NCBI GenBank assembly: GCA_944363705.1
Contig: CALVUY010000006.1
Coordinates: 1-37,107 of the forward strand
From: an uncultured Bacilli bacterium
Lineage (GTDB): Bacteria > Bacillota_I > Bacilli_A > RF39 > UBA660
Length of the DNA: 37,107 nt
Reading direction: 5' to 3'
A program made the translations under genes and the position numbers. Below the pieces are notes generated by a model. That model saw only the letters and a program-made list of their open reading frames with translations, had not been told where the DNA came from and made no database searches. Positions 1 to 37,107 of this stretch are shown here, piece by piece (position 1 is the stretch's first letter; every line of letters begins with the position of its first letter).

Positions 1-422
1 GATCCTACCACTCTATGACACGGTATAATTATGGAAATAGGATTATGACTAACTGCACCTCCTACCGCTTGACTAGATATCTTTTTAAGACCTTTTTGTT
101 TTGCAATAGTATCTGCAATATCTTTATAAGTAATAACTTCTCCATAAGGTATTTCACAAAGTATCTTCCAAACACTTTTTCTAAAGTCACTACCTAAAGG
201 ATTTAAATCAAGTTCATTTATACTAGGTTTTTCTCCTTTAAAATATCTATCTAACCACTCTTTAGTCTTAATTAATATTTCTTTCTCTTCTTCTTTTATT
301 TCATCTTTTAAGCAAGAAAAATAATATTTCTGTCCTTCTATCCATAAACCTATTAATTTATTGTTTTTGGAAGCGAGTAAAATATCACCAATTGGAGATT
401 TATAATGAGTAGTATAAATCAC
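1..422 (-). CDS. ogt: Methylated-DNA--protein-cysteine methyltransferase, 3' end cut by window edge
   Basis: Suicide DNA-repair protein that moves the alkyl group from O6-alkylguanine to its own cysteine. The frame starts at a GTG (420-422) and reads IYTTHYKSPIGDILLA, then an N-terminal domain. It ends at the window edge in IPCHRVVG, the family's active-site PCHRV motif, with the acceptor Cys at about residue 135. Some 140 codons are present, so roughly 15-35 C-terminal residues are missing. The GTG is chosen because an AAAGGAG lies about 8 nt upstream, inside the end of the ABC-F gene, whose stop is only 5 nt away. The two genes are therefore probably co-transcribed and translationally coupled. 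Confidence 0.9.
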   Translation of the reverse strand, partial: MIYTTHYKSPIGDILLASKNNKLIGLWIEGQKYYFSCLKDEIKEEEKEILIKTKEWLDRYFKGEKPSINELDLNPLGSDFRKSVWKILCEIPYGEVITYKDIADTIAKQKGLKKISSQAVGGAVSHNPISIIIPCHRVVG

Positions 423-427
423 TTGAA

Positions 428-1942
428 TCACTCCTTTACATTATCTATCTTTCTTAAACCATCTATAGTTAATAAATATAAACTATCAACTACTTCTTCT
501 ATATATTTTCTATCATGTGAAACACTTATTATTGTACCACTAAACTCTCTCAAAACCTTTCTAATGACAGGATTAGATAAAGGACTTACATTTCTAGTAG
601 GTTCATCTAATACCAAAACATTACACTTATCAAGAACTAATTTCATTAAAAACAACTTAGCTTTCGTTCCATTACTTAAATCTTTTATCTTTCCTGTCAT
701 TTCTTCTCTTGTAAATTTCATATTTCCTAAATACATCCTCGCTCTAGTTATATCATCTTTATAATTACTTGGAGCGATAAATTCTAAAACATATTCATAA
801 TTATTTAAAACTTCATCATAGTTTTGAGGCATATAACCCACTTTAATATCTTCTCTTAACTTTAACTGTTCATAAATAATTTTAATTAAAGTAGATTTCC
901 CTATCCCATTTTTACCTACAATACATAAATGAGTATTACCTACTACTTCTAATTTAATATTTCTAGATAAAACTTTATTATCAATCTTTAACTCTTTTAA
1001 ATCTAAATTAAGAACTACTTTTGTCTTTGGAACTTGCACATCTTCAAAAAAGAAATTAATACCTTCTTCTACATCAGGTAATTCAGTAAGAGTAGTATCA
1101 TCTAACTTCCTCTCTTGTGATTTTAAAGAATGCATCTTCTTTTTTAATAATCTTGCCCCGTGAGGATCACTTCTTGAAATAGTATTTTGTTGATACTCTA
1201 CTTTTTGCATAACTTGTCTTAATTTTTCTTGTTTCTTAATAAAATTTCTTTTCTCATTTTTTGCTACTTGTCTTTGTTTATCTATCATTCTAAGTCTTTT
1301 AGAAACATAAGTATCATAATCAATCTTTAAAAGAGTATATCTACAATCTGTTTTACCTTTTATCTGTTCTAAATGTAAAATCATATTAGCAGTATTAGAA
1401 AGTAGACTCTCATCGTGAGAAACATAAACAATAGGTTTTGAGGTACTATTAATAAATTTCTCTAACCACTCTAAAGTTTCTATATCTAAATCATTAGTAG
1501 GCTCATCTAAAAATAAAATATCAAATTCTTCTAGTAATAATTTTAATATATTTACTTTTACTTTCTCTCCACCTGATAAAGACATTATTCTTTGCTCTAA
1601 TATTTCATCTTCTAAATTAAATAGTTCTAAATACTTATAAAGTTCACTTATTTTATTATAATAGTCTTCTTCACAACTAAATAGATAATCATATACTTTC
1701 TTATTTAAATTATCTTCACTAATTACTTGTTCTAAATATCCAACTCTATTCCCTTTTAAATTAATAGTTCCTTCTATCTCTCCATAATCACACATAGAAA
1801 GAATAGTTTTAAGTAAAGTAGATTTACCATTACCTTCTTCACCAATAATCGCTAACTTATCTCCTTTATTTAAAGTTAAAGATAAGTCTTTAATTATATA
1901 TCTACCATTTACTAATATAGTTAAGTTTCTTATTTCTAACAT
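428..1942 (-). CDS. ABC-F family ATPase, antibiotic-resistance/ribosome-protection type
   Basis: Soluble protein of 504 residues with two ATP-binding domains and no membrane segments, as in ABC-F proteins, which bind the ribosomal E site and clear stalled or drug-bound ribosomes. Domain 1 has Walker A GEEGNGKST (residues 34-42), signature LSGGEK (about 122) and Walker B LDEPTNDLD. A long basic linker follows at about 210-290. Domain 2 has GKNGIGKST (about 345), an altered signature LSNGTK, and LDEPTRNVSP where LDEPTNHLD is usual. The ATG at 1940-1942 is chosen because AGAAAGGAAGG lies just upstream; the frame stays open for 17 more codons, which belong to the leader. Two leader peptides and alternative hairpins upstream argue for drug-inducible resistance of the Vga/Lsa/Msr kind rather than a housekeeping EttA. 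The substrate drug cannot be read from the sequence. Confidence 0.88.
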   Translation of the reverse strand: MLEIRNLTILVNGRYIIKDLSLTLNKGDKLAIIGEEGNGKSTLLKTILSMCDYGEIEGTINLKGNRVGYLEQVISEDNLNKKVYDYLFSCEEDYYNKISELYKYLELFNLEDEILEQRIMSLSGGEKVKVNILKLLLEEFDILFLDEPTNDLDIETLEWLEKFINSTSKPIVYVSHDESLLSNTANMILHLEQIKGKTDCRYTLLKIDYDTYVSKRLRMIDKQRQVAKNEKRNFIKKQEKLRQVMQKVEYQQNTISRSDPHGARLLKKKMHSLKSQERKLDDTTLTELPDVEEGINFFFEDVQVPKTKVVLNLDLKELKIDNKVLSRNIKLEVVGNTHLCIVGKNGIGKSTLIKIIYEQLKLREDIKVGYMPQNYDEVLNNYEYVLEFIAPSNYKDDITRARMYLGNMKFTREEMTGKIKDLSNGTKAKLFLMKLVLDKCNVLVLDEPTRNVSPLSNPVIRKVLREFSGTIISVSHDRKYIEEVVDSLYLLTIDGLRKIDNVKE

Positions 1943-1978
1943 TATGCCTTCCTTTCTGGCATAATCAAAGTTTATGCC
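1941..1978 (-). promoter_or_regulatory. Alternative hairpins (translational attenuator) in front of the ABC-F gene
   Basis: Three segments can pair in two exclusive ways. In mRNA order they are segment 1 GGCATAA (1978-1972), segment 2 ATTATGCC (1965-1958) and segment 3 GGCATAAT (1948-1941). 1:2 gives a 7-bp stem with a 7-nt loop. 2:3 gives a perfect 8-bp stem whose 9-nt loop holds the ABC-F Shine-Dalgarno (AGAAAGGAA) and whose stem includes the first two bases of its ATG. No U-tract follows, so control would act on translation rather than termination. Confidence 0.7.
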
Positions 1979-1982
1979 TAAC

Positions 1983-2003
1983 TTATTTAGCAATTATTCT
2001 CAA
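1983..2003 (-). CDS. Leader peptide 2 (MRIIAK) of the ABC-F gene
   Basis: Six-codon frame TTG-AGA-ATA-ATT-GCT-AAA followed by TAA. A near-perfect Shine-Dalgarno, GGAGGTGA (2009-2016), sits 5 nt before the TTG. It ends 5 nt before pairing segment 1 of the attenuator, so a ribosome on its last codons would cover that segment. Short leaders of this kind are standard in erm, msr and related inducible resistance genes. Seen: Shine-Dalgarno, frame and position. Inferred: that it is translated and regulatory. Confidence 0.6.
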   Translation of the reverse strand: MRIIAK

Positions 2004-2008
2004 TTTTC

Positions 2009-2062
2009 TCACCTCCGAATTACTGTTTTAATATCTTTATCAGGCAATATTAATTTTTTCAT
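2009..2062 (-). CDS. Leader peptide 1 (17 aa) of the ABC-F gene
   Basis: Frame ATG to TGA encoding MKKLILPDKDIKTVIRR, preceded by AAAGG 6 nt upstream. Its last codons (CGG AGG TGA) form the Shine-Dalgarno of leader peptide 2, so the two are interlocked: a ribosome paused on its C-terminal IRR codons would block initiation of the second leader. A TGATAAAAT extended -10 at 2085-2093 would start the transcript about 15 nt before this ATG. Confidence 0.55.
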   Translation of the reverse strand: MKKLILPDKDIKTVIRR

Positions 2063-2084
2063 AAAAAGCCTTTCCATTTCTTCT

Positions 2085-2093
2085 ATTTTATCA
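2085..2093 (-). promoter_or_regulatory. Probable promoter of the leader-ABC-F-ogt transcript
   Basis: Extended -10 TGATAAAAT on the minus strand. The -35 is weak: TTGTGT lies 19 nt upstream, longer than ideal. Predicted start is near 2078. Confidence 0.4.
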
Positions 2094-2156
2094 CGAAATG
2101 TTTTTAAATACACAATTATATTTACAAACTCTTGTAATTTAAAATAAGATAAAATT

Positions 2157-2190
2157 AAAAGATTAGAGTTTACTTTCTAATCTTACTTTT
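2157..2190. terminator. Possible bidirectional terminator between the SDR and ABC-F genes
   Basis: GATTAGA (2161-2167) pairs with TCTAATC (2176-2182) around an 8-nt loop. It is followed by T-rich sequence on both strands (TTTTAATTTT on minus, TTACTTTTTT on plus). It would end the dehydrogenase transcript. Confidence 0.5.
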
Positions 2191-2295
2191 TTCACTGTCA
2201 TTTATAGAGCTGACTTCACTCACTTTTTTAGCTACCATTTATAGAGCTGGCTTCACTCACTTTTTTAATTGCCATTTGAGGCTGGCTTCACCTAC
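2187..2295. repeat. Three tandem copies of a ~37-bp repeat
   Basis: Copies lie at 2187-2223, 2224-2260 and 2261-2295. Each begins with six T, contains CATTT then AGAGCTGGC or a close variant, and ends TTCACTCAC (TTCACCTAC in the third). Units are 37, 37 and 35 bp, directly abutting with no spacers. The length is not a multiple of three. Together with the terminator above and an AACATAA/TTATGTT inverted repeat (2333-2354), this is all that is visible in the 2063-2361 gap. Confidence 0.75.
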
Positions 2296-2361
2296 TTTTT
2301 TATTACTACTATTAGAATTAATATATATATCTAACATAACTTAACAATTATGTTTTTAAGA

Positions 2362-3045
2362 TTAATTATTAATATTTTTTATTCCCACTTCTGGTATCAT
2401 TACATCAGAAGGTGTATCAATTATAAATTTAATTAATCTAGCAACTTCTTTTGTATCAAGACCATTATCCATATTTTTTTGAATATTCATTTTCTTAAAC
2501 ATATTTGTTTTCATCATACCTGGCATAACATTAGTCACTCTAATTCCATATTTTGCAACTTCATCCTGTAACGACTTTGAGAAGCCAGTTACTCCCCACT
2601 TTGTAGCATTATACACAACTCTTTCAGCTTTATGATTTATTCCTGCCTGTGAATTAATATTGATTATTAATCCTTCTTTATTATTCTTCATAATTGGAAT
2701 CACTGCTTTAGAACAATTAATAACCCCAAGTAAATTAACATCAACAACTGAATTGATTCTACCACTATCATTTAACTCTAATTCTTCTTGAATCCAAAGT
2801 CCAGCATTATTAATTAATACATCTATTCTTCCAAAATTATCTATAATTTTCTTAATACTTTTTTCTACTAATTTATAATTACTCACATCACAAACTTCAT
2901 AATTACAGTTATTACTATTAGCAACCTCAATTAATTTTTGTTCATTAGTTGCTAAAATTATTACATCATTTTCTTGAGAAAGCGATTCAGTTAATGTTCT
3001 TCCTAAACCATCACTTCCACCTGTTATTAATATTACTTTTCCCAT
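2362..3045 (-). CDS. Short-chain dehydrogenase/reductase (SDR)
   Basis: NAD(P)-dependent oxidoreductase of 227 residues, within the classical SDR size range though slightly short. It shows the cofactor motif TGGSDGLG (residues 8-15), NNAG (about 79-82), the catalytic Ser in INSQAG, and YNATK, which gives the Tyr and Lys of the active site. The substrate is not predictable. The start is supported by GAGGAGG a few bases upstream. A TGATATAAT extended -10 lies at 3161-3169, so the 5' UTR would be about 110 nt. It stands alone, with a terminator-like hairpin and tandem repeats after it. Confidence 0.85.
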   Translation of the reverse strand: MGKVILITGGSDGLGRTLTESLSQENDVIILATNEQKLIEVANSNNCNYEVCDVSNYKLVEKSIKKIIDNFGRIDVLINNAGLWIQEELELNDSGRINSVVDVNLLGVINCSKAVIPIMKNNKEGLIININSQAGINHKAERVVYNATKWGVTGFSKSLQDEVAKYGIRVTNVMPGMMKTNMFKKMNIQKNMDNGLDTKEVARLIKFIIDTPSDVMIPEVGIKNINN

Positions 3046-3221
3046 CAGAGTTCCTCCTCACAAAATACTATCTTTCTAACAAATTAAAATTTATTGTAGC
3101 ATTTATATACATTATGCTATCTCTAAATCATCTATAACTTACAGTACAAATACCACTCTAATTATATCATTTATTAAATATATTTAAAACAAAAGTAGTT
3201 ACTATGTTACTATTAACAATA

Positions 3222-5567
3222 TTACTCACCAACTATTTCATAACCTAGTTTTTCATAAGTATTTTTTCTTTTTAAAAACATATTTCTTGTCTTAGCAAAG
3301 TTATCATCAACATAATCATATATTAATATCTCTTTTTTATTTTCATTTTTCCTATGAAGTCTTCCTGCATATTGTATAACTCTAGTCTTACCTGATATTG
3401 GCATAGTAAGAAATAAAACGTCTAATTTATCATCATCAAATCCTTCTCCTATATATGAACCTGTAGAAATTATAATTTTATTACTATTATTTAAAGTTAT
3501 TTCATCATTTAATTCTTTATACTTTTTAAGAACTTTCTTACCTATACCTCCATAATATTTAAAAATATTATTAGTATACTTACTTAATTTATCATAAATA
3601 TAATCTAAATGTTCTAATCTTTCCGTTAATACTAAAATATTCTTACCATTATCATACTCTTTTTTAATATCTTTAATTATCTTTTCACTTCTTAAAATAT
3701 CTTTGGCAATAAAATCATTTATTTCATTTAACTCATAATTATCTATTTTAGGATTAGTAAAACTTAAATGACTTTTCTTAACTATTACTTTCATAGGTAT
3801 ATTTAACTCTTTATTGAATTTTAAAGTATCTACCTTATACCTAATATCACCACATTGCATTTTTATAATAGGTGTATGGCCATTTTCTCTTTCTGGTGTT
3901 GCAGATATTCCATAGACATATTTAGCATTACCAGTATTTATCGCTTGTTCAAAAGTATAAGCAGCGGTATGATGACATTCATCTATAATAATCATTCCAT
4001 AATTTTTAGCAATGTCTAAAACATCACCATTATTCCATAAAGATTTTATACTAGCAACATCTATTATATTAGTAATATTTTTCTTTTTACCACTTATCTC
4101 TCCTACTTCATCTATGTCAAGAAACTCTTTAATTCTATCTTTCCACTGTTCAAGTAATTGAAGTTTATTAACAAGTATTAAGGTATTTACTTTTCTTTCT
4201 TCTATCAGTTTACATCCTATAACTGTTTTACCAAATCCAGTTGGAGCACAAAGTATTCCATTATCATATTTAAGGAGTTTATATAAAGCAAGTTGTTGTT
4301 CTTCTCTTAATTTACCGTTAAAGCTAACTGTGATTTTTTTACCTTTACTTCGTTTATCTGTTTTAATTATTTTTATATTATTAGTTTTACAAAGACTTTC
4401 TAAATATTCATAAGTACCTCTCGGTAACTTTAAATACTTATCATCTTCTTTACTACAGTCAATTACCATAGGTACATTATAAACGGACATTCTTAAGCTT
4501 TGTTTTTTATAAAACTCTGGATTAGCAAAAGTAGCAAGTCTTCTAAAACTATTTTTAACAATAGAATCTAACCCTGCTTTATCAATATAGACCATATCAT
4601 TTAATATTACTTTTATACTTTTAGGATAGTTTATTTTATTTTTACTTTTAGTTAAAACTTCTTTATTCATATTAACTATCTCATGTCCTATATCTATAGT
4701 TTCATTACTTAATTTTTCTATTGTTTCAAGTACTTCATTCTCTGTTAATTTATGAATAGACTTTAAATACTCTAATTGATTTTTCACTTTCATAAAGTTT
4801 CTATCTATAAATATTGTATTACCATATTTAGAAGGTTCATTTTGAAAAGGCAAAGCTATTAAATTACCATAACCTCCTTTAGGTAGGGTATCTTGATTAG
4901 GAAACATTCTATCAAAAGAAGATATAGGTAAATTACTTATTTCCATAGTTTTAGATAATAACAAACTTCCTAATTTTCTTGCTATTATTGCTTTTATATT
5001 AGTAGAAAAGAAAATCCATATATGTATTCCATTACCTGATCTACTTCTTTCTAATATAGCAGGTATTTTGTATTCATCACATATATTAAGAAATGCAAGA
5101 ACTTCTTCTTTAATATCGTTATCACTATTTTTATTATCAAAATCTAAAGCTAAAAAATAACAAGTATCATCAGTTAGTAATGGATATATACCTATAGGAT
5201 TATTTTCATACATATGGCTATAAATAACATTTTTCGATAAAGGTTTATTTTCTCTATATTGACAAGTTTTACATTTCTTACCCATAGTCTTATTGCAAAC
5301 ATTCTTTTTCCATTCATTTAGACAAGCAGGAATATAATATTTAATATTAGGATTATCTTTGTTTATAGATAAATATGGATACACATCATCTCTACCTTTA
5401 AAATAGCTCATAAATATTTTAACTTTTTCTTCTCTTGATAAAGATGATACTTCTTCCTTACTATCTAAAGTATTAAGCATTGCTTTTAATTTATTTAGTT
5501 CGTTTTTAATATTATTTATTGCAATTTCTTTTTCTTTAATTTTATTAATTATTTCATCTCTATTCAT
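3222..5567 (-). CDS. TOTE-type archaeo-eukaryotic primase fused to a superfamily 2 helicase
   Basis: 781 residues. Residues 1-40 look like a coiled coil. Next come four cysteines (82, 91, 99, 102), likely a zinc knuckle, and then a primase-polymerase domain of the AEP-TOTE type. This has LDFDNK (Asp142/Asp144, the metal-binding DxD) and SGNGIHIW (His182). The C-terminal half is a helicase: Walker A APTGFGKT (441-448), DECH (529-532), SATPER (555-560), and a motif VI of the form QYAGRLHR near 725. Such fusions were described as core parts of predicted nucleic-acid-directed conflict (defence) systems; repair or replication of mobile DNA is the alternative. It has its own promoter (5597-5625) just after the rloB terminator, so it is a separate transcription unit beside the RloAB pair. 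Confidence 0.8.
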   Translation of the reverse strand: MNRDEIINKIKEKEIAINNIKNELNKLKAMLNTLDSKEEVSSLSREEKVKIFMSYFKGRDDVYPYLSINKDNPNIKYYIPACLNEWKKNVCNKTMGKKCKTCQYRENKPLSKNVIYSHMYENNPIGIYPLLTDDTCYFLALDFDNKNSDNDIKEEVLAFLNICDEYKIPAILERSRSGNGIHIWIFFSTNIKAIIARKLGSLLLSKTMEISNLPISSFDRMFPNQDTLPKGGYGNLIALPFQNEPSKYGNTIFIDRNFMKVKNQLEYLKSIHKLTENEVLETIEKLSNETIDIGHEIVNMNKEVLTKSKNKINYPKSIKVILNDMVYIDKAGLDSIVKNSFRRLATFANPEFYKKQSLRMSVYNVPMVIDCSKEDDKYLKLPRGTYEYLESLCKTNNIKIIKTDKRSKGKKITVSFNGKLREEQQLALYKLLKYDNGILCAPTGFGKTVIGCKLIEERKVNTLILVNKLQLLEQWKDRIKEFLDIDEVGEISGKKKNITNIIDVASIKSLWNNGDVLDIAKNYGMIIIDECHHTAAYTFEQAINTGNAKYVYGISATPERENGHTPIIKMQCGDIRYKVDTLKFNKELNIPMKVIVKKSHLSFTNPKIDNYELNEINDFIAKDILRSEKIIKDIKKEYDNGKNILVLTERLEHLDYIYDKLSKYTNNIFKYYGGIGKKVLKKYKELNDEITLNNSNKIIISTGSYIGEGFDDDKLDVLFLTMPISGKTRVIQYAGRLHRKNENKKEILIYDYVDDNFAKTRNMFLKRKNTYEKLGYEIVGE

Positions 5568-5596
5568 AATGACTCCCCTTTTAATATTTGACGTAT

Positions 5597-5625
5597 ATTC
5601 TAATATTTTTTATAAGGAAAGTCAA
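5597..5625 (-). promoter_or_regulatory. Promoter of the primase-helicase gene
   Basis: -35 TTGACT (5620-5625), 17-bp spacer, -10 TAGAAT (5597-5602) on the minus strand. GGGGAG follows as ribosome-binding site before the ATG at 5567. Confidence 0.65.
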
Positions 5626-5650
5626 TGAAAAAAGATGGCAATAATTACCA
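5625..5650 (-). terminator. Terminator after rloB
   Basis: On the minus strand TGGTAA-TTA-TTGCCA (one G-U pair) is followed by TCTTTTTTC. It abuts the -35 of the next gene. Confidence 0.6.
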
Positions 5651-5664
5651 ACTCTAATTTCAAA

Positions 5665-6357
5665 TTATTCTAATTCTTTTAATCTTTTATCTACTTCATC
5701 AAAAAATCTATAAACAGTAGTACAACTTTCTGAATCCGATGGTTTATCTTTACTATGATTCAAATGAATACGATATGCATTCTTTCGAGCTTTTTCTAAA
5801 GAGCCATATTTAGATAATATAGAATATATTTTTTCATCATTCTTTTTATACCTATATTTTAACCCTGCTGCATTAAAATATTCATTTATTTTACTTTCAT
5901 AAGATTTTCTATCCATACCAGTATCTATATAATTAAAATATAGTAAAAACCAATACTCAATAGCTTGGTTAGACCACAAAGGAATATACCCATTTCTTTC
6001 ACACATTTCTATTGCTTTATTAAATGATTCACTACTAAAACTATCTTTATCAAATACAACAAATATTTTTCCATAAGGTATTGTAGAAATTTTATATTCA
6101 TCTATTTCGTTCAATATATCTTGAGTAGATTTTACTAAAGATGTCGTATTCATTCCCTTACCTACTATTTTCACTTTTAACTTATAATCATCTTCTATCA
6201 ATTCATTAATAGCTGCAACCGCTCCTTCAAAATAGTTAGGTTCTGTTTCTTTACCTTCACAAACTATAAGCCAATTACTAGATTTTTGTTTTCTAATATT
6301 TTCTTTTCTTCTATTTCTTTCTTCTCTTCGTTTTTTAAATAAATCATCACTGCCCAT
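5665..6357 (-). CDS. rloB: RloB-like Toprim-fold protein (AbiLii-like)
   Basis: 230 residues with a very basic N-terminus (residues 8-25). The Toprim-like core opens with IVCEGKETEPNYF (31-43), continues with VFDKDSF (Asp103/Asp105), and includes SNQAIEYWFLLYF (129-141), the conserved pattern of the RloB family. RloB partners an ABC-type ATPase in RloAB loci, first seen inside restriction loci, and resembles AbiLii of the lactococcal AbiL phage-abortive system. The likely role is a nuclease effector held in check or triggered by RloA. It lies 7 nt after rloA, so the two form an operon; a terminator follows. Phage activation is inferred from the family. Confidence 0.85.
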   Translation of the reverse strand: MGSDDLFKKRREERNRRKENIRKQKSSNWLIVCEGKETEPNYFEGAVAAINELIEDDYKLKVKIVGKGMNTTSLVKSTQDILNEIDEYKISTIPYGKIFVVFDKDSFSSESFNKAIEMCERNGYIPLWSNQAIEYWFLLYFNYIDTGMDRKSYESKINEYFNAAGLKYRYKKNDEKIYSILSKYGSLEKARKNAYRIHLNHSKDKPSDSESCTTVYRFFDEVDKRLKELE

Positions 6358-6364
6358 AATTCAC

Positions 6365-7570
6365 CTACTTATCTTCGTATGGAATAGCACCAAACTTTCC
6401 AGTTAAATATCTCTTCTCATAATCAGCATCTACTCTTAAATTTCTAAATTCTGATAATGAATATAATCTAGCTTTCCCATATTGGTCTTTTTCCACTAAA
6501 TAAAGTTCATCTCTTCTTAAATCATCACTATTGAATAAAAAAGTTGAATGAGCTGTATAAATTAATTGAGCATTATTTTTATTTATTTTTTTATCTTTAT
6601 ACATATTAACAATTTTTTTAAATAATAACGGATGAAATTTGACATCTAACTCATCAATACATAGTAGCCCACCATTTTCTAAATTATTTAAAATAGTTGG
6701 CATAATATTAAATATTTTAATAGTACCATCAGATTCATATTGTAATGGTAGTAATATATGATTTTTATTATCAATATTTTTATGTACTCCACTAAGCTTA
6801 TAAGATTTATTTTCTCCACTATCACTAATCTCATCAATTTTAATACCTAATAAACAAGGATCAAATTCATTAATTATTTGTTGAAATCTTTCGTATAGTA
6901 AATTATTTTGAGATAAAAGATTAATACTTGTTTGAGGTTGAAAAACACTTTCTACTCTAAAATCAAACTTATTAATATAATTATAAATATCTCTTAAAAT
7001 TCCCTTTTCTTCTTTAATCGCTACATTACTTAAAATTAATAATTTATTTGTACTTAAATTAACATTATCACTAAAAAGATTCCAAGTCTTTTCATAATTA
7101 GCATAAGAAGAACCAAAATTAACCAAGTCTTTATTTCTTTCAAAAATAATTTTTTGAGTTGCTTTAGTAGTAGAAGAAAATTTCTTTTTATATAGCCACT
7201 CCTCATCAAAGCCATCTTTATTCATTGAAAATCCATATCTATATTCATAATCACCAAGAGAAATTGAAATTTCAAATTCACTATTTTCATTTCTAGCATT
7301 ATTACTAAATGCAAAAGAAAATGTAGGTAAATCTTTATTAATATCTATTCTATTTGACATTTTAATAGTTTCAAACATAAAATGTAATGCCTCAAGTGCA
7401 CTACTTTTACCAGAAGCATTCGCACCATGAATTTCTATAACTGGTAAAATTTTATTTCCATTAATATTAATTGTGGAATTAATGTGTCTTTTTTCCCCAG
7501 TTGCCATTAAATCCAAAATTGTCTCATCATAAAAACATTTATAATTTTTAAATTTAAATTGCAATAACAT
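6365..7570 (-). CDS. rloA: RloA-like AAA/ABC-type ATPase (AbiLi-like)
   Basis: 401 residues, OLD/RloA-type ATPase: MLLQFKFKNYKCF N-terminus, Walker A GANASGKS (49-56), a long helical middle region, Walker B LLCIDELD and the switch histidine in IYTAHST near the C-terminus. The ATG at 7568-7570 is preferred because AAGGAAGG lies 8 nt before it; a GTG three codons upstream overlaps that site. With rloB it forms a two-gene module like PARIS and AbiL, in which the ATPase senses infection and the Toprim partner acts. The promoter-like TTGCAA-16-TAAAAT lies at 7595-7622. Confidence 0.85.
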   Translation of the reverse strand: MLLQFKFKNYKCFYDETILDLMATGEKRHINSTININGNKILPVIEIHGANASGKSSALEALHFMFETIKMSNRIDINKDLPTFSFAFSNNARNENSEFEISISLGDYEYRYGFSMNKDGFDEEWLYKKKFSSTTKATQKIIFERNKDLVNFGSSYANYEKTWNLFSDNVNLSTNKLLILSNVAIKEEKGILRDIYNYINKFDFRVESVFQPQTSINLLSQNNLLYERFQQIINEFDPCLLGIKIDEISDSGENKSYKLSGVHKNIDNKNHILLPLQYESDGTIKIFNIMPTILNNLENGGLLCIDELDVKFHPLLFKKIVNMYKDKKINKNNAQLIYTAHSTFLFNSDDLRRDELYLVEKDQYGKARLYSLSEFRNLRVDADYEKRYLTGKFGAIPYEDK

Positions 7571-7594
7571 AATTAACACCTTCCTTTTGGCTAT

Positions 7595-7622
7595 ATTTTA
7601 TCACTTTTTCATATTTTTGCAA
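7595..7622 (-). promoter_or_regulatory. Promoter of the rloAB operon
   Basis: TTGCAA, 16-bp spacer, TGA-TAAAAT (extended -10) on the minus strand, 25 nt before the rloA start. The remaining gap up to 7727 shows nothing else. Confidence 0.5.
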
Positions 7623-7727
7623 TATTTTAGGAGATTTTTTCTCTTAAAGTGTATTATTTCTTTTATATTTTATGCAATTTGTTTAATTATATGCATGTAA
7701 AATATATATACAAATATATTAATTCAT

Positions 7728-7762
7728 AAAAAAACAGAACTGCTTCCAACTAAAACAATTCT
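7728..7762 (-). terminator. Terminator of the zeta-like gene
   Basis: AGAATTG (7762-7756) pairs with CAGTTCT (7742-7736, one G-U), then seven T on the minus strand. The stem overlaps the stop codon. The plus strand also has a T-run, so it may work both ways. Confidence 0.65.
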
Positions 7763-8615
7763 ATTTTTTATAAGCTTTCTCATTTTTACTTATTATTTCA
7801 GAATAAATATTTTCTATCTTTTCTAATTCATTAAATTGTTCTTTAGGAGCATTTCTATTTACCATATCATTTTTAATCTTATTTATTCTTACATCATAAT
7901 TAAGACAAATTTGATCATTACTTTCATCTCTTAAGTCTTGCAATAAAGATAAATAATTATCAAGAGCCACAGGAATAGTTTTAAACTCTTTATCTATTGG
8001 TACAATATAATTTACTTTTATACCAAGAAACAAACACTTAAAAATAAAGTCAGGTAATAAGTCATAACATTTATTATGTGTCTCTATATTTGATAATTTG
8101 GCAGTCTTACTTGAAAGTATTTCTTTTTCGTATCTTTCCCTTGTTGCAAGTAAACTTGCTAAATTTCCTCTTACCACTACATTTATAACAATATCATAAT
8201 TTTTAGGTATATTACTTATTAAGTCTATTAAACTATAATCAATTGGAGCTTTCTCCCTCAATACAGAATAACCATTTTGTATAGCATAAGAAAATAGTTC
8301 ATCTCCCCATAAATGAGCATCAAAATTTGTAAGAGTTGCATAATCTGTTGGATATTTATCTAATATTTCTTTAGAGTACTTATGAAATTGACGATAATTA
8401 TCAGAATTTATAATTATATAATTAGATAAATTTGTACTATCTATATATGTAGTTTTTCCACAACCAGGTTGTCCAACTACAAACATAATAGATGAATTAT
8501 TTTGAAGAGATTTATTTACAAATAAATTTTCTTTAAGTTGTTCTAAAACTTTTTTATGCTCATCTTTGGATAGTTTATATTTTTCAATGTTATCTTTTAA
8601 TATTTTGTTTTTCAA
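7761..8615 (-). CDS. Zeta-toxin-like kinase, no antitoxin seen
   Basis: 284 residues from a TTG start. Zeta toxins phosphorylate UDP-N-acetylglucosamine and so block cell-wall synthesis. The sequence shows Walker A VGQPGCGKTT (about 47-56), NSDNYRQFH (Asp and Arg in the position of the substrate-binding residues) and RERYEKE, matching the zeta RYE region, with a further ~90 residues after the kinase core. The TTG at 8613-8615 is chosen because AAGGAG ends 9 nt before it. Canonical systems carry an epsilon antitoxin directly upstream; here only a promoter and small RNA1 lie there, and no epsilon-like gene is near. It may be a solitary zeta-family kinase or be controlled differently. Confidence 0.75.
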   Translation of the reverse strand: MKNKILKDNIEKYKLSKDEHKKVLEQLKENLFVNKSLQNNSSIMFVVGQPGCGKTTYIDSTNLSNYIIINSDNYRQFHKYSKEILDKYPTDYATLTNFDAHLWGDELFSYAIQNGYSVLREKAPIDYSLIDLISNIPKNYDIVINVVVRGNLASLLATRERYEKEILSSKTAKLSNIETHNKCYDLLPDFIFKCLFLGIKVNYIVPIDKEFKTIPVALDNYLSLLQDLRDESNDQICLNYDVRINKIKNDMVNRNAPKEQFNELEKIENIYSEIISKNEKAYKK

Positions 8616-8641
8616 TATTAACAACTCCTTCGTTTAACTAT

Positions 8642-8669
8642 ATTATACTATACAATTAATTAAACACAA
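8642..8669 (-). promoter_or_regulatory. Promoter of the zeta-like gene
   Basis: TTGTGT, 16-bp spacer, TATAAT on the minus strand. Predicted start is near 8635, giving a very short 5' UTR. It lies just past the RNA1 terminator, so the gene need not depend on read-through. Confidence 0.55.
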
Positions 8670-8694
8670 ACAAAAAGCGGAGCCATAAGGCTCC
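8667..8694 (-). terminator. Terminator of RNA1
   Basis: GGAGCC-TTAT-GGCTCC perfect 6-bp stem (8694-8679) followed by GCTTTTTGTTTG on the minus strand. Confidence 0.8.
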
Positions 8695-8774
8695 TTCAGG
8701 GGGTTCGGTTGAATATAAATCCACACTTAGATCGTGGACTATATCACCATGATAAGCAAATATACTTATCATGT
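8672..8774 (-). ncRNA. Small RNA (RNA1), about 100 nt, family unknown
   Basis: A strong promoter and a terminator bracket about 100 nt without a convincing reading frame. Predicted fold: hairpin 1 ATGATAAG/CTTATCAT (8772-8749), an imperfect hairpin 2 with TCCAC/GTGGA and flanking AU pairs, a C-rich linker carrying ACCCCCTGAA, then the terminator hairpin. An unpaired C-rich tract before the terminator resembles Firmicute regulatory RNAs that bind Shine-Dalgarno sequences. A 12-nt stretch beginning in the linker is exactly complementary to the terminator loop of RNA2 (12188-12199). I recognise no known family (not tmRNA, SRP RNA or RNase P RNA). Confidence 0.65.
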
Positions 8775-8780
8775 ACATTA

Positions 8781-8809
8781 ATCATATCTAAAAATTTCCA
8801 ACTTGTCAA
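8781..8809 (-). promoter_or_regulatory. Strong promoter of RNA1
   Basis: Consensus -35 TTGACA (8804-8809), 17-bp spacer, -10 TATGAT (8781-8786) on the minus strand. It is among the best sigma-A-type promoters in the window. Confidence 0.8.
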
Positions 8810-8842
8810 TTTGATTTTGAAAATTTTAGAAAAATTTTACAA

Positions 8843-10828
8843 CTAGCTATGTATAATTGTATTTATTAGTCTAAGTTTATTAGCATCATTCTCTTTATCT
8901 AGTAAGTATTCTAGGGAATCTTCTCTAGCTTGTAACAATATTTTGTAATCTGCTTTTAAATCTGCTATCTTGAAAGTCATATCACCACTTTGCTTAGTTC
9001 CAAATAAATCTCCGTGGCCTCTTAGTTTAAAGTCTTCTTCACTAATTTCAAAACCATCATTAGTACTTTCCATTATCTCAAGTCTTTTCGTATCATTATC
9101 ACTAATTAAAATACAACTAGACTGTAATTCACTTCTTCCTACTCTTCCTCTTAACTGATGAAGTGTAGATAAACCAAATCTTTCAGCATTAAATATTACC
9201 ATCATCGTAGCATTAGGAACATCTACTCCTACTTCGATAACGGTTGTACTAATTAGTATCTGTACTTTATTTTGTAAAAACTCATTCATAATTAACTCTT
9301 TAGCAGCACTAGCCATTTTACCATGAACTAAATCTATTTTATATTTACTACCAAAAGCAAGAGTCATCTTTTCTTTTAAGTCATTTACATTAGTTAAATC
9401 ACTATTTTCACTTTCTTCAATAAGTGGTGCGATAACATATATCTGATGACCTTCTTTTAACTCTTCATACATCATTTCTAAGACATCTTTAATTTCTTTG
9501 TTATTCTTAACAACAGTTTTAATTTTCTTTCTACCCTTAGGTCTTGTCTTAATAGTAGATACGTCCATATCACCATAAATAGTTAAAGCATAAGTCCTTG
9601 GAATTGGTGTTGCGCTCATATACAAAGTATCAGGCTTTTGCCCCTTATTCTGTAGATTAGCTCTTTGGTTAACTCCAAATCTATGTTGTTCATCTGTAAT
9701 AACTAAACCAAGATTATGATAAGTAACATCTTCTTGAATTAGAGCGTGAGTTCCAACAATTATATCAATATCACCGTTTTTTAACTCTTCATAGATTAAA
9801 TCTTTCTCTTTTTTAGGAGTTGAACCTGTAAGTAAAGCCATATTTAAGTTATAGTTAGCAAAGATATCTTTTAAATTACTAAAATGTTGTGTTGCAAGTA
9901 TTTCAGTAGGTGCCATTAAAGCACTTTGATAGCCACTTAAATAATTTGCATACATTGCTATAAAAGAAACAATAGTCTTACCACTACCAACATCACCTTG
10001 TAATAATCTATTCATTCTACTCTTACTCTTTAAATCTTTAATAATTGTATTAACAGCAGTATTTTGATCTTTTGTAAGTTCATATGGAAGATGCGAAATA
10101 AATTCATTTACTTTAGATTCATCTATATCCCTTTCAATTCCACTATTCGCTTTCTTATTCTCTTCTTTTAAATAATTAATTTTAAACATAAACTCAAATA
10201 ACTCTTCATATTTAAGTCTTATCATTGCCTCTTTTAATTTCTCTTTACTAGGAGGATTATGTACTATATTTAAAGCCATTCTCTTATTAGAAAAATTATA
10301 CTTTTCTTGATACTTTAAAGGAATACTATCGTGTATCTCTTTACTTTGACTAAGTAGAGCCATATTAATATATAAAGCCATATTTTTATTAGTTAAGCCA
10401 TTAGTTAAATGATAAACTGGCTCTATCTTTACCTTATTAGAAAGTGACTCCATCTTTATTTCTGATGCTGTTATTACATTTTTAGGCTTATCAAATTTAC
10501 CTATAACAGTAACAGTAGTACCAACAGTAAGTTGACTTTTTAAGAAAGCTCTATTAAATATTGATACTCCTACAACTCCACTAGCTGTTACAAGTCTAAA
10601 ATTCATCTTATTGAGTCCTGCTTTAAATCTAACTAATATTGGACTACTTTCTATCTTACCATCTATAATTATATGATCTCCATCATTTGTCTCTTCTAAA
10701 TTGCCTCTAACTAAAAATTCATATCTAAAAGGATAATGTGTAACTAAATCATCTACAGTATTTATCCCTATCTTAGAAAGAAGTGTTAAAGCTCTAGGTC
10801 CTACACCTTTTATATCTTTTAATGCCAC
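8843..10828 (-). CDS. recG: ATP-dependent DNA helicase RecG
   Basis: 661 residues, normal RecG length. It remodels stalled replication forks and Holliday junctions. An N-terminal wedge/OB domain precedes the helicase core, with GDVGSGKT (Walker A), DEQHRFG (Walker B), SATPIPRT (motif III), STTVIEVGVDVPNA and QLRGRVGRS (motif VI). The GTG start at 10826-10828 is chosen because GAGGTGG lies 6 nt upstream; the frame is open for nine further codons that cover this ribosome-binding site. It is divergent from the GDPD-like gene. Usual recG neighbours such as fapR or plsX are absent. Confidence 0.95.
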   Translation of the reverse strand: MALKDIKGVGPRALTLLSKIGINTVDDLVTHYPFRYEFLVRGNLEETNDGDHIIIDGKIESSPILVRFKAGLNKMNFRLVTASGVVGVSIFNRAFLKSQLTVGTTVTVIGKFDKPKNVITASEIKMESLSNKVKIEPVYHLTNGLTNKNMALYINMALLSQSKEIHDSIPLKYQEKYNFSNKRMALNIVHNPPSKEKLKEAMIRLKYEELFEFMFKINYLKEENKKANSGIERDIDESKVNEFISHLPYELTKDQNTAVNTIIKDLKSKSRMNRLLQGDVGSGKTIVSFIAMYANYLSGYQSALMAPTEILATQHFSNLKDIFANYNLNMALLTGSTPKKEKDLIYEELKNGDIDIIVGTHALIQEDVTYHNLGLVITDEQHRFGVNQRANLQNKGQKPDTLYMSATPIPRTYALTIYGDMDVSTIKTRPKGRKKIKTVVKNNKEIKDVLEMMYEELKEGHQIYVIAPLIEESENSDLTNVNDLKEKMTLAFGSKYKIDLVHGKMASAAKELIMNEFLQNKVQILISTTVIEVGVDVPNATMMVIFNAERFGLSTLHQLRGRVGRSELQSSCILISDNDTKRLEIMESTNDGFEISEEDFKLRGHGDLFGTKQSGDMTFKIADLKADYKILLQAREDSLEYLLDKENDANKLRLINTIIHS

Positions 10829-10922
10829 AACACACCACCTCTTTTTCTGTCTCATATTATAGCATAATTTTTAGAATTTTAAAAGAAAATAAATCATAAA
10901 ATTTTAATAAAGGGAGGAATTT

Positions 10923-11651
10923 ATGAAAGTAATTGCAAATGGTGGTGCTTCTACTAAAAACGTTGCTAATAATACATTAGATGCTATTTATTTAGGACTT
11001 AATGCTCCATATATTGATGGTTTTAAATTTAAACTTTATTTAACTAAAGATAAAGAGATTATTACTTTAAGTGATGATATAGTAGAACTCTATACTAAAG
11101 GACTTAATGAAATAGATGATTATACTCTAAAAGACTTTTTACTTTTCAATGTAGGTAGTAAAGTTCAAAAACAACAAATAGTTACATTGAGACAAATTCT
11201 TTATATATTCCAAAATACTAATAAATATTTAATCTTAGAACTTGCCAATCAAAAAGAAAATAATGCACTATTTACTGATTTAGTTTTAAATATGGTAAGA
11301 AGTTATTCTAATAGTATTAATATTTATTTAGAAAGTGAAAATGTAGAAATAGTAGAATATTTAAAATCTACTGATAATTCTTATCCTATAGGTATTAGAG
11401 TAACTGAAGAAAGTACAGATAACTGGTATATAGATGTTGATTTTTATGATATTAATACTACTCTTTTAGATGATTTTAATATAAGAGATAAGGTTAAAGA
11501 AAATAAACTTATTATGATAGATGAGGTTAATAGGATGGAAGTATTTGATTTAATCTATGCTGAATATCAAGATATATTTAATTTTATTTATATTATAACA
11601 AATCAAATTGCTAATATTAATAGTAGTGAACAAATACAAAACAGAAGCTAA
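10923..11651 (+). CDS. Glycerophosphodiester phosphodiesterase-like protein lacking catalytic residues
   Basis: 242 residues with the outline of the GDPD TIM-barrel family: a first strand VIANGGASTKNVANNTLDAI aligns with the family's AHRGAS..PENT..A, followed by LTKDKEIITLSDD in place of LTKDG..V..HD. The catalytic His-Arg is replaced by Asn-Gly, the Glu of ENT by Asn, the ExD metal ligands by hydrophobic/Lys residues, and the second catalytic His by Ser. Hydrolysis is therefore unlikely; a binding or regulatory role is possible. GGGAGG sits before the ATG. It is divergent from recG and converges on the next gene through a shared terminator. Confidence 0.6.
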   Translation: MKVIANGGASTKNVANNTLDAIYLGLNAPYIDGFKFKLYLTKDKEIITLSDDIVELYTKGLNEIDDYTLKDFLLFNVGSKVQKQQIVTLRQILYIFQNTNKYLILELANQKENNALFTDLVLNMVRSYSNSINIYLESENVEIVEYLKSTDNSYPIGIRVTEESTDNWYIDVDFYDINTTLLDDFNIRDKVKENKLIMIDEVNRMEVFDLIYAEYQDIFNFIYIITNQIANINSSEQIQNRS

Positions 11652-11670
11652 GGTTTAACTTCTGTTTTTA
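11639..11670. terminator. Bidirectional terminator
   Basis: ACAGAAG (11641-11647) pairs with CTTCTGT (11659-11665), extended by TAA/TTA. Plus-strand TTTTTATT follows. Both flanking genes end in the stem. Confidence 0.7.
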
Positions 11671-12008
11671 TTAGCAATCTTTCTAATTTTTATCTTAGCT
11701 CGTGTTTCAATTAAATTTTCTTTTACACTATCAGACTTCTCTTCTATTTTCTCTATGATTTTTAAATATCTAGATGCTTTATCATAGAAACCCCTTTCTA
11801 CTAGATAAACAGAAGTATATAACATCATATTAGCTCTATCTTCATCATTTAAGTTAAGATCTAAAATATATTTATCAAGCTCACTTAATCTAGTTGGAGA
11901 TGATGATGAAATTATATCTTTAACACCCATCAACTTTTCTTCGTAAAATTCAATTTTCTCATTATTTAATTTATTTTTAACACTATTTCTTTTCTTAAAA
12001 TTCTTCAT
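11655..12008 (-). CDS. Conserved-looking hypothetical protein, 117 aa
   Basis: No family recognised. It is a charged, soluble, mostly helical protein with a Lys/Arg-rich start and end. The middle (about residues 60-95) has a helix-turn-helix rhythm reminiscent of one TPR unit (DEDRANMMLYTSVYLVERG then YDKASRYLKIIEKI). The ATG has AGGAGAAAG upstream, and TTTACT-17-TATACT at 12029-12057 could be its promoter. It faces away from RNA2. Confidence 0.6.
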   Translation of the reverse strand: MKNFKKRNSVKNKLNNEKIEFYEEKLMGVKDIISSSSPTRLSELDKYILDLNLNDEDRANMMLYTSVYLVERGFYDKASRYLKIIEKIEEKSDSVKENLIETRAKIKIRKIANKNRS

Positions 12009-12075
12009 ATTCTTTCTCCTCTAATTTAAGTATAAACTTCTTTAAAAAATTAGTAAACTTTTTTCAAAAAAAGTG

Positions 12076-12104
12076 TTGACAAAATGACTTCAAATGATTA
12101 TTAT
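12076..12104 (+). promoter_or_regulatory. Strong promoter of RNA2
   Basis: -35 TTGACA (12076-12081), 17-bp spacer, -10 TATTAT (12099-12104) on the plus strand. Predicted start is near 12111. Confidence 0.75.
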
Positions 12105-12110
12105 AAAAAG

Positions 12111-13036
<926 letters not shown>

Positions 13037-13040
13037 CAAA

Positions 13041-13072
13041 AAGTTCACATCCTACGATGTGAGCTTTTTTAT
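13041..13072. terminator. Bidirectional terminator between collagen-like gene and uppS
   Basis: TCACATC-CTAC-GATGTGA stem with GCTTTTTTATTT on the plus strand and ACTTTTTG on the minus strand. Confidence 0.8.
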
Positions 13073-13779
13073 TTGGCATTACCAAACCTTCTATCACGTT
13101 TTCGATAATTATCTAAAGATTCTTCTAAACACCTACTATTAAAATCTGGAAAATAAGTATCTGGAAAATCATATTCAGCATAACTTGACTGATAAATCAT
13201 AAAATTACTTATTCTTTTTTCACCACTTGTTCTAATAACAAAATCAAGTGGTGGTAAATCTTGATATAAATTTTTACTTACAACTTCTTTAGTAATATCT
13301 TCTATACTAAAATAACCATCTAATACTTGTCTAACAATTTTCTTAGTCATATCTACTATCTCATAGTCACCACCATAATTAAGACAAATATTCAAAATTC
13401 CTCTTGTATTGTTCTTAGTATCATCTGTTGTCTTATCCATTGCCTCAAGTACACTCTTAGGAAGATTATCTCTTCTTCCAGAAAATACTACTTTAACATT
13501 ATTTTTCTTAATAGATTCTAATTTAGTATTAAATAATGTTACAAACAACTTCATTAAATAAGAAACTTCATTTTTATCTCTTTTAAAATTATCAGTAGAA
13601 AAGGCATATAAAGAAACAACTTTAATAGAAGTATTATTATAAATATAATCAAGAAGATTAATAAGGTTATCAGCACCTGCTTTATGTCCTAAGCTTCTAT
13701 TAAGCCCTCTTTCTTTTGCCCATCTACCATTACCATCCATAATGATTCCTAAATGATTAGGATATACTACATCACTCAT
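13069..13779 (-). CDS. uppS: Undecaprenyl diphosphate synthase (isoprenyl transferase)
   Basis: 236 residues; condenses isopentenyl diphosphates onto farnesyl diphosphate to give the C55 carrier lipid for peptidoglycan. Family motifs are all present: GIIMDGNGRWA with the catalytic Asp, the GHKAG loop, YAFSTDNFKR, LNYGG, and DFVIRTSGEKRISNFM near the C-terminus. AAGGAG sits 5 nt before the ATG. It lies 2 nt after the nifJ stop, so it is translationally coupled to an oxidoreductase gene rather than to the usual frr or cdsA. It ends in a bidirectional terminator. Confidence 0.95.
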   Translation of the reverse strand: MSDVVYPNHLGIIMDGNGRWAKERGLNRSLGHKAGADNLINLLDYIYNNTSIKVVSLYAFSTDNFKRDKNEVSYLMKLFVTLFNTKLESIKKNNVKVVFSGRRDNLPKSVLEAMDKTTDDTKNNTRGILNICLNYGGDYEIVDMTKKIVRQVLDGYFSIEDITKEVVSKNLYQDLPPLDFVIRTSGEKRISNFMIYQSSYAEYDFPDTYFPDFNSRCLEESLDNYRKRDRRFGNAK

Positions 13780-13781
13780 AA

Positions 13782-16700
13782 CTACTCCTTATTTTTATTA
13801 GTTAAACTTTCATAATAATTATTTCTTTCTTTAGCATTATCTTCATTTTCTTTAAGTAAATCATCTGCTTCCTCACTGTTTATGATTTTTAATGATTTAT
13901 ATCTATCCTCTCCTGTTAAGTACTCTTGATATTTATTAAAGTCACTCTTTCCATCCATCTTAAACTCTTTAGTATCTGGATTATAATGGAAAATTGGGAA
14001 ATATCCACTAAGCATCGCTTTCTTCTCTTCATCAATAGAGTTACTCATTCCTTTTAAAATACCCCAAGCAATACATGGAGAGTATGCAACTATTATACTT
14101 GGTCCATGATATTTTTCAGCTTCAAGCATTACTTTAACAGTAGCAGCAGGGTTAGCTCCTAAAGATATCGCTCCTACATAAACATCAGGATTAGTTAGAG
14201 CAATCTTTAAAAGGTCTTTCTTAGCAGTCTTTTTACCTGATGAAACAAATTTTGCAACTGCCCCCATTCTACTAGATTTACTTGCCTGTCCTCCTGTATT
14301 AGAATAAACTTCAGTATCAAGAACTAAGATATTAACATTTTCTCCACTATTTAATACATGGTCAATTCCGTTATAGCCGATATCATAAGCCCAACCATCT
14401 CCACCTACTGCCCATAAAGAAATAGGCATAATATATTTCTTTAGAGATTTTAAAGGCTTAATCTTAGTATGAGGAATAACAGAAAGTAAAGCTTTAGCAG
14501 TATCGACATTAATATCATTAACATAGTCTAAATAGATATCTTTTTCTTCTTCATCTACTTTAGAAATATTTTCATTTATTATATTCTTTAACTGTTGTTT
14601 CTTTACTTCATCAGCAATCTTCATACCAAATCCAAATTCAGCATTATCTTCAAATAAAGAGTTAGCCCAAGGAACACTATATGGAGTAGATGGACTAGAT
14701 GCACCATAAATAGAAGAACATCCAGTTGCATTAGCAATTACAAGTCTATCACCAAATAATTGAGTTAAAAGTTTCAAGTATGGAGTCTCACCACAACCAG
14801 CACAAGCCCCACTAAATTCAAATCTAGGTTTCTTAAACTGACTACCTTTAACAGTACTAACACTCATTACATCTTTTTCAGTCACTTCATTAAATAAGTA
14901 TTCAGTCTCTTTTAAAGTAACATCATTAACAACACTTTCTTTACTTACCATCTCAAGGGCTTTAGCCCCCTTCTTACCAGGACAAATATTAGCACATAAT
15001 CCACAACCAGTACAATCTTTATAACTAACAGCAATAGTAAATTTTAAGTTATCTTTTAAATGACTATCAAGCAGTTTATCATTTAAACTATTAGGAGCTT
15101 TCTCTACTTCTTCTTCATCTAATAACATTGGTCTAATAACAGCATGAGGACAAACTAAAGAACATAAGTTACAACTAATACAGTTTTCACTTTTATATTT
15201 AGGGACAACTTCACTAATATCACGTTTTTCAAGACGAGATAGCCCTCCATCAACAGTACCATCAGGTCTATCTAAGAAAGCACTAACAGGAAGATTATTC
15301 CCTTCACGTTTATCAATAATATCAAACAAGCTAGAACTAACTTCACTCACCTTTACATAGTCATCACTATTTTCATCTATCTTAAGTAAATGAGTTGTAT
15401 TAATAGCATTATCAACAGCATTCTTATTTTTCTCTGCTAGATTATTTCCTTTAAGTTTAAATCTATCATCAAGATTATCCTTTAACTTCTTAATTGCATA
15501 ATCACTATCAAGAATATGACCAAATTTAAAGATTAAAGCTTCCATAATTGCACTTATTTTATTACCAAGTCCTTCTTTCTTAGCAACTTTATGAGCATTA
15601 ACTACATAAACTTTAATATTATTATCTAAGATATATTTCTTATCTTCACCACTTATCATAGAGATAATCTCATCATCAGTTTTACTACTATTAAGAAGGA
15701 ACACTCCATTCTTTTTTATTTTATTAATAAATCTAAACTTAGTAAGATAAGCATCTTGTGTACAAACTAACAACTTAGCTTTACCAACATAATAAGTAGA
15801 TCTAATAGGAGTCTTTGAAAATCTTAAATGACTAAGAGTAACTCCTCCAGACTTTTTAGAATCATATTGGAAATACCCTTGAACATAAGCATCAGTAGCA
15901 TCTCCCGTTATCTTCATTAAATCTTTACATGCTGAAACCATTCCATCACTACCATAACCATAAACAAGGAATGACGTTTGTCCCCTATGAGGTAAATTAA
16001 AATCTTTATCATAAGGAATACTTAAATTAGTAACATCATCATCAATTCCAACAGTAAAGTTATGGTTAATAGTCTCTAAATTATCATATATAGCTTTTAT
16101 CATAGCAGGATTAGTATCTTTACTAGATAAACCATATCTACCACCTACTACTTTGATATCATTACCTAATGATTTAATAATATTATCTACATCTAAAAAT
16201 AATGGTTCTCCAGTACTTCCAGCTTCTTTAGTTCTATCTAGTACTGCAATCATCTTAACAGTCTTAGGAATACTCTTTAAGAAATATTCTCTTGAAAAAG
16301 GTCTATATAAATGTACTTCAACTACTCCAACTTTCTCTCCATTATCATTTAAGTAATCTACTACCTCTTTAATAGTCTCACAAACACTACCCATGGCAAC
16401 TATTACTTTAGTAGCATCCCTTTTTCCATAATAATTAAATGGTGCATAGTTTCTTCCTGTTATTTTATTAATTTCCTGCATATAGGAATTAACTATATCA
16501 GGTAATTCTAAATAGTATTTATTTCTAACTTCTGTCGCTTGGAAATAAATATCATCATTTTCACTAGTACCTCTAGTTACAGGATTATCTGGATGAAGAC
16601 TTCTTTTGCGAAAAGCATCAAGAGATTTCTTATCAATTAGTTTTTTTAATTTATCAGTATCAATAACATCTATTTTCTGTAACTCATGACTTGTTCTAAA

Positions 16701-17210
16701 ACCATCAAAAAAGTTCATAAAAGGAACTCTACCTTTAATAGCAGATAGATGAGCAACTCCAGTTAAATCCATTACTTCTTGAACTGATGATGAGGCAAGT
16801 ATTGCAAAACCTGTACTTCTAGCAGCATAAACATCTTGATGATCACCAAAAATTGATAAAGCATGAGTTGCAAGACTTCTTGCAGCGACATTAATAACAC
16901 AAGGAAGTAATTGTCCTGCTATTTTATACATATTAGGTATCATTAATAAAAGACCTTGACTAGCAGTATAAGTCGTAGTTAAACATCCTGCTTGAAGTGA
17001 ACCATGAACCATACCAGCAGCCCCTGCTTCACTTTCCATTTCTACTACTTTAACAGGTTGATTAAAGTAATTAAGCTTCCCCTCACTTGCCCATTTATCA
17101 GTAAGTTCTGCCATAGGAGATGCAGGAGTTATTGGATAGATACCTGCAACTTCTGTAAAATTATATGAAACATAACTACAAGCTTCATTTCCATCCATTA
17201 TTTTTTTCAT
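13782..17210 (-). CDS. nifJ: Pyruvate:ferredoxin (flavodoxin) oxidoreductase
   Basis: Single-chain enzyme of 1142 residues, close to the usual ~1170; decarboxylates pyruvate to acetyl-CoA while reducing ferredoxin, the central step of anaerobic fermentation. The N-terminus MDGNEACSYVSYNFTEVAGIYPITP is the thiamine-diphosphate PYR domain. Two 4Fe-4S clusters are shown by CISCNLCSLVCPHA and CTGCGLCANICPG. CAGCGETPYLKLL and GDGWAYDIGY...DTEVYSNTGGQ form the diphosphate-binding domain. The ATG at 17208-17210 fits the family's start; an ATG at 17219 and a GTG at 17222 are in frame, and the ribosome-binding site (AAAAGAG) does not decide between them. It is upstream of, and coupled to, uppS. Confidence 0.95.
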   Translation of the reverse strand: MKKIMDGNEACSYVSYNFTEVAGIYPITPASPMAELTDKWASEGKLNYFNQPVKVVEMESEAGAAGMVHGSLQAGCLTTTYTASQGLLLMIPNMYKIAGQLLPCVINVAARSLATHALSIFGDHQDVYAARSTGFAILASSSVQEVMDLTGVAHLSAIKGRVPFMNFFDGFRTSHELQKIDVIDTDKLKKLIDKKSLDAFRKRSLHPDNPVTRGTSENDDIYFQATEVRNKYYLELPDIVNSYMQEINKITGRNYAPFNYYGKRDATKVIVAMGSVCETIKEVVDYLNDNGEKVGVVEVHLYRPFSREYFLKSIPKTVKMIAVLDRTKEAGSTGEPLFLDVDNIIKSLGNDIKVVGGRYGLSSKDTNPAMIKAIYDNLETINHNFTVGIDDDVTNLSIPYDKDFNLPHRGQTSFLVYGYGSDGMVSACKDLMKITGDATDAYVQGYFQYDSKKSGGVTLSHLRFSKTPIRSTYYVGKAKLLVCTQDAYLTKFRFINKIKKNGVFLLNSSKTDDEIISMISGEDKKYILDNNIKVYVVNAHKVAKKEGLGNKISAIMEALIFKFGHILDSDYAIKKLKDNLDDRFKLKGNNLAEKNKNAVDNAINTTHLLKIDENSDDYVKVSEVSSSLFDIIDKREGNNLPVSAFLDRPDGTVDGGLSRLEKRDISEVVPKYKSENCISCNLCSLVCPHAVIRPMLLDEEEVEKAPNSLNDKLLDSHLKDNLKFTIAVSYKDCTGCGLCANICPGKKGAKALEMVSKESVVNDVTLKETEYLFNEVTEKDVMSVSTVKGSQFKKPRFEFSGACAGCGETPYLKLLTQLFGDRLVIANATGCSSIYGASSPSTPYSVPWANSLFEDNAEFGFGMKIADEVKKQQLKNIINENISKVDEEEKDIYLDYVNDINVDTAKALLSVIPHTKIKPLKSLKKYIMPISLWAVGGDGWAYDIGYNGIDHVLNSGENVNILVLDTEVYSNTGGQASKSSRMGAVAKFVSSGKKTAKKDLLKIALTNPDVYVGAISLGANPAATVKVMLEAEKYHGPSIIVAYSPCIAWGILKGMSNSIDEEKKAMLSGYFPIFHYNPDTKEFKMDGKSDFNKYQEYLTGEDRYKSLKIINSEEADDLLKENEDNAKERNNYYESLTNKNKE

Positions 17211-17292
17211 ATATATCATCACTCTTTTCTATCGTTTCTATTTTAATTATATAATAAAATTATTTTTTTATCTATCTATTTAGAAAAAATAA

Positions 17293-17301
17293 TGGTATAA
17301 T
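17293..17301 (+). promoter_or_regulatory. Extended -10 promoter of the 17361 gene
   Basis: TGG-TATAAT (extended -10) with no good -35. Predicted start is near 17308. The opposite strand has TATAAT at 17246-17251, possibly for nifJ. Confidence 0.45.
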
Positions 17302-17360
17302 GTGAATGAGAAAGAATATAATTTCAAAAAATATTACATTATGTGGATAAGGAGTAAAAT

Positions 17361-17801
17361 ATGAATAAAATAGAATGCACAAAGCCAAATATTTCTGAAT
17401 ATGGATTTATAAGACTTTACAGTGCTACTGTAATCTTGCAAGGTAAAAATCCTATATTTGAAAATCATGAATTAGAAAAAGATTTATTTAAGTATTATGA
17501 TAAAGAAGAATACAATTTCTTTTTTGAAGATATTGTAAAAAGAGAAGATAAAATATTTAAAGATAGTAGTTATTTAGATTTAAATGCTGGTTTAGGGCAA
17601 GGATATGCTTTAGGATTATTATTACCACTACAAGGATCTAAAAATTTAAAATCTATTATTAATCTCTCTAGAGAAAATGCTAGTGAAATACTTTCATCAT
17701 TTAATACAGAACAGGTTGTAGCAATGGGAAATCTATGTAATGAAATGGATGAAGAAAAGAACAAAAGGAATAATAGTACATTTACTAAAAAATTAAGTTA
17801 A
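17361..17801 (+). CDS. Hypothetical protein, 146 aa
   Basis: No family recognised. Soluble and acidic in the middle (KYYDKEEYNFFFEDIVKREDK), with a Gly-rich stretch LDLNAGLGQGYALGLLLPLQGS at about residues 73-94 and a Lys-rich tail. AAGGAG lies a few bases before the ATG, so translation is likely. The first antisense promoter of the toxin-antitoxin repeats begins 6 nt after its stop, with no terminator between; read-through could raise the antisense RNA. Confidence 0.55.
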   Translation: MNKIECTKPNISEYGFIRLYSATVILQGKNPIFENHELEKDLFKYYDKEEYNFFFEDIVKREDKIFKDSSYLDLNAGLGQGYALGLLLPLQGSKNLKSIINLSRENASEILSSFNTEQVVAMGNLCNEMDEEKNKRNNSTFTKKLS

Positions 17802-17806
17802 AATTT

Positions 17807-17835
17807 TTGACAAAAATTAATATTTATGATACTAT
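17807..17835 (+). promoter_or_regulatory. Antitoxin RNA promoter, copy A
   Basis: TTGACA, 17-bp spacer, TGA-TACTAT (extended -10). Confidence 0.8.
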
Positions 17836-17841
17836 GAATAT

Positions 17842-17951
17842 GTAAAAGAAATTTACATAAAATTAAAAATGAGGAACATTTAGGTTGCAAGTGAATGTCA
17901 CCTCATATATTCTATGTGTGGCACTCTAATGCAGAGTGTCTATTTTATTTT
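17842..17951 (+). ncRNA. Antisense antitoxin RNA, copy A
   Basis: About 110 nt. Predicted hairpins: TATGTAAA/TTTACATA at the 5' end, GAGGAACATT/AATGTCACCTC (17871-17904), and the terminator GCACTC...GAGTGTC (17921-17940) with TATTTTATTTT. Its 3' end covers the stop codon of the facing peptide gene. The second hairpin, read on the minus strand, is followed by ATTTTTAATTTT and could end the peptide mRNA, so the two RNAs would overlap by some 80-90 nt. The layout matches TxpA/RatA and BsrG/SR4 of Bacillus. The antitoxin role is inferred from layout. Confidence 0.7.
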
Positions 17952-18035
17952 GAAGGTTAGAACTAAGAAAGAAAGACTCAATAAAATTAAAGGAATAAGC
18001 TTTAGTACTTTTATAATAAAAGTCTTTGTCTTCAT
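17940..18035 (-). CDS. Type I toxin-like hydrophobic peptide, copy A (31 aa)
   Basis: Starts MKTKTFIIKVLKLIP, continues with a hydrophobic helix rich in Leu, Ile, Val and Phe (about residues 13-28), and ends TFKIK. It is one membrane-spanning segment with basic ends, the form of membrane-damaging type I toxins. GGAGG (18043-18047) stands 7 nt before the ATG and can pair with CCTCC (18062-18066 region) around CCTAT/ATAGG, which would hide the ribosome-binding site as in known type I toxin mRNAs. The stop lies in the terminator of the opposing RNA. Copy C differs at four or so residues. Confidence 0.7.
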   Translation of the reverse strand: MKTKTFIIKVLKLIPLILLSLSFLVLTFKIK

Positions 18036-18042
18036 ACCTTTT

Positions 18043-18066
18043 CCTCCTTTCCTATAGAATAGGAGG
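18043..18066 (-). promoter_or_regulatory. Shine-Dalgarno-masking hairpin, toxin A mRNA
   Basis: CCTCC and GGAGG form the outer pair and CCTAT-TCT-ATAGG the inner pair. The same sequence occurs at 19346-19369 and 20930-20953. Confidence 0.65.
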
Positions 18067-18094
18067 CGACACCCACATAAATGTTCCTATAAAT

Positions 18095-18123
18095 ATAGTA
18101 TCATATTAATTTTTATATAACAA
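18095..18123 (-). promoter_or_regulatory. Toxin mRNA promoter, copy A
   Basis: TTGTTA (18118-18123), 17-bp spacer, TGA-TACTAT (18095-18100). The 5' UTR is about 50 nt and begins with an AGGAACA...TGTCGCCT hairpin. Confidence 0.75.
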
Positions 18124-18168
18124 GGAAAGATGTAATAAATTAGTTACGAGTTTTCGTAAATAATACCT

Positions 18169-19032
18169 TTAATTATTACTTACTATTTTACATAACTTTT
18201 TTTGATAATTACCTAAACTTTCGTCATCACTAACCATTGAATTGGTACTATTATCTCTAGCATCATTAACTTTTTCATCAAAGTAATAATCAGCTATATT
18301 ATATGGTGTTGATAATATTTTTTCTGTTTCTTCTTTTTGTTTAAACATAGATATTTTTTCTCTTATATATCTGATTTTATCTTGAGCTATTGCCATTTTA
18401 TAAGTATCTATAATATATTTATAATATTTTAAATCATAGGCATAATCCTTTAACATTTTAATAGCACTTATAGTAAGTTCTAAATCAGTTATCTCACTCC
18501 ATTTAGTTTGAACATCATAATTAGATGTACAAGGTTGTTGAACATTACTAATACCAGCATATACAATATCTTTATCACGAGAAAATTCTAAAGCATTCCA
18601 AATAGGTGGAATATCTTTATGAAATATATTCTCATTTCTGTCATAGAAATAACTTCCCCATTTTTTACTTTTTTCATCTAAAACTGCTAAATTACCATTT
18701 CTAAATCCATTTATATTTTTCCATGGTTTATTAATCATTGGTATTTCAACTAATTCTTTAGTTTTGATATCAATAATATAATGCTTATTATTATGCATTA
18801 TAACGTATGCTAAAGAGTCTTGAAATGGTGTTGCATATTTAAAAGTATTTTTAGAGAATAAAATATTACCATCTAAATCAGTATATAAATAACTATTTTC
18901 ATTAGATACTCCTATTTTATGCACTTGATATAAAACTACTCCTTCTTCCATCCCAATTAAACTTAGTTCAATAGGTAAATCAAAACCTATTTTTTTAATT
19001 TCTTCCCTCATAATGGATTTTACTACTGTCAT
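18169..19032 (-). CDS. WG-repeat-like hypothetical protein, 287 aa
   Basis: Soluble protein whose first ~170 residues look like degenerate WG beta-repeats (LYTDLDGNILFS, then FQDSLAYVIMHNNKHYIIDIKTKEL, then FRNGNLAVLDEKSKKWGSYFYDRNE). The C-terminal third is helical and charged. Function unknown. GGGAGGGTG precedes the ATG. It lies between repeat copies A and B: the palindrome of copy A is about 10 nt past its stop, and its promoter region is inside the sequence shared by copies B and C. Confidence 0.55.
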   Translation of the reverse strand: MTVVKSIMREEIKKIGFDLPIELSLIGMEEGVVLYQVHKIGVSNENSYLYTDLDGNILFSKNTFKYATPFQDSLAYVIMHNNKHYIIDIKTKELVEIPMINKPWKNINGFRNGNLAVLDEKSKKWGSYFYDRNENIFHKDIPPIWNALEFSRDKDIVYAGISNVQQPCTSNYDVQTKWSEITDLELTISAIKMLKDYAYDLKYYKYIIDTYKMAIAQDKIRYIREKISMFKQKEETEKILSTPYNIADYYFDEKVNDARDNSTNSMVSDDESLGNYQKKLCKIVSNN

Positions 19033-19109
19033 AATAACACCCTCCCATAATTTTATTATATAGTAATTATTATTTTAAGACTAGAAAAAAATAAAGTTAA
19101 TTTAAAATT

Positions 19110-19138
19110 TTGACAAAAGTTAATATTTATGATACCAT
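19110..19138 (+). promoter_or_regulatory. Antitoxin RNA promoter, copy B
   Basis: TTGACA, 17-bp spacer, TGA-TACCAT. Confidence 0.7.
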
Positions 19139-19144
19139 GAATAT

Positions 19145-19255
19145 GTCAAAGAAATTTGCATAAAATTAAAAATGAGGAACATTTATTTTGACACTTGAAT
19201 GTCACCTCATAAATAATATGAACGACACTCTTATGCGGAGTGTCTTATATTTTTA
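19145..19255 (+). ncRNA. Antisense antitoxin RNA, copy B
   Basis: About 110 nt. GAGGAACATT/AATGTCACCTC (19174-19208) and the terminator GACACTC-N7-GAGTGTC (19224-19244) followed by TTATATTTTTA. The loops differ from those of A and C, so cross-neutralisation between B and the others may be poor. Confidence 0.65.
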
Positions 19256-19337
19256 TAGCCACAATCAATAAAGTAAGACTTATAACAACCAAAGCGACAG
19301 ACTTTAAAAGCTTTAATATAAAAGTTTTCATCTTCAC
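19245..19337 (-). CDS. Type I toxin-like hydrophobic peptide, copy B (30 aa)
   Basis: Diverged homologue of copies A and C, reading MKMKTFILKLLKSVA, then a Val/Leu/Ile-rich helix, ending VAIKI. The start is a GTG (19335-19337), 8 nt after GGAGG (19346-19350) and aligned with the ATG of the other copies; an in-frame ATG follows two codons later. Sequence change with retained hydrophobic and Lys pattern suggests coding selection. The masking hairpin and promoter are conserved. Confidence 0.65.
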   Translation of the reverse strand: MKMKTFILKLLKSVALVVISLTLLIVAIKI

Positions 19338-19397
19338 TTTTATGTCCTCCTTTCCTATAGAATAGGAGGCGACACCCACATAAATGTTCCTACAAAT

Positions 19398-19426
19398 ATA
19401 GTATCATATTAATATCTACACAACAA
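19398..19426 (-). promoter_or_regulatory. Toxin mRNA promoter, copy B
   Basis: TTGTTG (19421-19426), 17-bp spacer, TGA-TACTAT (19398-19403). Confidence 0.7.
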
Positions 19427-19466
19427 GAAAAATATGTAATAAATTAGTTACGAATTTTCGTAAATA

Positions 19467-20603
19467 TTATATGCTAATAGATTTTATACCTTTCATCTCT
19501 ATTATTTTTTTATTTACCTTTTGATTAGCAGTTAAACAGTCATAAAAAACTGCATCTTTTTCATTTTCAAAATAATCTCTACTTTCTCTTATATCATCTC
19601 TAGACATATTATAAACTGCTTTAGATAGAGCTATTAGTGCTTGTTCAGTATTAGCATTCTCTACTAAATTAGGTATTCTTTCTCCAGATAAAATTAAAAT
19701 TTCATAATTAGCAGTCAAAATCTCTTCCATTAATAACTCTTTAAATCTTGTATCACTAGCTTCAAGTTTTTGATAATCTTCAAATAATCTAGATAATAAT
19801 TTATCACGCATTTCTTCATCTAAATATTTAGGATTAGAAACTCTAGTATTTCCTTCTTCTAAAACACCTTTATCTAACATATGAGCTCTTCTAACTTGCA
19901 AATTAATATTAAATAATTCTTGCTCATCATCTAAAAATAACTCTTCTACATAATCACCTTTACCCATCTCCCAATTTTCTTCAAAATCTTCAATAGGTGT
20001 TCTTTGTTCTTTATACTTTTCTCTTTCATGCTTTAAAATTGTTAAAAGTGGTAAATCATCTTTTGTTACATCATTAAAAATTATTCCTCGTCTTTTTGCA
20101 GATTCTACTAATAATTCCAAATCTTGTTCTGTTAAATTATAATATTTAGTAGAAAATCCACAACATACACATTTTAAATTATTATCTACTAATACAAGTT
20201 GATGTTCACAAAACCTTTTATATCCACTATCGTCTCTTATATCAAAAGTTATTTTTTCAAATAGTATATCACGTATTCTTCTTTCCTTCTCATCTATTAA
20301 ATCATTTATATCGACATATTCTTTTAAGTCAGAAAAGGCATTATAAAGTTTATATATTATGTTTTGAATTTCATAAGGATTTTTTCCTTTGCTATTTTTA
20401 TCTAACTCTAATAATTCTACTAAATATAATTTATCACGTAAACTTAGTTTTGAATCATGAACTTCTTTATCTAATAACTCTACTTTTTCTTTTTTTAAAT
20501 TCTCTATATCTTTTTTTAATTTAAAATATTCTTTTCTTAATCCTTCAAACGTATCTTTATAATAATCAGAATCGTTTATTACAAAGTCATCTAATGTTTT
20601 CAT
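19467..20603 (-). CDS. Hypothetical coiled-coil protein, 378 aa
   Basis: No family recognised. Residues 12-50 form a Lys/Glu/Leu coiled coil. A possible zinc knuckle FCEH...LKCVCCGF lies near residues 131-150 (Cys, His, two Cys). The remainder is helical and strongly acidic. No membrane segment. GGGAGG lies about 10 nt before the ATG. The protein is unrelated to the one encoded at 18169, although both sit between the same repeats. Confidence 0.55.
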   Translation of the reverse strand: MKTLDDFVINDSDYYKDTFEGLRKEYFKLKKDIENLKKEKVELLDKEVHDSKLSLRDKLYLVELLELDKNSKGKNPYEIQNIIYKLYNAFSDLKEYVDINDLIDEKERRIRDILFEKITFDIRDDSGYKRFCEHQLVLVDNNLKCVCCGFSTKYYNLTEQDLELLVESAKRRGIIFNDVTKDDLPLLTILKHEREKYKEQRTPIEDFEENWEMGKGDYVEELFLDDEQELFNINLQVRRAHMLDKGVLEEGNTRVSNPKYLDEEMRDKLLSRLFEDYQKLEASDTRFKELLMEEILTANYEILILSGERIPNLVENANTEQALIALSKAVYNMSRDDIRESRDYFENEKDAVFYDCLTANQKVNKKIIEMKGIKSISI

Positions 20604-20684
20604 AAATCTTAAACCTCCCTATGTCCTTATTATATAATAATTATTATCTTAAGACTAGAAAAAGCAATAAGTTAATTTAAATTT

Positions 20685-20713
20685 TTGACAAAAATTAATA
20701 TTTATGATACTAT
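20685..20713 (+). promoter_or_regulatory. Antitoxin RNA promoter, copy C
   Basis: TTGACA, 17-bp spacer, TGA-TACTAT. Confidence 0.8.
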
Positions 20714-20719
20714 GAATAT

Positions 20720-20838
20720 GTAAAAGAAATTTACATAAAATAAAATGAGGAACATTTATTTTTGCACGTGAATGTCCCTCCAATGTTTTAATTGGTTAAA
20801 GCACTCTCAATGCTATTGATGAGTGTCTATTTTATTTT
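20720..20838 (+). ncRNA. Antisense antitoxin RNA, copy C
   Basis: About 118 nt. GAGGAACATT/AATGTCCCTC (20747-20780). The terminator is longer than in A and B: GCACTC-TCAA...TTGA-GAGTGTC (20801-20827), then TATTTTATTTT. Confidence 0.7.
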
Positions 20839-20922
20839 GAAGGTTAGAACTAAGAAAGCAAGACTAAATAAAATAACAGGTATGAGTTTTAACACTTTTA
20901 TGATAAAAGTCTTTGTCTTCAT
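20827..20922 (-). CDS. Type I toxin-like hydrophobic peptide, copy C (31 aa)
   Basis: MKTKTFIIKVLKLIPV start, hydrophobic helix, TFKIK end; near-identical to copy A, with Val, Phe and Ala where A has Leu, Leu and Ser. GGAGG at 20930-20934 precedes the ATG, with the CCTCC partner at 20949-20953. The stop overlaps the opposing terminator. Confidence 0.7.
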   Translation of the reverse strand: MKTKTFIIKVLKLIPVILFSLAFLVLTFKIK

Positions 20923-20981
20923 GCCTTTTCCTCCTTTCCTATAGAATAGGAGGCGACACCCACATAAATGTTCCTACAAAT

Positions 20982-21010
20982 ATAGTATCACATTAATTTC
21001 TTCATAACAA
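20982..21010 (-). promoter_or_regulatory. Toxin mRNA promoter, copy C
   Basis: TTGTTA (21005-21010), 17-bp spacer, TGA-TACTAT (20982-20987). Confidence 0.75.
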
Positions 21011-21050
21011 GAAAAAGATGTAATAAATTAGTTACGAGTTTTCGTAAATA

Positions 21051-22325
21051 TTAACCTAATACTAAATTACTTATATAATCTACACCAAAACTACTTAAAA
21101 TAGGGTATCTTGGTATTTTATAAGGGTCTATACCCTTTTTTATTTTAGTAGAACCTCCAATAAAAGCCATTTCAAACCCTGCTTCTTTTACTAGATTAAT
21201 AGAATAATTACTATACTCATAAAAAGGGAAACAAAAAGCTTTAGTATTATTTAGTGCTTCTCTACTAAGTTTTAAATCATTTAAGATCTCACTTTCAGGT
21301 AAACAATTAATCCCACCACCTTGACCAGTAGGACAAATACCTGTTGTATGCATATTATGAGTGTGACTTGCTATTTCCAAATAAGAAGATTCAAATTTAC
21401 TAACAGGGTACCAGGAACTAACTAAAAATAAAGTTGCATTTAACTGATATTTTTCTAGGAAAGGTATAAAAGACTCAGCCCTTGCTCCATCATCTATTGT
21501 AATTAAAATAGACTTCTTAGGAAGATTAATCTCACCTTTTATAAAGCTTAACACTTCGCTTGTATTTAAGGTAAATACATCATTATCAGATAAAAACTTG
21601 AAGTGAGAATCTATCTGTTCTTCACTATGACATATAATATCGTTACAACTATTATCACCATCTAAATAGATAAAATGATAAAGTATAGCAGGAATAGACT
21701 CAGCTATCTCTTCACTACTATCAACTTCTACTGTATTACTTACATCTTCCTTTTTCACATAAACTAATCTTGATAATAAAGAAATACCATAATAATCATC
21801 TAAATTAACAATAACTTTAGAAGTTATAGGAATATTTAAAGAAAACAATTCATTAAAACTATCATCATAATAAACAACACTTTCTTTAGTAGTAACTTCT
21901 ATAGGAAACTCTATATAATTAAGATATCTTTTATTAATAATATCAGTAGTAGGTTCTACATCTTTATAAGACACATAATAATCACTATCTAATAATTTAA
22001 AATATTTATTATCTAAACTAATGTTATCTATAGATTCAAGTTCTAGTATATTATCTTTATTTATACTACCAACATCTTTATACTTACCATTATCATTTAT
22101 ATAAATTTTAGTATCTTTAGTAGTCTTAACAGCACTTCCATAATTAGATTTTATTTTAATTAAAACATTTTCATCTTTAATCAAAGAGTTTCTAGTATTG
22201 GAAACATTTAAAGATACTTCTTCTCTTTCCTTCATATCGTTATAAATAAAGACACCACAACCTAAAGATATTACACTAATAAAAATTGTTACTATAAGTA
22301 AGACTCTTAATGGTTTTATTTTCAC
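21051..22325 (-). CDS. Membrane-anchored polysaccharide deacetylase
   Basis: 424 residues from a GTG start placed 8 nt after GAGG. Residues 7-29 form an N-terminal membrane anchor, residues 30-200 an extracytoplasmic region with SH3-like beta character, and about 215-424 a NodB-type deacetylase domain. Its motifs are ITIDDG (metal/catalytic Asp pair), EIASHTHNMH (His ligands), FCFPFYEY in place of the usual RxPxG, and IPRYPI. It probably removes acetyl groups from a cell-wall or capsular polysaccharide. Divergent from the dedA gene. Repeat copy C begins 3 nt past its stop. Confidence 0.85.
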   Translation of the reverse strand: MKIKPLRVLLIVTIFISVISLGCGVFIYNDMKEREEVSLNVSNTRNSLIKDENVLIKIKSNYGSAVKTTKDTKIYINDNGKYKDVGSINKDNILELESIDNISLDNKYFKLLDSDYYVSYKDVEPTTDIINKRYLNYIEFPIEVTTKESVVYYDDSFNELFSLNIPITSKVIVNLDDYYGISLLSRLVYVKKEDVSNTVEVDSSEEIAESIPAILYHFIYLDGDNSCNDIICHSEEQIDSHFKFLSDNDVFTLNTSEVLSFIKGEINLPKKSILITIDDGARAESFIPFLEKYQLNATLFLVSSWYPVSKFESSYLEIASHTHNMHTTGICPTGQGGGINCLPESEILNDLKLSREALNNTKAFCFPFYEYSNYSINLVKEAGFEMAFIGGSTKIKKGIDPYKIPRYPILSSFGVDYISNLVLG

Positions 22326-22421
22326 TCTTAACACCTCAGTATTATTATTTACTAAAATTATACGTAATATTTAAGAGATAAACAATTATTTTTTTACATA
22401 TATTTAATTAAAGGTGATACT

Positions 22422-23021
22422 ATGGACTTATACATTACTTCATTAATGACTAATCTAGGCTATTTAGGCATGTTTATTGGAATGGTATTAGAAGCAGTTA
22501 TAATTATTATTCCAAGTGAACTTATACTTGCAACAGCAGGTATCCTTGCAGGTAGAGGCTTCTTTTCTTTTCCTATGGCATTACTAATAGGGGTACTTGG
22601 TAGTGTATTCTGTGCCATTATTATTTATGCTTTTGGATATTTTGGAGGAAGACCTTTTATAAAGACTTATGGTAAGTTTTTCTTTATGAAAGAAGAAGAC
22701 ATAGATAAATGTGATGAATGGTTTAACAAATATGGCCTAATCTCAGCTTTTATAGGAAGAAACTTTCCTATTATTAGAACTCTTATCTCCTTACCTATGG
22801 GAATTAGTAAAGTTCCCTTTCTTAAATTTGTCATATATACAACATTAGGTAGCATTCCTTGGACCTTTGCTTTCGTCTATGTTGGTTATGCTTTAGGTAA
22901 TAACTGGATTATCTTAGATAATTTTGTCAAGAAATTAAAAGTGCCTATCTATATATTATTAGTAGCATTGTTAATAACTTATATTTATAAGAAACTAAAA
23001 GAAAAGAAACATTCAAAATAG
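22422..23021 (+). CDS. DedA family membrane protein (first copy)
   Basis: 199 residues with about five hydrophobic segments. Family motifs: a membrane-embedded Glu in EAVIIIIPSE, a Gly-rich re-entrant loop, and GRNFPIIRTLISLPMG with the conserved Arg residues. DedA/SNARE-associated proteins recycle undecaprenyl phosphate or other lipids across the membrane. The loop reads IIIIPSE where the second copy (34604) has FPPIPSE. AAAGGTGAT precedes the ATG. Single gene. Confidence 0.88.
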   Translation: MDLYITSLMTNLGYLGMFIGMVLEAVIIIIPSELILATAGILAGRGFFSFPMALLIGVLGSVFCAIIIYAFGYFGGRPFIKTYGKFFFMKEEDIDKCDEWFNKYGLISAFIGRNFPIIRTLISLPMGISKVPFLKFVIYTTLGSIPWTFAFVYVGYALGNNWIILDNFVKKLKVPIYILLVALLITYIYKKLKEKKHSK

Positions 23022-23057
23022 CGATATTATCTTTAATCCAAATCATTTTTACTGTTT

Positions 23058-24602
23058 TCATATTACTTCTGCAACTACTTCTTTTATTCCATTTACATTA
23101 AAATATGGTATTAAATCATTTCTTGAAAACTCATATAATTCTTCTTTATTATACTCCTTTATATTAATTAACTTTCTATCCTTTGTATAATAAAACCAAT
23201 CTTTATCAATTAAAATATAAACAATCCAATGTGAAAAAATATATTTATTACTTTTAAACATATTAGGAAGAAAATAGTTTTCTCCATTATTTAGTTGTTT
23301 TTCTTCTATTTCATAACTTTCTATATTATTAACTTTGTCATTTAAACTACTTCTTTTTTTGTTAATATATATCATCTTATATTTTTGTTTTTTCTTATCT
23401 TTACTATAATCTTTTTCTTTTATTACTTTTTTATTAAGGGCATCTATAATAAAATTTTCTGATATACTTTTCTTTTCATCTAATATTTTATAGACATTAT
23501 CATAATCAATAGATGGATTACTAGATAAAACTTCTAAATTATTATTAAAATAACGATTTTGTAGATTAAACATTTCTAATAAGTGTGTTACTTTATCGCC
23601 ATTTCTCTTACCAACAAAGAAGTTCTTTTTAAATATAATACTAAAACAACAACCATGGAATGAATTTGTAAATATATAATTTGCATATTTTATATAGCCT
23701 AACCATTCTTCTAATCCTATATCATATAAGTATTTATGTTTTACTTTACTATTTTTAGGTACTCTTCCATATTTTAATGGTCTATCTGTTACTTCTATAA
23801 TAGTCAGATTATTATTTTCTGCAAACTTAATAGCTTCTTCTATTGTATCAGTTGCTTTCTCAACTACATAATATAAAAATAAATATTCTTTTTCTTTAGG
23901 CTTTTTTATATACTTATTCCAAAAGTCCTCATTATGTAATAAAACAGGATCTAGTACTACATTTGCTTTCTTATTAGAATTTTCTTCAATATATCTTTTT
24001 AAGCTTTCTTCTCTTACTGATATACAATCAATATCATTAATATATTTAAAGAACTCTTTCTGTTCTTCTTCGGTCTTGGCAAAATTAACCCCTCTACTTG
24101 CAGAATAAGATATTTTTAATTTATTTTCCATACAACTACTACCTAGAAAGAATCCTCTGTCAAATCCTTCATGAGGTTCATTTTTCCATATTACATCTGT
24201 AACACAAATATAGCAGTCAAAATCTAAAGACTCTACTTCTAAAGAAGCAGAGTTATAACATTTTTCTGTTTTAAGATAATTATTATTGATAAAGTCTTGA
24301 AATTTATTATATCTTATCTCTCGTTCCTTATATATTTTTTTAAAGTCATTTTTCTTTTGTTCATAATCTTTTATCTTATTTACTTTTAAAGGATTATCTT
24401 TTTTTAACTTCTTTAAACAGTTTTTATAATAAGTATAAGGATGTTCCATATCAAAGCCATTAAAATAAATGGGTTGATAATTAATTACTGTAGATTTATA
24501 TCCTTTCTTTAATAAGAATTGTTGAAATGCAAAAGTATGGAGAGGACATTCAAAGTTTAGAAACTTTGAATACATATTGATGGAAATAATGCCAATTTTC
24601 AT
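23058..24602 (-). CDS. Polysaccharide pyruvyl transferase family protein
   Basis: 514 residues. The N-terminal ~390 match the pyruvyl-transferase/WcaK fold: GIISINM start, a Cys-Tyr-Ile-Cys strand, SYSASRGV, a strand around ISVREESLKRYI, VLDPVLL, and FTNSFHGCCFSIIF, whose SFHG is a family hallmark. The C-terminal ~110 residues are Lys-rich and extend beyond the core. The likely role is pyruvylation of, or related transfer to, a surface glycan. GGAG lies about 10 nt before the ATG. It follows the 24626 gene with a 23-nt gap, so probably one transcript. Confidence 0.8.
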   Translation of the reverse strand: MKIGIISINMYSKFLNFECPLHTFAFQQFLLKKGYKSTVINYQPIYFNGFDMEHPYTYYKNCLKKLKKDNPLKVNKIKDYEQKKNDFKKIYKEREIRYNKFQDFINNNYLKTEKCYNSASLEVESLDFDCYICVTDVIWKNEPHEGFDRGFFLGSSCMENKLKISYSASRGVNFAKTEEEQKEFFKYINDIDCISVREESLKRYIEENSNKKANVVLDPVLLHNEDFWNKYIKKPKEKEYLFLYYVVEKATDTIEEAIKFAENNNLTIIEVTDRPLKYGRVPKNSKVKHKYLYDIGLEEWLGYIKYANYIFTNSFHGCCFSIIFKKNFFVGKRNGDKVTHLLEMFNLQNRYFNNNLEVLSSNPSIDYDNVYKILDEKKSISENFIIDALNKKVIKEKDYSKDKKKQKYKMIYINKKRSSLNDKVNNIESYEIEEKQLNNGENYFLPNMFKSNKYIFSHWIVYILIDKDWFYYTKDRKLINIKEYNKEELYEFSRNDLIPYFNVNGIKEVVAEVI

Positions 24603-24625
24603 AGGTTTGTTTCTCCGTTCTTTAG

Positions 24626-25831
24626 TTATTTCAAAATAAATGGATTAGATGCACTTCCACTACCAGATTTAATCATAACATTATTATTTAACATGACTGT
24701 TGGTCTTACTTTTTTATATCCTGATGCTGTATTTTCATCTAAGTAACCACTGCTTCTAACATAATAAGACTCATAATTATTAAGAGAATTTCCTGTTACT
24801 AACCACCAATCTATATTACTTAATTTTAAATAATTATAATTTTGGCAACTCTTATCAGTAGTAGCTCTACAATTAGTATCTAATGATGCATTCATATAAT
24901 CACTAGCAGTTAAAAGTCCTATCATTTGATTTTCTAAAGTATCAGAGCACTCTAAACTATTATTATTAGTTGTATCTGTTGGAGTTCTTTTACCTATACA
25001 TAAATTAAATGGTGTTAATTTTGATTTATCATTGTTACTTAATAAACTATAATCTAATTTATTATTATAAAGATCATCTAAATATTCACTCATTCTACTA
25101 ATTCTATAATCATTAAAACCACTATTAAATCTTCTATCCTGATTATATCTATCATCATAATAAGTTGATAGAGTTGAATCCATTTCATTTAGTATTAATA
25201 GAATTTTATTATCAGATGTTACTTTAACTATTCTAAACATTGCATTATCTAGCTGTACGTAATTATTAACATCATCACCACGGTATACTTTTTCTCCATT
25301 CATATCATATAAACCGTTACCTGATGTTACTATTCCTTGTTCTAATACAGCTTTATATAATTCTTTAGTAGTATAGTTATCTCCACAGTCTAAATATGGT
25401 GTATAAATTATATTATCTCCTACTTTAGTAACTTCTACTCTACCACTACAACTTTCACCTTCTCTTAATTCGCTTAAAGGTTTCATAAGCTCTGCATCTG
25501 CTAGAGTGCTAGCTCTAACTGTAATAGTCTCTCCTTCTTCTTGTGGTAATAGTCCACTTTGTACTTCATAATATTCTATTGCTGCATTTTTTAAATCTTC
25601 TTCTATTTCTTCATAAGTTTTATTTCCACTTTTAAAGAAAGACATTATTAAAATGATAATTAAAAATAATACTAAAATACCTACCACTATTAGCATCATT
25701 CTCATCAATTTCTTTTTCATATCTTTATTATCTTTAACTGGTTTAGTAGGAATTGGATTGGGATTATTAGTTATTATTTCTTTACCTTTATTTTCTGAAA
25801 CTTTTTTTTCTTCGTTTTTATTTTCGTTCAT
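24626..25831 (-). CDS. Membrane-anchored surface protein with DUF6273-like C-terminus
   Basis: 401 residues: a 38-residue charged Asn/Lys/Pro-rich cytoplasmic tail, one membrane helix (about 44-66), a pseudopilin-like helical stretch (KTYEEIEEDLKNAAIEYYEV), then an extracytoplasmic domain with paired cysteines. The C-terminal pattern WWLVTGN...YYVRSSGY...KVRPTVMLN...GSASNPF resembles domains seen in many surface proteins of gut Bacillota. Function unknown. GAGG stands 7 nt before the ATG. Confidence 0.6.
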   Translation of the reverse strand: MNENKNEEKKVSENKGKEIITNNPNPIPTKPVKDNKDMKKKLMRMMLIVVGILVLFLIIILIMSFFKSGNKTYEEIEEDLKNAAIEYYEVQSGLLPQEEGETITVRASTLADAELMKPLSELREGESCSGRVEVTKVGDNIIYTPYLDCGDNYTTKELYKAVLEQGIVTSGNGLYDMNGEKVYRGDDVNNYVQLDNAMFRIVKVTSDNKILLILNEMDSTLSTYYDDRYNQDRRFNSGFNDYRISRMSEYLDDLYNNKLDYSLLSNNDKSKLTPFNLCIGKRTPTDTTNNNSLECSDTLENQMIGLLTASDYMNASLDTNCRATTDKSCQNYNYLKLSNIDWWLVTGNSLNNYESYYVRSSGYLDENTASGYKKVRPTVMLNNNVMIKSGSGSASNPFILK

Positions 25832-25892
25832 AGTAAAACCTCACTATCTATTTCTTGAATTAAATAAATTGTAGCATTATTTTAAGAATATT

Positions 25893-26462
25893 TCAATGCG
25901 TCATATCAGTTTCTAAAAATTGTAATGTCTCATAGCCCATTTTATTTATAACTTTATTCTTTTCTTTTAAATGTTTTATCTGATTTTTTAAACATAAAAT
26001 AATGGCTTTATTAATATTTTGATAAGCGATAAGTCTTTCTTCTTCAATGCCAGGATAATCTTTTCCTTTTTCTATTTTATCTGCTAAATAGACTATCTTT
26101 GCAAGTAAATCCATATTAGGATAACCTGTAGTATGATATCTAATTGCTAAGACCATATCTTCTGTAAAGTTATATTTTTCTTTAACTAGGATAGATGCGG
26201 TAAAACCATGAATCATATTTTTATTTTCAGCATTTAATAACTCTTTTGGTAAATTATACTTCTTTATAAAATCTTCATTTTCCTTATCTGTAAACTCTTT
26301 ACACATATCATGAGTTAAGCTAGAGAGCATACATTTCTCTATATCTGCTTTATAGTGTTCTGCTAGTCTTTTAGCTTCTTCCATTACTCTTATTGAATGA
26401 TTATATCTATAATCAGATAAATTACTTCTTACATCTTTTTTTATTTCTTCTATATTCCACAT
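25893..26462 (-). CDS. yqeK: HD-domain Ap4A hydrolase, YqeK-like
   Basis: 189 residues. It hydrolyses diadenosine tetraphosphate symmetrically to ADP. HD-family ligands are visible: RYNHSIRVMEEAKRLAEHY (first His), LTHDMCKE (His-Asp), HGFTAS, and RYHTTGYPNM with LADKIEKGKDY, the standard YqeK order. It usually sits in a nadD-yqeK-rsfS cluster; here it follows the sensor kinase by 18 nt instead. Confidence 0.9.
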   Translation of the reverse strand: MWNIEEIKKDVRSNLSDYRYNHSIRVMEEAKRLAEHYKADIEKCMLSSLTHDMCKEFTDKENEDFIKKYNLPKELLNAENKNMIHGFTASILVKEKYNFTEDMVLAIRYHTTGYPNMDLLAKIVYLADKIEKGKDYPGIEEERLIAYQNINKAIILCLKNQIKHLKEKNKVINKMGYETLQFLETDMTH

Positions 26463-26480
26463 ACTATCACTTCAATAATA

Positions 26481-27737
26481 TTATGCCATATTTATCTCTT
26501 TAGGTAAAGTTACTATTACTCTTGTTCCTTCTCCTTTTACTGAATTATACACAATCGTACCTTTATGTTGTTCTATTATCTCTTTAGAAAGACTTACCCC
26601 TAGTCCACTACCTTTCTTTTTAGTTGTAAAAAACATTTCACTAACACTATTTAGAGTATCTTTATCCATACCTACTCCATTATCTTCAATTATTATTTTC
26701 ATAAAATTATTATCACTTTCTAAACTTATTTTAATTTTTTTATCTTCTTTACTATCATCTTTCGCTTCAATAGCATTTTTTAAAAGATTAATAAAGACTT
26801 GCTTTAATCTATTATAGTCTGCTTCTATATAAATATCTTCATCTGGTAAATTGAACTCTGATTTTATACCATTTTTCTTAAATAAATCTTTTAAATAGTC
26901 TTCTAAATCTTCTAGTAACATAACTAAATCCATCTCTTCTTTTTCTATCTTTATCTTAGTATAATCCAAGAAGTCATCCATAAGAATTAAAGTTCTTGTT
27001 ATTTCATCTTTAATAATAGGAATATATTTCCTTACTTTTTTCTTATCATTAACATCTATCATATCTAAGTAACCTTTACATACAGCGATAGGATTCTTTA
27101 TTTCATGAGTTACTTTAAATAAAGAACGTCTTAACTCTTTTTCTTTTTCAATATTTTGTAAATCATTATGTAACTCTACTATTTTTTCTCCTTTAGCGAA
27201 TATAGATATGATTATATTAGTTACAAAATAAAGAGTTATTATAATAGTAAAAATATAAAATAAATTAGATGTATAAGTCTTTTCTGGACTAATAAACCAG
27301 AATACGGCAAGAGATAGCATAAAACTTTTAATGATAATAAAATAGTTAACAACACTAATAGGCTTTAGTTTTCTTCTTACTAGTAGAGAATATACTATTA
27401 AATAACTACTATATTCTAAGGCTAGGAATAAAGGATTAATGCCTAAGAATAGAGTCTCATAAATAATTAATATTAATGATATAAAGACTGCTAAAGACAT
27501 TTTTCTCTTGTAATAACAGATAAGTAATGGAATATCAAAGAGAATAATAGGATAATCATTGTAACAACAAGTTCCAAATCTTAAGACAAAATATAGTGAT
27601 GAAATGATTGCTATTTCAAATCCTAAGTCCTTTTCTTCTATAGATAGATTCTTTTTATAGATTGTATATAATAGGTACAATGCTAATGGACAAAGTAGTA
27701 AAATAATACTTTCAATTATAACTTCAATATACGACAT
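26481..27737 (-). CDS. Membrane sensor histidine kinase, KinB-like
   Basis: 418 residues. The N-terminal ~185 hold five or six membrane helices with little outside the membrane, as in KinB-type sporulation kinases. Then FKVTHEIKNPIAVCKGYLDMI (phospho-acceptor His), the N box NLLKNAIEAKDD, the G1 box IEDNGVGMD and the G2 box GSGLGVSLSKEIIEQHKG. No response regulator gene lies nearby, so it may feed a phosphorelay to Spo0A. AGGGAGA precedes the ATG. Operon with yqeK. Confidence 0.82.
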   Translation of the reverse strand: MSYIEVIIESIILLLCPLALYLLYTIYKKNLSIEEKDLGFEIAIISSLYFVLRFGTCCYNDYPIILFDIPLLICYYKRKMSLAVFISLILIIYETLFLGINPLFLALEYSSYLIVYSLLVRRKLKPISVVNYFIIIKSFMLSLAVFWFISPEKTYTSNLFYIFTIIITLYFVTNIIISIFAKGEKIVELHNDLQNIEKEKELRRSLFKVTHEIKNPIAVCKGYLDMIDVNDKKKVRKYIPIIKDEITRTLILMDDFLDYTKIKIEKEEMDLVMLLEDLEDYLKDLFKKNGIKSEFNLPDEDIYIEADYNRLKQVFINLLKNAIEAKDDSKEDKKIKISLESDNNFMKIIIEDNGVGMDKDTLNSVSEMFFTTKKKGSGLGVSLSKEIIEQHKGTIVYNSVKGEGTRVIVTLPKEINMA

Positions 27738-27813
27738 ATTTCTCCCTCTTTCTAAAATAAGTATATGTCATAGTTTTGTAGAAATTTGTCGAAAAATGGA
27801 AAGAAAAAGAAAA

Positions 27814-27832
27814 AATAGAGCTTAGCCCTATT
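27814..27832 (-). terminator. Terminator after the EIIB-like gene
   Basis: AATAGGGC-TAA-GCTCTATT (one G-U) then TTTTTCTTTTTC on the minus strand; it overlaps the stop codon. Confidence 0.7.
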
Positions 27833-28148
27833 TTAGTTCATCAATATATTTTTTTAATTGTTTAGATTCAGGTCCTAAGATAATCTTTAATTGATTATTA
27901 ATCTCAACTATACCTTTAGCACCTAATTTCTGGATTGATTCTTTATCAACTTTAGAAGTATCTTTTAATGTTACAATAAACCTAGATAGTTTAGATTCTG
28001 TACTGATAATATTATCTTTTCCACCAAGATACTCTACTAGTTTATTTAAATCAATATTAGCATCTTTCTTATTAGCTTTTAGTACTGCTAGTAATATTAT
28101 TAATATTACGGCAATAATTATAATATACTGAATATCTAATAAATTCAT
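27828..28148 (-). CDS. Membrane-anchored EIIB-like domain without the active-site cysteine
   Basis: 106 residues. One membrane helix (about 6-24) is followed by a domain with the glucose-type PTS EIIB pattern: LGGKDNIISTESKLSRFIV, DTSKVDKESIQKLGAKGIVE, LKIILGPE, KKYIDEL. In EIIB the segment equivalent to STESKLSR carries the phosphorylated Cys (as CxTRLR); here there is none. It cannot pass phosphate in the usual way and is probably a ligand-binding or structural relative. The ATG at 28146-28148 is chosen because AGGTGA lies 5 nt upstream. Confidence 0.7.
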   Translation of the reverse strand: MNLLDIQYIIIIAVILIILLAVLKANKKDANIDLNKLVEYLGGKDNIISTESKLSRFIVTLKDTSKVDKESIQKLGAKGIVEINNQLKIILGPESKQLKKYIDELK

Positions 28149-28239
28149 CTTTATCACCTATTAACAATTATACTCTATTAGTAAAAAAAATAAAAGTGGA
28201 AATTATCAAGAATAGTATCATAAACTAATAATAGAAGTT

Positions 28240-28283
28240 ATAGGTTATTAACTACACAAAAATTTATTAGTCTCATAACCTAT
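28240..28283 (+). promoter_or_regulatory. Sigma-K-like promoter and inverted repeat before the coat genes
   Basis: AC (28256-28257), 16 nt, CATAACCTA (28274-28282) fits the sigma-K pattern with the same spacing as at 12240. ATAGGTTAT (28240-28248) and ATAACCTAT (28275-28283) are a perfect 9-bp inverted repeat whose right arm overlaps the -10, a possible operator. Confidence 0.45.
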
Positions 28284-28314
28284 ATTAGATAATAGATAAG
28301 AGGTGGTGTAAACA

Positions 28315-28722
28315 GTGAAAGAAAAGAAAGATACTTGTTGTTTAGGTAAATTATTAAAGGTTATTGATATATTACAAAGAAATGCCGGAGGTAGTGATTG
28401 TTTTGATGAGTCTTGTACTAGACCTTATTTAGGAAGTAGTCCTAATATTATTTGTTTTAATACAAGACCAGTTACTTTCTATACTAGATTTGGTAATATC
28501 TTCAGTACTACTTATACAATAGATGGTAATACTAATACTTCATCTGTTTTTAGAGTGGAGTCTGTTGATGATTGCTGTGTTAAATGTCGTGTATTAAGAC
28601 CTAATCCTGATACTAGTGATTCTAATAGAACATACCTATCTACAAATGATTTTATAACTATTAATTTAGATTGTATCTGTGTTGTTAGTTGTTTGGATGA
28701 TATTATTATTGATAATTTATAA
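28315..28722 (+). CDS. CotY/CotZ-like Cys-rich spore coat protein (first)
   Basis: 135 residues with 14 or so Cys. It shows the CotZ/ExsY pattern: CCLGKLLKVIDILQ start, an inner domain FRVESVDDCCVKCRVLRPNPD, and a C-terminal FITINLDCICVVSCL, matching Bacillus CotY, CotZ and ExsY, which build the disulphide-linked crust or exosporium base. GAGGTGG precedes a GTG start. The gene pair shares one promoter and one terminator. No signal peptide, as expected for mother-cell assembly. Confidence 0.75.
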   Translation: MKEKKDTCCLGKLLKVIDILQRNAGGSDCFDESCTRPYLGSSPNIICFNTRPVTFYTRFGNIFSTTYTIDGNTNTSSVFRVESVDDCCVKCRVLRPNPDTSDSNRTYLSTNDFITINLDCICVVSCLDDIIIDNL

Positions 28723-28736
28723 AAGGAGGATAATTT

Positions 28737-29135
28737 ATGTGTGATGATAAAAGTTGCTTAACTTCCATCTTAGAGACTATTCTTTGCTTACAAAATTCTA
28801 AAGATGATTCTTGCGAAGTCCTAGGATGTGATAAGCCTTATTTAGGTCCTACTCCTAGTTTAGTGTGCTATAACACAAGACCAATAAATTTATATAACTG
28901 TACTACAGGATGTCGTTGGAGTTTTCCTTATACTCTTGAATCAGTTAATGGAACTTCTTCTATCTTTAGACTAGAAAATTTAGAGGGTAATTGTTGTACT
29001 TGTAGAGTGTTAGCACAAAATCCTGATGCTAGTAGTAGTGAGCCTTATGTTTTAACTAGTACATTCTTTACTATTAATTTAGATTGTGTTTCTGCTATTA
29101 AATGTTTACCTGATGTCTTAGTTAGTGGTGTATAA
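28737..29135 (+). CDS. CotY/CotZ-like Cys-rich spore coat protein (second)
   Basis: 132 residues, a tandem paralogue of the preceding gene (PYLG.(S/T)P..(I/V)C(F/Y)NTRP in both; FRLENLEGNCCTCRVLAQNPD; FFTINLDCVSAIKCL). AAAGGAGG lies 7 nt before its ATG and 14 nt separate the two genes. The paralogue pair parallels CotY/CotZ in Bacillus subtilis. Confidence 0.75.
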   Translation: MCDDKSCLTSILETILCLQNSKDDSCEVLGCDKPYLGPTPSLVCYNTRPINLYNCTTGCRWSFPYTLESVNGTSSIFRLENLEGNCCTCRVLAQNPDASSSEPYVLTSTFFTINLDCVSAIKCLPDVLVSGV

Positions 29136-29141
29136 AAAATA

Positions 29142-29173
29142 AAGTCCATCTTTAGTCCGATGGGCTTTTTATT
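29142..29173. terminator. Bidirectional terminator after the coat genes
   Basis: GTCCATC (29144-29150) pairs with GATGGGC (29159-29165, one G-U). TTTTTATTT follows on plus, and an A-run on the other side serves the minus strand. Confidence 0.75.
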
Positions 29174-29478
29174 TCTAATTTAGTAATTGTTGATATGGGA
29201 ATTACTTCATTATCTAATGTTATGATAGAATCGTTTTTCTTTAAGGCAAGATAGGTATTAACTGTTTTATTAGAGAAAGTAATTTCTACAGGGATATTAA
29301 AAGCATAACCTTTAGTTCTAAAAATTTTATTTATTTTTTCTTCTATTGATAAGTTATTATCAATATTTTTTTTAACTTCAGTAGATTTTATTTTATTATT
29401 TCCTTTATCATAGAAATATTTTTGATTAGTATCTCTTATATTATTACTCACTTTAAAAATGGGTGGTAATTGTTTCAT
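29152..29478 (-). CDS. Small hypothetical protein, possibly CotO-like
   Basis: 108 residues. The basic, Asn/Lys-rich N-terminal half has no visible fold. The C-terminal ~50 residues (FNIPVEITFSNKTVNTYLALKKND then ISTITKLEIK) are a small beta domain similar in outline to the C-terminus of Bacillus spore coat protein CotO. The resemblance is from memory and short. Convergent position next to CotY/CotZ-like genes favours a coat role. AGGAGGG precedes the ATG. Confidence 0.4.
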   Translation of the reverse strand: MKQLPPIFKVSNNIRDTNQKYFYDKGNNKIKSTEVKKNIDNNLSIEEKINKIFRTKGYAFNIPVEITFSNKTVNTYLALKKNDSIITLDNEVIPISTITKLEIKSPSD

Positions 29479-29574
29479 AGTTTTCCCTCCTATTACATTT
29501 TATGTATTTTATATAATAAAATGTACTTTTTTTTGATATAATAGTAATGACTTGATATGAAAGGACGTGGTGTT

Positions 29575-30702
29575 TTGAAGAGAAGACAGAAAATTGATTT
29601 AACTATTGTTATACCTATTGTTTTGTTTTTTATTATAAGTATTACTACTATATATAGTGCGATGACTTATCTTTCTCCTGATAATGGGAATTTAGCTTTA
29701 AAACAGGCGATATGGTATTTAGTAGGAGTTGTTATAATTGTAATTCTTTTTAAGCTTAAAAATGATTATTTGTATAGGAATGCTTGGCTTTTATATATTA
29801 TAGGAAATATCTTATTAGTATCACTACTACTCTTTGCTCCTGAGATTAATAATAGTAAGTGTTGGTTTGTTATTCCTTATATAGGTAGTTTTCAACCTAG
29901 TGAGTTTATGAAGATTTTTATTATGTTAGTACTTGCTGTTATGATTTCTAATTTTAGAGAGACTACAGATCATCCTAGTATTAAAGAAGAGTTTATATTT
30001 ATTTTAAAGACTTTAATAGTTGTTTTAATTCCTAGTGTTTTAACATTTTTAGAGCCTGATACTGGTGCGGTTATGATTTACTTTATAATTTATTTCTGTA
30101 TGATGTTTACATCGGGAATTAGGCTTAGATGGTTTGTTATTTTAGGAGTTATTATTGCTGTTATGCTTAGTTTAGTGTTAGGATGTTATTTCTTAAATGA
30201 AGACTTATTTGTAAATATCTTTGGTACTGATTTGTATTATAGATTTGATAGGATTTTAGATTGGCAAAATGGTAGTGGATTACAGTTAGAGAATGCTTTA
30301 GCAGCGATTGGTTCTGCAGGAGTATTTGGACATGGATTTAATCAGACTCCAATATATTTCCCAGAGTCTGGAACTGACTTTATCTTTGCTGTTTATGCTT
30401 CTAACTTTGGACTTTTAGGAGCGATAGTTTTAATTGCAATTATTATTTTCTTTGATACAAGATTAATTAATATGGCTACTAAAAGAATAGCATCACGTGA
30501 TAAATTTGTTTTAGCAGGTATTATTGGTATGCTTGTATTCCAACAGGTACAAAATATTGGTATGACTTTAGGACTCTTACCTATTACAGGAATTACTTTA
30601 CCTTTTATTAGTTATGGTGGTAGTAGTTTATTATCTTACTTAATCTTAGTTGGTATTATTTTAAATATAAGTAATGAGAAAGAAAGAGAATATAATGTTT
30701 AA
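29575..30702 (+). CDS. rodA: RodA/FtsW/SpoVE family peptidoglycan glycosyltransferase, RodA-like
   Basis: About 375 residues and ten membrane helices. SEDS proteins polymerise lipid II. Motifs: SFQPSEFMKIFI, FLEPDTGAVMI (catalytic Asp region), GSAGVFGHG, SGTDFIFAVYASNFGLLGA and ITLPFISYGGSSLL. The TDFIFAVYASNFG segment favours RodA over FtsW; SpoVE remains possible given the sporulation neighbours. The TTG at 29575 is chosen because AAAGGA lies 9 nt upstream; an in-frame ATG at 29557 overlaps that site. A TGATATAAT box lies at 29534-29542. Confidence 0.85.
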   Translation: MKRRQKIDLTIVIPIVLFFIISITTIYSAMTYLSPDNGNLALKQAIWYLVGVVIIVILFKLKNDYLYRNAWLLYIIGNILLVSLLLFAPEINNSKCWFVIPYIGSFQPSEFMKIFIMLVLAVMISNFRETTDHPSIKEEFIFILKTLIVVLIPSVLTFLEPDTGAVMIYFIIYFCMMFTSGIRLRWFVILGVIIAVMLSLVLGCYFLNEDLFVNIFGTDLYYRFDRILDWQNGSGLQLENALAAIGSAGVFGHGFNQTPIYFPESGTDFIFAVYASNFGLLGAIVLIAIIIFFDTRLINMATKRIASRDKFVLAGIIGMLVFQQVQNIGMTLGLLPITGITLPFISYGGSSLLSYLILVGIILNISNEKEREYNV

Positions 30703-30705
30703 AAA

Positions 30706-30740
30706 AATCAGGTGATTATAAACCTGACTTTTTTATTATC
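30706..30740 (+). terminator. Terminator after rodA
   Basis: TCAGGT (30708-30713) pairs with ACCTGA (30723-30728), then CTTTTTTATT. The A-run on the left may serve the converging gene. Confidence 0.8.
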
Positions 30741-30743
30741 TTA

Positions 30744-31145
30744 CTATATATTTTTATCATATAACTTTATCCAGCCAAGTTTTAACCATAAATTAATTTC
30801 TTCATAACTTTGTACCTTAATACTTGGCATTCTTAATATTACTATTTGAATATTTTTATTATAAACTAAATTTTGCATTAAAGCGAAAGTTAATTCAGCA
30901 AAAGTTTCTGCACCTATATAACCTTCTATTTCATCTTTAGTTTCATTCATAACAAATAATATATCTGTCTCTGTTATATTTTCAAAAAAATCTTTATGTA
31001 TTTTAGGATATAGTTCCATAAATTTTTCTTTTTCTATTGGTCTAGGATAGTCTAATATATTATAGCCTTTATTTGCAAAATATTTTATCCAATAGTTTGT
31101 ATTATCTTGAAGTTTAGCACTTCCAGAAATAACTACTTTTTTCAT
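30744..31145 (-). CDS. Hypothetical protein, nucleoside 2-deoxyribosyltransferase-like fold
   Basis: 133 residues. It begins VVISGSAKLQD and contains TDILFVMNETKDEIEGYIGAETFAELTFAL, like the nucleoside deoxyribosyltransferase/TIR-like small alpha-beta fold (GxxxxxE near the active site), then SYEEINLWLKLGWIKL. Enzymatic role unproven. Its ATG overlaps the glycosyltransferase stop (ATGA), so the two are translationally coupled. Confidence 0.5.
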   Translation of the reverse strand: MKKVVISGSAKLQDNTNYWIKYFANKGYNILDYPRPIEKEKFMELYPKIHKDFFENITETDILFVMNETKDEIEGYIGAETFAELTFALMQNLVYNKNIQIVILRMPSIKVQSYEEINLWLKLGWIKLYDKNI

Positions 31146-32164
31146 TTGTTTTTACCATTACGAAGTACTTCTTCATACACTTCTTTTAACTGTTTACCTA
31201 CTGTTTTAATATCACAAGCTTCTGCTATCTTTCTTGCACCTTTACTTACACTTTTTAATTCTCCATTTAAGAACATTTTTATTTTCTTTTCAAATTCATT
31301 GACATCTTTTGCTTTATAAACATTAACTCCATCTGTTAGATAATTAAATATTGGGATATCTCTTATTATAGTATTAGTTTCCATTGCACAGGCTTCAATG
31401 ATTGGTATACCTTCAGTCTCTTCAAACGTTGGGAATAAATATAGGTCACATCCTCCTAAAGCTTCTCTTATCATTTCTTGTGGTACATGACCTGGGAACT
31501 TAATGTTGGGTAAGTCTTTTGATTCTTTTAAAGCTTTTTTAACATCACTAGTCGCTGCGGCGATTGGACTTGAACCGAACCAAATAAATTTATATTCAGG
31601 TAAACGTTTGGCAAGTTCTACAAAGTCAACTATTCCTTTTCTTCTACTATAGATACCAATACCTACTATTACTTTATCATCTTTCTTATAATCATATCTT
31701 TTACGAAAACTTTCTTTATATGATTTATCAGGCTTAAAGAAATCTAATTCTAGTCCATTAGATATAGCGACTATTTTCTTATTTTCTAATCCTTTGTAAT
31801 GTTCTAAGATATTTTTAGAATATTCTGTAGGTGTTACAATAATATCTCCATAGCGATAACATTTTATTAACCACTGCTTAAATAATTTACTTGTTAAATG
31901 TCCAAAGATAAAACCATCACGATAATCTTCTTCTGTTGAATGAGCATGGTATACGATTTTTATCCCTTTCTTCTTTAATTTTCTTGCAAGAAAATAGGAC
32001 TTAAAAAAATAAGTATTGATATGAGCGATATCATAAGTATCATTTATATCAGTAGTATAAGTAATATTTTCTAATTCTAAAGCTTTCATTTGATGCTGAA
32101 TAGCTTTACCTAAACCACTTACTCCTATTACTTTTAATCCTTCTGCATATAATAAAACTTTCAT
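31142..32164 (-). CDS. GT4 glycosyltransferase, probably glycolipid-type
   Basis: 340 residues, GT-B fold. The N-terminus MKVLLYAEGLK...SGLGKAIQHQMKALE...YTTDINDTYDIAHINTYF resembles diglucosyl-diacylglycerol synthases of Acholeplasma and streptococci (alDGS/CpoA-like) from family knowledge. The C-terminal half has the donor-site FPTFEETEGIPIIEACAMET, with the EX7E glutamates of GT4 retaining enzymes. The likely role is building membrane glycolipids that anchor lipoteichoic acid; the exact acceptor is uncertain. Coupled to the 30744 gene. Confidence 0.75.
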   Translation of the reverse strand: MKVLLYAEGLKVIGVSGLGKAIQHQMKALELENITYTTDINDTYDIAHINTYFFKSYFLARKLKKKGIKIVYHAHSTEEDYRDGFIFGHLTSKLFKQWLIKCYRYGDIIVTPTEYSKNILEHYKGLENKKIVAISNGLELDFFKPDKSYKESFRKRYDYKKDDKVIVGIGIYSRRKGIVDFVELAKRLPEYKFIWFGSSPIAAATSDVKKALKESKDLPNIKFPGHVPQEMIREALGGCDLYLFPTFEETEGIPIIEACAMETNTIIRDIPIFNYLTDGVNVYKAKDVNEFEKKIKMFLNGELKSVSKGARKIAEACDIKTVGKQLKEVYEEVLRNGKNK

Positions 32165-32215
32165 TTACTTCACTCCTTGCTACAATAATAACATATATTT
32201 TTTTACAAATAAATA

Positions 32216-32245
32216 TTGACAAGCGTTTTTTTACTGTGATATAAT
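32216..32245 (+). promoter_or_regulatory. Promoter of tRNA-Ala
   Basis: TTGACA (32216-32221), 18-bp spacer, TATAAT (32240-32245), both perfect consensus. Confidence 0.8.
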
Positions 32246-32264
32246 CGATTTGTTCTTAAGCAAT

Positions 32265-32340
32265 GGGGAATTAGCTCAGCTGGGAGAGCGTCACGTTTGC
32301 ACCGTGAAGGTCAGGGGTTCGATCCCCCTATTCTCCACCA
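32265..32340 (+). tRNA. tRNA-Ala (anticodon TGC)
   Basis: 76 nt with CCA encoded. Acceptor GGGGAAT/ATTCTCC contains the G3:U70 pair that identifies alanine tRNA. D arm AGCTCAGCTGGGAGAGC, anticodon stem CACG/CGTG with loop TTTGCAC, and T arm AGGGGTTCGATCCCCCT region. Single gene, no rRNA nearby. Confidence 0.97.
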
Positions 32341-32352
32341 TTTAGAATTTAT

Positions 32353-32378
32353 CCTCTGTTTATCAGAGGTTTTATTAT
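32353..32378 (+). terminator. Terminator after tRNA-Ala
   Basis: CCTCTG-TTTAT-CAGAGG then TTTTATTAT. Confidence 0.85.
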
Positions 32379-32462
32379 ACATAAAAATTAAGTTAGGCTT
32401 GTTCTAGCTTTTTTTGTCATAAATGTAAGTTATTTCATACTTTATATTAGGTGGTGATGATA

Positions 32463-33116
<654 letters not shown>

Positions 33117-33197
33117 AATATATACTTATTATTACATAGTAATTCTTGTTTTTATAATTAGTTTATGTTTAAATAATTTTAGGAAGAAGGAAATACT

Positions 33198-33953
33198 ATG
33201 GCAATAGATTCTCATATGCATATTAATAGTATAGTTTCTAAAAATATAGAAAAAGAAATACTTGATATAAATAATAACTCTAATCTAAAAAATGTTATTA
33301 ATGTTTCTCTAAATAGTGAGACTGCAAAAGAGTCCATAATTATTTCTAACTCTAATGCAAAATTCTACTCTGCTATTGGTATTCATCCTTTATATGTAGA
33401 AAATCAAAGTATTGACGATTTATATGACATTGCTCTTAATGAGAAAGTTGTAGCGATTGGAGAGATTGGTTTAGATACTACTAAAGATAATATAGAGTTA
33501 CAGAAAAAATATTTAATAGAACAAATAACTATTGCTAACTCTCTTAATCTTCCAGTTATAATTCATGCTAATAATAGTAATAAATTAGTAATAGAAATAT
33601 TTGAAAGATATATTAAGCCTAAAGAAGGATGTGTTTTTCACTGTTTTCAACCTGATATAGATGATTTAAATTATTTGATTAGAAACAATTACTATATCTC
33701 TTTTGCAGGAAGGATTACTTATAAGAATGCTAAAAAACCTGTTGAAGTAGCTAAAAGTGTTCCTAATGATTTATTTTTGGTAGAAACTGATAGTCCTTAT
33801 ATTAGTCCAGAACCTGTTAGAAATTTAGTTAATCAATCTAGTAATATTAAATATATTATAGAAAAGTTGGCTTTAATAAAAGATATGGGTTACTTAGAGA
33901 TAGAAGAAATTACTACAGAAAATACCAAAAGATTATTTAAAAAAATTAATTAG
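33198..33953 (+). CDS. TatD family metal-dependent hydrolase
   Basis: 251 residues, TIM-barrel amidohydrolase with DNase activity in several relatives. Ligands: DSHMH (HxH), AIGEIGLD (Glu), VIIHA (His), VFHCF (His) and LVETDSPYISP (Asp), complete for the family. AGGAAGAAGG is upstream. In many genomes TatD sits by metG or ksgA; neither is here. A 39-nt gap leads to the next gene. Confidence 0.9.
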   Translation: MAIDSHMHINSIVSKNIEKEILDINNNSNLKNVINVSLNSETAKESIIISNSNAKFYSAIGIHPLYVENQSIDDLYDIALNEKVVAIGEIGLDTTKDNIELQKKYLIEQITIANSLNLPVIIHANNSNKLVIEIFERYIKPKEGCVFHCFQPDIDDLNYLIRNNYYISFAGRITYKNAKKPVEVAKSVPNDLFLVETDSPYISPEPVRNLVNQSSNIKYIIEKLALIKDMGYLEIEEITTENTKRLFKKIN

Positions 33954-33992
33954 TATCTTAGTGGCAATATGAAATGTTAGGGGGTAAAGAAT

Positions 33993-34586
33993 ATGGATTA
34001 TTTAAGAATAATACATTATATTGAGGATGAATCTATTAAACTTGATAGTGATTTTTATTATCATGCCTTTGATTATAATCAAGATGAATTTATTAGTATG
34101 ATAACAGAAGGAATAAAAGCTCCTATATTATTAGGAAAACTAGGTGATGGAAATAATGGAAAGTTTTATGTTTCTTTAGCAAGAAATGTAAATTGCTCAA
34201 ACTCTATATATAATAAATTAAGTGGTAAGCCCATGTTTATGATAAATAATAAAATATTAACAGTAAAAGCAAGAAATTCTAAGATATATGGTATGTATCC
34301 TATGTTTCTTATGCAATCTCCATTGCCGTTTAGAGATTGTGAATATGATGATGAATATCAAAAATTTTTAAAGGTTTCCGCAAAAGACATTTTAGCAATA
34401 CAATATAATATATTTAGTAATTTTCAGAAATATAATGATAAAAATTATGATTATATAAAATACCAGTTATTAACTTTAAAACAAATGATAGAAGATTTAG
34501 AGTCGCAAAAAATATATTTGCCTATCATAGATGCTTCTACTTCTACTAAAATTAATACTGGAAAAGTTTTATCTTTAAAATTATAA
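33993..34586 (+). CDS. Hypothetical protein, 197 aa
   Basis: No family recognised. Soluble. YYHAFDYNQDEFISMITEGIKAPILLGKLGDGNNGKFYVSLARN (in two pieces, residues 22-65) loosely recalls the first strands of ADP-ribosyltransferase-like folds (a His, then a short helix ending 'I..GI', then 'FYVS'), but catalytic residues cannot be assigned. Its Shine-Dalgarno TTAGGGGGT is unusually G-rich and has a 7-nt match to the C-rich linker of RNA1. Probably co-transcribed with tatD. Confidence 0.5.
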   Translation: MDYLRIIHYIEDESIKLDSDFYYHAFDYNQDEFISMITEGIKAPILLGKLGDGNNGKFYVSLARNVNCSNSIYNKLSGKPMFMINNKILTVKARNSKIYGMYPMFLMQSPLPFRDCEYDDEYQKFLKVSAKDILAIQYNIFSNFQKYNDKNYDYIKYQLLTLKQMIEDLESQKIYLPIIDASTSTKINTGKVLSLKL

Positions 34587-34617
34587 GACCTAGAACTTGA
34601 TTTCTAGGCCTTTTTAC
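34587..34617 (+). terminator. Terminator after the 33993 gene
   Basis: CCTAGA (34589-34594) pairs with TCTAGG (34603-34608), then CCTTTTTAC. It overlaps the end of the converging dedA gene. Confidence 0.75.
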
Positions 34618-35230
34618 TTTGTTTCTTTTTTCTTATTACAAACCAATAATACATTGCAACTACAAATATTATTACTAGTATTATTAAAATTATATTAGAG
34701 AAGTTATCTAAGTAACCAACTATTGTTTCCCATTTATCCCCTACTATACTACCTACTATTATTAAAACTGTATTCCAGATTAGAGAACCTGTTATAGTAT
34801 AAAGTAAAAACTTTTGCATAGGCATCTCACTCATACCTGCAGGAATAGAGATTAAACTTCTAACTATAGGTATAAATCTACAGAAGAAAACTGTTTTATT
34901 TCCTTTAGTATCAAACCATTTATCGGCTTTTTCTATATCACTGGCTTTAAGTCTTAATACTTTACCTATTTTACCATTTACTATTCTTTTTAATCTTTCT
35001 TTATTAAAGATTTTACCAATATAATAAAGTACTATCGCTCCAAGTAGAGAACCAAGTGTCGCTGCTAGTATCATTATAGGTATATTAAGTGATGTATAAG
35101 TAGTCATGAAACCACCAAATACTAATATTACTTCTGATGGTATTGGTGGAAAAATATTTTCTATAGCGATTAAAAGGAATACTCCTAAGTAACCAACTTG
35201 TTCCATTATATTAATTATAATTTGTTCCAT
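34604..35230 (-). CDS. DedA family membrane protein (second copy)
   Basis: 208 residues with the canonical DedA motifs: ENIFPPIPSE (membrane Glu and Pro loop), a Gly-rich segment, CRFIPIVRSLISIPAG, GSLIWNTVLIIVGSIVGDKW, and a basic tail (RKKKQSKKA). A closer family match than the copy at 22422. Probable lipid-carrier recycling. It lies downstream of the spoIVFB-like gene in the same direction, with a 61-nt gap. Confidence 0.9.
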   Translation of the reverse strand: MEQIIINIMEQVGYLGVFLLIAIENIFPPIPSEVILVFGGFMTTYTSLNIPIMILAATLGSLLGAIVLYYIGKIFNKERLKRIVNGKIGKVLRLKASDIEKADKWFDTKGNKTVFFCRFIPIVRSLISIPAGMSEMPMQKFLLYTITGSLIWNTVLIIVGSIVGDKWETIVGYLDNFSNIILIILVIIFVVAMYYWFVIRKKKQSKKA

Positions 35231-35291
35231 ATGTTTCTCCTTCTACTTTCTTTGTCTTTTTAATTATAACATCTATAGTAGTAATATGTCA

Positions 35292-36059
35292 CTATAATTT
35301 ATCTTTATATTTCCTTAATAAGTATTCTTCTTCTAAAAAATATTTATCATTAATCTTAATTAGGTGATGATAGTCTCTTTTAAAGTCTTTAGTTCTCTTT
35401 ACTATCTTGCTCTTTTTAAACTTATATTTATGTAAGTATCTTTCTAGAATAAACTTTTCTAAATAATAATTTATATTTCTTTTTTCTGTTAGTAGTTTTA
35501 TTACTAAGAGAACGATGATTAGTAGGATATTTATAGTAGGATTATAGAAAAAGAAGATTGTAATAAGACAGAGGACGATGAACGAGATAAAATATATTAT
35601 TTTAAAACTAAGATTATAGGATGTTAAATAACAAATCAGTAGTTGCATGATTCTACCTCCATCTAAGGGATAGATTGGTAAAAGATTAAATAACAATATA
35701 CTATAATTAATAGTTCTTATTATTTCTTGATAGTTATAGAAGTATGGTATATTCATTAAAACTAGATAACATCCTAACTGCATAATTGGTCCCATTAGAA
35801 GAACTATTAACTCTTCTTTTATGGGACAGTTTACTTCATGATTAAACTTAGATACTCCTCCATAGGGATAGAAAACTATTTTATCTACTTCCCAGTTAAA
35901 GAAATAGGCTGTAAAGAAATGACCACACTCATGGATTAAAAGAAGGATAGTAGTAATTGCTATTAGATTAAAATATCCTGAAAGAAGAGATAAAACTATT
36001 AAAAAGTAACAACTTGGATGAATAGAAATCTTACTTAATATATTCTTTATAGTCGACAA
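35292..36059 (-). CDS. spoIVFB: SpoIVFB-like site-2 membrane protease (M50)
   Basis: 255 residues with about six membrane helices. HECGH near residue 44 is the HExxH zinc motif; FNLLPIYPLDGGR supplies the third ligand Asp (NPxDG-type). A C-terminal cytoplasmic part of ~70 basic residues follows, in place of the CBS domain of Bacillus SpoIVFB. In Bacillus this protease cuts pro-sigma-K in the mother cell. The TTG start at 36057-36059 lies inside the end of the spoIVFA-like gene (29-nt overlap), so the pair is translationally coupled. Confidence 0.82.
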   Translation of the reverse strand: MSTIKNILSKISIHPSCYFLIVLSLLSGYFNLIAITTILLLIHECGHFFTAYFFNWEVDKIVFYPYGGVSKFNHEVNCPIKEELIVLLMGPIMQLGCYLVLMNIPYFYNYQEIIRTINYSILLFNLLPIYPLDGGRIMQLLICYLTSYNLSFKIIYFISFIVLCLITIFFFYNPTINILLIIVLLVIKLLTEKRNINYYLEKFILERYLHKYKFKKSKIVKRTKDFKRDYHHLIKINDKYFLEEEYLLRKYKDKL

Positions 36060-36612
36060 AACTACCCTCTTTTTGGAATGCTAGATATAAATTAGTATCT
36101 ATAGTCTCTCCTATTAAAGAACCTTTTTCTACATAATCATACATGTTTACACTTGATGTTACATTACCATAGAAAACATCTACTCCATTCATCTGCTGTA
36201 TAATGACTGTTTTACCATATTTATCTTTATCTCCTATAAAAACTACGATACCACTATCTAAAGATTTCACTAAATAATTAGAGTCAACTGTTAATTTAAC
36301 ACCATCTTCATACATACTTTTATCAGTATAAACTAAGTCTTCATTAAAAACTTCTTTTGTCTCATTAGACTCTTCCTTTGTACCTAAGAAATATTTATCA
36401 TAAAGTGTTTTAAAGTCAGTAAATGGTAGTGATGTGTTATAAACATATTTATTAAAATTACTTTTAAATTTTAGATTAGTTTTAAATCCTATTAAAAGAA
36501 TAAGAGTTACTATTATAGTTAATAATACTTTTGTAATAAAGACTCTTATATGCTTTTTTAAATTGTTATTATGTTGTGGTTCTTTCTTCTTATAAAATTT
36601 AGATTCTACCAT
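36031..36612 (-). CDS. spoIVFA: SpoIVFA-like regulator with degenerate M23 domain
   Basis: 193 residues: a basic cytoplasmic N-terminus, one membrane helix (about 27-43), a linker, then a LytM/M23-like domain (VKSLDSGIVVFIGDKDKYGKTVIIQQMNG...VFYGNV...GSLIGET). The M23 metal ligands (HxxxD and HxH) are missing: the strand normally giving 'H.NG....YGHL' reads QQMNGVDVFYGNV. This non-catalytic form is typical of SpoIVFA, which holds SpoIVFB inactive until signalled. Gene order mreD-spoIVFA-spoIVFB supports the call. Confidence 0.75.
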   Translation of the reverse strand: MVESKFYKKKEPQHNNNLKKHIRVFITKVLLTIIVTLILLIGFKTNLKFKSNFNKYVYNTSLPFTDFKTLYDKYFLGTKEESNETKEVFNEDLVYTDKSMYEDGVKLTVDSNYLVKSLDSGIVVFIGDKDKYGKTVIIQQMNGVDVFYGNVTSSVNMYDYVEKGSLIGETIDTNLYLAFQKEGSFVDYKEYIK

Positions 36613-36650
36613 TTATATCACCACTTAATTATATGTATTAAGTATAAGAA

Positions 36651-36674
36651 AAAGACATCAGTTTAAATGTCTTT
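36651..36674 (-). terminator. Terminator after mreD
   Basis: On the minus strand AAAGACAT (36674-36667) pairs with ATGTCTTT (36658-36651) around an 8-nt loop, followed by TTTC. CATATAAT in the gap that follows could start spoIVFA separately. Confidence 0.55.
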
Positions 36675-37107
36675 TATGTGGCATATATTTACAAATTAAA
36701 TATAGTATTTCTCCATAGATAATATTTAGTATTAAACTATTGTATATTAAATAAAGAGTACTTTCTATAGAAACAGGTACTACATTAAAGATAAATAGAC
36801 TAAGAGAGAAAATAGTTTGATAAATTACTATTACTAATATAGTTAAAAATAAGTTAGTTAAAAGATTAAGTTCCATTTTCTTATAGATAAAACTTACTAT
36901 TAGTCCTATTAATAAAAAGAAAATAGCATGGGTAAATAAAAGATTTGTATAGAATAAATCATAAAGGAATCCTGTTATTCCTACCAGAATATAATAATCT
37001 TTATCTTTTTTCTTAAAGAATGGATAGATTATAACAAGACTAATTAAAGTAAAGTATGGAGTAAATAAAGATAAATCTCCCATCATATAGGGAAGAAAAT
37101 TACTTAG
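36658..37107 (-). CDS. mreD: Rod shape-determining protein MreD, 5' end beyond window edge
   Basis: Multi-helix membrane protein with MreD hydropathy: PYFTLISLVIIYPFFKKKD, VGITGFLYDLFYTNLLFTHAIFFLLIGL, and a C-terminal ILNIIYGEILYLICKYM. MreD works with MreB, MreC and RodA in lateral-wall elongation. The frame stays open for seven codons beyond the first ATG pair, reading LSNFLPY into the edge, so the true start lies outside. mreBC would be expected next. minC and minD, which stand between mreD and spoIVFA in Bacillus subtilis, are absent. Confidence 0.82.
   Translation of the reverse strand, partial: LSNFLPYMMGDLSLFTPYFTLISLVIIYPFFKKKDKDYYILVGITGFLYDLFYTNLLFTHAIFFLLIGLIVSFIYKKMELNLLTNLFLTILVIVIYQTIFSLSLFIFNVVPVSIESTLYLIYNSLILNIIYGEILYLICKYMPHKRHLN

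What the first reader, a model, noticed from the sequence alone, without database searches (positions are those of the whole stretch)
1941..2093. Two interlocked leader peptides and a three-segment switch before an ABC-F gene
Leader 1 (17 aa) ends in the Shine-Dalgarno of leader 2 (MRIIAK), which ends just before segment 1 of a 1:2 versus 2:3 RNA switch. Pairing 2:3 closes the ABC-F start codon. Model (inference): a drug-stalled ribosome on leader 1 blocks leader 2, letting 1:2 form and opening ABC-F; free translation of leader 2 covers segment 1 and closes it. A relay of two peptides would be an unusual variant of erm/msr-type attenuation.
Basis: partly seen in the sequence, partly recalled or inferred. 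Interest (0 to 1): 0.7.

Follow-up and report, generated by a model that had tools for sequence, protein, structure and literature searches.

The report
Six-codon leader controlling ABC-F gene

Summary
The sequence is as described: on the minus strand a 17-codon frame (leader 1), then TTG-RIIAK (leader 2), then GGCATAA / TTATGCC / GGCATAA before the ABC-F start. Relatives separate the real from the accidental. Leader 2 plus the three segments form a conserved element: 65 distinct copies, about 55 of 386 genomes of the family, every confident match before an ortholog of the same ABC-F gene, no Rfam match. The stop codon of leader 2 lies 0-5 nt before segment 1 in 63 of 65 copies, while leader length varies in whole codons (3-9). 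Leader 1 occurs in 1 of 65 copies, the window itself, and is broken or absent in its closest relatives: the two-peptide relay is not supported. Best model: a ribosome finishing leader 2 covers segment 1, so 2:3 forms and closes the ABC-F start; a ribosome arrested at codons 1-4 leaves 1:2 free to form and opens it. Folding supports this across the family, but not for the window's own copy at equilibrium. It is a new variant of the known short-uORF attenuators of resistance ABC-Fs (nearest: C. difficile cplR, uORF MRI), apparently purely translational, without a terminator. Drug response is untested.

The parts
428..1942 (-). ABC-F gene (504 aa), the controlled gene; divergent member of the ribosomal protection-like ABC-F group
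   Evidence: Two ABC_tran domains; NF000355 301.8 bits, below its cut-off of 380; ATG 1942 is the start conserved in relatives
1983..2003 (-). Leader 2: TTG AGA ATA ATT GCT AAA TAA, (M)RIIAK, the regulatory short reading frame
   Evidence: Short frame with a stop 0-5 nt before S1 in 63 of 65 distinct elements; Arg at codon 2 in 54
2009..2016 (-). Shine-Dalgarno of leader 2 (GGAGGTGA)
   Evidence: Nearly invariant in relatives
1972..1978 (-). Segment 1 (GGCATAA), starts 4 nt after the leader 2 stop
1958..1964 (-). Segment 2 (TTATGCC), pairs with segment 1 or segment 3
1942..1948 (-). Segment 3 (GGCATAA), overlaps the ABC-F start; 2:3 closes it
1947..1955 (-). Shine-Dalgarno of the ABC-F gene (AAAGGAAGG), in the loop and first pairs of 2:3
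   Evidence: Sequence; GGAGG in most relatives
2009..2062 (-). Leader 1 (MKKLILPDKDIKTVIRR): chance reading frame, not part of the conserved element
   Evidence: Found in 1 of 65 elements; broken or absent in close relatives
2040..2046 (-). Stretch TGCCTGA that can pair with segment 1 in the window's genus only; role doubtful
   Evidence: no excess complementarity across the family
2085..2093 (-). Candidate extended -10 element TGATAAAAT (inferred); another candidate TTTAAA-17-TATAAT ends at 2115
   Evidence: Sequence, kept in most of the genus; promoter scan

Best explanation
A ribosome-operated, purely translational attenuator with one leader peptide (leader 2) and three RNA segments. Without drug, ribosomes load on the strong leader 2 site, read its six codons and reach the stop; from codon 5 on they cover segment 1, so segment 2 pairs with segment 3 and closes the ABC-F ribosome-binding site and start. 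When a drug that stops ribosomes at initiation or on the first peptide bonds holds a ribosome on codons 1-4, segment 1 stays free, pairs with segment 2, and segment 3 with the ABC-F start is released. The ABC-F protein would then relieve drug-bound ribosomes and so end its own induction. Shown here: conservation, geometry, mutually exclusive pairing, and the effect of ribosome position in folding calculations for the family as a whole. Inferred: that drugs are the signal, which drugs, and that the ABC-F protein is protective.
For: (a) Conserved element in 65 distinct copies and about 55 of 386 family genomes (59 listed at E<=0.01; three of those have only a weak match without an ABC-F behind it, and one, G344, is a relic), every confident match in front of an ortholog of the same ABC-F. 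(b) Leader length varies from 3 to 9 codons, with 14 changes on the ABC-F tree, while the stop stays 0-5 nt before S1 in 63 of 65 copies: the fixed relation is stop codon to segment 1, as needed if the finishing ribosome must cover S1. (c) With the P site on codons 1-4 the cost of opening the ABC-F start is 7.2-7.9 kcal/mol (medians of six-codon copies); on codon 5 and later it is 10.3-10.9; over all 65 copies start versus stop differs by a median of 2.7, 49 of 65 positive, p about 2e-8. (d) 1:2 and 2:3 are nearly equal in stability (medians -8.1 and -8.8), as a switch requires. (e) In one lineage (L155, L157) all three segments changed together, GGTATA/TATACC/GGTATA. (f) No T run follows either hairpin, so no intrinsic terminator. 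(g) Known attenuators of this design respond to retapamulin and lincomycin, which arrest initiating ribosomes (PMC9226507, PMC10201436).
Against: The segments hardly vary, so covariation is thin: one compensatory lineage per helix. In the window's own copy equilibrium folding keeps 2:3 even with S1 free (opening cost 11.0 with the ribosome at the leader start, 10.3 at the stop), so opening there would have to rely on 1:2 forming first during transcription; L155 and L157 also do not show the shift. In tested relatives (cplR, vmlR, msrD) loss of the leader start codon abolishes induction, whereas this model predicts intermediate or raised basal expression. One orthologous gene (L165) keeps a leader but lacks the three segments.
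Confidence: 0.68

Rival explanations
1. Four-segment attenuator as proposed for cplR and classically for erm: an upstream stretch holds segment 1 when no ribosome is present, so a stalled ribosome is actively needed to free it.
For: In the window's genus the stretch 2046-2040 pairs with S1 with probability 0.99 when no ribosome is present. In cplR and vmlR the uORF start codon is needed for induction (PMC10201436, PMC9226507).
Against: No excess complementarity to S1 upstream of the leader over 65 elements (mean score 10.7 versus 10.4 in shuffles; 6% at p<=0.05). The stretch is weakened within the genus (L037).
Confidence: 0.17
2. Two-peptide relay: drug stalling on leader 1 blocks leader 2.
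For: The frame is there, with a Shine-Dalgarno-like GGAAAGG before it, in the window only. Two-leader systems exist for ermB and ermA (PMC8274638).
Against: Absent in 64 of 65 elements and broken in the closest relatives.
Confidence: 0.03
3. The GGCATAA/TTATGCC repeats are half-sites of a DNA-binding repressor, and the RNA pairing is a by-product.
For: The sequence is nearly invariant, loop included, with few compensatory changes, as in an operator.
Against: Does not explain the tie of an in-frame stop codon to S1, the overlap of S3 with Shine-Dalgarno and ATG, or the effect of ribosome position. The distance S2-S3 varies.
Confidence: 0.07
4. A general sensor of initiation rate or starvation, unrelated to drugs, with the same switch mechanics.
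For: Folding predicts that an untranslated leader leaves the gene about half open (1:2 mean 0.46, 2:3 mean 0.54). The drug link rests on the gene family only.
Against: Every confident match precedes this one ABC-F gene, and comparable leaders of resistance ABC-Fs are drug-induced.
Confidence: 0.05

Closest known systems
cplR attenuator of Clostridioides difficile (uORF MRI; CplR consensus MR[I/M]), PMC10201436
   Same: Very short uORF beginning Met-Arg before a ribosome-protection ABC-F gene; alternative RNA structures; Shine-Dalgarno of the ABC-F closed in the uninduced state; the translational part alone suffices for regulation there.
   Different: cplR also has an intrinsic terminator and a 5' hairpin over the uORF, and its uORF start codon is needed for expression. 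Here there is no terminator and no conserved 5' segment, usually six codons, and the stop codon is tied to segment 1. The protein is not a CplR by the NCBIfam cut-off (218 versus 780 bits).
vmlR attenuator of Bacillus subtilis (uORF MIN), PMC9226507
   Same: Tripeptide-scale uORF, arrest of initiating ribosomes by lincosamides and pleuromutilins as the signal, ABC-F target.
   Different: vmlR works mainly by transcription attenuation with anti-antiterminator, antiterminator and terminator; here only translation.
msrD leader (MYLIFM), PMC10314930
   Same: Six-codon leader before an ABC-F gene.
   Different: MsrDL stalls at its stop codon with macrolides and prevents a terminator; a ribosome held at the stop codon here would cover S1 and close the gene.
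ermC, ermB and ermA leaders (ermB and ermA with two leaders, PMC8274638)
   Same: Alternative hairpins close or open the start of a resistance gene.
   Different: Longer peptides with drug- and sequence-specific stalling, the stalled ribosome covering a segment inside the leader (own knowledge for ermC). Here the covered segment lies just after the leader stop and only one leader is conserved.
trp-type amino-acid attenuators (own knowledge)
   Same: Ribosome position on a short leader, early arrest versus stop codon, decides between two hairpins that share an arm.
   Different: No codon run for an amino acid, no first segment, no terminator, acts on translation start.

Membership tests
Short-uORF attenuators of resistance ABC-F genes (cplR/vmlR kind) | Conserved very short uORF with Shine-Dalgarno upstream of an ABC-F gene | tested here: met
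   65 distinct elements, Arg at codon 2 in 54
Short-uORF attenuators of resistance ABC-F genes (cplR/vmlR kind) | Two mutually exclusive RNA structures between uORF and gene, one closing the Shine-Dalgarno or start | tested here: met
   S1:S2 and S2:S3 share an arm and are kept in relatives
Short-uORF attenuators of resistance ABC-F genes (cplR/vmlR kind) | Intrinsic terminator in the leader (transcription attenuation) | tested here: not met
   No T run follows either hairpin on the sense strand; the scan found a terminator-like site only on the other strand
Short-uORF attenuators of resistance ABC-F genes (cplR/vmlR kind) | Induction by pleuromutilins or lincosamides, and uORF start codon needed for induction | not testable with these tools
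   Needs reporter assays
CplR protein family (NF043038) | Score above the NCBIfam cut-off of 780 bits | tested here: not met
   218.3 bits
Ribosomal protection-like ABC-F family (NF000355) | Score above the cut-off of 380 bits | tested here: not met
   301.8 bits, best of all models but below the cut-off
ABC-F proteins | Two ABC domains in one chain joined by a charged linker, no membrane part | tested here: met
   Two PF00005 stretches; best solved relatives are ABC-F factors
erm/msr drug-stalled leader peptides | A conserved stalling motif such as RLR or a drug-specific peptide | tested here: not met
   Only Met-Arg at the start is largely kept; codons 3-6 vary widely
Two-leader attenuators (ermA/ermB) | Two conserved leader frames | tested here: not met
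   Leader 1 in 1 of 65
Any Rfam family | Match above gathering score | tested here: not met
   None over the leader, also in the sensitive scan

The most novel reading that the evidence does not exclude
An attenuator of inverted logic compared with the tested ABC-F leaders: completing the leader is what represses, so the gene opens both when a drug arrests ribosomes on codons 1-4 and when the leader is not translated at all. The peptide sequence then hardly matters; the element reads ribosome position and senses any early-acting translation inhibitor.
Probability: 0.35. Interest if true: 0.6.

Novelty: new variant of a known kind. Interest (0 to 1): 0.47.

Why it matters
It adds an RNA element that matches no Rfam family, with 65 distinct copies, to the short list of ABC-F gene attenuators, in gut bacteria known mostly from metagenomes. 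Its minimal layout (one short frame, three 7-nt segments, no terminator) makes a clean test of how much an attenuator needs: only ribosome position, or also the peptide. The largely conserved Met-Arg start, shared with cplR, bears on the question raised in PMC10201436 of why these uORFs keep specific amino acids if lincosamides and pleuromutilins act with little sequence preference.

Tried and rejected
Relay through leader 1: rejected on conservation. Conserved fourth segment upstream of leader 2: no excess complementarity (its positive controls ran on only 6 sequences because of a length filter). Intrinsic terminator: none on the sense strand. Known Rfam RNA: none. N-terminally extended ABC-F from TTG 1993: that frame is open only because the switch sequence is conserved; relatives start at the ATG. 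The same element before other genes: four weak model hits (L168-L171, E 0.001-0.003) have no ABC-F behind them and do not read as the element, so they are taken as chance; the own genome has one strong hit. L105/L181, an ABC-F 43% identical with a short frame and hairpins of another layout (E 3e-4, 0.001), was left out of the counts. Accessibility averaged over single bases was not informative and was replaced by the opening cost of the whole start region. A search-pattern error gives a gap of -7 for L042, L047, L059 and L114, where the sequence shows 4; only L158 really has its stop inside S1, and L145 overlaps it by 1. The table also reads the element of L145 as MRNYALS. The promoter scan of relatives was only slightly above shuffles.

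Full report
WHAT IS THERE. The feature lies on the minus strand between a short-chain dehydrogenase gene (2362-3045) and an ABC-F gene (428-1942), which is followed by an ogt-type DNA repair gene. Read 5' to 3' there is a 17-codon frame (2062-2009), a Shine-Dalgarno GGAGGTGA in which that frame stops, a six-codon frame TTG-AGA-ATA-ATT-GCT-AAA-TAA (2003-1983), then GGCATAA (S1, 1978-1972), TTATGCC (S2, 1964-1958) and GGCATAA (S3, 1948-1942), S3 running into the ABC-F ATG. S1:S2 and S2:S3 cannot form together. No shuffle out of 20,000 of the local sequence gives the same exact pattern.

THE PROTEIN. It has two ABC domains and a charged linker. The best general model is 'ribosomal protection-like ABC-F' (301.8 bits, cut-off 380); it falls far short of the named Vga, CplR, Msr, Sal, Lsa and OptrA models, and the plasmid-borne relatives listed over most of its length are only about 23-30% identical. 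It is a divergent ABC-F whose drug spectrum, if any, is unknown. It is accessory: 20 of 100 relatives carry a match at E <= 1e-60.

RELATIVES. The genome belongs to a family of mostly uncultured gut Bacilli (close records are labelled Candidatus Onthousia and uncultured Tenericutes or Bacilli). Upstream regions of the orthologs show the same layout: GAGGTG, a short frame beginning ATG-AGA, its stop, a few bases, then GGCATAAACTTTGATTATGCC, an A/G-rich stretch and GGAGGCATAATATG. A covariance model built from 31 of these found the element in 59 of 386 genomes of the family and 42 of 150 genera. Four weak hits have no ABC-F behind them (L168-L171) and are taken as chance; that leaves 56 genomes, one of them with a relic (L166). 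Among 395 genomes of the class, confident hits lie in the same family, with one clear exception (G683, E 7e-16, ABC-F 73% identical). The own genome has one copy. Nothing in Rfam matches.

LEADER 2 IS A REAL READING FRAME. In 65 distinct elements the frame has 3 to 9 codons (43 have six). Codon 2 is Arg in 54, spelled AGA, CGA or CGC; other residues vary. The stop (TAA 60, TAG 3, TGA 2) ends 0-5 nt before S1 in 63 of 65; in the other two it overlaps S1 (L145, L158) (with the correction given under 'tried and rejected'). On a tree of 58 ABC-F proteins leader length needs 14 changes, always with start and stop in frame. What evolution holds fixed is the distance from stop codon to S1, not from start codon to S1.

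LEADER 1 IS NOT. In the closest relatives the region aligns base by base: four (L031, L032, L033, L036) read ATGAAAGTACAATAA (MKVQ-stop) where the window lacks about ten bases, L034 has ATG-GAG-AAG-TAA, L035 has a different upstream sequence, and L037 has no matching frame. Over the 65 elements a frame that ends in the Shine-Dalgarno TGA and has both a start and a Shine-Dalgarno of its own occurs once, in the window. In many relatives the best promoter-like -10 lies 22-49 nt before leader 2 (motif matches only, barely above shuffles). The relay is therefore not supported.

HOW IT MOST LIKELY WORKS. A ribosome covers about 16 nt beyond the first base of its P-site codon (the 30S toeprint in PMC9226507 is at that position). 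With everything up to that edge made unavailable, the median cost of opening the ABC-F start region in the six-codon copies is 7.7, 7.4, 7.2 and 7.9 kcal/mol with the P site on codons 1-4, and 10.9, 10.6, 10.4 and 10.3 on positions 5-8. Over all 65 copies the step from leader start to leader stop is +2.7 kcal/mol (median; 49 of 65 positive; p about 2e-8). So a ribosome that finishes the leader closes the gene, and one held on the first codons leaves it open. The shortest copy (L167, MRI-stop) would work only with arrest at the start codon, since S1 begins 17 nt after it. That drugs are the signal here, and that the protein protects, is inference.

WEAK POINTS. The three segments hardly vary, so base-pair covariation is sparse (one compensatory lineage per helix; all three segments together in L155/L157). 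For the window's own copy the calculation does not show the step (11.0 versus 10.3 kcal/mol; its 2:3 hairpin is 0.9 kcal/mol stronger than 1:2 and stays the minimum even with S1 free), so there 1:2 would have to win by forming first. In its genus an upstream stretch (2046-2040) can also hold S1, but it is weakened within the genus (L037) and there is no such excess across the family. The tested examples cplR, vmlR and msrD lose induction when the uORF start is destroyed; the three-segment model predicts otherwise, and this is the sharpest test.

COMPARISON. It works like the short-uORF attenuators of resistance ABC-F genes and most resembles cplR (uORF MRI), but lacks the terminator and the conserved 5' hairpin and ties the leader stop to segment 1. 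It differs from msrD, where the ribosome stalls at the stop codon, and from erm leaders, where a peptide motif is sensed. Two-leader systems exist (ermA, ermB; PMC8274638), but this is not one. I rate it a new variant of a known kind.

Noticed in passing
window 2185-2302: 3.2 tandem copies of a 37-nt unit (ACTTTTTTAACTGCCATTTATAGAGCTGGCTTCACTC) between the dehydrogenase gene and the ABC-F leader.
   Followed up: no
L166 95-378 (G344): A decayed copy of the element runs directly into the last 74 residues of the ABC-F: the gene appears lost by an internal deletion that left the leader as a scar.
   Followed up: partly
L165 2001-2079, minus strand (G200): An ortholog (69% identical) keeps an MR leader (MRIMKQEKL) but the GGCATAA segments are gone; the leader tail CTTTG can pair with CAAAG at the ABC-F Shine-Dalgarno, a possible two-segment version.
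   Followed up: partly
window 428-1942: The second ATPase domain reads LDEPTRNVSPLSNPVI where other ABC-F proteins read DQPTNHLD or similar.
   Followed up: no
L083, L084, L087: More distant Clostridia orthologs have terminator-like hairpins with T runs before the ABC-F, suggesting transcription attenuation in place of this translational element (by eye).
   Followed up: no
L097, L098, L101: Distant relatives (about 43% identical ABC-F) carry the bare frame ATGAGAATCTAA (MRI), the same peptide as C. difficile cplR.
   Followed up: no
L114, L153: Complete element in front of ABC-F genes whose frame ends after 75 and 25 codons, consistent with decay or sequence error.
   Followed up: no
all copies, S1 to S2 including the loop: The loop ACTTTGA and the segments themselves are nearly invariant in sequence, more than pairing alone requires; the reason is unknown.
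   Followed up: no

What the first reader, a model, noticed from the sequence alone, without database searches (positions are those of the whole stretch)
17801..21050. Three-copy family of type I toxin-antitoxin loci in consecutive intergenic gaps
Each copy has a 30-31 residue Lys-flanked hydrophobic peptide on the minus strand with a hairpin-masked GGAGG, and a convergent plus-strand RNA of about 110 nt. That RNA has its own TTGACA-17-TACTAT-type promoter and terminator. It covers the peptide's stop codon and 3' UTR. Both promoters, the masking hairpin and both 3' hairpins are kept in all copies. The peptide does not look like Fst, TxpA, BsrG, Ldr or Ibs, so it may be an undescribed family.
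Basis: partly seen in the sequence, partly recalled or inferred. Interest (0 to 1): 0.85.

Follow-up and report, generated by a model that had tools for sequence, protein, structure and literature searches.

The report
Antisense-controlled membrane-peptide family in gut Bacilli
Three repeated loci here belong to a large, apparently undescribed family in uncultured gut bacteria, each encoding a tiny membrane peptide whose messenger RNA is folded end to end and opposed by a small antisense RNA that copies the messenger's own start, which looks like a new variation on bacterial toxin-antitoxin control.

Summary
Each of three consecutive gaps holds a 30-31 residue hydrophobic peptide gene and a convergent antisense RNA gene, each with its own promoter. 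The finding was too modest: the window's genome holds 16 strong copies, and 106 loci were collected from it and its relatives (named ones: Candidatus Onthousia and other uncultured Bacilli). Peptides differ between loci but keep the design and are under purifying selection (dN/dS 0.17-0.33). They match no Pfam, NCBIfam or Rfam family.

Main new result: the toxin mRNA's 5' leader pairs with its own 3' end, with covariation and G-U-keeping substitutions. The antisense RNA's 5' end is a copy of that leader. Folding predicts that this clamp lowers the cost of opening the Shine-Dalgarno (SD) site by about 3 kcal/mol against shuffled tails. It would thus favour translation, and the antisense RNA would compete for the tail and restore masking. 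In AapA such pairing silences. Window copy 1 does not show the effect.

A few relatives carry LexA boxes in the toxin promoter; the window copies carry a different palindrome. Nothing here shows transcription or toxicity. Verdict: type I toxin-antitoxin family, new variant, mechanism predicted.

The parts
17940..18035 (-). Copy 1 hydrophobic peptide ORF, 31 aa, ATG start
   Evidence: family conservation
17863..18088 (-). Copy 1 predicted toxin mRNA, 5' end to 3' U-tract
   Evidence: (covariance model, full length)
18095..18123 (-). Copy 1 toxin promoter: TTGTTA-17-TACTAT with TG before the -10
   Evidence: read directly sequence
18144..18159 (.). Copy 1 palindrome TTACGAAAACTCGTAA upstream of the toxin promoter, centre about 63 bp before the predicted start
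18062..18088 (-). Copy 1 leader arm of the 5'-3' clamp, including the anti-SD CCUCC
18043..18047 (-). Copy 1 Shine-Dalgarno GGAGG
17920..17940 (.). Copy 1 hairpin after the stop codon (mRNA arms b and a'); on the plus strand the antisense terminator
17872..17904 (-). Copy 1 tail arm of the 5'-3' clamp, including GAGG that competes for the anti-SD
17807..17835 (+). Copy 1 antisense RNA promoter TTGACA-17-TACTAT
17842..17951 (+). Copy 1 predicted antisense RNA, about 110 nt; possible 5' hairpin sequence at 17840-17858
19245..19337 (-). Copy 2 hydrophobic peptide ORF, 30 aa from GTG (28 aa from ATG at 19331)
19166..19391 (-). Copy 2 predicted toxin mRNA
19448..19463 (.). Copy 2 palindrome TTACGAAAATTCGTAA
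19398..19426 (-). Copy 2 toxin promoter TTGTTG-17-TACTAT
   Evidence: read directly sequence
19175..19208 (-). Copy 2 tail arm of the clamp
19110..19138 (+). Copy 2 antisense promoter TTGACA-17-TACCAT
19145..19254 (+). Copy 2 predicted antisense RNA; its 5' hairpin sequence (19143-19161) differs from copies 1 and 3 by a compensatory A-U to C-G change
20827..20922 (-). Copy 3 hydrophobic peptide ORF, 31 aa
20739..20975 (-). Copy 3 predicted toxin mRNA
21032..21047 (.). Copy 3 palindrome TTACGAAAACTCGTAA
20982..21010 (-). Copy 3 toxin promoter TTGTTA-17-TACTAT
   Evidence: read directly sequence
20748..20780 (-). Copy 3 tail arm of the clamp
20685..20713 (+). Copy 3 antisense promoter TTGACA-17-TACTAT
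20720..20846 (+). Copy 3 predicted antisense RNA, about 125 nt

Best explanation
Each locus is a type I toxin-antitoxin unit of an undescribed multicopy chromosomal family. The minus-strand mRNA encodes a single-helix, Lys-flanked membrane peptide (helix and toxicity inferred). [quoted passage not shown] Once the 3' tail is made, it pairs with the leader in a 5'-3' clamp (pairing supported by covariation). The tail takes the anti-SD and makes the SD easier to open (predicted). The convergent antisense RNA is fully complementary to the tail, and its 5' part is a copy of the mRNA's own leader. It therefore competes the leader off the tail, restores SD masking and leaves an RNA duplex for RNase III (inferred). 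Toxin transcription is probably conditional: a palindrome in the window's genus, LexA boxes in a few relatives (inferred). The antisense promoter is separate and looks constitutive (inferred from sequence).
For: Family: 16 strong model matches plus one weak in the own genome (14 of the 17 were in the model's training set). 106 loci collected. DNA matches in 78 of 148 genomes searched. Peptide: intact in 52 of 57 antisense-anchored loci, dN/dS 0.17-0.33 in five groups. Clamp: leader/tail duplex averages -34.3 kcal/mol against -13.6 for shuffled tails; cognate pairs keep this level in three peptide groups while cross-group pairs average -15.6 to -23.0. On 64 aligned mRNAs 91.7% of cells pair, against at most 45.2% when slid, with 20 of 29 pairs showing double changes. 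Leader/antisense transitions: 154 keep G-U pairing in the mRNA, 25 break it; 57 against 19 distinct contexts, p=1.5e-5. Direction: SD opening cost 5.49 with the own tail, 8.64 without, 8.31 with shuffled tails, 7.85 with other-group tails; without the tail it is more than 0.5 higher in 75 of 87. Antisense: extended -10 promoter in 82 of 85 loci, against 1.0 in shuffles; 5' hairpin longer than in shuffles. RNase III gene present.
Against: No expression, toxicity or probing data. Even with the clamp the SD costs about 5.5 kcal/mol to open and its mean unpaired probability is 0.14-0.18, where full-length and trimmed forms hardly differ. Window copy 1 shows no clamp effect (6.8 with tail, 6.5 without, 5.2 for the leader plus 33 nt); copies 2 and 3 do (5.4 against 6.7, 4.6 against 6.5). 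Deleting the first 12 nt, which carry the outer clamp helix, has no clear effect on SD cost (median 0.00, p=0.33), so the inner helix carries the prediction. Within a peptide group non-cognate tails pair nearly as well (T -29.1, D -25.6, E -39.4), and the cognate tail is the best partner in only 12 of 87 rows and 15 of 87 columns. 107 of 286 leader/antisense differences are transversions, which all break pairing. RNAalifold preferred an alternative pairing of the inner helix, which covaries about as well. Locus detection required GGRA-type and TTCC-type end motifs, which favours the outermost pairs, and the counted structure was drawn from the same alignment. Energies are thermodynamic only.
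Confidence: 0.6

Rival explanations
1. hok/AapA-type lock: the 5'-3' pairing makes a stable, silent primary transcript that must be processed to be translated, and the antisense RNA removes the processed form.
For: Long 5'-3' pairing in 85 of 87 predicted full-length mRNAs, with the SD mostly masked in them; AapA1 is known to be silenced by such pairing and activated by 3' trimming (PMC6733600, Introduction).
Against: Removing the tail is predicted to tighten, not open, SD masking in 75 of 87 loci, so 3' trimming would not activate. The antisense RNA covers the 3' end.
Confidence: 0.25
2. RatA/txpA-type: the antisense RNA works only by forming a 3' duplex that RNase III cuts; the clamp serves mRNA stability and has no regulatory role.
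For: Convergent 3' overlap as in txpA/RatA (PMC6562991 passages); RNase III gene in the genome.
Against: It does not explain why the antisense 5' end stays a copy of the mRNA leader with mostly wobble-keeping transitions, nor the tail-specific fall in SD opening cost.
Confidence: 0.2
3. The peptides are not toxins but small membrane regulators (for example stress or membrane-protein partners) under antisense control.
For: No toxicity was tested; a few members have LexA boxes; 16 strong copies in a 1.46 Mb genome is many for harmful genes.
Against: Of 57 antisense-anchored loci the 5 broken ones are broken on the toxin side (two of the five look like the same event in related genomes), as expected for a harmful peptide; but the search was anchored on the antisense side, so this is weak.
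Confidence: 0.15
4. The repeat is a miniature mobile element; its similar ends are terminal inverted repeats and the ORF is incidental.
For: Many copies with similar ends and different middles; adjacent copies in a relative.
Against: Purifying selection on the peptide; the end similarity shows RNA-pairing asymmetry; no match in viral contigs (exact pattern) or in phage and plasmid records (blastn with copy 1). Flanks were not tested for target-site duplications.
Confidence: 0.03

Closest known systems
bsrG/SR4 (Bacillus subtilis)
   Same: Small membrane peptide mRNA; antisense RNA overlaps at the 3' ends; antisense binding at the 3' end tightens SD masking (4 to 8 bp; PMC6562991 passages).
   Different: No Pfam toxin-family hit; here the antisense 5' end copies the mRNA leader and the tail-leader clamp is covariation-supported across several peptide types; multicopy on chromosomal contigs, while bsrG lies on a prophage.
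aapA/IsoA (Helicobacter) and hok/Sok
   Same: 5'-3' long-distance pairing and metastable alternative pairings; aapA is present in several chromosomal copies (PMC6733600).
   Different: In AapA1 the pairing silences and 3' trimming activates; here the tail is predicted to ease SD opening; the antisense RNA overlaps the 3' end.
fst/RNAII (par of pAD1) (recalled)
   Same: Two convergent short transcripts overlapping at a hairpin.
   Different: No Fst match in the Pfam scan; the repeated elements here are inverted in DNA, so the two RNAs share sequence at their 5' ends instead of being complementary there.
tisB/istR (E. coli)
   Same: LexA box in the toxin promoter in a few members; membrane peptide of about 30 aa (TisB 29 aa, abstract in listing).
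   Different: Window copies have another palindrome, not a LexA box; the antisense RNA overlaps the 3' end.

Membership tests
Type I toxin-antitoxin (general) | Small hydrophobic peptide under purifying selection | tested here: met
   dN/dS 0.17-0.33 in five groups; ORF intact in 52 of 57 antisense-anchored loci
Type I toxin-antitoxin (general) | Antisense RNA gene with own promoter overlapping the mRNA | tested here: met
   Extended -10 promoter in 82 of 85 loci against 1.0 in shuffles, by sequence only; transcription not tested
Type I toxin-antitoxin (general) | SD masked in the primary transcript | tested here: met
   Mean SD unpaired probability 0.14-0.18 in full-length folds, prediction only
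Type I toxin-antitoxin (general) | Peptide toxic, neutralised by the RNA | not testable with these tools
   needs expression experiments
bsrG/TxpA type | Peptide belongs to the toxin family | tested here: not met
   No Pfam or NCBIfam match over cut-off for seven peptide types; low power for 30-residue peptides
bsrG/TxpA type | Antisense overlap at the mRNA 3' end | tested here: met
   Geometry in the window
hok / AapA type | 5'-3' long-distance pairing of the mRNA | tested here: met
   Covariation; fold
hok / AapA type | Pairing silences and 3' removal opens the SD | tested here: not met
   Predicted the other way in 75 of 87; prediction only
fst/par type | Fst peptide family | tested here: not met
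   No Pfam match; low power for short peptides
tisB/istR type | LexA box in the toxin promoter | tested here: not met
   Window copies carry a different palindrome; LexA score 8 or more in 8 of 86 loci, none of them a window locus
Any Rfam RNA family | Match to a covariance model | tested here: not met
   0 matches at E up to 1

The most novel reading that the evidence does not exclude
A type I toxin-antitoxin family in which the mRNA's 5'-3' clamp is the ON state: the finished transcript frees its own ribosome-binding site by trapping the anti-SD with its 3' tail, and the antisense RNA switches it off by impersonating the mRNA's own leader. The same module has been wired to at least two regulators (LexA in a few relatives, an unknown palindrome-binding protein in the window's genus) while its peptide diversified into many sequences.
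Probability: 0.4. Interest if true: 0.85.

Novelty: new variant of a known kind. Interest (0 to 1): 0.72.

Why it matters
It would add a multicopy type I toxin-antitoxin family (16 strong copies in one 1.46 Mb genome) in an uncultured lineage of Bacilli, give over 100 natural sequences for reading an RNA switch by covariation, and show end-to-end mRNA pairing used to turn translation on instead of off. LexA boxes in a few members suggest that SOS-controlled membrane peptides arose in Bacilli too, a link that can be tested by swapping promoters in laboratory strains.

Tried and rejected
LexA control of the window copies: I first suspected the palindrome TTACGAAAAYTCGTAA to be a LexA box because it also precedes a Bro-N gene. 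The genome's lexA promoter carries a CGAAC-N4-GTTTA site instead, so this was dropped for the window; LexA boxes then turned up in other members.

Transposon relic: disfavoured for the reasons given under rivals; target-site duplications were not tested.

3'-trimming activation as in AapA: tested by removing the last 50 nt; SD opening cost rose. The first test, on mean unpaired probability, showed no clear difference (the SD is freer by more than 0.2 in the full-length form in 3 loci and in the trimmed form in 4).

Copy counts in relatives with the covariance model failed twice for machine reasons, so copy numbers outside the own genome are not given. In the own genome 150 of 2392 first-look candidates were scored, so 17 is a lower bound. 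DNA matches in 13 same-class genomes of other families (E 1.8e-5 to 8.7e-4) and about ten weak ones in the same family were not followed and may be chance.

Rows dropped: 106 loci, 103 with both ends recognised (3 dropped), 96 after removing 7 with badly placed ends, 87 non-redundant, of which I picked 64 for the alignment, leaving out close repeats. 86 of 87 had enough upstream sequence for the LexA scan and 85 of 87 enough downstream sequence for the antisense scans. Of 70 antisense-promoter sites loci, 13 were too short to judge. The looser promoter pattern (83 of 85) occurs in 28.1 of 85 shuffles, so I rely on the stricter one. The sample is dominated by one genus.
Full report
What is there. 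The window has three copies of one unit in consecutive gaps. On the minus strand each has a TTGTT(A/G)-17-TACTAT promoter, a leader with an anti-SD and a GGAGG Shine-Dalgarno site, a 30-31 residue hydrophobic peptide and a 3' region. On the plus strand a TTGACA-17-TAC(T/C)AT promoter would drive a convergent RNA of about 110-125 nt that ends in the hairpin at the peptide's stop codon. The masking sequence and the antisense promoter block each occur three times in the window and never in shuffles.

How widespread. A DNA search of the own genome with copy 1 gave 26 matches, many covering only one end of the query. Read out, the places have other hydrophobic peptides in the middle. A covariance model built from 64 aligned mRNAs finds 17 places in the own genome, 16 of them strong. 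14 of the 17 were in the training set, and only 150 of 2392 first-look candidates were scored. In relatives, 78 of 148 genomes have a DNA match: the own genome, 31 others of the genus (3 of that genus had none), 33 of other genera of the family (about ten of these weak) and 13 weak ones outside the family. Named records carrying the antisense promoter are titled Candidatus Onthousia, uncultured Bacilli, uncultured Tenericutes or uncultured bacterium (65 stretches); NCBI places Onthousia in Bacilli. The window's own genus is unnamed in these tools and is only probably Onthousia; 'gut' rests on the names of the Onthousia species and a chicken-gut paper seen in a listing. None were found in viral contigs with an exact pattern, or in phage or plasmid records by blastn with copy 1.

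The peptide. 106 loci with an SD-preceded hydrophobic ORF were collected. Types include MKTKTFIIKVLKLIP..., MNKKDFLIFSL..., MSKKDFLVSTL... and MRKTEKFLCYI.... In five groups of equal type and length dN/dS is 0.17 to 0.33, from pairs 70-98.5% identical, which are not independent. Starting only from the antisense promoter, 52 of 57 complete loci have an intact ORF. The other five have a lost, truncated (two, apparently one event) or frameshifted ORF, or a changed SD region, with the antisense promoter kept. That search was anchored on the antisense side, so it cannot show how often that side is lost; but 82 of 85 loci found through the peptide have a TTGnnn-16..18-TAnnnT promoter with TG before the -10, against 1.0 of 85 in shuffles. 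Seven peptide types give nothing over cut-off in Pfam and NCBIfam, and Rfam gives nothing. In the open-licence PMC library, 0 papers hold RF39 (the group's GTDB order, recalled) together with toxin-antitoxin. The three papers naming Onthousia were seen as a listing only. A broader search showed no RF39 or Onthousia in the 15 of 35 papers listed. Type I systems are already reported from Firmicutes and Tenericutes (PMC12390103, passages).

The clamp. The first 30 or so nucleotides of the mRNA pair with its last 45. For 87 non-redundant loci the leader/tail duplex averages -34.3 kcal/mol against -13.6 with shuffled tails. Cognate pairs average -33.7, -33.8 and -39.6 in three peptide groups, cross-group pairs -15.6 to -23.0. 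Within a group, tails of other loci pair nearly as well (-29.1, -25.6, -39.4), and the cognate tail is the single best partner in only 12 of 87 rows and 15 of 87 columns; so specificity is between types, not between loci. On the alignment of 64 mRNAs RNAalifold, given no structure, finds the closing helix. Counting a clamp that I drew on this alignment gives 91.7% paired cells, 20 of 29 pairs with double changes and a covariation score of 0.407, against at most 45.2% and 0.149 when the partners are slid; shuffling 3' letters gives 82.7% and 0.239. The loci were collected with end motifs that favour the outermost pairs, but not the inner helix, where 8 of 11 pairs show double changes.

Why this is RNA pairing and not a DNA inverted repeat. 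The antisense RNA begins with a copy of the mRNA leader: 2169 of 2455 aligned letters are identical. Of 286 differences, 179 are transitions; 154 of these keep a G-U pair in the mRNA's own leader-tail duplex and 25 break it. The 107 transversions all break it. Counted as distinct contexts, 57 transitions keep and 19 break (p=1.5e-5, contexts of related loci not being fully independent), with 83 transversions. 73 of 87 loci have more keeping than breaking transitions, 13 are equal and 1 has more breaking. A DNA repeat would show no such direction, and a simple AT or GC bias would not raise both classes.

A switch with four elements. The leader element (GUGAGUGUC in type 1), the two arms of the hairpin after the stop codon, and the tail element can pair in two ways. 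Both show strong covariation, and the elements change together between peptide types.

Direction. The cost of opening the SD is 5.49 kcal/mol for full-length mRNAs, 8.64 without the last 50 nt, 8.43 without the 3' UTR and 8.17 for leader plus 33 nt. With shuffled tails it is 8.31 and with tails of another peptide group 7.85. Removal of the tail raises the cost by more than 0.5 in 75 of 87 loci, lowers it in 2 and leaves it within 0.5 in 10. Removal of the first 12 nt changes little (5.86, median 0.00, p=0.33), so the effect comes from the inner helix. The tail carries a GAGG-like element that competes with the SD for the anti-SD, and the antisense RNA carries the anti-SD copy. So I infer that the finished mRNA is the more translatable form and that antisense binding to the tail restores masking. 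In B. subtilis, SR4 binding to the bsrG 3' end also tightens SD masking (PMC6562991, passages). In AapA1 the long-distance pairing silences and 3' trimming activates (PMC6733600, Introduction; passages). Against my reading: the SD stays costly to open even with the clamp; mean unpaired probabilities hardly differ between full and trimmed forms; and window copy 1 shows no effect (6.8 with tail, 6.5 without, 5.2 for leader plus 33 nt), unlike copies 2 (5.4, 6.7, 6.0) and 3 (4.6, 6.5, 5.6).

The antisense RNA. Its leader often holds a short hairpin outside the mRNA. Among 55 distinct leaders the mean stem is 5.9 bp against 3.8 in shuffles, though 18 of 55 have only 4 bp and 3 have none. Copy 2 in the window differs from copies 1 and 3 by a compensatory change there. 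In folds of whole predicted antisense RNAs of the window the hairpin is not formed in copy 1 and only short in copies 2 and 3, so its role is uncertain.

Control of the toxin promoter. A palindrome TTACG-N6-CGTAA lies about 63 bp before the predicted start in the window copies. It has 13 sites in the own genome with none in the reversed control, and by my addition 229 sites in 35 genus genomes against 21 for the reversed control; 5 of the 35 have none. It also precedes a Bro-N gene, an ORF6N gene and an 85-residue HTH_3 gene (read in four loci; Pfam) with strong DNA matches in 20 of 35 genus genomes. This gene is a candidate regulator and no more. One own-genome site lies inside recF and recurs in relatives, so the enrichment includes that coding match. 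The palindrome is not the LexA site: 19 of 21 lexA upstream stretches carry sites of a LexA-like pattern. With a matrix from 24 of those 27 sites, 8 of 86 toxin promoters score 8 or more, none of them palindrome-bearing (33 of 86 are); 7 of the 8 beat all 100 shuffles and one 98 of 100. The two best, AGAACAATTGTTTG (17.5) and AAAACATTTGTTTG (16.0), sit between -35 and -10. One of the genomes concerned, G019, is of the window's own genus. A third motif, TTGTTCGATTGTTT, recurs in many others and is unexplained.

Status. Shown by sequence: the parts, their conservation, covariation and selection. Predicted: transcripts, SD accessibility, LexA control in a few relatives. Inferred: toxicity, antisense competition, RNase III decay (gene present). 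Descriptions of fst/par are recalled.

Noticed in passing
L178, L180, L182, L184 (whole gene); L033/L176 (cut by the contig end): An 85-residue HTH_3 (XRE-type) gene has the same palindrome before its promoter; strong DNA matches in 20 of 35 genus genomes. It may bind the palindrome.
   Followed up: partly
L016:1475-2439 and L039:336-1346: A Bro-N domain gene and an ORF6N domain gene (phage antirepressor-like) are preceded by the same palindrome as the toxin promoters.
   Followed up: partly
upstream of toxin starts in L078, L086, L080, L104, L127, L147, L150 and others: A third promoter motif, TTGTTCGATTGTTT or TGTTCGCTTGTTT, around positions -50 to -35, different from the LexA box and from the palindrome.
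   Followed up: no
L090, L105, L108: Antisense RNA genes whose toxin has been lost or truncated while the antisense promoter and leader are kept.
   Followed up: partly
window 18169-19032 and 19467-20603: Two genes without Pfam match lie between the copies; stretches at 19053-19111 and 20627-20685 are also 81% alike, suggesting segmental duplication of unit plus flank.
   Followed up: no
window 12287-13036 and 32451-33116: Two collagen-like Gly-X-Thr repeat proteins, resembling spore or cell-surface filaments (from recall).
   Followed up: no
G018:C9:23836-24596: Two units lie directly next to each other in a relative, where the window has genes between its copies.
   Followed up: no
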